48,886 bases of DNA from Calditrichota bacterium (GTDB lineage Bacteria; Calditrichota; Calditrichia; Calditrichales; Calditrichaceae): positions 1-48,886 of the forward strand of contig JAJRSO010000009.1 in the NCBI GenBank assembly GCA_024278755.1, read 5' to 3'. The translations under genes and the position numbers were made by a program. This document shows positions 1 to 48,886 of the stretch, in pieces. Positions within the stretch are counted from its first letter, which is position 1. The number at the start of each line of letters is the position of its first letter. Below the pieces are notes generated by a model, which had not been told where the DNA came from, made no database searches, and was given only the letters and a program-made list of their open reading frames with translations.

Positions 1-291
1 GCTAAATTTTGAATTTCAGATTTTAAATGAAAAGAACCGTTCCGGGTATACCGTTTATAGTTAAAAAATGGATAACCGGCTCTTTCGAGATTTATGAAGA
101 ACGATTGCAGATAGCAGATGTGCGAGAAGAGCAATTTCCCCTTTAAAAAAGGGGGATTAAGGGGGTTGTTCTAAAGAACCAACATTTATCTAAAATTTCC
201 AAAAGGGGATCACCACGCTTCTGTATCGCTCGTGGTGACGAAGGCCCGCAGCGACGAAGCAATCTCCTTCTGCTCTATAAACATAATCGCT
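1..291. other. Intergenic left edge with two hairpins
   Basis: No gene is seen in this stretch. It holds a C-run/G-run hairpin near 138-155 followed by a purine-rich GGGGG stretch, and a perfect 8-bp stem TCACCACG (210-217) with CGTGGTGA (231-238). Read on the minus strand, the second hairpin lies about 55 bases past the metH stop and is followed by TCCCCTTTT, so it may end metH transcription. The neighbouring text (GACGAAGCAATCTCC) resembles intergenic repeats seen in many bacterial genomes, but no second copy was found here. Confidence 0.4.
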
Positions 292-2895
292 TTATTTATA
301 CGCCAGATACGGCGTCAGCCAGCGTTCGGCTTCTTTGATACGCATTCCTTTACGCCGGGCATAATCGGCCAACTGATCCTTGCCCAGTTTTTTTATGGCA
401 AAATATTGCGCCTTTGAGTGAGCAAAATAAAACCCGGAAACGGAAGCCGCCGGCTGCATGGCAAACGATTCGGTTAACCGCACGCCGGTTTGTCCGGTTG
501 CATCAAGCAGAGAAAACAGCGTTTTCTTCATTGTGTGATCGGGGCAGGCCGGATAACCGGGCGCAGGACGAATACCCCGGTAGTGTTCTTTAATCAGTTC
601 CCCTATGCTCAGATTTTCTTCGGAAGCATAACCCCACCATTTTTTTCGTACCTGTCTGTGCAGGGCTTCCGCCAAACCTTCGGCCAGCCGGTCGGCCAGA
701 GCTTTTATCATAATTGTCATATACTGATCATCCGAATACTGGCGGAGCAAGAGGTCCATATTTCCGCCTGCCGTTACGACGAAGGCGCCAAGGTAATCGG
801 GGATCCCGCTTTCTTTGGGTGCAATAAAATCGGCTAAAGCTTTATTGGCCGCAGAGGCTTGTTTTTGTTGACGCAAGGTATGAATCACGCTTCGTGTTTT
901 TTCCCGTGTTTCGTCTTCAAACAGTTCAATATCGTCTCCGGCGCTGTTTGCCGGAAAGAAACCAATCACCGCTCTTGCGGTTAAAAGATTTCCGGATATG
1001 ACAGCATCCAGCGTATTCTGAGCATCGGCAAATAAACGGGAAGCCTCATGACCATATTTATTATGCTTTAAAATATCCGGGTAACGACCTTTTAAATCCC
1101 AGGTCTTAAAAAAAGGCGTCCAGTCGATATAAGGCCGGATTTCATTTAGGGGAAAAGGGTCAAAGGTTTTGCTTCCGAGAAAGGAAGGTGCGACAATGTT
1201 GGCCCGTTGCCAGTCGATGGAAAATTTGTTTTTTCGCGCCGCTTCGATGGAAACCAGTTTTACCTCGTTTTGAGCGTCATAAAAAGCGGTGCGGATTTTT
1301 TGGTATTCGTTTTTGGTTTCTTCAAAGAAAATAACGCGCTGTTTTGGGTTTAAAATCCGGCTGACCACATCCACCGCGCGGGAAGCGTCCGGCACATAGA
1401 TTACATTTCCATTTTCATAGGCAGGAGCCGTTTTTACCGCGGTATGCTTTTTGGAGGTGGCCGCCCCACCCACCAGCAGGGGGATACGCATATTCAGGCG
1501 TGAAAATTCTCTTGCGGCAAGCTCCATTTCGTGAAGGGAGGGTGTGATTAAACCGCTAAGTCCGATGATATCCACTTTTTCTTCAAGCGCGGTTTTGATA
1601 ATTTTTTCGAGAGGAACCATCACTCCTAGATCGATAATTTCATAATTATTGCTGCCCAGCACAACGCTGACGATACTTTTACCGATATCGTGCACATCGC
1701 CTTTTACGGCGGCCAATAAAATTTTTCCCTTGCTGCCGGTACCCGTTTTAGCGCTTTGCCCTTTTAGTATTGGCGTAAGGAAATCCACTGCCTTACGCAT
1801 AACCCGGGCGCTCTTCACCACCTGCGGCAAAAACATTTTTCCGGCGCCAAACAGATCGCCCACAACATTCATGCCGCCCATCAGCGGCCCTTCAATGACT
1901 TTGGTTGGATTTCCGAGCTTTTTAAGGGCTTCTTCGGCGTCCGTCTCGATAAACTCGACAATGCCTTTTACCAGGGCGTGTACCAGGCGTTTTTCTACCG
2001 ATGCTTCCCGCCAGGTCTGAGCATCCTTCCCGGACACGTCCTTTGTCTGAACCGATTGGGCATATTCCACCAGCCGTTCCGCTGCGTCTTTCCGGCGATT
2101 AAACAGCACGTCCTCTACTCGTTCCAGCAAATCGGGCGGGATCTCTTCGTAGATGGTAATTTGCCCGGCGTTTACGATACCCATATCCATTCCGGCTTGC
2201 GTGGCGTGGAATAAAAAGGCCGAATGCAAGGCTTCACGAATGGAGTTGTTACCCCGGAAAGAAAAGGAAAGATTACTGACGCCGCCGCTGATTTTTACCA
2301 GCGGGAACTCCGCTTTAAGCCGGCGCACCGCTTCGAGGAAATCCAGTGTGTACGCGTTGTGCGCTTCAATTCCCGTGGCGGCAGCAAAAATATTGGGATC
2401 AAAAATAATATCTTCGGCGGGAAAACCGATCTGATCCACTAAAAGTCGATACACCCGGCGGCAAACGGCCACACGCCGTTCCAGCGTATCGGCCTGACCC
2501 TGTTCGTCAAAGGCCATCACGATTACCGCGGCGCCAAAACGCAGAGCTTCCCGCGCATGTTTTATAAAAACCGTCTCGCCCTCTTTTAAACTGATAGAAT
2601 TAATAATGGCCTTACCCTGAATACAACGCAACCCGGCGGTAATCACCTCCCAGTTGGAAGAATCCAGCATAAACGGTACACGAACAATTTCCGGTTCGGA
2701 GGCGATTAGGTTTAAAAAATGTTCTATGGCGGAAACGGAATCAAGCAGAGCGTCGTCCATGTTGATATCCAGAATCTGCGCTCCGTTTTCCACTTGCGTA
2801 CGGGCAACCTGCACTGCTTCTTCAAACTTCTCTTCGCGGATCAAACGGGAAAATTTACGGGAGCCGGTAACGTTGCAACGTTCGCCAATATTCAC
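292..2895 (-). CDS. metH: Methionine synthase MetH, C-terminal part (pterin, B12 and AdoMet domains)
   Basis: This is the larger part of cobalamin-dependent methionine synthase, which moves a methyl group from 5-methyl-THF through B12 to homocysteine. It begins at the pterin-binding domain ([14 protein letters not shown]), continues through the B12 domain with the lower-ligand motif GDVHDIGKS, and ends in the AdoMet reactivation domain ([13 protein letters not shown]). Nothing is missing at the end. The reading frame is continuous with the N-terminal part at 2926-3972; only a TAA at 2926-2928 separates them. Read through, the whole gene has 1,226 sense codons, close to the E. coli protein (1,227 aa). 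A free-standing product would have to start at GTG 2895, which has no good ribosome site, so this part is probably not made well by itself unless the stop is suppressed or is an error. Confidence 0.93.
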
Positions 2896-2925
2896 AAAAT
2901 TATTTTCCGGCGTAACGGTTAAAAC

Positions 2926-3972
2926 TTAGAGACCGCTGTATTGGGTTTGCGGGGCGATATCCGGGATTTTCCGTGGCGGCAGATTAGCGGCGACGTCGGC
3001 AAAATATTGAATATGATCAGGGGTGGTGCCGCAGCATCCGCCAAGGATATTGATGTATCCGCTTTCGGCGTAATCTTTTAGAACCTCTCCCATCTGTCTG
3101 GGCGTTTCATCGTAATTACCAAATTCATTGGGCAAGCCGGCATTGGGATACAGAGTCGTATAAACAGGCGCGAGGTTACTGAGTTCTTCTAAAAAAGGAC
3201 GCATTTGCTGCGGCCCGAGCGAACAGTTTATGCCCACGCTTAATAAATCATATTGTTTGATGGAGACCCAAAAGGCTTCGAGAGTCTGGCCGGACAGGGT
3301 GCGTCCGCTTAAATCGACTACGGTAACCGAAAGCATGATTGGCAGCCGCCGGTTGCTTTTTTCAAAATACTGTTCTGCGGCGTAAAGGGCGGCCTTGGCA
3401 TTAAGCGTATCGAAGATGGTTTCGATTAACAATAAATCGGCGCCGCCTTCAGATAACCCGCGAATCTGTTCGTAATAAGCCTGCGCCATTTCATCAAAAC
3501 GTACCGCGCGGTAAGCGGGATCTTCCACTCTGGGCGACATGGACAGAGTGCGGTTAGTGGGTCCGATGGAGCCGGCCACAAAGCGGGGTTTCTCCGGATT
3601 TAAGAGATTAAATTTATCGGTGGCAGCGCGGGCCAGTTCGGTGGAAGCGTAGTTTAGCTCGTAAACCAAATCTTCCATGCGGTAATCCTGCATGGAAATC
3701 CCGTTGGCGTTAAAGGTGTTGGTTTCGATAATATCGGCGTCGGCCCGTAGGTAGTCTTCGTGAATATCCTGAATAATCTGCGGCTGTGTAAGCGAGAGAA
3801 GATCGTTATTACCCATTAGGTTTACGGGATGTGATTCAAAGCGCTTTCCGCGGAAATCGGTTTCCGTTAACTGCCGGCGCTGAATCATCGTTCCCATGGC
3901 GCCGTCTAAAATCAAAATGCGTCTTTGAAGCGCTTGATGGATGGGGTGGTTGGGATAGAATTTTGTTTTCAT
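2926..3972 (-). CDS. metH: Methionine synthase MetH, N-terminal homocysteine-binding domain, ended by in-frame TAA
   Basis: This is the homocysteine methyltransferase domain of MetH (348 aa). It starts at ATG 3972 with LDGAMGTMIQ at residues 22-31. The zinc-binding cysteines are present: one in GINCSLGP near residue 250 and a pair in GGCCGT at 313-314. The frame stops at codon 349 (TAA, 2926-2928) right after QYSGL and then continues as [17 protein letters not shown]. coli MetH has SGLEPL here, so the stop occupies a Glu position in the linker between the first and second domains. A natural domain split is possible because the break is in a linker. The same kind of stop inside folded domains of HtpG and pyruvate kinase in this window argues for a nonsense codon instead. 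Confidence 0.93.
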   Translation of the reverse strand: MKTKFYPNHPIHQALQRRILILDGAMGTMIQRRQLTETDFRGKRFESHPVNLMGNNDLLSLTQPQIIQDIHEDYLRADADIIETNTFNANGISMQDYRMEDLVYELNYASTELARAATDKFNLLNPEKPRFVAGSIGPTNRTLSMSPRVEDPAYRAVRFDEMAQAYYEQIRGLSEGGADLLLIETIFDTLNAKAALYAAEQYFEKSNRRLPIMLSVTVVDLSGRTLSGQTLEAFWVSIKQYDLLSVGINCSLGPQQMRPFLEELSNLAPVYTTLYPNAGLPNEFGNYDETPRQMGEVLKDYAESGYINILGGCCGTTPDHIQYFADVAANLPPRKIPDIAPQTQYSGL

Positions 3973-4123
3973 AAATATATCTTCTGTAATTATTAACGGT
4001 TTTTTTTATGACGTTTCACAAAGCACAACCCAATCGGAAAGGAGGTATAATTTTTTCTAATTGTTTCGTTACTTTTTTAGGACACTCCGAGCCATCATGC
4101 GGTTTTCACGAAAAGTAAGCAGC

Positions 4124-5584
4124 CTAAAAAGCCGTGGTTAAATCAATTTTAAAATTCTGCTGTTTTTTATAGATAAAATCTCCGCTGTGCGGATCGAACG
4201 TGTAATCCACTTGCCATGTTTTTGAATTTTGTACCACCTCCGAAATGGAATCGATAAGATAATCCACTTCGCTGTCGCGCATGGTGGGATGCATGGAGAC
4301 CCGCACCCAGCCCGGTTTTTTGCTTAAATCACCTTTGTCGATTAAATGGGTAATCCGTTCGGATTCGTGGTAATCGATATTAAACAGAATGTGGCCATAA
4401 GTTCCGGCGCAGGAACAGCCACCGCGGGTCTGAATGCCGAAGCGATCATTTAACAAGCGTACAATTAGATTGTGGTGAATATTTTGAACATAAAAAGAGA
4501 TGTAGCCCAATCGGTTGCGTTGATTGTTTTCGAGCACAACCAAGCCGGGAATTTTATCCAGACCAGTCAGCAGGCGTTTGGTAATCTGGTGTTCACGCCC
4601 GGCTATTTTTTCGATATTCATTTTTTCTTTTAAGCGGATAGCCAGAGCAGCCTTTATGCCCTGTAAAAAGCCCGGAGTTCCGCCATCTTCCCGGGTTTCA
4701 ATGTCGTCAAAATAGTGGTGGCCGCCCCAGGGGTCTGTCCATGTTACGGTTCCGCCGCCGGGGTTATCGGGGATTTTATTTTGATAGAGCTCTTTTGTAA
4801 ATACAATTACGCCGGATGCGCCGGGCCCGCCTAAGAATTTATGGGGTGAAAAGAAAATAGCGTCCAGACGCTGTGCTTCATTTTGCGGATGCATATCGAT
4901 TTTAACATAGGGGGCAGAGGCGGAAAAATCGATAAAACAGTATCCGCCATATTGGTGCATTATCTCCGCCATTTCGTGGTACGGGGTAAAAATACCGGTA
5001 ACATTGGAACAGGCCGAAAAACTACCGATAAGTAATTTGCGCCGCCGATTGGCTTTTAAAATTTCGTGCAGATGATTCAGGTCGGGCAGGCCGTTATCAG
5101 ACCGCCGGATAATTTCGATGTCGCACAGTCCTTCCACCCAGGAGGTTTGATTGGAATGGTGCTCCATGTGTGTAATAATAACTAAGGGACGTTCTTTGTT
5201 TTTTTCGGTAAAAAGAGGCATAAAACGTTCGGGTACCCGCAACCCTAAAATCCGCTGAAATTTATTCACAACGGCGGTCATGCCAAATCCCGCAAAAAGC
5301 AGCCGATCGTCCGGTCCGGCGTTAACATGCCTTTTAATAATAGTATGTGCCTGACAATAGGCGTCGGTCATTACGGTACCGGTAAGCGTGGTTTCGGTAT
5401 GTGTGTTGGCCACATAGGGCCCCAGGGTGTTGGTGATAAATTCTTCAATGGGCCGGTACAGACGGCCGCTGGCAGCCCAGTCGGCATATAAAATAGATCG
5501 GGGGCCCTGCTCAAAAGGATGCTCAAAATCATTTCCGATAATATTTTTACGAAACTTGTCGAAGTAGTGTTCTAATGAATTCAT
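4124..5584 (-). CDS. Class V aminotransferase (cysteine desulfurase/selenocysteine lyase-like)
   Basis: This is a PLP enzyme of the class V aminotransferase fold, 486 aa, longer than typical SufS or IscS (about 400 aa). The PLP-binding lysine is in SPHKFLGGPGASG, the upstream THMEHHSN motif matches the cofactor-contact region, and RGGCSCAG near residue 393 is like the RxGxxCA loop that carries the catalytic Cys of SufS/CsdB enzymes. A cysteine desulfurase or selenocysteine lyase activity is therefore plausible but not proven; the true substrate could differ. The start ATG has GAGG five bases upstream. It lies upstream of metH on the same strand and diverges from metF. The gene ends in TAG, which shows that UAG works as a stop here. 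Confidence 0.85.
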   Translation of the reverse strand: MNSLEHYFDKFRKNIIGNDFEHPFEQGPRSILYADWAASGRLYRPIEEFITNTLGPYVANTHTETTLTGTVMTDAYCQAHTIIKRHVNAGPDDRLLFAGFGMTAVVNKFQRILGLRVPERFMPLFTEKNKERPLVIITHMEHHSNQTSWVEGLCDIEIIRRSDNGLPDLNHLHEILKANRRRKLLIGSFSACSNVTGIFTPYHEMAEIMHQYGGYCFIDFSASAPYVKIDMHPQNEAQRLDAIFFSPHKFLGGPGASGVIVFTKELYQNKIPDNPGGGTVTWTDPWGGHHYFDDIETREDGGTPGFLQGIKAALAIRLKEKMNIEKIAGREHQITKRLLTGLDKIPGLVVLENNQRNRLGYISFYVQNIHHNLIVRLLNDRFGIQTRGGCSCAGTYGHILFNIDYHESERITHLIDKGDLSKKPGWVRVSMHPTMRDSEVDYLIDSISEVVQNSKTWQVDYTFDPHSGDFIYKKQQNFKIDLTTAF

Positions 5585-5789
5585 AGGTTCCTCAAAAAAG
5601 TAAAAATGAATGAACTGAATTTTTTTTAGATTCCGGGGTGAACCGGCTACTATTAATATTAATAGTTTAAAATACTAAAAGGAAGCCAATGATGAAACCC
5701 GTATTTCTCCGGAACCGAACAGATTTTGAGTTTTATAATAGGTTTCTTATTTTACCTAAAAAACAATATTTAAAACCATTGGATCTGCC

Positions 5790-6740
5790 ATGAAAGTAAT
5801 TGATCGCCTTGCAAATGCAAAGAAACCGCTGATTAGTTTTGAAATTATTCCGCCTAAGCGCGGCGGCGATATTAAAAGTTTACTGCAAACGGTGGATGAT
5901 ATTTCAAAATTCAAGCCCCCGTTTATCGATATCACCAGCCATGCCGCAGAAGTAATTTATGAAGAGACGCCGCAGGGAATCAAGCGGAAGGTCAAACGGA
6001 AGCGTCCGGGAACCCTGGGAATTTGTGCGCTTATTCAAAATAAATATAATATTGACGCCGTACCGCATGTATTGTGTGAAGGCTTTACGCGGGAAGAGAC
6101 GGAGGATTTTTTAATTGAGCTTCAGTATCTGGAAATTGATAATATTCTGGCCCTGCGCGGCGATACCAGCGAGAATAAAAAATCACAGCGCAACAACCGC
6201 ACCATAAACCGCTATGCGGATGACCTGGTGGCGCAAATTGATAAAATGAATCATGGTGTTTATCTTGAAGAAAATCTGCTGGACGCGCGTCCCTCGAATT
6301 TTTGTATTGGAGTTGGCGCCTACCCGGAAAAGCATTTTGAAGCGCCGAATCTGGAATATGACATTGCCTATTTAAAGAAAAAAATTAAAGCAGGCGCGGA
6401 ATATATTGTAACACAAATGTTTTTTGACAATTCGGTATATTTTGATTTTGAAAAAAAATGCCGTGAACATGGAATAACCGCGCCCATCATTCCGGGTTTA
6501 AAAATTGTAAGCAGCCCCAAACAACTGGTTTCCATTCCTAAAAATTTTCATGTGGATATTCCGGACGAACTGACCCGCGAAATACTGGCGGCAAAAAAGG
6601 AACATGTTCTGGAAATCGGTACGGAGTGGACCCTTAAACAATTTAATGAGCTATTAAATGCCGGTGTACCGGCGGTTCATTTTTATATTTTACAGGATTC
6701 CAAGCCCATCAATTTACTAATGAAAAAAGCACGACTATAA
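5790..6740 (+). CDS. metF: Methylenetetrahydrofolate reductase
   Basis: MetF reduces 5,10-methylene-THF to 5-methyl-THF, the methyl donor for methionine synthase. The 316-aa protein is close to the usual length (E. coli 296 aa). It opens with the conserved SFEIIPPKRGG segment, has ILALRGD near residue 116 for flavin/folate binding, FCIGVGAYPEKH near 166, and YIVTQMFFDN near 201, where Gln contacts folate. The C-terminal VPAVHFYILQDSK also fits the family. The start is ATG 5790; the Shine-Dalgarno sequence is weak (GGATC). It is read away from the aminotransferase and metH, with a 205-base divergent promoter region between them. It ends in TAA. Confidence 0.95.
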   Translation: MKVIDRLANAKKPLISFEIIPPKRGGDIKSLLQTVDDISKFKPPFIDITSHAAEVIYEETPQGIKRKVKRKRPGTLGICALIQNKYNIDAVPHVLCEGFTREETEDFLIELQYLEIDNILALRGDTSENKKSQRNNRTINRYADDLVAQIDKMNHGVYLEENLLDARPSNFCIGVGAYPEKHFEAPNLEYDIAYLKKKIKAGAEYIVTQMFFDNSVYFDFEKKCREHGITAPIIPGLKIVSSPKQLVSIPKNFHVDIPDELTREILAAKKEHVLEIGTEWTLKQFNELLNAGVPAVHFYILQDSKPINLLMKKARL

Positions 6741-6963
6741 ATATGCGGGATAGTGCATCGGGTTCATCCGTATCCGCAAAGCAAGGTGTTGCCGTTTCTT
6801 TTTGGCCGTGGATAAACGCCGATTTTCACAGATTAAACCGATTAAGCATTTAATGTTTATTGCGGTTATATTTATTTGCGGAAACGCGCGTTTTTTCGCA
6901 GCTAATATTTTTTTATAACAACCGGCAATGAACGAGAGAGTTTATACTTTACCAATTTGATTT

Positions 6964-7623
6964 CTATTTAAAAACTTCGATTATTTTAATCTGTACCGGA
7001 GTTAACGGCAGATCACGGCTGTTTCTTTTTACGGCGGCTATTTTATCCACTACATCCATTCCCGAGGTTACTTCTCCAAATACCGTATATTGATTGTCAA
7101 GCTGAGGCGCATTTTTGTGCATAATAAAAAACTGGCATCCGGCGCCCTTGGTCACATCGCCCACGCGGGCCATAGATAAAATTCCCCGTTTATGGGAACG
7201 CTTGTTAAACTCATGGGGAATGTTTACCAGCGGTCCGCCCATTCCATAAGAAGCTTTGTTTTTGGTTTTGGTGTTCGGGTCGCCGCCCTGGATCATAAAA
7301 CCGGGAATAATACGGTGAAAAAGCGTACCGTTATAAAAACCGCTTTCTGCGCGAGTGATAAAACTAAAACAGGTGATGGGCGCGTCGTTATTAAAAAACT
7401 TCACTTCAATGTTTCCGTAATTTGTAACGATACGGGCCTTTACCCCATTCAACGATTTTTTAAGAAAAGTAATTCTCTTGTTCATATCTTTGGTTAACTG
7501 AATGGTCTGTTTTAATGTTTTAACCTGTTTTTTTAAGGCTTCGTTTTCTTTGGCTGCTTTTTGATTGTCGCAGGAAAATATTAGTAAAGCGGATAGGCTA
7601 ATTAAGATAAAAAAAGGGCGCAT
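6964..7623 (-). CDS. Cyclophilin-type peptidyl-prolyl isomerase, lipoprotein
   Basis: A 219-aa cyclophilin with a lipoprotein signal: hydrophobic N-terminus and Cys18 in LLIFSC. After it comes a short charged coiled coil (residues about 24-58), then the isomerase domain from KARIVTNYG. Typical cyclophilin motifs are FHRIIPGFMIQGGDP (Arg in FHRIIPGF is catalytic), GILSMAR and QFFIMHKNAPQLDNQYTVFG. It should catalyse proline isomerisation in the periplasm or at the membrane surface and help fold exported proteins. The ATG is preceded by CGGAG. It is a single gene read opposite to metF. It ends in TAG. Confidence 0.93.
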   Translation of the reverse strand: MRPFFILISLSALLIFSCDNQKAAKENEALKKQVKTLKQTIQLTKDMNKRITFLKKSLNGVKARIVTNYGNIEVKFFNNDAPITCFSFITRAESGFYNGTLFHRIIPGFMIQGGDPNTKTKNKASYGMGGPLVNIPHEFNKRSHKRGILSMARVGDVTKGAGCQFFIMHKNAPQLDNQYTVFGEVTSGMDVVDKIAAVKRNSRDLPLTPVQIKIIEVFK

Positions 7624-8142
7624 TTTAAATCTCCGTTCTAATAAAAGAATACAATATTTATTTTACTTGTTTCTAACATAGATAAAAATGGTACTATGTT
7701 GTTTTGTGTAGGTAGTTTTTTTTAAAAAGCCCGGATGAACACGGGTTTTCACGGATTAAATTTATTCTTTCTTTTGTTTAGGGTTCATTAGCGCATTCGC
7801 GACTAAGAATTCTTTGTTTTTTTAAGTGCGCAACGCGCGACGTTTTGCCAGGTAAAACGAAAACAGAACGAATAGAATTGCTCGGTTTTTTCCATATTTT
7901 TTTTCGGTCTGTCCGCCTCAGGCGTTATGGTAATCTATGGCTTTTCTTTTTTGTATTTGTGCTTACGCACACGGATCGCCATGGCGCCATAAAAAGTAAG
8001 CAGTAAGGATGACGATAGCAAGTTATCTTGTCCCGATAGGACAATGGTAAATAACTGACCAGATATATTATTAAACCCGTCTAAAACTTAAACACCTTCC
8101 TTCAAGTCCGATAGTCTAAGTAAACGAGGAAAGGAACAGGAA
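7624..8142. other. Intergenic region without recognised gene
   Basis: I see no gene in these 519 bases. Near 7733-7765 there is a degenerate copy of the ACGGGTTTTCACGGATTAAA-type text that recurs between genes in this window. The last 20 bases contain the GAGGAAAGGAACAGGAA ribosome site of the small ORF at 8143. No terminator or riboswitch was recognised. Confidence 0.4.
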
Positions 8143-8370
8143 ATGAATACCCATATCCTCCAGGGAAAAAAAGAGATGCTCAAACAGCGCTTACGAATTT
8201 TAATTTTACAGAACGCCAGTGAAGGCTCTGAATACGATGATAAATTCCTGCTGGAAATGCATCAGATTTCCGAACAGCTGCTTCTTTTACGGCACATGAC
8301 AGCCGCAAGGGAACGAACAGCATTAAACAGGGCAACCGGCGTAATGCCGGTATTTTCGGCCCATACATAA
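8143..8370 (+). CDS. Small hypothetical protein (75 aa)
   Basis: A 75-aa ORF with a good purine-rich ribosome site (GAGGAAAGGAACAGG) ahead of its ATG. Residues 9-50 look like a helix-turn-helix hairpin: an amphipathic helix (KKEMLKQRLRILILQNA), a short polar turn with EYDD, then a second helix (KFLLEMHQISEQLLLLR). The pattern recalls Spo0E-like small helical-hairpin proteins, but the signature SxxLD is not present, so no function is claimed. It is followed by a hairpin plus T run (8407-8429), which supports a real short transcript. Confidence 0.5.
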   Translation: MNTHILQGKKEMLKQRLRILILQNASEGSEYDDKFLLEMHQISEQLLLLRHMTAARERTALNRATGVMPVFSAHT

Positions 8371-8677
8371 TGGCATTCCCTAACATACTGCATACATCCC
8401 CGCCTTCTAGCTCAAAAGGCTAGATTTTTACGCAGCAGGCGTCGGTACTTTTACAGCCGGCGCCTCGCTGCAACTACACAAGAGACAAGTATTCGCACCC
8501 CCAATTGAACAATTGTTATGGGGCGTCACTTTTTTCTGTAACCGTTATTCTTAGGCTTTAATTTATCCGCTTTCGGTACATGGCAATTGACTCTTGTAAT
8601 TTCCTCAAACGAAAATTGCATAAGGCAACCTTCCTGCCTTTATTTCGTATGCTATAGCTAATCAGGAAAGGAAACAT
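8371..8677. other. Structured intergenic region ahead of ABC operon
   Basis: No gene is seen in 307 bases, but there are three hairpins in a row. The first is the terminator-like one at 8407. The second is GC-rich: GCAGC-GGCG-CGG (from 8432) pairs with CCG-CGCC-GCTGC (to 8471) around the loop TACTTTTACA. The third has CAATTG repeats nested inside CCCC/GGGG (about 8500-8524). This could be the leader of the ABC operon or a small RNA; I do not recognise a known riboswitch. The GTG start at 8678 is preceded by AGGAAAGGAAAC. Confidence 0.35.
8407..8429 (+). terminator. Possible rho-independent terminator after the 75-aa ORF
   Basis: Inverted repeat CTAGC (8407-8411) and GCTAG (8419-8423), followed by ATTTTTA. 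The stem is short (5 bp), so this is a weak candidate. Confidence 0.4.
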
Positions 8678-9595
8678 GTGTACACGGTAGAAACATTCGA
8701 CTTAACAAAACACTACTCCGGCGGTAAAGTAAAAGCCCTGACAAATTGTAATATCCGGGTGGAGGAAGGACGTATTTTCGGACTGTTAGGACCAAACGGA
8801 GCCGGGAAGACAACCCTGGTAAAAACGTTGCTCGGCATTATTCATCCCACCGGCGGGAGCGCGAAAGTTTTAGGTCAACCCATTACAGATTATCATATCC
8901 ACAACAAAATCGGTTATCTTGCCGAAAACCACCGCTTTCCGGAGTTTTTAAATGCCCGGCAAATTCTGTTGTATTACGGGAAAATGAGTGGATTGTCCAA
9001 AGAAACCCTAAGCCGTAAAATACCAGAATTGCTTGAATTGGTGAATTTAAGCGACTGGGCGGATGTAAAAACCCATAAATATTCCAAAGGGATGGCGCAG
9101 CGGCTGGGACTGGCCCACGCTTTGATTAATGATCCGGATTTGATTTTTTTAGATGAACCGACCGACGGCATCGATCCGGTGGGACGGAAAGAAATACGGG
9201 ATTTATTGTTAAAACTGCGTACGGAAGGAAAAACAATTTTTCTGAATTCACACCAGCTTTCCGAAGTGGAACGCATTTCCGATGAAATAGCCATCTTAAA
9301 AAACGGAAACGTATTGCAAATCGGCCGTGTGGATGATTTTATTTCTGTTAAAAGTCAGTACCAACTGCAAATCCAAAACGGAACGCTTTCCTTTTCGGAG
9401 CTTTGTGCCGGGCTCAATATCCCGGTGCTTCAAGCCGAAGATCATTATACCGTCACGGTGGAAGATGAACGACACCTGAACCGTCTAATTGATAAACTGC
9501 GTGCCGAGAAGGTTTTGATAAAATCCATTGTTCCCCGTAAAATTACCCTCGAAGATTATTTTATCGACGTGATCGAAGAGGGGGAAGCATTATGA
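8678..9595 (+). CDS. ABC transporter ATP-binding protein
   Basis: A 305-aa ABC ATPase that would power the permease encoded just downstream. Walker A is GLLGPNGAGKTTL near residue 35, the signature is YSKGMAQRLGLA near 131, Walker B is LIFLDEPTDGIDP near 154, and the switch histidine is in LNSHQLSE. A C-terminal extension of about 80 residues follows, as in the CcmA/NatA/GldA-type exporters. The start is GTG at 8678 with AGGAAAGGA about six bases upstream; an overlapping ATG two bases earlier is in another frame. The stop TGA overlaps the permease start (ATGA), so the two are translationally coupled. The substrate cannot be told. Confidence 0.92.
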   Translation: MYTVETFDLTKHYSGGKVKALTNCNIRVEEGRIFGLLGPNGAGKTTLVKTLLGIIHPTGGSAKVLGQPITDYHIHNKIGYLAENHRFPEFLNARQILLYYGKMSGLSKETLSRKIPELLELVNLSDWADVKTHKYSKGMAQRLGLAHALINDPDLIFLDEPTDGIDPVGRKEIRDLLLKLRTEGKTIFLNSHQLSEVERISDEIAILKNGNVLQIGRVDDFISVKSQYQLQIQNGTLSFSELCAGLNIPVLQAEDHYTVTVEDERHLNRLIDKLRAEKVLIKSIVPRKITLEDYFIDVIEEGEAL

Positions 9596-10413
9596 AATTT
9601 TTATCCATCGTTCAACTCACCTTTCGAGAATCCCTTGCTAAAAAAACCTTTATAGCTTTTATGGGCATTTCTACCTTTATCTGCCTGCTTTTTATTTTTG
9701 CTTTAAATGTGGATATCGTAGATGGAATGCAATCCGGCCTTTCCATTTTCGGGAAAGAGGTATCAAACCAAATTGATTTAACGAAAATCATTTATGGAAT
9801 TGAGGGCGGTCTTTCGGTGCTGCTTTACACGGCCGGTATTTTTTTATCGCTTTTTGCCACCAGCAATCTGATTCCTACGCTATTAAAACCGGGATTTGTG
9901 GACCTGTTTATCAGCAAGCCGGTGAGCCGCTTTCAGATTTTAAGCGGACGTTTTCTCGGTTCGATTTTAATTGTGGCGCTCAATATTTTTTATCTCGTTA
10001 TTTTTTCAGGACTGATTTTATCCATTAAAACCGGTATCTGGAATTTTGGCTTTTTATGGGCGGCCGTAATTATTGTACTGAGTTTTTTAGTGCTCTTTTC
10101 GCTGATGACCTTTTTAAGCGTAATTAGTAAAAACGGTCCGCTCTCGCTAATGGTTACCTATCTCATCCTGTTTTTCAGTCCACTTCTCTTAGCGCGGGAC
10201 AAAATTTACGCTCTGCTTTCGTCCAAATATTTCGGTTATTTTTTCGACGGTTTATATTATGCGCTTCCCAAGACGGCGGAAATGGGTGCGATAACACAGT
10301 TTCTGGCGCGCGGCGTACCGATTGATTCCTGGATGCCGCTCTGGTCGTCTCTGCTGTTTGCGGTCGTTATGCTGGGATTATCCGGCTATATTTTTCAGAG
10401 AAAAAGTTTTTAG
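9592..10413 (+). CDS. ABC transporter permease (ABC-2/NosY-like)
   Basis: A 273-aa integral membrane protein with about six hydrophobic segments, starting with one near residues 22-40 and ending near 250-268. It follows the ATPase with a 4-base ATGA overlap, so it is the membrane half of the same transporter. The arrangement (loop with a charged region after TM1, then FVDLFISKPVSRFQIL near residue 103, similar to LxxPVSR in ABC-2 permeases) fits the ABC-2 exporter type. It is followed nine bases later by a lipoprotein gene. It ends in TAG. Confidence 0.87.
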   Translation: MKFLSIVQLTFRESLAKKTFIAFMGISTFICLLFIFALNVDIVDGMQSGLSIFGKEVSNQIDLTKIIYGIEGGLSVLLYTAGIFLSLFATSNLIPTLLKPGFVDLFISKPVSRFQILSGRFLGSILIVALNIFYLVIFSGLILSIKTGIWNFGFLWAAVIIVLSFLVLFSLMTFLSVISKNGPLSLMVTYLILFFSPLLLARDKIYALLSSKYFGYFFDGLYYALPKTAEMGAITQFLARGVPIDSWMPLWSSLLFAVVMLGLSGYIFQRKSF

Positions 10414-10422
10414 GAGGGTAAG

Positions 10423-11406
10423 ATGAACAGACAACTTAAAAGACTATTTACAATACTGGCGGTAATGCTGATATTGGCCGGCTGCGCCAATGAGCAAAAG
10501 CAGGCGCTTTCCGGGCAGATGAAACAACAAATTGCCCTGTTGCCGCAAGACGCCGGGATTTATGCCTATATCAATGTGAAACGCCTGCATAATGCTTCGT
10601 TCTCTCATATTTTTATTGATTCGGCCCGCAAACAAATTATGAATAATCCGGAATTTTTAGAACTGGTCGAACAAACAGGATTAGACCCGGAAAAAGATAT
10701 CCGCGAGGTTTATTTTGCGCTCAAACCGGGATCATCCAAAGAAAAACCGCTGGGCCTCATCGTAGCCGGCGGGGATTTTGAACCGCAAAAAATAACCGAT
10801 TTTCTGAAGAAGAAAGATAAACATAAAAAGATTCTCACGGAAAACTATAAAGAAAAAACGCTTTATTATATCAAAGAAAATGCGCCCGGATTTTGTTTTA
10901 TCGACGCACATACCGTTGTTGCCGGAAATTTGGATCAGGTAAAAAGATGGATTGATCGCCAGGAAGCAGGGGGCAGCGTTGCGGCGAATAAGGATTTGTT
11001 AAGCCAGGTACAGAAGATGAAATATGGTAACGGCCTGTGGCTAAACGTAATTCCTGCCGCCTGGCAGGAAATGCTGAAAACCAAAGATTTAAAAAAATTC
11101 AATGGGCTGAAAAAACTACGGGGAATACGCATTTCGATGGACATTACCGATCAGGTAATGCTTTCGGCTAACGGTGGTTTTGTAAAAGAGGAAGACGCGC
11201 AGCTTTTTAGCGACGCCTTTAAAGGACTTATTGCCGCCGGTAAATTGTCGGTAAGCGATGAGCGGGAAATCGTTGATATTTTGAATAAAGTCGACGTAAA
11301 AACGACGGGCAACGAAATTTCGATTGATTTTAAAATGAGCGGAAAAGAAGTGCGAAAATTGCTGGAAAAAAAGAAAAAACTACGCCGCAAAATGATGCCG
11401 GTTTAA
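10423..11406 (+). CDS. Lipoprotein of ABC operon, DUF3352-like
   Basis: A 327-aa lipoprotein with lipobox LILAGC (Cys21) and a GGAGGG ribosome site nine bases after the permease stop. The body, from LLPQDAGIYAYINVKRL on, resembles the DUF3352-type envelope proteins that begin with a 'lLP.da..y..v' strand followed by helices, but this assignment is by eye. The C-terminus is strongly basic (KKKKLRRK). The operon with an ABC-2 exporter suggests a role at the cell surface or in export, but no reaction can be assigned. A strong terminator follows at 11419. Confidence 0.8.
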   Translation: MNRQLKRLFTILAVMLILAGCANEQKQALSGQMKQQIALLPQDAGIYAYINVKRLHNASFSHIFIDSARKQIMNNPEFLELVEQTGLDPEKDIREVYFALKPGSSKEKPLGLIVAGGDFEPQKITDFLKKKDKHKKILTENYKEKTLYYIKENAPGFCFIDAHTVVAGNLDQVKRWIDRQEAGGSVAANKDLLSQVQKMKYGNGLWLNVIPAAWQEMLKTKDLKKFNGLKKLRGIRISMDITDQVMLSANGGFVKEEDAQLFSDAFKGLIAAGKLSVSDEREIVDILNKVDVKTTGNEISIDFKMSGKEVRKLLEKKKKLRRKMMPV

Positions 11407-11418
11407 TTTAATTTTTGA

Positions 11419-11453
11419 AACCTTCCGGGTTTAATAGACCCGGAAGGTTTTTT
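11419..11453 (+). terminator. Rho-independent terminator of ABC operon
   Basis: A perfect 12-bp stem: AACCTTCCGGGT (11419-11430) pairs with ACCCGGAAGGTT (11438-11449) around a 7-base loop, followed by a T run. It lies 13 bases after the lipoprotein stop. The same CCTTCCGGG stem occurs at 15043-15073. Confidence 0.9.
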
Positions 11454-11645
11454 CTTACCTCCCCTCCGCTTTATAGCTTCATCCGTGAAAATTCGTGGCA
11501 AATTTTTTAAAGTAAATTTCCCATATAAAGCAACGTAGCACCAATTTTCTTTGCTAAATCCTTTTTCTCCGTTGGTTCGCATCTTTTAAGTTTTTATATT
11601 AGTTCCGTTCAGGGATTCATCTATACGTTCTATTTTGGAGGAAAA

Positions 11646-13169
11646 ATGAGTATTGTTTTGTCCGGAAGCGGATTGACCATTGATAAACTTGTACAAATTG
11701 CCCGGCATAATGAACCGGTAGAACTGCATCCTCAGGCGTTGAAACGCATTAAAACCTGCCGGACGATGCTGGAAAAAAAGATAGCGGCCCACGAAATAAT
11801 GTATGGCGTCAATACGGGAATCGGGGAGTTTTCCGAAATTGTACTGGATGACGATCAGGTTAAAAAATTTCAGAAATATCTGATATATAACCATGCCGCC
11901 GGAATCGGAGACCCCGCTCCTATCGAATATGTCCGCGGCGCGATGGCCGGACGCATTAACGTGCATGCCCACGGACGTTCCGGCTGCCGTCCGGAAATTA
12001 CGTTGACTCTGCTGGAAATGCTCAATAAAGGCGTAACGCCGGTGGTCTGCCAAAAAGGATCCGTTGGCGCATCCGGTGATTTGGCGCCCATGTCTCAGAT
12101 TGCCCTGCTGCTGATGGGCGAGGGCGAAGCCTTTTACCGGGGTGAACGGATGCCCGGAAAAGAAGCGATGGATAAAGCCGGCATTGCCATTCCGGGATTG
12201 GAAGCGCGGGACGGCCTGGCCACCATTAACGGCTCGAATCTGCTTACGGCCATGAGCGCCCTTCATCTGTATGATATGAAACGATTGTTAAAACAGGCGG
12301 AGATTGCCGCGGCCATGTCCCTCGAAGCGCTGCTGGCCAATATGAAGCCGTACGACCGCCGGCTACATGAAGAACGGGGGTTTAGCGGCGCCGTGCAGAG
12401 TGCGCTTTCCATCAAAAAATGCGTCCAGGGGAGCGACCTGTTAAACGGGAAAATCAAACAAAAAGTACAGGATGCCTATTCCATGCGTTCCACACCGCAG
12501 GTGATTGGCACGGCGCATGACGCTGTAAACTATGCCCAAAGCCAGGTAGAAATCGAACTGAACGGTGTGGGCGATAATCCGGTTTTTCTGGTAGAAGAAA
12601 ATGAAACCTTAACCGGCGCGAATTTTCAGGGCTCTCCGGTTGCCTTACCGATGGATATGGCCGGGGCCGCGGTTACCATGGTTTGTGTCCTTTCGGAACG
12701 ACGAATGAATCGGCTAAATAATCCGGCCTTAAGCATGGGACTACCGCCGTTTCTTACAAAAGGCGCGGGTATGTTTTCGGGAATGATGCTCAGCCAGTAC
12801 ACGGCCGATTCGTTGATTGTTGAACAACGGATTTTATCGGCGCCGGCTTCCATTCAGTCGATTCCGGCGGCGGCGGATCAGGAAGATTTTGTTTCGATGG
12901 GTATGAACACGGCCATTAAAAATAAACAGATTCTGGAAAACGCGTACGGAATTATCGGCATTGAATTTATGGCGGCCGCTCAAGCGCTGGATTTACGGGA
13001 TCACACGCCGGGCAAGGGCGTGCAAAAAGCAAAAGCGGTGATTCGCCAATATGTGGACTATCTCGATGTGGATCGTCCGCTACATGTGGATCACACACAA
13101 ATGCAAAAGCTGGTGCGTTCTGCCGAAATTTTAGAAGAGGTGGAAAATGAAATCGGAAGCCTTAGTTAA
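11646..13169 (+). CDS. hutH: Histidine ammonia-lyase
   Basis: A 507-aa aromatic amino acid ammonia-lyase. The MIO cofactor-forming Ala-Ser-Gly is in GSVGASGDLAPMS (ASG at 142-144), and Tyr53 in YGVNTGIG is the usual catalytic base. Glu in IGIEFMAAAQALD favours a histidine lyase, since phenylalanine and tyrosine lyases carry Gln there; the NHAAGIG segment also fits HALs. It would convert histidine to urocanate. No hutU, hutI or hutG lies nearby, so it may not work in the classic Hut pathway, and a related aminomutase activity cannot be excluded. ATG 11646 has GGAGG five bases upstream. The next gene overlaps its 3' end by 23 bases. Confidence 0.9.
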   Translation: MSIVLSGSGLTIDKLVQIARHNEPVELHPQALKRIKTCRTMLEKKIAAHEIMYGVNTGIGEFSEIVLDDDQVKKFQKYLIYNHAAGIGDPAPIEYVRGAMAGRINVHAHGRSGCRPEITLTLLEMLNKGVTPVVCQKGSVGASGDLAPMSQIALLLMGEGEAFYRGERMPGKEAMDKAGIAIPGLEARDGLATINGSNLLTAMSALHLYDMKRLLKQAEIAAAMSLEALLANMKPYDRRLHEERGFSGAVQSALSIKKCVQGSDLLNGKIKQKVQDAYSMRSTPQVIGTAHDAVNYAQSQVEIELNGVGDNPVFLVEENETLTGANFQGSPVALPMDMAGAAVTMVCVLSERRMNRLNNPALSMGLPPFLTKGAGMFSGMMLSQYTADSLIVEQRILSAPASIQSIPAAADQEDFVSMGMNTAIKNKQILENAYGIIGIEFMAAAQALDLRDHTPGKGVQKAKAVIRQYVDYLDVDRPLHVDHTQMQKLVRSAEILEEVENEIGSLS

Positions 13170-14280
13170 GCAAATCAAAAAACCATTTTCCTGGGTAGGC
13201 GCAGGAATTTTACTGTTCGTTTTTGTTATTGCCTGCGAACCGCTGGTCTATGATTTTGATTCCACGGAAGATGCCGTTTCGTATCAGGCGCAAAAAATAA
13301 GCGCCCTGCCTGCTACGGCAGACACGCTGACCATTATGACCTGGAACATTCGCTTTGGGGCGGGACGCTTACCCTGGTTTGGGGACGCCTGCGGCGAGCG
13401 GGTGATTCTGACAGAGAATGAAGTAAAAACAAATCTGCGCCGGATTGCCGATGAAATTAATGAAATTCAACCCGATATTCTGTTTTTGCAAGAAGTGGAC
13501 GTGCAATCCAAACGCACAGCGTATATTGATGAAATGCAGTGGCTTCTGGATCATACCGATCTGAATTACGGCGCCTTTGCTTCCATCTGGCACGCCCAGT
13601 TTATTCCCTCGGACGGGCTGGGGCGGATGAACCTCGGAACGGCCATTCTTTCGCGCTGGCCGTTAAAAAACATGGAGCGTATTGCCTTGCCGCTGCGCTC
13701 GGACCAGGACGCCTTAACTCAGATGTTTTACCTGCGGCGCTGTATTGTAAAAGCGCGGGTTGAAATACCGGAAGCGGATAAAATATATGCGGTTGGCGTT
13801 CACACGGCGGCATTTTCCACGGATGACACCAAACGGAAACACATTCAACGTTTTTTTAAAGAACTAAATGAATTAGATGACGCCGGTATTTGGTTTGTTG
13901 CCGGCGGTGATTTAAACACCCTGCCGCCGGGTTCGGATTCCACAGATTTTTGTATGGAAGACGCCTGCGGCGGCGAATCCTTTCATCATGCCGGGGATAA
14001 ACCGTTTCATAAAGAAGGCAGCGATTATAGCAATGAAAGAGGATGGTTAGATGATCTGTACGGCCGTTATAATAGCGCCGTCCCATTTTATGACTATAGT
14101 TTTAATCAATCCGCCTATTTTACGCACACGACGAATCATCCGGATGGTTTCTGGAGCAGGAAATTAGATTATTTATTCAGTAATTCTTATTTTTTATATA
14201 AAAGTGATTTGACGCATCAGGAAGCAATGGGTTGTTCCGACCATGCGCCGGTATCGGTAAAATGGAGGGTACCCAGATGA
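13147..14280 (+). CDS. Exported endonuclease/exonuclease/phosphatase-family protein
   Basis: A 377-aa EEP-fold hydrolase with an N-terminal membrane/lipoprotein signal (VFVIACEP, Cys30). The family's metal and catalytic motifs are present in order: MTWNIRFG near residue 65, LQEVDV near 115, GVHTAAF near 218, GGDLNTLP near 255, KLDYLFS near 344 and SDHAPVSV near 366. The substrate may be nucleic acid, a phospholipid or a sugar phosphate; the sequence alone does not decide. The ATG lies inside the end of hutH with GAGGTGG just upstream, and the TGA stop overlaps the next ATG, so the three genes are coupled. Confidence 0.87.
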   Translation: MKSEALVKQIKKPFSWVGAGILLFVFVIACEPLVYDFDSTEDAVSYQAQKISALPATADTLTIMTWNIRFGAGRLPWFGDACGERVILTENEVKTNLRRIADEINEIQPDILFLQEVDVQSKRTAYIDEMQWLLDHTDLNYGAFASIWHAQFIPSDGLGRMNLGTAILSRWPLKNMERIALPLRSDQDALTQMFYLRRCIVKARVEIPEADKIYAVGVHTAAFSTDDTKRKHIQRFFKELNELDDAGIWFVAGGDLNTLPPGSDSTDFCMEDACGGESFHHAGDKPFHKEGSDYSNERGWLDDLYGRYNSAVPFYDYSFNQSAYFTHTTNHPDGFWSRKLDYLFSNSYFLYKSDLTHQEAMGCSDHAPVSVKWRVPR

Positions 14281-15035
14281 GCGGGATAAGAAAAACGGCC
14301 GGATATATTTTTTTACTGTTACTACTTTTAATTCCTCTACAAGCGCAGAATATAAAAAATAATGTTTATGAATTAAATAAGGGAGAAAAAGAAATTGGTG
14401 TTTTGGCGCCTTTTCGTCTGGCAATAACCGATTCAGTAGAAGTTTCCGCGCACCCGCTGTTGTTTTTGTTGGCCCCCAATATAAAAATGAGATTAAAAAA
14501 CCAATCTTTCCGGGGCTTTGACTGGGCCAGTGAACACGGTCTTTTTTGTCCTACTATTTTACTGCGTTTACTGGCTCGAAAAGGCACTGGCGGTTTTATT
14601 TCTCCGGAGTTTGCCATCCCTCCCATGATTGCTGTTTATAATGGGTTTGTATTTTCAAAAAAAATAGGGGAACAGCAGAGGGTTTCTCTATCGGCTGGCG
14701 TCAGTTATGCGTTAAGAGCCGGCAGTTTGAATAAACGGGTCAGTATTGATTTGCCGTTTATTTATCCGCGGTTGGCGGTCTTTTTTTCCAATTATCAGAT
14801 ACGGGCCGCTCTGGAATACAACGGCGTTTTTTCACAACGCTGGAGCATGGCATTTTCGGTGGATGGCTTTTCGGCGGAAGATTTCGCGTTGGAAAACAAA
14901 GCGTATATTGCCTGGAGCAGCAAAGGAAAAACGCATGTGCGGGCGGGGTACTATCTCAGTTATGCCCGTTATCCCTTTGGCGTGCAGGCCCATTTAATTG
15001 TGCCGGTGCTGGATGTGGTGTGGCGCTTTAAATAA
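14277..15035 (+). CDS. Predicted outer-membrane protein
   Basis: A 252-aa protein with a clear signal peptide (FLLLLLLIPLQAQ). Alternating hydrophobic strands and the C-terminal pattern LDVVWRFK, ending in an aromatic near the terminus, suggest an outer-membrane beta-barrel of roughly 10-12 strands. I do not recognise a named family. I chose ATG 14277 rather than earlier in-frame starts because GGAGGG lies seven bases ahead and the ATG overlaps the stop of the EEP gene (ATGA). It probably belongs with that exported hydrolase. Confidence 0.72.
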   Translation: MSGIRKTAGYIFLLLLLLIPLQAQNIKNNVYELNKGEKEIGVLAPFRLAITDSVEVSAHPLLFLLAPNIKMRLKNQSFRGFDWASEHGLFCPTILLRLLARKGTGGFISPEFAIPPMIAVYNGFVFSKKIGEQQRVSLSAGVSYALRAGSLNKRVSIDLPFIYPRLAVFFSNYQIRAALEYNGVFSQRWSMAFSVDGFSAEDFALENKAYIAWSSKGKTHVRAGYYLSYARYPFGVQAHLIVPVLDVVWRFK

Positions 15036-15042
15036 AATGAAA

Positions 15043-15073
15043 GACCTTCCGGGCTTTTTAAACCCGGAAGGTC
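15043..15073. terminator. Convergent terminator hairpin
   Basis: Perfect 11-bp stem: GACCTTCCGGG (15043-15053) with CCCGGAAGGTC (15063-15073), loop CTTTTTAAA. It lies between two convergent genes and shares its stem with the terminator at 11419. The T-rich tail is better on the minus strand (TTTCATTTTATTT), so it may serve both directions. Confidence 0.75.
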
Positions 15074-15082
15074 AGATAAAAC

Positions 15083-16237
15083 CTAAAATTTTTTCAGTAA
15101 TTCTTTTACCGCATCTTTATGCACCAAAAAGGTCAGCATCTTCAGTTTCACAAAATCATCCCTGAAAAAATAATAACCGGAATATTTTCCGTAGCGGGAA
15201 CTGGAACCGGAATCTTTGATCAAAAACCAATCGTGCCCGTCTTTCTGCGTGAAACCGATTAAATGAATCCCATGATCGTCCCCGGTGGTTTTGTTATAAA
15301 TGCGGAATTCCCGCGAATACTGGTTAATGGCCTCCTGCGGCAAATCCCAGGGAACCACAATGGCGATATCTTCCCAACCGTATTTCCCCGGTTCGCTTAC
15401 ATCGCCGCCGATAACCATGGAATAACCGCGTGTAATGGCCGATTTTATGGCCGTATAAAAATCATCCAGGGGGACGTTGTGATACGCTTTGGAATGCCAG
15501 TAATTATCAGGCGCTTCGTATTCGGCCATGGTGTAAAAACTATCTTTAAGCGTAGACATAAATCCCACGTAGTCATCCGGATTGATCCCGCACACATCGT
15601 CCCGAAATGCTTTTGGTGTGTAGGCGCGCCCCTCATACACAAATTTTTCCGCCGGCCGGCCGATGTATTTATCCATAATGGCGCGAATGGATTTTATGGC
15701 GATGGTTTCGTCCCAGTAACCGTGTTTTTTGATAAACTTCAGGTAGTCGTTCATTTCAGCAAACATGGCTTCGTGATTGTGCCGGGTTTCACCATTCAGC
15801 AGGCCGCTGTAAACGTTTTCGGGCATCATACCATATTTTTTTATTTTTAACAAAACCGCATTGGATTCCGACCCTTCGCCAAAATGCGAATCGCCTTTTT
15901 CCCGAACAAAGCGGCGCACTTTTTCCACATAGTCCCAGTAGGCAAAATAGATTTCAGAGAGTTTTACTTTTTTGTGATGCAGGCGAAATATTTCTGATTC
16001 CAGAAATGACGTAGTGGAAAAAGACCAGCAGGTTCCGGTGGTGTCTTGATGCGTGGCGGGGAAAGCGAAAACACGGTTAAAATCCTCCAGAGCCGGCTTT
16101 GGGATTTTAGAGAAATCACCGGTTAAAATGGTGCGTTCGCGATCCCAGATAAATTTTTTCTGATATTCGGCCTTATCCTGAGCAAATAAGATGCCCGTTA
16201 AAAATAAAATTAAAAGTAAAAAAGTAATCCGTTTCAT
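15083..16237 (-). CDS. Exported papain-like (C1B) cysteine peptidase
   Basis: A 384-aa protein with a signal peptide (ITFLLLILFLTGILFAQ), then a papain-fold domain like aminopeptidase C/bleomycin hydrolase. The catalytic Cys is in TGTCWSFSTTSFLE near residue 71, with an upstream Gln (HQDTTGTCW), and the His is in DDHGIHLIGF near 320. The third residue, normally Asn in KNSWG, is Asp here: LIKDSGSS. The tail (GYYFFRDDFVKLKMLTFLVHKDA) matches C1B family ends. It should cut peptides outside the cytoplasm, unlike the cytosolic bleomycin hydrolases. Start ATG 16237 is preceded by AAAGG; an upstream TTG in frame is less likely. It ends in TAG. Confidence 0.87.
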   Translation of the reverse strand: MKRITFLLLILFLTGILFAQDKAEYQKKFIWDRERTILTGDFSKIPKPALEDFNRVFAFPATHQDTTGTCWSFSTTSFLESEIFRLHHKKVKLSEIYFAYWDYVEKVRRFVREKGDSHFGEGSESNAVLLKIKKYGMMPENVYSGLLNGETRHNHEAMFAEMNDYLKFIKKHGYWDETIAIKSIRAIMDKYIGRPAEKFVYEGRAYTPKAFRDDVCGINPDDYVGFMSTLKDSFYTMAEYEAPDNYWHSKAYHNVPLDDFYTAIKSAITRGYSMVIGGDVSEPGKYGWEDIAIVVPWDLPQEAINQYSREFRIYNKTTGDDHGIHLIGFTQKDGHDWFLIKDSGSSSRYGKYSGYYFFRDDFVKLKMLTFLVHKDAVKELLKKF

Positions 16238-16380
16238 GTGCAATCCTTTGTTTTGGTTAAAAAAATATTTCAGTAATATACCAAAACAATTTTATCGGAG
16301 CAAAACGGCGACAGAATAATCCTTGCTCCTTTCCGGCTATGAGATTATATTTCGTTTTATTTGGTAATAAAGGAGATTGT

Positions 16381-16908
16381 ATGCCGGAAGACACGATGTG
16401 GAGTAACATTTTTAAGCATACGCAAAAAAAAGAAAGAAGCACGCTTTCCGTTTTAAAAAAGGTTCCGATTTTTGTGGATTTGAACAGCCGTGAATTACGA
16501 GCCATGGAACGTATTTTACATCGACGGACCTATAATGACGGCGAGATTATTTTTAATGAAAACGAACCCGGCGCCGGGATGTATATTATTGAAAGCGGAA
16601 AAGTTTTCATAAAGGTAGGTAAGGCCGAAAAAGTGCTGGCCGTTTTATCCAATGGCGATTTTTTCGGTGAAATGGCGCTGTTGCTGGAATCGCCGCGAAC
16701 AGCGTCGGCAGTAGCGAGAGGACCGCTTAAAATGTTGGGATTTTTTCAGCCGGATTTATTTCATTTAATGGAAACCAACCCTAAAACCGGAAATAAAATT
16801 TTAAGGCGGTTGGCCCAGATGATTGCCGAACGCTTGCGTCAGACCACGCTGGAAAACAGTGAACTAAAAAATCAAATATCCAAATACGAGGCTAACTCGG
16901 ATGAATAA
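16381..16908 (+). CDS. Cyclic-nucleotide-binding domain protein without DNA-binding domain
   Basis: A 175-aa protein made of one cNMP-binding beta-roll: IFVDLNSREL at the start, NENEPGAGMYIIESGKVFI, then the phosphate-binding cassette GDFFGEMALLLESPRTASAVA with the Arg that contacts cyclic nucleotide. After it there is only a helical tail (LRRLAQMIAERLRQT), with no helix-turn-helix, so it is not a CRP-type transcription factor. It overlaps the following AI-2E-type permease by eight bases and may sense a nucleotide signal for that operon. ATG 16381 has AAAGGAG ahead; the in-frame upstream start at 16339 does not. Confidence 0.88.
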   Translation: MPEDTMWSNIFKHTQKKERSTLSVLKKVPIFVDLNSRELRAMERILHRRTYNDGEIIFNENEPGAGMYIIESGKVFIKVGKAEKVLAVLSNGDFFGEMALLLESPRTASAVARGPLKMLGFFQPDLFHLMETNPKTGNKILRRLAQMIAERLRQTTLENSELKNQISKYEANSDE

Positions 16909-17947
16909 AGACACTTCGATAGCTCGTTTTTTTAAACTGGTTGTTCTGATTCTGATTTTAGCGGTCAGCGGTTGGCTTCTGGTCTCTATCAGCTCTACAA
17001 TTACGATTCTGATTATTGCCGCATTAATTGCCTATATTCTGGATCCGGTTGCCAGTTATTTTGAATACCGGGGGCTTTCCCGAACGCAGGCCACAATAGT
17101 TATTTTTCTGCTTATTGCTGTGATTGTTGCCATCTTTATGTCCTTTCTTTTACCGTTGGTTGTGCACGAAATAAAATCAATCGAGCAGAATCTCGGTTCC
17201 GGAGCATCCAGCGCGTTTTTTAGTAAAATGGAAACCTGGATAACCGATCAAATTCCGTTTATAACCAAAGAAAATCTGGCTTTGCAGGAACATCTGAAAG
17301 ATTTGGTTCAAAATCTTTCCAATTCATTTTTTTCCATTGTCGGCAGTATGGTTTCGTTAATTACTACTATGGTAATTATTCCCTTTGCGGTTTTTTTCTT
17401 GTTAAAAGATGGTCCGCACATGAAAAAGGGACTGATCAGTATGATGCCGAACCGATATTTTGAGCTTGTTTTAAGCCTTCTTTATAAAACCGATCAACAA
17501 CTGGGCGGTTATTTACGCGGGCAGTTTTTTGATGCGGTTATCATTGGTCTTTTATCCACCACAGCGCTTTGGATTTTGCAGGTGCCGTATTTTATTTTAA
17601 TCGGATTGTTTGCCGGACTGGCTAATATGATTCCTTATGTTGGCCCGGCAGCGGGAGCGATTACAGCGATTTTAGTAGTGGCTTTTAACGGAGGCGGCGG
17701 ACAGCAAATTGCTTTTGTTGCCATCGCTTTTGCCATTGTACAACTTTTGGACAATGTATTGGTACAACCTCTTGTTGTGGCTAAAAGCGTGGATTTGCAT
17801 CCGCTGATTATTATTTTTGCGGTCATCATCGGCGGGCAGTTTTTTGGAATTCTCGGTATGCTACTGGCCGTCCCGGTAGCGGGAATGATTAAGGTGCTAA
17901 GCCGGGAACTTTATTCCAGCGTCAAGCACTATAGCACATTACAGTAA
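16901..17947 (+). CDS. AI-2E family transporter (PerM/TqsA-like)
   Basis: A 348-aa membrane protein with the layout of the AI-2E/PerM family: two or three TM helices at the N-terminus (residues about 10-85), a soluble segment of about 70 residues, then a cluster of TM helices. It carries the conserved region FAGLANMIPYVGPAAGAI near residue 240 and ends with GGQFFGILGMLLAVPVAGMIKVL. Family members export quorum signals or act as Na+(Li+)/H+ antiporters, so the substrate is open. It overlaps the end of the cNMP-binding gene and is followed 29 bases later by a small membrane protein gene. Confidence 0.9.
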   Translation: MNKDTSIARFFKLVVLILILAVSGWLLVSISSTITILIIAALIAYILDPVASYFEYRGLSRTQATIVIFLLIAVIVAIFMSFLLPLVVHEIKSIEQNLGSGASSAFFSKMETWITDQIPFITKENLALQEHLKDLVQNLSNSFFSIVGSMVSLITTMVIIPFAVFFLLKDGPHMKKGLISMMPNRYFELVLSLLYKTDQQLGGYLRGQFFDAVIIGLLSTTALWILQVPYFILIGLFAGLANMIPYVGPAAGAITAILVVAFNGGGGQQIAFVAIAFAIVQLLDNVLVQPLVVAKSVDLHPLIIIFAVIIGGQFFGILGMLLAVPVAGMIKVLSRELYSSVKHYSTLQ

Positions 17948-17976
17948 TGGTAAAATTAAAAAAAAGATTTTAAGAA

Positions 17977-18372
17977 ATGGATAAGACACAGTCAGATAAA
18001 CTCTATCAGATGGCCCCAATCCTGGCCTTTGTGGTCGGATATTTTTTCTTTCATTTGTTCGACTGGATGGAAGCTTCGCAGGTTATTGGTGCTGTCTGGA
18101 TCAGCTTAGCCGCGTTTCTGTTTTTGGCAACAGATTTAAAAATGGAACACAAAGGCAAAGCAAATTTTAAAACGCTTAACTTTTATTCCGGTCTGTTAAC
18201 GCTGATATCCATTGTTATATTAGCGCAAGGGGTTATCCACTGGAATCGTTTGCTACCTCTTATTTACCGGATGGGTATTTTTGCGCTATTGCTGATCCTG
18301 TTTTTCTTTAGTCTGTTTAGAGGAATGCGGATACAGATGGAGTTAAAAGCAATGATTGAACAAATAAAATAA
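17977..18372 (+). CDS. Small membrane protein, four predicted TM helices
   Basis: A 131-aa hydrophobic protein with four likely TM helices (about residues 13-29, 36-52, 69-86 and 94-112) and a charged C-terminal helix. I recognise no family. It follows the AI-2E-type permease by 29 bases and precedes the dUTPase gene by 30 bases on the same strand, so it is probably co-transcribed. The ribosome site is weak (AAGAA). Confidence 0.65.
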   Translation: MDKTQSDKLYQMAPILAFVVGYFFFHLFDWMEASQVIGAVWISLAAFLFLATDLKMEHKGKANFKTLNFYSGLLTLISIVILAQGVIHWNRLLPLIYRMGIFALLLILFFFSLFRGMRIQMELKAMIEQIK

Positions 18373-18402
18373 TATAAATGGTAAAAAAATGGTGGAGTTT
18401 AA

Positions 18403-18849
18403 ATGAATTTGCTGGAAGAAATTTTCAAAAAACAATACGAACTAAATAAACGCATTTTAAAAGAACGCCATGGACAGGATTACGACCGTCTATGTGATCA
18501 AAATGAAAACGATCCCGAAACAGCCCAACAGCGTATCGAATGGATTCTTAATTACAACCGCGCCCAAATTCATGAATCCATCGAATTGGAAGACTCTCTG
18601 CCTTGGAAATGGTGGAAAGATATGGATGAGATCGACTGGGAAAATGTTCGTATCGAACTTATTGACGAACTGCATTTTTGGGTCAGTAAGTGCCAGTTGG
18701 TCGGTTTAAATCCGGAGAGTCTGGCCGATCTATATCTTAAAAAGAACAAGCTTAACCAGGTGCGTCAGGATAAAGGGTACGGCAGCACATATAGTAAATA
18801 CGACGAAAATGGCGTTGAGGACAATAAACGGATGGACGAATTATTATAG
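18403..18849 (+). CDS. Dimeric dUTPase (all-alpha NTP pyrophosphatase family)
   Basis: A 148-aa all-alpha nucleotide pyrophosphatase of the dimeric dUTPase type. The metal-binding pattern is visible: E-x2-E in HESIELEDS, then LPWKWWKDMD, then ELIDELHFW (E-x2-D plus HF). The tail KKNKLNQVRQDKGYGSTY matches the family's conserved KN-N-RQ-GY segment. It would hydrolyse dUTP to dUMP, keeping uracil out of DNA and feeding dUMP to ThyX (43324-44244). GGTGGAG lies five bases before the ATG. It ends in TAG and its last six bases overlap the convergent bcp gene. Confidence 0.85.
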   Translation: MNLLEEIFKKQYELNKRILKERHGQDYDRLCDQNENDPETAQQRIEWILNYNRAQIHESIELEDSLPWKWWKDMDEIDWENVRIELIDELHFWVSKCQLVGLNPESLADLYLKKNKLNQVRQDKGYGSTYSKYDENGVEDNKRMDELL

Positions 18850-19323
18850 TTTGCCGCCGGTTTCGCGTAACGCCTTTAAATCATTTAAAACATCTAAATG
18901 GTGTTCTTTTACCTTTACCTTCGGATACATTTTTACGATTTTACCGTTCGGGCCGATTATAAAGGTGGAACGGACAATACCCATATATTTTTTTCCGTAT
19001 AGTTTTTTCTTTTGCCATACCCCAAAGGCTTCGCATACGCTTCCGTCTTCATCGCTAAGCAAGGGAAAGCGCACATCGTATTTATCGGCAAACTTTTTTT
19101 GACGTGTAACAGAATCTCGGCTAATTCCTAAAACAACCGTATCGAGTTTGTTAAATTCCGGCAGAGTTTCTTCAAAGTTACAGGTTTCGGTGGTACATCC
19201 AGGCGTCATGGCTTTTGGATAAAAATAGACAACCACATATTTCCCTTTATAATCGGCTAAATGAACGTTATTTCCGTTTTGATCCGGTAAGATAAAATCC
19301 GGCGCATTTTCGGTTTCCGTCAT
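18844..19323 (-). CDS. bcp: Thioredoxin-dependent peroxiredoxin, Bcp/PrxQ type
   Basis: A 159-aa peroxiredoxin that reduces peroxides with a thiol. The catalytic Cys43 is in MTPGCTTETC and the resolving Cys48 is five residues later, the PrxQ pattern. The thioredoxin-like fold is seen in YVVVYFYPKAMTPG, and VVLGISRDSV and FPLLSDEDG follow as usual. Its 3' end overlaps that of the dUTPase gene on the other strand. It ends in TAA. A second peroxidase, Tpx, lies at 23697. Confidence 0.94.
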   Translation of the reverse strand: MTETENAPDFILPDQNGNNVHLADYKGKYVVVYFYPKAMTPGCTTETCNFEETLPEFNKLDTVVLGISRDSVTRQKKFADKYDVRFPLLSDEDGSVCEAFGVWQKKKLYGKKYMGIVRSTFIIGPNGKIVKMYPKVKVKEHHLDVLNDLKALRETGGKL

Positions 19324-19962
19324 ATTTAATTCCTTTATATATACAAATTGTAAAATAATTCTTACAGGTTGTTTTGGTTTTATAAGCGTTTTTTACCTGT
19401 AAATATTTCCTGAATGTATATTGAAAATCCAAGAACTGAAAAAACAGAACGAGGTGTACGTTTATAACTTATCAACAGTAATTTAAAGTAAAGCTTCAAA
19501 GAAGCCATAAATAAAGATTTTAAAAAGAAATTCACCGGGGAAGATCGAGGCAATATAAAACAAATATAAACTATATGTTATAAGCCATAATCTTAAATTT
19601 AAACGTAGTATAAAGAAATATCAAAAAAAGCGACTTCTCCGAATAATTACTTTTGCACAAGTTATCCACATTTTGTTAACAATGAGAAAACGGTTATTTG
19701 TCCTTCCTGTCAACTATTTATTAAAACAACCGGAATGTCTGGCGCGTCCCAATGAATTAAAGAGATCAAGTTTAAAGCCGAGAATATGAAACGCTAAAAA
19801 TAAGCGTGGCCATTGTGTGATGTTGGTCACACTCGTGTGCGTTTGATTTTGGTTTACTTGTTCAATCCACTTTTTAATATATGAATACGTTTTAATCTGA
19901 TGGTAAAAAATAATCCTTATTTTGGGTAGGGAAATCTAGTTACAGATCGGTAAAATTGAAAA
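19324..19962. other. AT-rich intergenic region with DnaA-box-like and palindromic sites
   Basis: No gene is seen in these 639 AT-rich bases. They contain a perfect DnaA-box sequence TTATCCACA (19662-19670), a near match TTATCAACA (19469-19477) about 190 bases away, and a perfect inverted repeat GTGTGA-N6-TCACAC (19815-19832). The region could be a large promoter area for the divergent flanking genes. A replication origin was considered, but two boxes are too few to claim it. Confidence 0.45.
19815..19832. promoter_or_regulatory. CRP/FNR-family-like operator
   Basis: The sequence TGTGATGTTGGTCACA (19816-19831) is exactly TGTGA-N6-TCACA, the consensus for CRP-type regulators, and the symmetry extends by one more base on each side. 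It sits about 130 bases upstream of the ORF at 19963. The cNMP-binding protein at 16381 lacks a DNA-binding domain, so the regulator would be encoded elsewhere. Confidence 0.5.
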
Positions 19963-20364
19963 ATGTTTTTATACGATAATTGGGAAATGAGTGAAATTCT
20001 GGATGATATCATCCTGGGCCGGGGGGTAAAGCGCTCGGTGCACGATCTGGAATATGATAATTTTTTATTTACCGGTTTGTTTATCGATCGCCTTCGTCTG
20101 TATAAATTTCGTCCGCTTCCGTTAAGCAAGGTGGAAATTGAAATCGGGCAGCGGGCGCCAGCCTTCCTCGTTAACGGTAAAACGGCAATTTTTGGATATG
20201 TTTTCTGGGAGGTCTTTTCGGATACAAAAAAACGGAAATTATTTGGTTCTGTAGTGAAAAATGAAAAGGGAGACTGGAAATATGTGCTGCAGGGAAACTC
20301 GGACAGTGTCGTTTTTGTAAATTTTGATAAAAAGGAAGAGATAGATATTTATCATCTTCTTTAA
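19963..20364 (+). CDS. Hypothetical protein (133 aa)
   Basis: An unrecognised soluble protein of 133 aa, mixed alpha and beta, with no signal peptide or TM segment. The ending (YVLQGNSDSVVFVNFDKKEEIDIY) looks like beta strands. No clear ribosome site precedes ATG 19963; a second ATG at 19987 is also possible. Its 3' end lies four bases from the convergent CDF transporter gene. Codon use looks like that of its neighbours, so I consider it real, without function. Confidence 0.6.
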   Translation: MFLYDNWEMSEILDDIILGRGVKRSVHDLEYDNFLFTGLFIDRLRLYKFRPLPLSKVEIEIGQRAPAFLVNGKTAIFGYVFWEVFSDTKKRKLFGSVVKNEKGDWKYVLQGNSDSVVFVNFDKKEEIDIYHLL

Positions 20365-20368
20365 ATAT

Positions 20369-21325
20369 TTAGACCTCCTTTTTTTCATACGGTTCAATAT
20401 GAATGGAAATAAATGTATCCGGACCGTACCTCTCTTTTAATTTATTTTCAACCTCGGAAGCAATATCGTGCGCCTCCACAATACTTAATCCCGCGTCGAC
20501 CGAGAGATGCATTTCAATGGCATAGTTGCTGCCGATTTTCCGTGTTTTCATATTATGCGGATTTATGGCGCCGGGAGTACTGGCGGCGGTTTGTAAAATA
20601 TCATCATTTATATCTTTATCGAGAGACGCTTCGGTTAATTCATAAATAGCGGTTTTAAAAATACCGGCGGCAAAATTTAAAATAAATATACTGATAAAAA
20701 AAGCGGCGGCCGGATCCAACAGACGCCATTTTGCTCCGAGAAAGATCGAACCGGCAATTCCGATGGTAACGGCAACGGAAGAAAGAGCGTCTGTGCGGTG
20801 GTGCCAGGCATTGGTTATAAGGGGTTGACTGTTTATGCGTTTCCCGGTGCGGAGTGTGTAGCGGTATAATCCCTCTTTTATGCCGATTGAGAGAAGAGCC
20901 GTCCAGAGTGTCATTAATTCCGGTATGGCCGGAAAGTGTCCCAGCGATATTTTGTAAATCGCCAGGCCGCTTTCGAACAACATCAATCCGCCGGCAAAGA
21001 AAAGTGTTAGCGTAATGGCCAGGGTGGTCAGCGTTTCGAACTTGCCATGTCCGTAATGGTGATTATCGTCTTTTGGCTTGTTAGCAATGCGCAGTCCGGC
21101 CAGAACCGCAATATCGCTTACAAAGTCCGAGAGAGAATGAATAGCGTCTGCCACAAGGGCGCTGCTGTGCCCCAGTATTCCGGCCGCAAATTTAATTGCC
21201 GTAAGGAATACATTCCACAAAATGCCAACTTTTGTTATATGTGCCGCCTGCTGGCCGCGTTCTAATTGGTTTTTCATAGTTTTAGCAATGTGTTTATGTC
21301 CGATGTCCACAGCTAACGGATTCAT
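20369..21325 (-). CDS. Cation diffusion facilitator family transporter
   Basis: A 318-aa CDF metal exporter with six TM helices and a cytoplasmic C-terminal metal-sensing domain. The transport-site motifs are HSLSD in TM2 (SSALVADAIHSLSD) and HHRTD in TM5 (TNAWHHRTDALSS), the H/D pairs used for Zn, Fe or Mn by this family. KPKDDNHHYGHGKFE between TM2 and TM3 is the conserved loop. Which metal is moved cannot be told. The start could be ATG 21325 or the later Met at residue 17 (MKNQLERG); neither has a clear ribosome site. It ends in TAA. Confidence 0.9.
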   Translation of the reverse strand: MNPLAVDIGHKHIAKTMKNQLERGQQAAHITKVGILWNVFLTAIKFAAGILGHSSALVADAIHSLSDFVSDIAVLAGLRIANKPKDDNHHYGHGKFETLTTLAITLTLFFAGGLMLFESGLAIYKISLGHFPAIPELMTLWTALLSIGIKEGLYRYTLRTGKRINSQPLITNAWHHRTDALSSVAVTIGIAGSIFLGAKWRLLDPAAAFFISIFILNFAAGIFKTAIYELTEASLDKDINDDILQTAASTPGAINPHNMKTRKIGSNYAIEMHLSVDAGLSIVEAHDIASEVENKLKERYGPDTFISIHIEPYEKKEV

Positions 21326-21380
21326 TCCGCTTATATGATTTTCCGTAATAAAAAGAGAAACCGAGTTTGTACCGATGCTA

Positions 21381-21965
21381 TTAATCAGCTGTCGGATTAT
21401 TTAATTCGGGAAACCGGGATTCATCAAAAATGAGTGCGGAAAAACGAAAAATCTCCGTTTCTTTATCATTCCACGAATCCGAAGGTAAACCCGCTTTGCG
21501 GCAGGTTTGCTCCAGAAAAGTATCCCGATCCCAATTATATTCTACGGCAACCTGCGGTAAAAGTAATCCCTCGTAAAATCCATTTTTAATGATTAAGCCG
21601 TCGCGCCCAATTTGGATTTCGGAAACATGACTTACAAGTTCCGGCGGCGTCAGTACGGAAATCTCCAAATCAATTTGCTTAAATTCTTCGAATGTCAATG
21701 CCGGGAAACGCGGATCATTAAAAGCGGCGGAAATCGCCAGATCGGCAACGGCATCCTGCAAAGGTTTAAACGCCTTTACATAGCCAATGCATCCGCGCAA
21801 TTCTTTGTTGATGTGCAGGGTGACAAAAGCGCCTGATTCCGTTTTTAGCGTCTCGGAAAAGTATGGAAGCCGCTCAGGACGTTTTCCCAGTAAATGCAGA
21901 CGGATAGAAGTACGCGCCAGTTTTAGTAAAAATATTTTTTCCTGATTATTTAAATCAAAAGACAT
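21381..21965 (-). CDS. AMMECR1 domain protein
   Basis: A 194-aa protein of the AMMECR1 family, found in all domains of life and of unsettled function; some archaeal and bacterial versions are fused to or located near MEMO and radical SAM genes. The hallmark LRGCIG is in NKELRGCIGYVKAFKPL, and NDPRFPALTFEEF is also conserved. ATG 21965 was chosen because GGTGGAG lies seven bases upstream; an in-frame upstream extension to 22031 has no such site. It ends in TAA. It is divergent from recQ. Confidence 0.88.
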   Translation of the reverse strand: MSFDLNNQEKIFLLKLARTSIRLHLLGKRPERLPYFSETLKTESGAFVTLHINKELRGCIGYVKAFKPLQDAVADLAISAAFNDPRFPALTFEEFKQIDLEISVLTPPELVSHVSEIQIGRDGLIIKNGFYEGLLLPQVAVEYNWDRDTFLEQTCRKAGLPSDSWNDKETEIFRFSALIFDESRFPELNNPTAD

Positions 21966-22086
21966 AATTATTCTCCACCTAACCAAAACTGCCAACAGAA
22001 GAAGTTTATCATTTATTTCCTCTAAAAACAATAGGGGCGGGAGTGCTTACTTTCGGTTGACAAAAAAGAGGAATCAGGGTAAACTG

Positions 22087-22128
22087 AACTGGGAACTGGG
22101 AACTGGGAACTGGGAACTGGGAACTGGG
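22087..22128. repeat. Heptanucleotide tandem repeat, 6 copies of AACTGGG
   Basis: Six perfect copies of the 7-mer AACTGGG in a row, ending three bases before the AAAGGA ribosome site of recQ. Copy number can change by slippage. The repeat is in a promoter/leader position between AMMECR1 and recQ. Confidence 0.95.
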
Positions 22129-22148
22129 AATAAAGGATATTGCATATT

Positions 22149-23594
22149 TTGCAAAGATTAGAAAATACACTTAAACAATATTTTGGTTTCGATGCATTTC
22201 GCGGACGCCAAAAAGAAATCATAGAAAACATTTTAAAGAGACAGCACGTGCTGGCCATCATGCCCACCGGATCCGGAAAATCCATTTTGTACCAGTTGCC
22301 TGCCTTGCTTCTGGATGATTTGACTCTGGTTATTTCTCCCCTGATTGCTTTGATGAAAGATCAGGTGGACGGACTGCGCAGGAAAAATATTGACGCCGCA
22401 TTCATTAATTCCAGTTTGGCTAAAAAAGAACGTGAGCAGCGCTATCAAAATGTTGCGGATGGAAAATATAAACTCCTCTTTGTCACGCCGGAACGATTCC
22501 GTAAAAAGGATTTTTTAGAGATTTTAAAAAAACGCACCATCAGCCTGCTGGCCGTGGACGAAGCGCACTGCATCAGCGAATGGGGGCACGACTTTCGGCC
22601 CGATTACACGCGACTGACGGAATTCCGTCAAATCATGAACAATCCGCTCACAATTGCCTTAACGGCAACGGCAACGCCCCAAGTGCAAAAAGACATCATC
22701 CGGCAGTTGGGATTAAAGCAAAACAAAATCACTATTTACAACGAAGGGATTAATCGTCCCAATTTATATCTTTCCGTTATCGATTTATGGGGAGAGGATG
22801 AAAAATTGCAGGCGATTCTTAATTTGATTAAGGAAAACCCAGGCAGTGGAATCATCTATTTCTCTTTGATTAAAGACCTGGAAAATATGAGCAATCTGCT
22901 CAGCCGGAATGGAAAGGACCATCTTGTTTACCACGGAGCGTTGGAAACCCGGCAGCGAAAGCATATTCAAAACCGGTTTATGGAAGGGAAAAACCAGCTT
23001 GTACTGGCAACCAATGCCTTTGGAATGGGCATCGACAAAGAAGATATCCGTTTTGTAATTCATGCTCAGATTCCCGGTTCGCTGGAATCGTATTACCAGG
23101 AGATCGGCCGCGCCGGTAGAGACGGTAAAAAATCGCTTTGTGTCCTGCTGTATGATGAGCAGGATTTAAATATTCAAATGGAATTCATCAAATGGCAAAA
23201 TCCCACGGCAGAGTTTTACAACCGTGCCTACCATCTGCTGCTTTCGGAAACGGAACGGGTAAACGCGGAAGGGCTGGATTATTTTAAAGAACAGCTTACC
23301 TTTAAAAACCGCCGCGATTACCGCGCCGAAACCGTACTGTCCATCCTGGATCGTTGGGCGGTGATCGAAGGTTCCGTTGAAACAAAAAATTTAACCGTAA
23401 TCAACGAACTGCCCGAACATTTATGCGACCCCTCTTTTATCGATCAGAAACTAAAAAACGAACAGATGAAACTGTTTAAAATGATGCAGTACGCCAAATT
23501 AAAAACCTGCCGCAAGGCCTGTGTTCACGATTATTTCGGCGTTCCCCATCCCCCAACCTGCGGCGCCTGCGACAGTTGCCGAGTCGGGTTTTGA
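22149..23594 (+). CDS. recQ: ATP-dependent DNA helicase RecQ
   Basis: A 3'-5' DNA helicase of about 480 aa. Walker A is MPTGSGKS near residue 40, the DEAH box is DEAHCISEWGHDFRPDY, motif V/VI is seen in GMGIDKEDIRFVIH and QEIGRAGRDG, and the RecQ zinc site is at the end (CRKACVHDYF ... CGACDSC). There is no HRDC domain, so it is shorter than E. coli RecQ (609 aa). No ATG fits the start. TTG 22149 lies 11 bases after AAAGGA, while TTG 22140 is only two bases after it, so I prefer 22149; the start is uncertain by three codons. The stop is TGA after CRVGF. Confidence 0.93.
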   Translation: MQRLENTLKQYFGFDAFRGRQKEIIENILKRQHVLAIMPTGSGKSILYQLPALLLDDLTLVISPLIALMKDQVDGLRRKNIDAAFINSSLAKKEREQRYQNVADGKYKLLFVTPERFRKKDFLEILKKRTISLLAVDEAHCISEWGHDFRPDYTRLTEFRQIMNNPLTIALTATATPQVQKDIIRQLGLKQNKITIYNEGINRPNLYLSVIDLWGEDEKLQAILNLIKENPGSGIIYFSLIKDLENMSNLLSRNGKDHLVYHGALETRQRKHIQNRFMEGKNQLVLATNAFGMGIDKEDIRFVIHAQIPGSLESYYQEIGRAGRDGKKSLCVLLYDEQDLNIQMEFIKWQNPTAEFYNRAYHLLLSETERVNAEGLDYFKEQLTFKNRRDYRAETVLSILDRWAVIEGSVETKNLTVINELPEHLCDPSFIDQKLKNEQMKLFKMMQYAKLKTCRKACVHDYFGVPHPPTCGACDSCRVGF

Positions 23595-23696
23595 ATTTAC
23601 CAACAATCTGGTGCCGAAAGAAAAACAGGAATAAAAACAAGGTTTGTTGAGTTATGCGAAGAGATACTCAAACAAACATTTTTATGGAGATATACA

Positions 23697-24197
23697 ATGG
23701 CAACAATTACCTTAAAGGGGAATCCCATCCATACCGTCGGCACTCTGCCGGAAATAGGAAGTCAGGCGTCCGATTTTAAACTTACCAAAACCGATTTATC
23801 CGATGCCGGGCTGGCCGATTTTAAAGGGAAACGCGTGGTTTTAAATATTTTTCCGAGCCTGGATACAGAAGTCTGTGCCACATCGGTACGTAAATTTAAC
23901 GCGGAAGCGGAAAAGCTGGAGAACACGGTTGTTTTATGCGCATCGCTGGATTTACCGTTTGCTCACAGCCGTTTTTGCAGTACCGAAGGTCTCGAAAACG
24001 TTATTTCTTTATCCGAGCTTCGGGATCGTCGTTTCGGCGAATCCTACGGCGTGCGTATTGCAGACGGTCCACTGGCCGGGTTGTTTTCACGCGCGGTGAT
24101 TATTATTGACGAAAATGGTAACGTTATTTACACCGAACAGGTTCCCGAAATTGTTCAGGAACCCAACTACGAAGCGGCCTTAAAGATTTTAGCTTAA
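23697..24197 (+). CDS. tpx: Thiol peroxidase
   Basis: A 166-aa atypical 2-Cys peroxiredoxin of the Tpx type. The peroxidatic Cys60 is in [15 protein letters not shown] and the resolving Cys94 in SRFC, the usual spacing for Tpx. It reduces lipid and other hydroperoxides with thioredoxin. TATGGAG precedes the ATG. A hairpin TCTCTGCC...GGCAGAGA (24211-24238) follows shortly after the TAA stop and is a likely terminator, so it is probably a single-gene unit. Together with bcp it gives two peroxidases within 5 kb. Confidence 0.95.
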
Positions 24198-24210
24198 TCC
24201 CCTTCTTATT

Positions 24211-24238
24211 TCTCTGCCTGGTTTATTCCGGGCAGAGA
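24211..24238 (+). terminator. Probable terminator of tpx
   Basis: An 8-bp stem TCTCTGCC (24211-24218) and GGCAGAGA (24231-24238), 13 bases after the tpx stop. The T run is poor (TGTTTG), so efficiency is uncertain. Confidence 0.55.
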
Positions 24239-24952
24239 TGTTTGACCATCCTAAATAAGTTTAAGAAAACTGTAAATCCGATTATAACACATACCCCCGA
24301 CACAGACCGTTGCGAAAAGAACTTTTAGCCGCGAATAAATTTGAACAGACAAGGCAATAAACACGGAAGAAGTTTAATCGGAAAAACCGGTATTCATGCG
24401 TGGCTGAAAAAGAAACGGCAAGGCATGTAAAGTTCTCCCGCAAAGACGGAAAAGGCGTCATCAGGAGCGCGGTGATCGTTTTTTGAAATTTTTTATGTTA
24501 CTGGGCGACAAATCTTCTTCATTTAAAATCTAAAATTTAATAGTAAACAAAGTCTAAGGAGTGCTTCGGACACAAGCTTCCCCGAGGAATGGGGAAATCC
24601 CGATCATTCGACCCGACTCACAACGGGTAACCGGAAAGAGGGGAGAGTAAGAGGAGCAACCCGGTTCACCTGGTTTTCCCTTTTTTGAAAACCTTAGATT
24701 TAAAGGACACTATAGAGGAGTTCACTATACAAACCACGAATTTACACGAATCTATTCAATGTAATTTCAATAAAACAATCCGTGTCTTTCTGTGGAAATC
24801 AATGGCTATGCCTTTTTAGACTGGACTCATAGATTGTACAGCAGCTATTATTTAAACGCCTGCCATATTCTCTTTTAGCATCTTTAAAAGAGGACTAAAT
24901 ATTACTATCTTGAACCACGGGCGGGATGCGAAACCTCAGGAGTAAAACAGGC
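24239..24952. other. Long intergenic region with a row of hairpins
   Basis: No gene is seen in this region between tpx and the MATE gene. From about 24560 to 24693 there are several adjacent stem-loops: GTGC-TTCG-GACAC (a UUCG tetraloop with one bulge), TTCCCC/GGGGAA, ACCCG/CGGGT, AACCGG (24629-24634) with CCGGTT (24661-24666), and GGTTTTC (24672-24678) with GAAAACC (24687-24693). This density suggests a structured RNA, but I do not recognise it. It does not fold like a tRNA. From 24722 to 24810 it carries dispersed-repeat-like text. Confidence 0.4.
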
Positions 24953-26314
24953 ATGCACAACAACGAACACAGCCTTGTTCATAAAAATCTGCACAAAACC
25001 ATTCTAAAATTATCCGTACCGGGTATGATCTCTTCCGTTCTGCAAACATTGTATCAACTAATAGACGCCTACTGGGTGGGCAAGCTTGGCGCCTCCGCCC
25101 TGGCTGCAATTGGCGGAAGTTCGTTTATTCTGTGGGCGGTGTATTCGTTAACGGCTTTCAGTAGCAACGGTATAACAACATTAACCGCGCAAAATATTGG
25201 CGCCGGCGCCCCCAAAAAAGCCCGTAACGCCGCCGCTCAGGGAATGGTAATCAGTACGGTTACTGCGCTTCTTCTTTTTTTAATCGTTTTTTTAAGTCAG
25301 AATTTTTTATATGAAATTATGGGTTTCATGTCTGCCGTTAAGGACTTGGCCCATCAATATATGGAAATTATATTGTTCGGACTGCTGTTCAGTTTTTGGT
25401 TTACCGGTCTGGAAGCGGCATTTCGCGGCATTGGCGATACGCACACGCCCATGTATATTTTAGCCGCTGCTCTAACGTTTAACGCCTTGTTGGATCCGCT
25501 TCTGATTTTTGGCTGGTACGGGTTTCCCGCTCTCGGAATCAGCGGCGCGGCCTGGGCGAGTGTTTTTGCACAACTTTCGGCTTTTTTATTAAGTGTGATT
25601 TTATTAAACCGAAAGAAATTTATCCCTAAATTTGAAACGCTTGGGAAACGAATTTTAGAACTAAAACTGATTTGGCGCATTCTGGAAATCGGCGCTCCCA
25701 TCGCGTTGGGCGGCTTCTTTTTTAGCTTAATTTATGTAGGATTAACGTCAATAATTTCCATGTACGGAACCAATGCCATTGCCGCAATCGGGGTTTGCCA
25801 TCGCATCGAAGGAATTGCCTGGTTTGCCTGTGTGGGGTTTTCAGCGGCCGCCGCCACTCTGGTCGGCCAGAATATCGGCGCGGCTAAAATTAGTGAGGCC
25901 GGGAAAGCAGCCTGGTGGGTCACGATTTACGGCGGGTCAACTCTTCTTTTTGTGTCGGCCATATTTTACTTTTTTCCGGCGCAATTAATGGCTGTATTCA
26001 CGCAAGACAGAGCGGTACAGGAGATAGGGGTGGAGTATTTTAAAATAATCGCTCTATTCGAAATATTTTTGGCCTTCGAAGTCATAATGGAAGGCGCTTT
26101 TAGCGGAGCCGGCTACACCCTGCCGGTAATGCTGGTAACCATTCCGGTAACGGCATTTCGCATTCCGCTTGCCTGGTTTTTGGCCGTAAAACTGGGAATG
26201 GGAACAAACGGCATCTGGTTATCCATTGCCGGAACCACGTTCCTAAAAGGCAGTCTGAATCTGTTTTTATTTTGGAAAGGCGTCTGGCGAAAAAATTTAC
26301 ATCCGAAGTACTGA
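24953..26314 (+). CDS. MATE family efflux transporter
   Basis: A 453-aa membrane protein with about 12 TM helices in the two-lobed MATE pattern: LHKTILKLSVPGMISSVLQTLYQLIDAYWVG at the start, and a repeat of this arrangement at the second half (LIWRILEIGAPIALGGF). Family members extrude drugs or metabolites in exchange for Na+ or H+. I place the start at ATG 24953, with AGGAG about 10 bases upstream; the in-frame ATG at 24926 has its GGCGGG too close. It ends in TGA. Confidence 0.92.
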   Translation: MHNNEHSLVHKNLHKTILKLSVPGMISSVLQTLYQLIDAYWVGKLGASALAAIGGSSFILWAVYSLTAFSSNGITTLTAQNIGAGAPKKARNAAAQGMVISTVTALLLFLIVFLSQNFLYEIMGFMSAVKDLAHQYMEIILFGLLFSFWFTGLEAAFRGIGDTHTPMYILAAALTFNALLDPLLIFGWYGFPALGISGAAWASVFAQLSAFLLSVILLNRKKFIPKFETLGKRILELKLIWRILEIGAPIALGGFFFSLIYVGLTSIISMYGTNAIAAIGVCHRIEGIAWFACVGFSAAAATLVGQNIGAAKISEAGKAAWWVTIYGGSTLLFVSAIFYFFPAQLMAVFTQDRAVQEIGVEYFKIIALFEIFLAFEVIMEGAFSGAGYTLPVMLVTIPVTAFRIPLAWFLAVKLGMGTNGIWLSIAGTTFLKGSLNLFLFWKGVWRKNLHPKY

Positions 26315-26541
26315 AATCAGAAATGACCTTTTGTGTGAAAGGTGCATTTTTACGAAGCTGTTCAAAAAGGTCATAAAAAGCAAAAAGAGTTGAAAAAAGA
26401 GAAGTAAACCTCCCGGTTTTTCGTGTAAAGATCCGCCGTTCGCAGTTAGGCATTAGAAAAGTCTACACATGCAAGAAAAAAAATATTTATTTGCGGAGCG
26501 GGATGCAGGATTTTACTTTTATGATTTTAAGGAGAAGAAAG

Positions 26542-26937
26542 ATGAAAAAAAATATTTTGGTCTCAATTATTTTATGCGTATTAATTGGGTTTTTATCCGC
26601 ACAAAAAATAAACGGGCCGTCGATTCATTTTAAAAAAACAGAAGTGGATTTTAAACAGGTTCCGCCGGACACATTACTACATTATACCTTTGAGTTTCAA
26701 AATAGGGGAACGGACACCCTGTCCATTTTAAATGTACGCCCCGGCTGAGGCTGCACAGCCGTACTTCTGAGTTCAGAAGAAATTTTACCGGGCGACTTTG
26801 GGAAAATAAAAGCGGAATATAAAACAAAAAAAGTACAAGGCCCCTTTCGCAAATCAATAAAAGTATATAGTAATGATAATAAAAACCCGGTGGTTCATTT
26901 AAGTTTTTCGGGCATTGTAAGGGGAAAAAGCAGATAG
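26542..26937 (+). CDS. DUF1573 protein, candidate selenoprotein (TGA at a Cys position), with apparent frameshift
   Basis: An exported protein with an N-terminal signal (ILVSIILCVLIGFLSAQ) and a DUF1573 domain (Ig-like). The family motif is CGCT after a 'v.ps/pG' strand; here the first Cys is an in-frame TGA (26746-26748, codon 69): NVRPG-TGA-GCTAV. The frame then continues with the normal domain (EEILPGDFGKI, KSIKVYSNDN). A 6-bp hairpin 16 bases after the TGA (26764-26779) fits a bacterial SECIS element, so Sec is likely. Near 26880 the frame breaks: the homologous ending NPVVHLSFSG lies in another frame and reaches TAG 26937, whereas the unshifted frame ends at TAA 26901. One A seems missing from an A-run; this is either a real frameshift or an error. 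GGAGAAG precedes the ATG. An acyltransferase gene follows after 23 bases. Confidence 0.75.
26764..26779 (+). promoter_or_regulatory. Candidate SECIS element for the DUF1573 TGA
   Basis: CTTCTG (26764-26769) pairs with CAGAAG (26774-26779) around the loop AGTT. The loop starts 22 bases after the TGA and has a G at its second position. Bacterial SECIS hairpins need an apical loop with a G about 16-37 bases after the UGA, so the position and shape fit. Confidence 0.65.
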
Positions 26938-26960
26938 ATTCATAAGGAATTAAAGAAAGA

Positions 26961-27566
26961 ATGATCAAAGAAAAGAAAACAGAGCAAAACAAATTTATAG
27001 CCGTTTTGTCGCGTTGGCTATTAAAACTAATCGGCTGGGAGGTGACCGGAGAGCGACCGAACGTTTCCAAATATGTGATGCTGGGTTATCCGCACACGTC
27101 TAATTGGGATGTGCCGCTGGGTCTGTTAATTTATGCCGCCGCCGGTGTACGTCTTAACTGGGTGGGTAAACATACGCTGTTTAAAAAACCGTTTGGATGG
27201 GTAATCAGATTAATCGGCGGTGTGCCGGTGAATCGGGATACTACAAAAAATTTTGTGCAGTTAGTGGCGGAAGTTTTTCAGAATCACAAAGAACTGGCGC
27301 TGGCGCTTTCGCCCGAAGGGACACGCAGCAAGGCTGATTATTGGCGTACCGGGTTTTATTATATTGCCAAAGAAGCCGGTGTGCCCATAGCCCTTTGTTT
27401 TTTGGATTACGAAAAAAAGAGAGGCGGCTTTGGTCCGTTGATTATACCGACAGGTAATATTGAAACCGATTTTGAAAAGTTTAAAGACTTCTATTCGGGG
27501 ATAAAGGGAAAAAATCCGGAAGACATGACCACAATTCAATTACGTCCTGCCGCCGAAAGTAGCTAA
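26961..27566 (+). CDS. 1-acyl-sn-glycerol-3-phosphate acyltransferase-like protein
   Basis: A 201-aa acyltransferase of the PlsC-like superfamily. The catalytic HxxxxD motif is seen in YPHTSNWDVPLG, the second block is GGVPVNRD, and SPEGTRSK is the third (glycerophosphate-binding) block. It would acylate lysophosphatidate or a related acceptor at the membrane. The ribosome site is weak (AAAGAAAG). The downstream inverted repeat at 27575-27616 may end transcription for both this gene and the convergent one. It ends in TAA. Confidence 0.83.
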   Translation: MIKEKKTEQNKFIAVLSRWLLKLIGWEVTGERPNVSKYVMLGYPHTSNWDVPLGLLIYAAAGVRLNWVGKHTLFKKPFGWVIRLIGGVPVNRDTTKNFVQLVAEVFQNHKELALALSPEGTRSKADYWRTGFYYIAKEAGVPIALCFLDYEKKRGGFGPLIIPTGNIETDFEKFKDFYSGIKGKNPEDMTTIQLRPAAESS

Positions 27567-27574
27567 AGAAAAAG

Positions 27575-27616
27575 AACCCGTTTAACGGACAGAAAAACTC
27601 AGCCGGAAAACGGGTT
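27575..27616. terminator. Convergent hairpin between acyltransferase and Lys-rich gene
   Basis: Perfect 9-bp stem AACCCGTTT (27575-27583) and AAACGGGTT (27608-27616), with a 24-base loop. It lies between two convergent genes. The long loop and poor T run make it a moderate terminator candidate. Confidence 0.5.
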
Positions 27617-27635
27617 GAACTGAAAACAAAAAAAT

Positions 27636-28151
27636 CTATTTTTTATGTTGCCAACAATATTTGGAACCAGGGGCCGCGTTTCGTTTGCAACGGGTTCCCT
27701 GCTCTGTTGTAGCCGCACATTGCCGTTTTGATCCTTCTCGTACTTTTCGTTTTGTAGCGGAGAGTTTTTTACCGCTGCGTTTAGAATTTTTTTGCGAAGC
27801 ATTCTTTAGATTTTTTTTAGCAGTAGCCTTTTTATTTTTTGTAGCGTTTAAAGTTTTTTTGCCTTTAACTTTTTTACCTGCTTTTTTTGCGGAAGCTTTA
27901 CTTTTCTTCCCTTTTTTTGTTCTTATTTTTTTCTTAGCAGACTTGGTTTTTTTGCTCGCCTTTTTACCGGCTTTCTTTTTAACAGACTTGGTTTTTTTCT
28001 TCGGCTTACTCTGGTTTGCTGTTTTAACAATAGGATCTGCAACAGATGACAATGCGGTTCCGGATGCAGCCTGAACCGGATTTGTACCAAGCAATAAAAG
28101 TATTGCCAGCGAAAGGGTTAAGAAAAAGGATTTGATTCTACGTATAAACAT
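27636..28151 (-). CDS. Exported Lys-rich protein with C-terminal DUF5763-like Cys/His motif
   Basis: A 171-aa protein with a signal peptide (FFLTLSLAILLLLGTNPVQA), then about 100 residues of low complexity rich in Lys, Ala, Ser and Thr (KKKTKSVKKKAGKK-type repeats, like the tails of histone H1-like proteins). It ends with a compact motif C-A-A-T-T-E-Q-G-T-R-C then YCWQH, which matches the small C-x-T-x-G-x-C ... YCxQH domain (DUF5763-like), probably a zinc-binding knuckle. Unlike histone-like proteins it is predicted to be exported, so it may bind polyanions outside the cell. It ends in TAG. Confidence 0.75.
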   Translation of the reverse strand: MFIRRIKSFFLTLSLAILLLLGTNPVQAASGTALSSVADPIVKTANQSKPKKKTKSVKKKAGKKASKKTKSAKKKIRTKKGKKSKASAKKAGKKVKGKKTLNATKNKKATAKKNLKNASQKNSKRSGKKLSATKRKVREGSKRQCAATTEQGTRCKRNAAPGSKYCWQHKK

Positions 28152-28170
28152 TATAATTCCCCTTTACCTT

Positions 28171-28572
28171 TTAGTACTCAATTACGCGCGGCAATTCTTT
28201 TGCCTGGGCAACCCAGTCGACAACTCTGGTTTTTGCCGGAACCAGGCGAACCAGTTTCTTTGCCTGATTGGTTTCTACCATGGTGTTAAACAGATTTTCA
28301 GGATTTCTCTGAGCCAATTCTTTAACGGTATCCACTCCGGCGCCTTTAAGCAGTTCGGCATATTGTGAACTAACGCCGTTCACCCGAAATAAGTCCGCCA
28401 TGTTTACAAAATCCAACACTTTTTCTTTAGAAATTCCGGATAAATCGGAAATTAATTTACGGCCGTTGCTGGTCGCGCCGTTTTTCAGTAAGCCGCTAAC
28501 CGTTTTAATTCCGGCTTTGGCGAGCTTAGATGCATACGAAGGACCAATACCTTCAATTTTTGCGATGTTCAT
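28171..28572 (-). CDS. DUF4332 helix-hairpin-helix protein
   Basis: A 133-aa protein with two tandem helix-hairpin-helix-like motifs: IEGIGPSYASKLAKAGIKTV near residues 6-25 and VNGVSSQYAELLKGAGVDTV near 66-85, the pattern of the DUF4332 family. Such motifs often bind DNA without sequence preference, but the role of the family is not known. The ATG has a strong site (AAGGAGG). It lies 19 bases upstream of the Lys-rich gene on the same strand, so the two are probably co-transcribed. It ends in TAA. Confidence 0.85.
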   Translation of the reverse strand: MNIAKIEGIGPSYASKLAKAGIKTVSGLLKNGATSNGRKLISDLSGISKEKVLDFVNMADLFRVNGVSSQYAELLKGAGVDTVKELAQRNPENLFNTMVETNQAKKLVRLVPAKTRVVDWVAQAKELPRVIEY

Positions 28573-29076
28573 TTTACCTCCTTAAATATAATAAATAGTA
28601 ATCCTGTTTTTACTTTCAATTTATATGCCAGGAAAATGGATGGCGAAAAATCCGCTAAAACAGCCGTTTATAAAATTAATTTGGCCGAGGGAAATTATTA
28701 AACGGGTTATTTCACCAATTATAAAAGTGATATCACACATTAACGGGGCCGAAAGCATGTAGATAAAAAAAAATAAAAAAATAGCCGCTGATTATCGCCT
28801 AAAAATATCGATATTAAAACACAACATGTATTTTTTCCGATTCACCGCTTTCTGAATTTATAAATCCTCGCGCCGGTAAATAAAAAGTATACGATGGTTT
28901 CTTTGCGGGGCCTCCGTAAAAACCGGCGCAAATTTTTTAAAGCACGTTTACCACACAAAACGACATCGTACCGGAAAAAGATAAAAAAGGTGTTTCTTTG
29001 AATTTTGGAAGTTTCTTTGTATTTTTGAAAAACACAAATAATTCTAAATTTACCTATCGTTTAAAAAGGATACGGC
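28573..29076. other. Intergenic region with degenerate repeat copy
   Basis: No gene is seen in these 504 bases. The stretch 28911-28973 is a degenerate copy of 11481-11533: both contain TCCGTnAAAA, then GCAAATTTTTTAAAG, then TTnCCAnA and CGTA/GTAnCACC-like text. A short palindrome GTGATATCAC lies near 28726. Confidence 0.5.
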
Positions 29077-29418
29077 ATGATCAAATTATATGGAATCCCT
29101 AACTGACAGCAAATTCGTAAAACCCGTGCGGTTTTGGAAGAAAATAATATCGAATACGAATTTGTAAACTTTAAAAAAACACCGGTAGGCGAAGACTTTA
29201 TTCGTGACGTAGTACATCAACTGGGGATGGATGTGGTGTTAAACAGTAAAGGCGCTACCTATCGGAAGCTCGGTCTGAAAAAAATGGATTTAAAAGAAGA
29301 AGACCTGCTGCAGTGGCTGGTAAAGGAACAGGGGATGATCAAACGTCCGTTAATTGAGCATAAAGGACGTTTTTGGATTGGTTTTGATGAAGAGGGAATT
29401 TTAGGCTTTTTAAAATAG
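29077..29418 (+). CDS. ArsC/Spx-family reductase, candidate selenoprotein (TGA at catalytic Cys)
   Basis: A 113-aa thioredoxin-fold protein of the ArsC/Spx/YffB family. The frame from ATG 29077 reads MIKLYGIPN-TGA-QQIRKTRAV. Relatives have YGIxNC, so the TGA (29104-29106, codon 10) sits at the catalytic Cys. The family continues normally (LEENNIEYEFVNFKKTP, LVKEQGMIKRPLIEH, FWIGFDEEGILGF). A hairpin with a 6-bp stem 12 bases after the TGA (29119-29135) fits a SECIS element, so Sec is likely. A reading that starts downstream at 29134 would lack the first beta strand and the active site and has no ribosome site. The family includes arsenate reductases and redox regulators; which one this is cannot be told. 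It ends in TAG. Confidence 0.85.
29119..29135 (+). promoter_or_regulatory. Candidate SECIS element for the ArsC-like TGA
   Basis: AAAACC (29119-29124) pairs with GGTTTT (29130-29135) around the loop CGTGC. The loop starts 19 bases after the TGA and has a G at its second position, which fits bacterial SECIS geometry. Confidence 0.65.
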
Positions 29419-29475
29419 TGTAAATCCGCTTTGTCCGAAACCCTCAGTAAAAAATAAGTTGTAAAGGAGAGAAAA

Positions 29476-30111
29476 ATGCCGGCGCAATCTGCCCTGGAAG
29501 CCGTTAAAATACTGCGGGACAGCAGCCACTTTCAATGGTACGTAATAACGCTATTTGCTTTTGTTGTTTATGTGTATGCCGTAGAGATCGAACGCAAAAA
29601 CTGGAACCTGGTTTTTGCCGGTCTGGTTTTTTGGGGGATGGATTGGTTTAACGAAATCTGGAACGCCCTTGTATTTCATTTTACAAATTTCGCTCCGGTT
29701 TGGGGCGCTTCGGGGAAAACAGCCTACCTTATTTTTATTGGGCTGAATATAGAAATTTCCTTTATGTTTGCCATTGCCGGAATTGCCTTTAGTAAAATGC
29801 TGCCCGCGGATAAAAAGATGAAAATAATAGGCGTCCCAAACCGCTGGTTTTTTGCCGTGGTCAATTCCATTTTCTGCGTTTTTGTGGAACTATTGTTAAA
29901 TGCCGCCGGTGTACTGACCTGGGAATACGCCTGGTGGAATGTCTCCGCACCCGTGCTAATTGTACTTTTCGGCTATTTAACCTTTTTCCTGATGGCCTAC
30001 TGGGTATTTGATATGGAGAGTCTGAAGAAAAAAATATATACAACCGCCATTATCTATACGATAGATATTGCAGCCATAATCGTTTTTGGACGTATTTTAA
30101 ACTGGATTTAG
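29476..30111 (+). CDS. Integral membrane protein of unknown family (211 aa)
   Basis: A 211-aa protein with about six predicted TM helices (near residues 19-36, 42-60, 80-102, 118-140, 151-170 and 184-205). Many aromatic residues lie at the helix ends (FWGMDWFNEIWNALVFHF). I do not recognise a family. It has a strong ribosome site (AAAGGAG) and starts 57 bases after the ArsC-like gene. The next gene begins 12 bases after its TAG stop, so it is part of an operon that leads to the secreted nuclease. Confidence 0.75.
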   Translation: MPAQSALEAVKILRDSSHFQWYVITLFAFVVYVYAVEIERKNWNLVFAGLVFWGMDWFNEIWNALVFHFTNFAPVWGASGKTAYLIFIGLNIEISFMFAIAGIAFSKMLPADKKMKIIGVPNRWFFAVVNSIFCVFVELLLNAAGVLTWEYAWWNVSAPVLIVLFGYLTFFLMAYWVFDMESLKKKIYTTAIIYTIDIAAIIVFGRILNWI

Positions 30112-30123
30112 TGTACCCATTCC

Positions 30124-30501
30124 ATGAGTAAAAAATATATCTTTTTTAAATGTACGGCAGAACCGCTTTCTGATTTTTCTAAAGATCAGCTGGCAGAGTT
30201 GGAGTTAAGCGCTTTTAACGGGGACCTGCGTCCGGTACAAACAATTTTTCAACTGATGGACCTTCCGGATTTAAAACTGATAATCTCCAAAAGCGAACCG
30301 CTGCAAAAACTTCTGTCGGCCTCACTCTCTCAGGATAGTGCGCACGGTTATCTTTGGTCGGGCGAACATTTGCCCGAACTGTACGAAAAAATTCTATTCC
30401 ATTCGGTTTTAATCGACCGCTGTTTTGTTTTTCAGCGTAACACCGATCCGCCGCCCGAAATTTCTAACAGTCCTTTTGGCCGCTTACAGCAAAAAACATA
30501 A
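30124..30501 (+). CDS. Unknown protein, N-terminal part, ended by in-frame TAA
   Basis: The first 125 residues of a protein of unknown family, starting MSKKYIFFKCTAEPL. It is largely helical and soluble. The frame stops at TAA 30499-30501 (codon 126) after RLQQKT and then continues without interruption to 31818 in the same frame (IYNWWIFSWF..., with codon use like the neighbours). Changing one T to G would give GAA and restore a 564-aa protein. No ribosome site is seen before the ATG, but it follows the membrane protein gene by 12 bases. Confidence 0.6.
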   Translation: MSKKYIFFKCTAEPLSDFSKDQLAELELSAFNGDLRPVQTIFQLMDLPDLKLIISKSEPLQKLLSASLSQDSAHGYLWSGEHLPELYEKILFHSVLIDRCFVFQRNTDPPPEISNSPFGRLQQKT

Positions 30502-30615
30502 ATCTATAACTGGTGGATTTTTTCATGGTTTAGCTTTTATCATATTTTTACCCGGGCACAACGCGCTCGTCAACATTTCGAGTCGGAAATTGAACTTGAT
30601 AAATACCTGGAGCAG

Positions 30616-31818
30616 TTGTTCCATTCTGAAACTTTTTGGGAGGAGAAACCGGATGTAAACGAGAATAAAACGATTTTATTCTCCGAAAAAAATGAAACGC
30701 AACGCTGGCTGCATGTTTTACTGAATTTTTGCGCCGCGCCGCTTTACCTTATTAATCTGAATATGGCACCCGGAATTTTTAGCGCGCTATCACAAGCAAA
30801 CTTGCATATTGTTCAACCTTTTTCGGCCCGGAGACCGGAAACACAAATTGCCGGCGCTCTGGCCGATGTGGATATCTATGACTATCACAAGGCCGTCGAT
30901 TCCATCCTGTCTTCCGTGCGTCTGTTGCTTGCCAGCAGCGCCAATGTTCAGGCAGATTTATTTATGGCCCCTATAGGAAAAGATTTTATATCGGTTTGGC
31001 AATTGGAAAAAGAACGTCTTAAAGCCCTACCTGTTTCGTTGTCGGAAGCAAATCAAAAAGCCTTCGCCGTTACCCGGTTTCTGATAAAACGCGGCCTGGT
31101 CGGAGCGTCCAAGGCGCTAACAAATCTGTTACAAACGGCTTTTATACATACCATCGGGCAGTTATTAAAAAAACAGAGGAATCAGGATTTTGTTGCCCTG
31201 TTTCAAAAAAATTTGCGCGCGTTGTATTCCGATTTATATATGGTTGAAAAACTTCGTTCCTTAAGCGCCGGATTAGCGAAACGATGGATGTATTACAATG
31301 ATATAACAGAGATAACGTTAAGCGATGCCCGCTCAATTATATTTCAACCACAGGACGGGTATGCGCCCAAAAAAAATAAAACCGAAATACAATTAGCCCG
31401 CTTGTTTGGCCCGGATGATATAAAAGAAACGCAGCCAGGTTTTGACGAAGAGGCTATCTGGCACGATGAAATAGGTATGCAAAGTCCGCAATTGCGAAAA
31501 ACGGGCCGGGCCGGAAAGTATTTGTTTAATCGTTTATTTACACAAAATTTAAAGAAAGAAGCAACAACATTGTTTTGGCATTGGCAGCAGGTGGACCGTT
31601 TCCTGCAAATGCCGGAGTTTGTTGGTATACAGGATGTGCGCCTTTGCCTGGTTTTGCCTGTATTCAAGATAAATGAACGCAGTGTTTCGGTTCGGGAAAT
31701 AATTTTAGAACAACTAAAGAGCAATAAATCACACTATCCCTTTAAACTTGTAAGGGATTTTATTTCGGATCGTTTAGTGGATATAATCATTTTGGAAAAG
31801 AAAAAGGAAGAACAGTAA
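30616..31818 (+). CDS. Unknown protein, C-terminal part (same frame as 30124-30501)
   Basis: The frame is open from 30502 and the first ATG is at 30616, giving 400 aa. The sequence is helical, without signal peptide or TM segments, and rich in long amphipathic helices (for example NQKAFAVTRFLIKRGLVGASKAL). I recognise no domain. Its TAA stop overlaps the ATG of the secreted nuclease gene (TAATG), which suggests translation reaches this far. The broken frame therefore looks recent or artificial. It may be a cytoplasmic partner of the membrane protein at 29476. Confidence 0.62.
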   Translation: MFHSETFWEEKPDVNENKTILFSEKNETQRWLHVLLNFCAAPLYLINLNMAPGIFSALSQANLHIVQPFSARRPETQIAGALADVDIYDYHKAVDSILSSVRLLLASSANVQADLFMAPIGKDFISVWQLEKERLKALPVSLSEANQKAFAVTRFLIKRGLVGASKALTNLLQTAFIHTIGQLLKKQRNQDFVALFQKNLRALYSDLYMVEKLRSLSAGLAKRWMYYNDITEITLSDARSIIFQPQDGYAPKKNKTEIQLARLFGPDDIKETQPGFDEEAIWHDEIGMQSPQLRKTGRAGKYLFNRLFTQNLKKEATTLFWHWQQVDRFLQMPEFVGIQDVRLCLVLPVFKINERSVSVREIILEQLKSNKSHYPFKLVRDFISDRLVDIIILEKKKEEQ

Positions 31819-33533
31819 TGCATAAACGAACCATATTTTTTTTACTCTTATTACTTGGGCAGCTAAGTGCCCAGGGAAACTGGCAGGCGGTTACCGTTTC
31901 CGATACGGTTGTTAATTTTGGGCAGGCGGTGTGTGGACAGCGGCATAGCATCTCGCTGACGCTGCAGAATAATTTAAATGAACCGGTAAATGTGCTTTCG
32001 GCGGAATTCGAAGAGAGTGAATTTACAACAGACCTCTCGGCCGCGGAGATTCCCGCTAATGGCAGCACGGGGTTTCATATTTATTTTGAAAGCAATCAAA
32101 ATGTAAATTTCAGTGATTTTTTACAAATAAGTCTGGATAAAGGAATACACGCGTTAATTGTAGAAGCGTCCGCTGAGGCGGTATATGAAAACAGCTATTA
32201 CGATGATACTCAGAATCTTTGGGGCGCCGATTTAAAAGCGGCCTTACATAATATTATTGATAATCATACGGAACTCTCTTACAGTGGCGTCTGGGATGCG
32301 TTAAAAGATACGGACGAAGATCCCAACAATGCCAACAATGTAATTTTGTTGTATACAGGCTGGTCTTATAAAAAAAGCGATCAAAATACAGGCGATCAAA
32401 ACGGCTGGAACCGCGAACATGTTTGGGCCAAATCACACGGGGATTTTGGAACCAGCGCTCCGGCAGGAACGGATATTCATCACCTAAGACCTGCGGATGT
32501 AACCGTAAACAGTAAACGCGGCAGTTTGGATTTTGATAACGGAGGCACGTTATACACAGATGACGACGGGCCAACGGAATGCCGTTATGACGGCGATTCC
32601 TGGGAACCCCGCGACGAGGTGAAAGGCGATGTGGCCCGAATGATGTATTATATGGTTGTGCGCTACGAAGGGGACGATACGTCCTATGATTTAGAGTTAG
32701 TGGACTATACGCCATCCACATCTTCTAAAGAGCCTCTCTTTGGTAAACAGTCTACCCTTTACCAGTGGCACCGGCAGGATACGGTAAGTGATTGGGAACG
32801 GCGGCGTAACGACCGTATTTATAATAATTGGCAGCACAATCGTAATCCGTTTATCGATTATCCTGCATTTGCCTCGCGTTTACCTTCGGTTTCAGGCGAA
32901 GCCTTAATTGAGGAGCCGGAGATAGCGGTTGCGCCTTTGAGTGTGGATATGGGCGAAATCCCTTTTACCACACAGGCAATGTATGCGATTGCGGTAATTA
33001 ATACCGGCAACCAAACGCTTAACGTTAGTTCTATTCAATCAACAAACCCGGATTTTACGGTGGATCAAACCAGTATGACCCTGATAGCCGAACAGTACGC
33101 CTATCTTTCGGTTTCGTTTACTTCACAGGCCGAGGAAGGCACTTTTTCTACCACCATCCAGATTAACAGCAACGATCCCGATGAAAGCCTGATGGAAATT
33201 CCGGTGACCGTTCAGGTTACAAACGGCACCAGTTTAATTGAAAAACCATCTTTGGTACAGATTTTTGAATTAGAACAAAACTATCCGAATCCGTTTAATC
33301 CATCTACGGAAATCCACTATCAGCTTTCAACGGCAGGCCGGGTAATGTTGACGGTTTTTGACGCGGGCGGAAAAATGGTTGGAATTCTGGTAAGCGAAAA
33401 TCAGAGCCCAGGCGCCCATTCGGCTGTTTTTAATTCAAACGGGTTAAGCAGCGGGGTATATTTTTACCGTCTGATGGTAACGGGAAGTAGCGGCCGTTAC
33501 GATAAAACCCGTAAAATGATTTTAATGCGCTAA
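31818..33533 (+). CDS. Secreted endonuclease I with type IX secretion C-terminal domain
   Basis: A 571-aa secreted nuclease. It has a signal peptide (FFLLLLLGQLSAQG), an Ig-like domain (about residues 25-110), the endonuclease I domain (about 125-340; WNREHVWAKSHG, DIHHLRPADVTVNSKRG and RRRNDRIYNNWQHNRNPFID, the ββα-metal motifs), and a second Ig-like domain (about 350-470; FTVDQTSMTLIAEQYAYL). The last 80 residues are a type IX secretion sorting domain: NYPNPFNPSTEIHYQL, then GMVG-type turn and SGVYFYRL. It probably degrades external DNA for nutrients or during competition. The ATG overlaps the previous stop. It ends in TAA. Confidence 0.9.
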   Translation: MHKRTIFFLLLLLGQLSAQGNWQAVTVSDTVVNFGQAVCGQRHSISLTLQNNLNEPVNVLSAEFEESEFTTDLSAAEIPANGSTGFHIYFESNQNVNFSDFLQISLDKGIHALIVEASAEAVYENSYYDDTQNLWGADLKAALHNIIDNHTELSYSGVWDALKDTDEDPNNANNVILLYTGWSYKKSDQNTGDQNGWNREHVWAKSHGDFGTSAPAGTDIHHLRPADVTVNSKRGSLDFDNGGTLYTDDDGPTECRYDGDSWEPRDEVKGDVARMMYYMVVRYEGDDTSYDLELVDYTPSTSSKEPLFGKQSTLYQWHRQDTVSDWERRRNDRIYNNWQHNRNPFIDYPAFASRLPSVSGEALIEEPEIAVAPLSVDMGEIPFTTQAMYAIAVINTGNQTLNVSSIQSTNPDFTVDQTSMTLIAEQYAYLSVSFTSQAEEGTFSTTIQINSNDPDESLMEIPVTVQVTNGTSLIEKPSLVQIFELEQNYPNPFNPSTEIHYQLSTAGRVMLTVFDAGGKMVGILVSENQSPGAHSAVFNSNGLSSGVYFYRLMVTGSSGRYDKTRKMILMR

Positions 33534-33547
33534 GGAGATTAAAAAGA

Positions 33548-34345
33548 ATGATCAGAAAGACAGTTTTAATCCTGTTTGTTGCGATTTTAACCCTTCGCGC
33601 GGCCCAGACAGATACCCTGCATATTTTCAGCAAATCTATGCAAAAAGAAATAAATGCGCTTATTATTATTCCTGATGCGGCCGCAGCGGGAAATCCTCTT
33701 CCGGCTGTTTACCTGCTTCACGGTTATAGCGGAGGATATCTGGACTGGTCCAGACACATGAATTTAGAACAGCTTGCCGACCGCTTCCGGGTTTTTATTA
33801 TTTGTCCCGAGGGCGCTTACAATAGTTGGTATCTGGACAGTCCTTTACAAAAAGACAGTCAATACGAAACACATATTATAAAAGAAGTCATTCCTTATGT
33901 GGATCAGCATTTTCCGGTTCGCGCTAAAAAAGAGGGGCGAGCCATTACCGGTTTAAGCATGGGCGGACACGGAGCACTGTATCTGGCCATCCGTCATCCT
34001 GGGCTTTTTGCCGCCGCGGGCAGTATGAGCGGAGTTGTAGATTTGGGATACTCTACCAAGCGCTGGGAAATAGCCCAAAAAATAGGCGCATACGAAAAAT
34101 ATCCGCGGCGCTGGGAAGGAAATTCCGTTATAAACATGACGGAACAGATGCGGAAGGCCAATCTTGGCTGGCTACTCGATTGCGGAACAGACGATCCGTT
34201 TATCGGAATAAACCGAACGCTACACAAAAAAATGCTGGACAAAAAAATAGCGCATACGTATATCGAACGCCCTGGCGGCCATAGCTGGCATTACTGGACA
34301 AATGCCGTTAGCTACCATCTGATGTTTTTTAAGAAATTACAATAG
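33548..34345 (+). CDS. Exported esterase (esterase D/alpha-beta hydrolase family)
   Basis: A 265-aa alpha/beta hydrolase with a signal peptide (TVLILFVAILTLRAAQ). The nucleophile Ser is in GLSMGGHGA near residue 140, the oxyanion-hole region is YLLHGYSGGY, the acid is in LDCGTDDPF and the base His in PGGHSWHYW. These features match the esterase D/tributyrin esterase group, which cleaves acyl esters of carbohydrates or short lipids. GGAGATT precedes the ATG 14 bases after the nuclease stop, so both are probably secreted in one operon. It ends in TAG. Confidence 0.9.
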   Translation: MIRKTVLILFVAILTLRAAQTDTLHIFSKSMQKEINALIIIPDAAAAGNPLPAVYLLHGYSGGYLDWSRHMNLEQLADRFRVFIICPEGAYNSWYLDSPLQKDSQYETHIIKEVIPYVDQHFPVRAKKEGRAITGLSMGGHGALYLAIRHPGLFAAAGSMSGVVDLGYSTKRWEIAQKIGAYEKYPRRWEGNSVINMTEQMRKANLGWLLDCGTDDPFIGINRTLHKKMLDKKIAHTYIERPGGHSWHYWTNAVSYHLMFFKKLQ

Positions 34346-34497
34346 CGTCAGTCGATTAAACACATTGCAACGAAAAAAACGGAATCCGCTACATATTTGA
34401 CTTTAACGGCAAAATCATTTAGCTTTCTCAACATTATTTCAGCGATCCGCTCATTCTAATAATTAATAGTCGTTAAATTTCAATTTAAGGAGGCATT

Positions 34498-35775
34498 ATG
34501 CTCAAAAAATTCACAGGAATAATTTTAGGGCTTGTTTTTTCTGTATCTCTCGTATTTGGATCGGGTTTTTCCATTTATGAACAGGGTGCAAAAGCAACAG
34601 CAATGTCCGGCGCTTTTATAGCCCAGGCAAATGATGTTTCGGCATTATTTTTTAATCCGGCTGGTCTTACTTCTCTCACAAGTAACCAGATATCTCTGGG
34701 AACGACCATTATCATGCCTTCGGCATCGTTTTTAGGACCTGCTAATCTCGATGAAAACTTATATACCGCTGCCAAAGATCTGGTTTTCCCACCATCGCAT
34801 TTATATGCGGCTTACAGGTTAAACGAAAAACTTACCCTGGGATTTGGCTTTTATACCATGTTCGGTCTCGGTTCCGAATGGCCGGGCGACTGGGCAGGCC
34901 GTGAACTGGCAACAACCTCCGATGTTCAGACGTTTACTTTAAATCCGGTTCTGGCTGGTAAGGTTAGTGACAACCTTTCTGTTTCAATTGGCTTAAGTTA
35001 CGTCTATGGAACGGTTACGCTGGAAAAAAGCATTTATGCCGGTTATGCGCTTGATACTTATGTGGAATCCAAGCTGGTTGCTTCCGGTTACGGTTTAGGG
35101 TTTAACCTGGGCATTCAGTATAAACCGTTCGACCGTGTGACCATGGGTTTTGTCTATAGAACGAATACCGAATTAAAATTTAACGACGGCGAAGCAACAT
35201 TTGCGCTTCCGGTTTTGCAAAACGAAGCGGCAAATCAGTTATTGGCGGCTTATTTCCCGAAAACAACGGGACGTTCTGCTTTAACACTGCCGGATCTGAC
35301 CGGTTTTGGTCTTGCTTTTGACTTAGCGGATAATGTTACATTTGAAGCGGATTACGTAAAACTGGGCTGGAGTTCATACGATAAGCTTATTGTAAATTTT
35401 GAAGATCCGGTTGCCGGTTCTACACAGACTGTTTCTGAAAAGAACTATAAGGATACCTATAGTTTGCGCGCGGGTGTTGAATATCGTTTTGATGAACAAC
35501 TTGCTTTCCGTGCCGGTGTGATGCGCGATTACCATGCCGTACCGGATAAATATTTAGAGCCCTCTCTTCCTGAAGGAGACCGTACCCTGGTATCGTTAGG
35601 CGTCGGTTATAAAATTGATAATTACACGATTGACGCATTTGCAATGTTCTTAAATCAGGATGAACGGAAAATTACTACTTCGGAATTAGAAGTAAGTGGA
35701 AATCCGTATCCGTTTAACGGTACTTATAATGCGGTTGCAAATCTGTTTGGTTTAACCGTTGGTTATTCGTTTTAA
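34498..35775 (+). CDS. FadL-type outer-membrane protein, copy 1
   Basis: A 425-aa outer-membrane transporter of the FadL/OmpP1/TodX family, which moves hydrophobic compounds across the outer membrane. After the signal peptide come SGFSIYEQGAKATAMSGAF and ALFFNPAGLTSL, the family's N-terminal hatch motif (NPAGL). The remainder is a beta-barrel ending in GLTVGYSF, with a terminal aromatic residue. The strong site AAGGAGG lies six bases before the ATG. It is followed after 25 bases by an SGNH lipoprotein gene; the same pair is repeated at 37451-40124 (copy 2). It ends in TAA. Confidence 0.92.
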   Translation: MLKKFTGIILGLVFSVSLVFGSGFSIYEQGAKATAMSGAFIAQANDVSALFFNPAGLTSLTSNQISLGTTIIMPSASFLGPANLDENLYTAAKDLVFPPSHLYAAYRLNEKLTLGFGFYTMFGLGSEWPGDWAGRELATTSDVQTFTLNPVLAGKVSDNLSVSIGLSYVYGTVTLEKSIYAGYALDTYVESKLVASGYGLGFNLGIQYKPFDRVTMGFVYRTNTELKFNDGEATFALPVLQNEAANQLLAAYFPKTTGRSALTLPDLTGFGLAFDLADNVTFEADYVKLGWSSYDKLIVNFEDPVAGSTQTVSEKNYKDTYSLRAGVEYRFDEQLAFRAGVMRDYHAVPDKYLEPSLPEGDRTLVSLGVGYKIDNYTIDAFAMFLNQDERKITTSELEVSGNPYPFNGTYNAVANLFGLTVGYSF

Positions 35776-35800
35776 CTTCAGAAATTAGGAGAATCCCGAT

Positions 35801-37303
35801 ATGAAATATTTTAAAATATTTTTAATTGTTTTTTTACCGCTGTTTTTTGCGCTTACCGGATGCAAACTGGACGAGCCGAATGCAGCAAGTACACAAAGTG
35901 ATTTAGGCACGCATACCGTTTCACGTTATGTTGCTCTCGGTAACAGCCTTACAGCCGGCGTTCAATCCGGAAGTTTGGTGGAAGATCATCAGGTATTCAG
36001 CTATCCGAATTTGATTGCCGGACAGCTGGGTGTTGAAACCTTTGAACAGCCAACGGTTTCTTTCCCCGGGATCAGTAATATTTTGCAGTTTAACCCCATA
36101 ACCCATGCGGTTACACCGGCGCCGGGTGCGGAAGGCACGCCTAATAATCTGGGGTATGCCGCTCCCTATAATAATTTAGGAATTCCCACCGCCACAACCT
36201 GGGATGTTTTGCATGCTACCAACAGTACAAATAATTATCGCTATATGTTTTTTGGTGAAGACAACCCTGCTGTCGACCTGGTTCTGCGTAATCCGAACTT
36301 AGGAAATACCTCTATGTTTGCCCAGGCCGCTTTGCAGCATCCTGACCTGCTCACATTGTGGATTGGAAGTAACGATGTGCTTGGTTTTGCCACCAGCGGC
36401 GGCTTAAAACCGATTACTCCGTATGCCGATTTTACAAATCCGTTTACCGGACTGCCCATGCCGGGATTTGAAACATCCATGACAGAATTAATGGATACGG
36501 TTGCCACGCTTGGCGCAATGGTTGCCGTTGCCAATGTTCCGGACGTTACCTCTCCGCCTTTCTTTACCACGGTAGGCCAGGCTCTGGCTGCTGGTTTTAT
36601 TGCCAGTGGTATTCCTTATCCGCTGTCTTATGAAAAAGGTACGGATGATTTGTCCGCCGGTATTGCAACCGGTTCCGCTACAACCACCGATATGTTAAAC
36701 GGCACCGTTTTGCTGCTTTTAACCGGTTCCGGCTATACCGATGAAATTGGCAAACCTTCCGGTAAATGGTATCGTGATTTTGCAGCGATGAAAGGGATAA
36801 CGGTCGATCAGCTTTTGGCAACCATGCCGGTAGTTGATACGACCCAGGCTTTTGGTTTTCATCCTCAGAATCCTTGGCCCAGCGCATTGATTCTTGATCC
36901 GGATGAAATTGCCATGGCTAAAGCGGCAACAAGCGCCTATAATCAGCTGATTGCAGCTAAAGCAGCCGAAAAAGGTTTTGCCCTTTTTGACGCCAATGGA
37001 TTTTTGAGCAGTATTGTTTCTAACGGCGGTATGACCACACAGGGATACTCATTTAACGCCAGTTATGTTACGGGTGGTCTGTTCAGTTTAGACGGCGTTC
37101 ATCTGTCTAATGCCGGTTATGCCATAATTGCCAACTCTTTTATTGATGCCATTAATACCAAATATAGTGTCTCTATTGCACCGGTTATAATTAGAAATGT
37201 GCTTGGTTTCGCTCCGGTTAAAAAAATAAATGCTGCCGATATGAAATACGATCTGCGTAGTCTGTCCGGATTGCTGGAAATGACCGGCGGAAAAATCTGG
37301 TAA
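35801..37303 (+). CDS. SGNH/GDSL hydrolase lipoprotein, copy 1
   Basis: A 500-aa lipoprotein (lipobox ALTGC, Cys21) with an SGNH hydrolase domain. The block I nucleophile is Ser49 in ALGNSLTAG, block III is WIGSNDVLG and block V has Asp/His in SLDGVHLSNAGY. It is anchored to a membrane and probably hydrolyses an ester or lipid that the FadL pore next to it carries. GGAG lies eight bases before the ATG. A strong terminator follows (37330-37361). It ends in TAA. Confidence 0.9.
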   Translation: MKYFKIFLIVFLPLFFALTGCKLDEPNAASTQSDLGTHTVSRYVALGNSLTAGVQSGSLVEDHQVFSYPNLIAGQLGVETFEQPTVSFPGISNILQFNPITHAVTPAPGAEGTPNNLGYAAPYNNLGIPTATTWDVLHATNSTNNYRYMFFGEDNPAVDLVLRNPNLGNTSMFAQAALQHPDLLTLWIGSNDVLGFATSGGLKPITPYADFTNPFTGLPMPGFETSMTELMDTVATLGAMVAVANVPDVTSPPFFTTVGQALAAGFIASGIPYPLSYEKGTDDLSAGIATGSATTTDMLNGTVLLLLTGSGYTDEIGKPSGKWYRDFAAMKGITVDQLLATMPVVDTTQAFGFHPQNPWPSALILDPDEIAMAKAATSAYNQLIAAKAAEKGFALFDANGFLSSIVSNGGMTTQGYSFNASYVTGGLFSLDGVHLSNAGYAIIANSFIDAINTKYSVSIAPVIIRNVLGFAPVKKINAADMKYDLRSLSGLLEMTGGKIW

Positions 37304-37329
37304 AAAAGTTTTTAAATATTTTAAAAAAA

Positions 37330-37361
37330 GGCAGGGATTATGAATCTCTGCCTTTTTTTTT
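37330..37361 (+). terminator. Rho-independent terminator of FadL/SGNH copy 1
   Basis: A 10-bp stem GGCAGGGATT (37330-37339) and AATCTCTGCC (37343-37352) with one G-T pair and a 3-base loop, then nine T. The similar GGCAG stem also ends copy 2 (40136-40159). Confidence 0.9.
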
Positions 37362-37450
37362 ACGTATCGAATTAAAATGTGTATTGCAAAAAGACGTGTA
37401 AAAAAAGTATATTATCCCGTTTACAATATGCCCGTTGTACAGGAGGCTCC

Positions 37451-38716
37451 ATGCGCAATAAAACAATAACCGCTTTTTTACTAATACCTTTATTCTCGAT
37501 ACAGCTCTTTGCTTCCGGTTTTTCTATTTATGAACAGGGTGCAAAAGGTACAGCCTTATCCGGCGCTGTAATTGCAGCAATTAACGATCCCTCGGCTGTT
37601 TTTTATAATCCGTCTGCAATTGCCGGGCTGGATGGAATACATCTTTCCGTGGGGGCCGCCGTTAATAATACACAATATGCGTTTATCGGGCCGGAAGCCG
37701 TAGACCCGAAACTATACACAAAGGCGGAAATGAAACAAACCATTCCGTCTCATTTTTATGCCAGTTATCGATTTAATAATTGGCTGAGTTTTGGTTTTGG
37801 CCTTTTCTCTCCGTTCGGAACTTCGGTTTCGTGGGGCAATGCGCAAAAAATATGGGCCAATAGTCTGCTCTTGTCAAAATCGGAATTGAGTACCTATTTT
37901 TATAATCCTGTTGTGGCGATTAAACTGCTTGATAATTTGTCGGTTGGCGCCGGTGTGAGCTTTGTTCAGGCCGATATGCAAATGGATAAAAATGTTTTCT
38001 TTGCTCCGGGCAATGTGTTTGGGGCTTCCGTTTTAAAAGCAAACACGACGGGGTTTGGATTTAATCTGGGCATGCAATATACGCCGTTTAAATGTTTTAC
38101 GGCGGGTTTAAATTACCGTAGCGGCACGGAGTTAGATTTTAAAAACGGTACTTCTTCTTATGGTTTTCCATCAACCGGGAATACCGAAACCGATCATTAT
38201 ATTTCGGACGTATACCCCGCTTCCGTGGGCGCCGGATTTAAAATGAATTTACCCTACCAATTAGGCCTTGGTCTGGCCTTTCATTTTACGGAAAATCTTA
38301 TGGCTGAGGCCGATTATGTTCGCTTTGGCTGGAGTAGCTACGACAAAATAACCGTCTCTTTGGATAAAGCTGTTAACGGAGAGACGGAATATGTGATGCT
38401 AAAAAACTATGAAGACTCGTACAGTGTACGCTTTGGAATTGAATATAGGGTCGATGTGGCGCTGGCTCTGAGAGCAGGCTATTATTGGGAACGGCATACT
38501 ATTCCGGCCGAATATGTGGAGCCCGTACTACCGGACGGAGAAAGGCATAATTATACCATCGGCTTTGGATATAAAATTGCCGGTGTTTCCATAGATGGTT
38601 TTTATCATATCTTATTACAGGATGATCGAACCGTTTCAAATTCCGTTCAGGGGTTTGATGGTGATTATTCCGGTTTGGCAACATTGTATGGTTTAACGCT
38701 TGGATACACATTTTAA
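37451..38716 (+). CDS. FadL-type outer-membrane protein, copy 2
   Basis: A 421-aa paralogue of the FadL protein at 34498-35775, with the same opening (SGFSIYEQGAKGTALSGA), the hatch motif as YNPSAIAGL, and an ending GLTLGYTF. Long stretches match in the middle (LGWSSYDK in copy 1, FGWSSYDK in copy 2), showing that the two arose by duplication. The start is ATG 37451, with AGGAGG five bases upstream; the in-frame extension to 37379 lacks such a site. It ends in TAA. Confidence 0.9.
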   Translation: MRNKTITAFLLIPLFSIQLFASGFSIYEQGAKGTALSGAVIAAINDPSAVFYNPSAIAGLDGIHLSVGAAVNNTQYAFIGPEAVDPKLYTKAEMKQTIPSHFYASYRFNNWLSFGFGLFSPFGTSVSWGNAQKIWANSLLLSKSELSTYFYNPVVAIKLLDNLSVGAGVSFVQADMQMDKNVFFAPGNVFGASVLKANTTGFGFNLGMQYTPFKCFTAGLNYRSGTELDFKNGTSSYGFPSTGNTETDHYISDVYPASVGAGFKMNLPYQLGLGLAFHFTENLMAEADYVRFGWSSYDKITVSLDKAVNGETEYVMLKNYEDSYSVRFGIEYRVDVALALRAGYYWERHTIPAEYVEPVLPDGERHNYTIGFGYKIAGVSIDGFYHILLQDDRTVSNSVQGFDGDYSGLATLYGLTLGYTF

Positions 38717-38744
38717 GCACGGGATTAAAGGAGAGTGTATTGTA

Positions 38745-40124
38745 ATGAAGATAATAGCAAAACGAGTATTTTTTATATTGGCCGGATTCATTATCCTTTT
38801 TTCCTGTACTTTGCAGGAGCCGGGCATTAAAACGACAACAGTAAATAAGCAGGACAGTTTATACTTTAGCCGACTTATGTTTCTTGGCGACGATAATGTT
38901 GCGGGTTATCAGAATTTAGCCTTAACGGAAAAACATCAAAAATACAGTTTCCCGGCACAGATTGCCAAACAGGGAGGCACGCCGGATTTTCAACAACCGC
39001 TGATGGGTTATCCGGGTATCGGTGTTTTATCGCCCTGGGGATATGGTACTATTGAACTCTACCATCTTGATAATCCGGAAACGCCGGATACACGCATTCC
39101 CGATCCACTTATCCGGGCTATTCCTTATGAAGACTATCCGGACTACGATTTGAATATGCCTTTTACCTCGGAAGATGTAATGACCTATCCACTTCCATAT
39201 AGCAACCTCGGTGTACCGGGAATTGTGATGGAAGATATTTTAAAGGGTAAGACAAAATTAAAAAGTAAAAGCCATACCCGAATGCTGGATATTATTTTAC
39301 GTAATCCCCTTCCGGAACCCTATGGCGAATTAACCTCTTTTCAACAGGCGCAGCTTTTTCACCCCAGTATTCTTGTTTGCTGGGTCGGAATGAACGATGT
39401 ATTAAATTTTGCACAATATCCCGAGGGTGATCAGCCTTCTATTCCGGAACCTACCGCGGGCGATTACTTTGCCGAAAAATTTGCCGCGATGGCCGACTCG
39501 TTAAAAAGTTTAAATGTAGCGCTTTTAATTGGAAATGTGCCGGATATTACCGATATGCCTTATTTTAACACGGTTCCGCCGATTGTTATCGATTCGGTTA
39601 CCAATATGCCATATCTTGATGATAACGGGAATACCGTTCCCCTTATCGGGGTTGAAGCGGGCGATAAAATTTTAACGCCGGCCAAGGGCGATATTAAAAG
39701 AGGATACGGAATTCCGGAAGGTATTTTAAACGGAAACGGTTTGCCGCTTCCCGATGATAAAATTCTGGATGTTTCCGAAATTGCACTTGTCCGCGAGTCA
39801 GTAGAAAGTTACAATGCAAGCATCGATTCCATTTGTGCAAAGCGGAAGATCCCCGTTGTGGATATATATACACTTTATAAAGAACTGAATACGGGGCTCA
39901 ATGAGGCGGGTTTTATCTTCACAAATACATTTATCAGTGGCGGATTTTTTAGTTTAGACGGAATTCATCCGTCTGATTTGGGAAATGGTATTCTGGCGAA
40001 TGAATGGATTCGGGCAATCAATTCAAATTTTCCGGTTAGCATTCCTCCGGTCAATCTGTTTGACTTAATATCGGAATTACAGCCGTTGGTGTTTGATACG
40101 ACGGCCGTATCAAAAGAATATTGA
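38745..40124 (+). CDS. SGNH-hydrolase-like lipoprotein, copy 2, catalytic Ser replaced
   Basis: A 459-aa lipoprotein (ILFSC, Cys21) that matches the SGNH lipoprotein at 35801 along its length: GMNDVLNF for WIGSNDV and FSLDGIHPSDLGN for the DGVH block. The nucleophile block is different: FLGDDNVAG stands in place of ALGNSLTAG, so the Ser is Asp50. It is probably not a working esterase and could act as a binding partner or be decaying. The ATG 38745 lies 11 bases after GGAG. A terminator follows at 40136-40159. It ends in TGA. Confidence 0.85.
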   Translation: MKIIAKRVFFILAGFIILFSCTLQEPGIKTTTVNKQDSLYFSRLMFLGDDNVAGYQNLALTEKHQKYSFPAQIAKQGGTPDFQQPLMGYPGIGVLSPWGYGTIELYHLDNPETPDTRIPDPLIRAIPYEDYPDYDLNMPFTSEDVMTYPLPYSNLGVPGIVMEDILKGKTKLKSKSHTRMLDIILRNPLPEPYGELTSFQQAQLFHPSILVCWVGMNDVLNFAQYPEGDQPSIPEPTAGDYFAEKFAAMADSLKSLNVALLIGNVPDITDMPYFNTVPPIVIDSVTNMPYLDDNGNTVPLIGVEAGDKILTPAKGDIKRGYGIPEGILNGNGLPLPDDKILDVSEIALVRESVESYNASIDSICAKRKIPVVDIYTLYKELNTGLNEAGFIFTNTFISGGFFSLDGIHPSDLGNGILANEWIRAINSNFPVSIPPVNLFDLISELQPLVFDTTAVSKEY

Positions 40125-40135
40125 TTAAACCAAAA

Positions 40136-40159
40136 GGCAGGAAAAATCCTGCCTTTTTT
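40136..40159 (+). terminator. Rho-independent terminator of FadL/SGNH copy 2
   Basis: Perfect 7-bp stem GGCAGGA (40136-40142) and TCCTGCC (40147-40153), loop AAAA, then six T. Confidence 0.9.
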
Positions 40160-40373
40160 GTATCGTATTAATTCTTTCCCTGTTTTCCATAAAATATAAT
40201 TTATATATGCAGAGGTTAATATTTTGATTAAAAAAAGTGTAACTCCTGGCTTTTTACTGCATCATTATTATATATTTAGAAGAAAAAAGTACGGAACAAA
40301 TTCAGACAGATTTAGTAGATTAGTTCTAAAAATAATAAACTATATATGGGTTCAATAATTTTAAGAGGTTAAA

Positions 40374-41294
40374 ATGACGGCTAAGACAAAGTCCTATAAG
40401 TTCAAAACAGAAATCAACCAGTTGCTGGATATTTTAATCCATTCTCTGTACACCAACCGCGAAATTTTTATTCGCGAACTCGTATCAAATGCATCGGATG
40501 CGTTGGACAAACTGCGTTTTGAAATGACCAGCGGTACTGAAATTGTAAATAAAGACCTGGATTTGGAAATCAATATTTCGTTGGATAAAGACAACAATAT
40601 CATCCGCATCGCCGATACGGGAATTGGAATGTCGGCAGATGAAATTGTTAAAAATATCGGAACTATTGCTAAATCCGGCTCGGCAGATTTTTTAAACAAA
40701 CTCAGCAGCGAAGCCAAAGAAAAAGATGTTTCCAATATTATCGGTAAATTTGGCGTCGGGTTTTATTCGGTTTTTATGGTTGCCGACGAAGTGGTTATTA
40801 CCACACGCTCCTATAAATCCGATGCGCTTCCGGTACGCTGGAGTTCCAAAGGAACAGGTAGTTTTAAACTGACGGAAATGGAAGAAGATATTCCGCGTGG
40901 AACGGTGATCGAAATTCATTTAAAAGAAGACGCCAAAGAATATGCGGAAAAATACAAGGTGGAAGCGGCTGTTAAAAAGCACTCTAACTTTATTTCTTTT
41001 CCCATCAAAATTGACGGCGAAAAGCTGAACACGGTTCCGGCGCTGTGGCGGGAACCCAAAACCAATATCAAAAAAGAACAGTATAATGAATTTTATAAAT
41101 ATCTGACCTATGACAGTCAGGAACCGATGGATACCATTCACGTTTCCATAGACGCGCCGGTACAATTTAACAGCCTGATGTTCATTCCCAAACAGACCTT
41201 TGATTTATACGGGATTTCGAAAGAAGATATCGGTCTGGACCTGTATGTAAAAAGCGTTTTGATTCACCACAAAAATTCCGACCTGCTTCCTTAA
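40374..41294 (+). CDS. htpG: Chaperone HtpG (Hsp90), N-terminal part, ended by in-frame TAA
   Basis: The ATPase (GHKL) domain and half of the middle domain of HtpG: 306 aa. Hsp90 ATP-binding motifs are clear: [23 protein letters not shown] and [11 protein letters not shown]. The TAA at 41292-41294 (codon 307) falls after SDLLP, and the frame continues YLGFIKGMVDSPDIPLNISRETLQ. Hsp90 proteins have LLPEYL or similar here, so the stop is at a Glu position. The middle domain is cut in its folded core, so this cannot be a natural domain split. Read through, the protein is 632 aa, normal for HtpG. Confidence 0.95.
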
Positions 41295-41315
41295 TATCTT
41301 GGATTTATCAAAGGG

Positions 41316-42275
41316 ATGGTAGATTCCCCCGATATTCCGCTCAATATTTCCCGCGAAACGCTTCAGGAAAACCGCGTGGTGATGAAAATTTCCCAGATTC
41401 TAATCAAACAGGTGCTGTCTTATCTTGAGAAAAAAGCCAAAAAGGATGCAGAAGCCTACAACGAATTTTGGAAGGTGCACGGGAAGATTTTTAAACTGGG
41501 TTACTCAGACTACGCCAATCAGGAAAAATGGGTGGAACTTTTACGTTTCGATTCTTCTGCCGCGGAAGAGGGCAAGACTACCTCTCTCGCAGAATATGTG
41601 GAACGGGTGAAGGAAGAACAAAAAGAGATTTATTACATTACCGGCGCCAGTCGCGAAGCTTTGCAGAGCGATCCGCATCTGGAAATATTTAAGCGCAAAG
41701 GAATTGAGGTACTCTATTTGTACGATCCGGTGGACGAGTTTGCGGTAAGCGGAATCGGTAGTTACAAAACGGATTATAAACTGGTTGCCGTCGAACAGGC
41801 CGATTTATCCATCTTAGAAAAAATAGAAGATACGGAAAAAGACGACTCCAAAACCGAAAGCCTGAGCGAAGGGGAAGAAAAAGTATTTAAAAAATTGCTG
41901 GAAAAGGTAAAAGATATTCTCGGCGAACGAGTTACCGAGGTGCGGGAATCTAAACGCTTAAAAGACAGCGCTTCATGCCTGGTGAGCCCCGACGGTGAAA
42001 TGACCTCGCATATGCAGAAAATTATCCAGATGATGAACAAGGATGCATCGGTGCCGAAGAAGGTATTTGAGCTGAACAAAGACCACCAACTGGTGCGCAA
42101 TCTGCTGACGATTTATAAAGCGGATCCCAAGGATACATTTATCGATGAGACCATCGAACAGTTATATGAATCTGCTTTACTACTGGAAGGGTATCTGACC
42201 GATCCCCATAAACTGGTGAACCGCGTTCAGGATATTCTGCTGAAAAGCAGCGAGTGGCATCCGGCTAAAAAATAG
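41316..42275 (+). CDS. htpG: Chaperone HtpG (Hsp90), C-terminal part
   Basis: The rest of HtpG in the same frame, from just after the TAA at 41292 (first ATG 41316): 319 aa. It contains the middle-domain loop SPDIPLNISRETLQ, with the catalytic Arg in this loop, and the C-terminal dimerisation domain (DASVPKKVFELNKDHQLV, ESALLLEGYLTDP). It has no ribosome site of its own. Unless the stop is suppressed, HtpG would be non-functional; HtpG is dispensable in many bacteria, so loss would be tolerable. It ends in TAG. Confidence 0.93.
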   Translation: MVDSPDIPLNISRETLQENRVVMKISQILIKQVLSYLEKKAKKDAEAYNEFWKVHGKIFKLGYSDYANQEKWVELLRFDSSAAEEGKTTSLAEYVERVKEEQKEIYYITGASREALQSDPHLEIFKRKGIEVLYLYDPVDEFAVSGIGSYKTDYKLVAVEQADLSILEKIEDTEKDDSKTESLSEGEEKVFKKLLEKVKDILGERVTEVRESKRLKDSASCLVSPDGEMTSHMQKIIQMMNKDASVPKKVFELNKDHQLVRNLLTIYKADPKDTFIDETIEQLYESALLLEGYLTDPHKLVNRVQDILLKSSEWHPAKK

Positions 42276-42484
42276 TTTCCGCTCTCCAACGTAAGGGTAA
42301 ATTCTTTTTGCCCTTTGTCGTTTTGTGCTGGTAAAATAATACAAATAAACGTGCCACGGATTAACACGGATATTTACAGGTTTTTTAAACGCTACGGTTC
42401 TGCTTCCGGCGTTTATCTGTGGCATATTTTTGTGAGCGGGGTATTCATAAAATTTAAAATAGCATCGAAGTAAGAAATATCCGG

Positions 42485-43120
42485 CTATTTTGTTTTACTC
42501 TTATCCTCATACATACAAACTTTCTGTAGCGGACATTTGCTGCAGAGCGGTTTTCGCGCCTTACAGATTTTCCGCCCGTGCCAGATCAGCCAGTGGTGGG
42601 CGTCCGACCATTTCTTCTTCGGGATATTGTGCATCAACTGCTTTTCCGTTTCCAGCACATTGTTAGCCTTTGCCAAACCGAGACGATTGCTCACCCGAAA
42701 GACGTGGGTGTCCACGGCGATAGCCGGAACCCCTTTGGCAATACTCAATACCACGTTGGCCGTTTTTCGTCCCACGCCCGGTAGTTTCACAAATTCTTCT
42801 CTGGTGGATGGCACATCGCCATTATATTGTTCGGCAAGAATTTTACTGGTGGCCAGCACATTTTTAGCCTTGGTGTGGTAAAGTCCAACGGTTTTTATAT
42901 ACGATTCCATCTGTGCCAGGCTAAGTTCGGCCATCTTCCCGGCAGTGGGGCAATCGCGGAATAAATCCTTGGTAACGATATTCACCCGCACATCGGTACT
43001 TTGGGCGGCCAACATGGTGGAAATAAGCAATTGAAAAGGGGATTTATAATTGAGAGCAGTTTCGGCGCCACCATACATTGTTTCCAGAACGGATAATATT
43101 TTTTTTATTTGATTTTTCAC
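42485..43120 (-). CDS. nth: Endonuclease III
   Basis: A 211-aa DNA glycosylase/AP lyase that removes oxidised pyrimidines. The catalytic Lys119 is in the helix-hairpin-helix (LPGVGRKTANVV) and the catalytic Asp137 in VDTHVFRV. The 4Fe-4S cluster cysteines are in CKARKPLCSKCPLQKVC with the usual C-x6-C-x2-C-x5-C spacing. Its length is that of E. coli Nth. It is a single gene, convergent with htpG. It ends in TAG. Confidence 0.96.
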   Translation of the reverse strand: MKNQIKKILSVLETMYGGAETALNYKSPFQLLISTMLAAQSTDVRVNIVTKDLFRDCPTAGKMAELSLAQMESYIKTVGLYHTKAKNVLATSKILAEQYNGDVPSTREEFVKLPGVGRKTANVVLSIAKGVPAIAVDTHVFRVSNRLGLAKANNVLETEKQLMHNIPKKKWSDAHHWLIWHGRKICKARKPLCSKCPLQKVCMYEDKSKTK

Positions 43121-43323
43121 CAGGTGCCTATCTAAATAGTTTAAGGAAACCTAAGAAAATTGGAAATACGAGGCAAACGACTGAACAATCCCAACCGGTT
43201 ATAAATATATTGTTCATTGCCATTTGCCATTTAATCCGTTTTCGTAGATTTGTTTGAATTAGGATCCATTTACATTTAATTTAAGAACGACTATTTTACC
43301 AGATTGATTAAAGGATATGACTG

Positions 43324-44244
43324 ATGAGCGAACAGGCAGAAAAACTAACACGGAATTTTAGTTCGGAATTGGATGCGATTCTTGGTGAAACCTTTCCGGT
43401 TTTAGACGACGGCTTTATCCGCGTAGTGGATTATATGGGCACGGATGAATCCGTTGTGCAGGCGGCGCGGGTTTCTTACGGAAAGGGTACAAAAAAACGC
43501 CACGAAGACCGCGGCCTGATTCGCTACCTGATTCGCCATCATCATACCACGCCTTTTGAAATGTGTGAAATAAAACTGCATGTGCGTGTGCCTATGGACA
43601 CCTGGCGGCAATGGATTCGCCATCGCACGGCCAATGTAAATGAGTATTCCACCCGTTATTCGGTAGCGGTGAATGCCATGTATTCCACCCGGCCGGACGA
43701 ATGGCGCATTCAGGCGACTACCAATCGTCAGGGAAGCGATGGTTTTGCCCAAAAAGAACAAGGTGAAAAACTTTCGCAGCAGGAAAAAGAACTGCACGAT
43801 TTAAGCCGCAAAATTTATGACGAACGGCTGGAACAGGGTGTGGCCCGCGAGCAGGCACGCAAAGACCTGCCTCTGTGCACGTACACCGAAGCCTACTGGA
43901 AAATCGATTTACACAATCTGATGAATTTTTTACGCCTGCGTATGGAAGGCCATGCGCAATATGAAATTCGTCAATATGCCGCCATCATTGGCGAAGAAAT
44001 TGTCAGCCGCTGGGCGCCGTTAACCTGGGAGGCCTTTAAAGACTATGTGTTTAACAGCGCCACGTTCTCAGAAATGGATGGCCGGGTTATCAGCGCACTT
44101 GCCGCCGGTGAAAAAGACCGGGCCAAAGCGTTAGTGGAAAAATTCGGCTGGCTTAAATACAAAGATGGAAAGCCCGCCTTTCAGATCGAGCGTTTTGAAT
44201 TGGAAGAAAAACTCAAAAAACTTAACATCGAAATTCCCTGGTAG
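43324..44244 (+). CDS. thyX: Flavin-dependent thymidylate synthase ThyX
   Basis: A 306-aa ThyX, which makes dTMP from dUMP with FAD and methylene-THF. The signature RHR-x7-S is present as RHRTANVNEYS near residue 100. HHHTTPFEMCEIKLHV and the C-terminal VSRWAPLTWEAFKDYV also fit. The dUMP could come from the dimeric dUTPase at 18403. AAAGGA lies nine bases before the ATG. It ends in TAG. Confidence 0.95.
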   Translation: MSEQAEKLTRNFSSELDAILGETFPVLDDGFIRVVDYMGTDESVVQAARVSYGKGTKKRHEDRGLIRYLIRHHHTTPFEMCEIKLHVRVPMDTWRQWIRHRTANVNEYSTRYSVAVNAMYSTRPDEWRIQATTNRQGSDGFAQKEQGEKLSQQEKELHDLSRKIYDERLEQGVAREQARKDLPLCTYTEAYWKIDLHNLMNFLRLRMEGHAQYEIRQYAAIIGEEIVSRWAPLTWEAFKDYVFNSATFSEMDGRVISALAAGEKDRAKALVEKFGWLKYKDGKPAFQIERFELEEKLKKLNIEIPW

Positions 44245-44445
44245 TTTAAAATATTCTGTAGACAGGATAACAGGATTTAATAAATAAATTTGACTTAAGG
44301 TTGGGAAGGAATGCCATTCCCGATTTCCAGTGACTGAGCCTGCCGAAGTCCAATTTCCCCTTTTAAATTTTTGTCTCTCTCAGGTTTTAACAATCCCTGC
44401 CGAAAATCCGCTATACTCTGAACAGACTTTAAACAAGAGGATACA

Positions 44446-45051
44446 ATGGAAACCAAAAAAGCAAAGATTATCTGTACCATCGGGCCAGCCAGTGATTCAC
44501 TGGAAATGCTGACCAAACTGGCCAATGCCGGAATGAATATCGCCCGGTTAAATTTTTCACACGGGACCCACGACGAACACCTGCAAAAAATCAAACGCAT
44601 CCGTAAGGTTTCCCGGCAAACCGGTAAAGCGATTGCTATTCTCCAGGACTTACAGGGCCCCAAAATTCGCGTCGGTACATTTGAAAATCCGCCAATTCAA
44701 CTAAATCCCGGCGATCTGTTTACGCTAACAACAGAGGATATTCAAGGGAATGCGCATATTGTGTCCACCAGTTATAAAAAGCTGGCTGATGATGTGCAGT
44801 TAGATGATGAGATATTAGTAAATGACGGCCTGATTAAACTGAAAGTACAGTACAAAAAAGGAAAAGATATTTTTTGCGAAGTGGTCAATGGCGGCAGTCT
44901 GTATGACCGGCGCGGCATTAATCTGCCGGGGGTTAAGGTCTCCGAACCATCGTTAACGGCCAAAGATAAACGGGATTTGAAATTCGGACTGGAACATGGC
45001 GTGGACTATGTGGCTCTGTCTTTCGTTCGGGACGCCGAAAGTATTTTATAG
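44446..45051 (+). CDS. pyk: Pyruvate kinase, N-terminal part, ended by in-frame TAG
   Basis: The first 201 residues of pyruvate kinase: the barrel start (KAKIICTIGPASDS), NFSHGTHDEH and LQDLQGPKIRVG (substrate and K+ site), then most of the B domain. The frame stops at TAG 45049-45051 (codon 202) after RDAESIL and continues VKKIIGKHNVPVIAKLEKPE. Homologues have an acidic residue here (for example DVIEIREHL in E. coli PykF), so one G to T change (GAG to TAG) would explain the stop. It falls within the catalytic barrel, so this part alone cannot work. Confidence 0.93.
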   Translation: METKKAKIICTIGPASDSLEMLTKLANAGMNIARLNFSHGTHDEHLQKIKRIRKVSRQTGKAIAILQDLQGPKIRVGTFENPPIQLNPGDLFTLTTEDIQGNAHIVSTSYKKLADDVQLDDEILVNDGLIKLKVQYKKGKDIFCEVVNGGSLYDRRGINLPGVKVSEPSLTAKDKRDLKFGLEHGVDYVALSFVRDAESIL

Positions 45052-45078
45052 GTAAAAAAAATAATTGGAAAGCACAAT

Positions 45079-45861
45079 GTGCCGGTAATCGCCAAACTGG
45101 AAAAGCCGGAAGCGCTGAAAAATCTGGACGCCATTATTGAGGCGACGGATGCGGTAATGGTCGCCCGTGGCGATCTCGGTGTTGAAATTGCCGCCTCCAA
45201 GGTGCCGGTGGTTCAGAAACATATAATCGAAAAATGTTTATTAGCCGGAAAACCGGTGATTACGGCCACTCAGATGCTGGACTCGATGATGGTAAATCCG
45301 GTGGCCACCCGCGCCGAAACATCGGATGTAGCCAATGCGGTTTTTGACGGCAGCGACGCGGTGATGCTCTCCGGTGAAACGGCTTTCGGGAAATATCCGC
45401 TGGAATCGGTTAAATATATGGCCTCTATCATCCGGGACGCCGAAGCCAACAAAGCCTATTTTCGTAAAAATCTGGTATTAAAGAAAAAAATCGAAACACC
45501 CTCCTTTTCGCACTCGGTCTGTCAGGCGGCATATTACAGCGCCAAAGAAACCAACGCCGCCTGGATTATCGTCTTTACGGAATCCGGCCGGACGGCTCAA
45601 ATGATGTCAAACCTGCGCCCATTGTCAAAGATACTGGCTCTTAGCGGAAACAAAAATGTATTAAACCGTATGGCTTTGCTGTGGGGAGTAACGCCGTCGC
45701 TGATAACAAAAAAAATTGAAATCGTAAAAGATTTAACACTTTTGGAAACCTATCTGAAAGACAAAGAATTGGTCGGCAGCGGTGACAATGTGGTGATAAT
45801 GGCGGGTTCTTCTAAGGAAGAAGGCGGCACGAATATGCTACGTTTGCATCAGATTATATAA
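45079..45861 (+). CDS. pyk: Pyruvate kinase, C-terminal part
   Basis: The rest of pyruvate kinase in the same frame, from just after the TAG at 45049. It contains VIAKLEKPEAL, the catalytic MVARGDLGVEI, PVITATQMLDSM and TRAETSDVANAVFDG, then the regulatory C-terminal domain. The full gene would be 470 aa, normal for the enzyme that makes pyruvate and ATP from PEP. The first start codon (GTG 45079) lacks a ribosome site. Loss of the only pyruvate kinase would be serious in a glycolytic cell, but another copy or a PPDK may exist elsewhere. It ends in TAA. Confidence 0.92.
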   Translation: MPVIAKLEKPEALKNLDAIIEATDAVMVARGDLGVEIAASKVPVVQKHIIEKCLLAGKPVITATQMLDSMMVNPVATRAETSDVANAVFDGSDAVMLSGETAFGKYPLESVKYMASIIRDAEANKAYFRKNLVLKKKIETPSFSHSVCQAAYYSAKETNAAWIIVFTESGRTAQMMSNLRPLSKILALSGNKNVLNRMALLWGVTPSLITKKIEIVKDLTLLETYLKDKELVGSGDNVVIMAGSSKEEGGTNMLRLHQII

Positions 45862-45994
45862 TAGCTGCTCCGGATGTATTGTTCTGTAATACTGAAAAAG
45901 CGCTTGTCAATTTCCTTAGGTTTCAGAGGGAAGCCATTTCAGTTGCGTTGTATCTATCTCCCGCCTATTTTGTTTGAAAACCGGGAGGAAGAGA

Positions 45995-46243
45995 TTGAAT
46001 TATTCTTTTTATGATTTTCTGGGAAATGTTGGCGCCGCGTTTATTATCATTGCCTATCTGTTTCTTCAAATGAAAAAAATTACCAGCGATAGCTACGGCT
46101 ATTCCGTTATAAATGCTATTGGGGCTGGACTCATCCTTTTATCGCTGTTGGCCGATTTTAATCTTTCTGCTTTTATTATAGAATTCTTCTGGTTGCTGGC
46201 AAGCCTCTTCGGTATTTATAATTGGAAAAGGCAGCGCGGCTAA
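45995..46243 (+). CDS. Small membrane protein, CBU_0592-like
   Basis: An 82-aa protein with two or three TM helices (FLGNVGAAFIIIAYLFLQ, VINAIGAGLILLSLLADF, AFIIEFFWLLASLFGIY). The pattern, with a polar break between helices and the ending FWLLASLFGIY, matches the CBU_0592 family of unknown function. I chose TTG 45995, because GGGAGG lies six bases upstream and that site is inside the longer frame starting at 45974. It ends in TAA. Confidence 0.7.
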   Translation: MNYSFYDFLGNVGAAFIIIAYLFLQMKKITSDSYGYSVINAIGAGLILLSLLADFNLSAFIIEFFWLLASLFGIYNWKRQRG

Positions 46244-46393
46244 AAGTTTTTGCTGCTGTTAAAATAAAGCGCCGCAGATTTTCACGGATAAAACACAAGT
46301 TGTTATTCCCGCCGTTTTCAAGCGGGAATCCAGTTTGTGCATTAAATTATAACTCTAAAATATCCAACTCAAATAAACTCAAAGGACGAACTA

Positions 46394-48010
46394 ATGAATT
46401 ATTTGGATTGGCTCATTGTACTCTTTTACATCAGCGGTCTTGTTGGCTTTGCCGTTTATTTGAACCGTTCACAGAACTCTACCCAGGATTATTATCTCGC
46501 CGGCCGTAAAATCAAATGGTGGCAGTCGGGCGCCTCTACGATGGCTACCCAGCTCAGCGCCATCAGCTTTGTTTCCGCGCCTGCTTTTGTGGCGCTTAAA
46601 ACAGGCGGCGGCCTCAAATGGTTGTCGTATGAGTTTGCCGTACCTCTGGCTCTGATTTTAGTAATGGCAGTTATCATTCCCATCCTGCACCAAAACAAAT
46701 ATATCAGCATTTATGAATATCTGGAACAGCGGTTCGATTCCGGTACCAGAACAATGGTCAGTATTCTGTTTCAGTTTGGGCGGGGAATGGCAACAGCAGT
46801 GGCTGTGCTGGCAGGAGGCATTATTTTATCTACGGCCATTGGAATTTCCACCGTTTATGCAATTTTGCTAATTGGGTCGATTACTTTGCTGTACGATGTG
46901 CTGGGTGGAATTCGTGTAGTGATTATCAGTGATGTGGCGCAAATGTTAATTATTTTGGCCGGTTTATTTATTTGCGCCGGAACCGCCTGGTACCTCGTGG
47001 GTTGGGAAACGGCCTGGACCAGTCTGGAACCAAGCCGCTACCAAATTCTTGATTTTTCGGGCTGGGGATTTACTTCCGAAAGTACCTATGGTTTCTGGCC
47101 CATGCTCATTGGCGGCTTTTTTTTGTATGCGTCGTACTATGGAACCGACCAGAGCCAGGTGCAGCGCGAGTTGGCGGTTGATTCGGTAAACGATGTACGC
47201 AAATCGCTGCTGGTGAACGCCTTTGGTCGGTTTCCACTGGTGCTGCTGTATGTACTGATGGGTATTTTTGTAGGCGCCGTTTTTATGCAGCCGCAGAACC
47301 TGTTGCATATTGCCAATGCGTTACAGATGAACTCCGCTTTGCTGCAAAACATTTTGCAAAACAACCCGGACCGTATGGTACCCATATTTATTTTAGGCTA
47401 CCTGCCGCACGGAATAATCGGATTTATATTTGTCGCGATTATGGCGGCTTTGATGTCCAGCCTGGATTCAGGGCTTAATTCACTCAGTGCGGTAACGATG
47501 AAAGATATCTATCAACGCTATGTGAAACCGAAGGCAGATGAACAGCATTATTTAAGAGCGTCAAAAATCATTACCGTCCTTTGGGGCGTGTTTGCCATTG
47601 GCGCCGCGCTGTTAATGGCCGAAGCAACGCAGGCTGCCCGTCAAACGACAATTGTGCTGATTAACGCCGTAGGCAGTATGCTTTACGGACCTATTCTGGC
47701 CGCCTTTTTATTGGGAATGCTTCATAAAAGAGTTGGCGCATCGGCGATGAAAGCCGGGATTCTTTCCGGTATATTTGCAAATATTATTTTATGGCTTTTT
47801 ACTACCGTATCCTGGATGTGGTGGAATGTGAGCGGGTTTCTGGTTACGGTTTTAACGGCAATGACGATCGGCTTGGTAAGTTCAGCAGAACGGGAAGGTT
47901 TTTCTACGAAAAAAGAAAAAATAGAAGGAAGGAAATGGCGGCTGGTTTACAGTTTAATCGTGCTATACTTCTTTTTAATAATAGCCGTGAGCTGGTGGCT
48001 GGAAGGCTAA
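46394..48010 (+). CDS. Sodium:solute symporter (SSS family)
   Basis: A 538-aa membrane protein with about 13-14 TM helices. The conserved start (YYLAGRKIKWWQSGASTMATQLSAISFVSAPA), the region DVLGGIRVVIISDVAQ and the helix ending with LMSSLDSGLNSLSAVTMKD are typical of the solute:sodium symporters, which couple Na+ influx to uptake of sugars, amino acids, vitamins or sialic acid. The substrate cannot be told. AAAGGA lies seven bases before the ATG. It ends in TAA and lies convergent with the truncated ATPase gene. Confidence 0.92.
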   Translation: MNYLDWLIVLFYISGLVGFAVYLNRSQNSTQDYYLAGRKIKWWQSGASTMATQLSAISFVSAPAFVALKTGGGLKWLSYEFAVPLALILVMAVIIPILHQNKYISIYEYLEQRFDSGTRTMVSILFQFGRGMATAVAVLAGGIILSTAIGISTVYAILLIGSITLLYDVLGGIRVVIISDVAQMLIILAGLFICAGTAWYLVGWETAWTSLEPSRYQILDFSGWGFTSESTYGFWPMLIGGFFLYASYYGTDQSQVQRELAVDSVNDVRKSLLVNAFGRFPLVLLYVLMGIFVGAVFMQPQNLLHIANALQMNSALLQNILQNNPDRMVPIFILGYLPHGIIGFIFVAIMAALMSSLDSGLNSLSAVTMKDIYQRYVKPKADEQHYLRASKIITVLWGVFAIGAALLMAEATQAARQTTIVLINAVGSMLYGPILAAFLLGMLHKRVGASAMKAGILSGIFANIILWLFTTVSWMWWNVSGFLVTVLTAMTIGLVSSAEREGFSTKKEKIEGRKWRLVYSLIVLYFFLIIAVSWWLEG

Positions 48011-48802
48011 TTACAGGTAGCCAAGTAAAAATAACGGTTTTCTAATTCCATCCGGAATATCGTTATGATAAAAAATAGCCTGTTTAAAACCACTAATTCC
48101 TTTGAACTGCTGCCGGCCTTTTCCTTTTCCATCGATTTCAATAATGATTTCTTCCTTACTGGTATCAATCATATAGTCTGGTGTTTTGCTGCCACGGGTT
48201 GATTTTAGATAATAGAATTTTTTATATACTGTGGACAGAGTCTCAATAAAATAATCTTCATGCAACCCGCCAATAGCAAAATCATAATCGCTATACAGAA
48301 GACGGTAGGGAACCTGCATTAGAACTTTAGGTTCTTTTATTACATTAGTTCCTTTTGGAAAAACGATTCGTAAAATAAATGTTTTTTCCAGCAAGTTTAA
48401 ATATTGTTCCGTTTTAAATTTTGTGATTCCCAGATTTCTTGAAATGGTAGAATAATTAATTCCATCTACATTAGACATACTTATAAAGCGAATTATCTTA
48501 TTCATAATTTCTAATTCATCCATACGAAGGCTGGCCAGAGCGGGAATATCCCGGTTTAAAACCTTTTGTAAAATATCGCCAAGTACTGGAAAAACATCCG
48601 CTTCTTCCAAGGAAAACGGACATAGTTTCCCCGTTAAGTATTCATCAAACAGGTAATCGTAATGCAAATATTTTGAATCGTAATCATCGTTTAAAATATT
48701 CGTTAACGTGATTGGTTCAAGGTGTACATTCTCTTTAAAGTACAGAAATGTGGCGCGTAAGTTTAAATTCCCCAGAAAACGGAAAATAAAATTCCCCAGT
48801 TG
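48011..48802 (-). pseudogene. DUF4143-type AAA ATPase, N-terminally truncated
   Basis: The C-terminal part of an AAA+ ATPase of the DUF4143 type (P-loop ATPase followed by a C-terminal nuclease-like domain). The open frame runs from 48802 down to the TAA at 48011, about 263 codons. It starts within the region that follows the P-loop domain: FIFRFLGNLNLRATFLYF resembles the 'LPGLSFREFL' part of intact relatives. Walker A and B are missing. The nuclease-like part has TPDYMIDTSKEEIIIEIDGKGKG. A TAA lies at 48803-48805 just upstream of the frame. A GTG, ATG or TTG inside could allow translation, for example TTG 48667. The break is next to the inverted repeat at 48818-48877, so an insertion probably removed the start. 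Confidence 0.75.
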
Positions 48803-48817
48803 TTAAAGAGAGGATAA

Positions 48818-48877
48818 ATATCCTCCGTACTTAATCAAAGCAAAAAAAGGAAAGATTAAGTATAAACCGGAGGATAT
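48818..48877. mobile_element. Inverted repeat at the right edge, possible mobile-element end
   Basis: ATATCCTCCGTACTTAATC (48818-48836) pairs with GATTAAGTAT (48854-48863) and GGAGGATAT (48869-48877), with five unpaired bases (AAACC) in the right arm. A new frame starts with ATG at 48881, six bases after GGAGGATAT, which also gives its ribosome site. The left side abuts a truncated gene. This fits the end of an insertion sequence with a first gene running out of the window, but no transposase can be seen. Confidence 0.4.
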
Positions 48878-48886
48878 TCAATGATA

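Follow-up and report, generated by a model that had tools for sequence, protein, structure and literature searches.

Selenocysteine (Sec) forms of the DUF1573 domain have been described before. Reviews list a Sec DUF1573 protein with a UGC motif and cite a 2007 study of an Olavius algarvensis symbiont (PMC9312934, PMC13188914). This protein, OS_HP2, came from a deltaproteobacterial symbiont of O. algarvensis (Zhang and Gladyshev 2007, cited through the same two reviews), and an NCBIfam model for the Sec form exists (NF041425, OS_HP2). With these listings and the model in place, an earlier note on this DNA went too far in suggesting that this may be an undescribed selenoprotein. The gene is not a new selenoprotein family; what is new is a branch that scores below the model's cut-off and carries its own insertion signal. 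When 14 Sec proteins, including the one studied here, were scanned with NF041425, all fell below 100 bits (best E 2.1e-23), and the scores of its group were no better than those of many Cys versions. An automatic pipeline could thus cut such genes at the UGA.

The gene lies in a stretch of 48,886 nucleotides, the whole of which was analysed and is called the window here. Its features are as follows.

26542..26937, + strand: putative selenoprotein gene, signal peptide plus a single DUF1573 domain, 131 aa, Sec as residue 69 (reading frame, Pfam match and predicted fold)
26528..26538, + strand: probable ribosome binding site, AAGGAGAAGAA, an AGGAG box 5′ of the ATG at 26542, read directly
26746..26748, + strand: UGA codon very probably decoded as Sec, U69 of U69-G70-C71-T72; TGA in 15/15 orthologues, Cys in 55 others
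26764..26779, + strand: SECIS-type hairpin CTTCTG-AGTT-CAGAAG, 6-bp stem, loop AGTT, present in all 15 orthologues

The frame, as read from the sequence, runs from the ATG at 26542 through the in-frame TGA at 26746-26748 to a TAG stop at 26935-26937. Translated through the TGA, the product aligns with Pfam DUF1573 (PF07610) end to end (E 4.1e-25), and its score of 88.1 bits is above the Pfam gathering cut-off of 26.1. A signal peptide occupies approximately residues 1-20, MKKNILVSIILCVLIGFLSA, and one is predicted in nearly all Sec DUF1573 orthologues of the phylum. The earlier description of an exported DUF1573 protein agrees with both the signal peptide and the domain match, and it is from the signal peptide that we infer export. 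Structure prediction (mean pLDDT 91) gives a signal helix followed by an Ig-like beta-sandwich, and the model places Sec69 and Cys71 between strands 60-67 and 72-76. A sequence search of the product against solved structures gave no match. The best solved structural match of the predicted model is 2e6j (E 2.4e-07, TM-score 0.64), and among the structures closest to the model are PapD-like domains of HYDIN and a protein of Porphyromonas gingivalis without an assigned function. After export the product would adopt one Ig-like (HYDIN/PapD-type) beta-sandwich, in which the loop joining two strands holds the Sec-Gly-Cys pair.

In the window gene, TGA replaces the first Cys of the CGCT motif of its relatives. 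We searched 40 genomes of the window's phylum for orthologues, and 23 had a match. The site is covered by 15 of these, the window's among them, which belong to families f1 and f3; every one has TGA at the codon and a frame that is intact downstream of it. A further match, from the same genus as the window (G009), ends with its contig just past the site and is not counted among the 15; the other 7 of the 23, all in families f4-f6, encode CGCT proteins that are longer and of a different type. Each of the 55 other DUF1573 genes that were read has Cys-Gly-Cys at the site. The placement of an in-frame TGA at the first Cys of CGCT, giving U-G-C, is therefore sound; relatives do carry Cys versions, those of families f4-f6 among them, and the TGA, far from being confined to one genome, is found in 15, in each full-length orthologue together with the hairpin. 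Because the orthologues share only about 34-48% protein identity with the window protein, the TGA must be old and has been kept. In the class of an Ignavibacteriales MAG (G040; 391 genomes), no internal TGA occurred at the site among the matches listed. Two TGA matches from that class, G327 and G114, were rejected as Sec genes, their TGAs being ordinary terminal stops.

The hairpin loop begins at 26770, and 21 nt separate it from the TGA. The bacterial SECIS model calls for a loop of 3-9 nt, a stem of 4-16 bp, a G in the first two loop positions, and a loop 16-37 nt past the UGA (PMC13188914). The window hairpin agrees with it in the size of its loop, the length of its stem, the placing of the G and the 16-37 nt spacing (PMC13188914). 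Against the model energy of -7.5 kcal/mol or lower, the 52-nt region after the UGA reaches -11.8 kcal/mol and the 28-nt hairpin core, at -6.6 kcal/mol (z -2.86), falls slightly short. An Rfam scan of the window at gathering thresholds returned no match. By itself the hairpin is weak evidence for Sec decoding, because 29 of the 1214 TGA triplets in the window precede a hairpin of equal quality and the energy of the 52-nt region is not unusual (z -0.66). On sequence grounds, it is conservation across the orthologues, not the hairpin of any single sequence, that decides the case.

This conservation is seen at several levels. The 6-bp SECIS-like hairpin originally noted 3′ of the TGA is kept in 15/15 orthologues, with a compensatory pair change. 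The codons CTG-AGT-TCA are identical in all 15, though Leu and Ser could each be encoded in six ways, and other invariant residues near the hairpin (Gly, Ile) are encoded by three or four codons. The chance of one sequence choosing CTG-AGT-TCA at the codon usage of the window is 0.0036, a figure that is not multiplied over the orthologues given their shared descent; other synonymous sites have changed at such divergence. In three genomes (G004, G014, G023) the third stem pair changed from U-A to C-G on both sides, and one of the three has lost the outer (first) pair. The 3′ half of the third-pair change turns Glu into Gly, so here the protein yielded to the RNA. An RNA pair kept at the price of a Glu-to-Gly replacement is an example of SECIS constraint on a protein.

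The residues LLSS that follow CGCT were found in none of the Cys versions read, bar a partial match in L048. That gene (L048 3129-3521), an Ignavibacteriales DUF1573 of the Cys form, reads CGCTATLLSD, and its LLSS-like stretch possibly reflects a Sec-to-Cys reversion or chance.

For the hairpin to act, SelB carrying Sec-tRNA-Sec would bind it just 3′ of the UGA, and selenocysteine would be inserted at the first position of the CGCT motif. The genome of the window has the means. It carries a tRNA-Sec with anticodon TCA, SelA (502 bits), SelB (338.5 bits) and two selD genes, so the sel genes that the reading calls for (tRNA-Sec, selA, selB, selD) were all found. The second selD (L089, G000:C53:18790-19725) carries a TGA within its frame, in SCAGU, which is the known Sec form of SelD. 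SelB scored above cut-off in 14 of the 15 genomes with a Sec DUF1573 gene; in the other, G010 (89% complete), SelB was not found. In a sister family, f2, none of the six genomes has SelB above cut-off or a Sec DUF1573 gene.

A second Sec gene belongs to the same locus, 2.1 kb downstream of the DUF1573 gene.

29077..29418, + strand: putative ArsC/YffB-like Sec gene; UGA 29104-29106 at the catalytic Cys; hairpin AAAACC-CGTGC-GGTTTT

Its TGA occurs in four genomes (the window's own, G000, and G009, G010 and G005), and the codon is Cys in the other relatives with the motif recovered, including the SelB-less f2 genomes. In G005 the stem is altered on both sides with pairing kept (AAAAGC-AGGTC-GCTTTT). 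This recurrence in G009, G010 and G005 bears out the note's statement that two selenoprotein genes share one locus. In the window, the DUF1573 gene neighbours genes for a MATE transporter and for an acyltransferase, the latter being the next gene. A constant operon around the Sec DUF1573 orthologues was not found; neighbours differ among the loci compared.

Two other genes of the window may be recorded here. At 31818-33533 (+) lies a secreted, endonuclease I-like protein with an Ig-like domain and, by eye, a type IX secretion-like C-terminal tail; it has a weak DUF1573 match at 32940-33188, with no CGC motif. At 27636-28151 (-) lies a histone H1-like protein, very rich in lysine and alanine, with a Cys-containing C-terminal tail and an apparent signal peptide.

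A TGA is one base from TGC or TGT, and draft assemblies seem to make up most of the genomes searched, so it has to be considered that a recent nonsense mutation has broken the gene, or that the sequence is in error and the gene truly reads TGC or TGT. The probability of this is negligible: the same TGA stands in 15 separate genomes, which belong to two families and conserve both the hairpin and the protein sequence beyond the codon. For the same reason, its presence in 15 separate genomes, assembly error at the TGA is very unlikely, and we rejected both pseudogene and sequencing error on the strength of 15 orthologues with an intact downstream frame. Only marginally more credible is a general reassignment of UGA in the lineage, or its read-through with a near-cognate tRNA, with no selenium involved. 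An in-frame TGA alone does not tell which residue is inserted, but TGA is the stop in 5 of 38 window genes, the genome has the full Sec machinery, and the in-frame TGAs found (DUF1573, ArsC-like, SelD) fall at Cys positions, with hairpins 3′ of the first two. In addition, the SelB-less relatives have Cys in the ArsC-like gene. General reassignment was rejected because TGA also serves as a normal stop and the other in-frame TGAs stand at Cys positions. Taken together, 26542-26937 very probably represents selenocysteine decoding in an exported protein.

In G001, G002, G004 and G013 (L127, L132, L137, L138), the gene that comes straight after Sec DUF1573 encodes an exported MsrB. These are 4 of the 14 loci with enough downstream sequence; they come from two genera, with three of the four in one genus. 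The window's genome encodes an exported MsrB-MsrA fusion elsewhere than the DUF1573 locus. We consider that the window protein probably has a redox role outside the cytoplasm, as Sec at a conserved Cys-x-Cys suggests, and a periplasmic redox role is the most likely one because exported MsrB lies just 3′ in those 4 of 14 loci. The Sec-Gly-Cys pair would form an extracytoplasmic redox centre alternating between selenol/thiol and selenenylsulfide. The likeliest partner would be an exported methionine sulfoxide reductase, a tentative proposal drawn from gene order in four genomes and the weakest step of the model. In our literature search no DUF1573 protein turned up with a redox assay, and on DUF1573 function the search returned two reviews and one iron-stimulon study mentioning the domain, with nothing further. 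The MsrB neighbours offer a first testable function for a domain with a conserved Cys-x-Cys.

Other functions would also fit an exported Sec-Gly-Cys protein. It is quite possible that the protein is redox-active in the periplasm with a partner other than Msr, for example in disulfide repair or peroxide removal, since MsrB adjacency is confined to two genera and the window gene itself sits beside a transporter and an acyltransferase; what speaks for Msr is that, among the loci compared, no redox enzyme but MsrB recurs immediately 3′ and in the same orientation. Less likely is a site that binds a metal or soft ligand (such as Hg, As or Cu) instead of redox cycling. In its favour, metal binding has been proposed for some predicted Sec proteins (PMC13188914), the window protein has the fold of an Ig-like sandwich rather than of a thioredoxin, and the nearby second Sec gene is ArsC-like. 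However, no metal-resistance neighbour recurs in the 15 loci, and MsrB is the sole redox enzyme that recurs beside the DUF1573 gene.

A second group of putative Sec DUF1573 genes came from the phylum of a Candidatus Krumholzibacteriia MAG (G042), where 22 further DUF1573 genes (L164, L165, L167, L169, L172, L176-L192) have TGA at the same codon. In three genomes of that phylum (G513, G464, G465), Cys DUF1573 copies adjoin the Sec copy. Both groups have UGC at the same codon, but the frames of the second group are longer (mostly about 300-420 aa or more), and in most of its genes the hairpin loop starts 38-39 nt after the UGA and is coded in PPGxEG, as against 21 nt and LLSS in the window group. 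That spacing exceeds the range of the SECIS model by one or two bases. The hairpin of the second group shows double changes at two pairs (9 cells), and a further short helix nearer the TGA (GTGGCC/GGTCAT, 11-nt loop) may also take part. On NF041425 the second-group proteins score 85-98 bits, closer to OS_HP2 than the window group.

Trees of DUF1573 rest on about 108 columns, and many of their forks are weak. A tree uniting both Sec groups was rejected (p-AU 4.7e-05), and one with the window group as a single clade was not (p 0.39). Since the two Sec groups do not form one clade and their hairpins differ in position, our data suggest that DUF1573 acquired Sec repeatedly, with hairpins made anew; Sec loss and hairpin relocation are a possible alternative. 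The fullest version of this model is that DUF1573 gained Sec at the same residue at least twice, with the SECIS at about +21 (LLSS) in one case and about +38 nt (PPGxEG) in the other, and that the window-group protein acts outside the cytoplasm as selenol donor to an exported methionine sulfoxide reductase. As a whole, we regard this combination as rather doubtful. Two unlike hairpin positions serving one Sec codon in one family provide a way to study SECIS origin and the limits that a SECIS sets on its protein.

The window protein can also be set beside known proteins. It has its fold in common with the Ig-like (PapD-like) domains of HYDIN, CFA65 and VesB, and Pfam PF22544 also matched; to our knowledge, those domains have no known redox function. 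With the Cys DUF1573 (CGCT) proteins of Bacteroidota, Ignavibacteriota and Fibrobacterota it shares the domain and, in most of them, a signal peptide; these proteins have CGC at the Sec site, with Cys rather than Sec, and are without the LLSS-coded hairpin. OS_HP2, compared here via its model and the review listings, differs in that the window protein reaches 74.9 bits against the NF041425 curated cut-off of 100. Like the window protein, OS_HP2 belongs to the DUF1573 family and has Sec at the first position of UGC.
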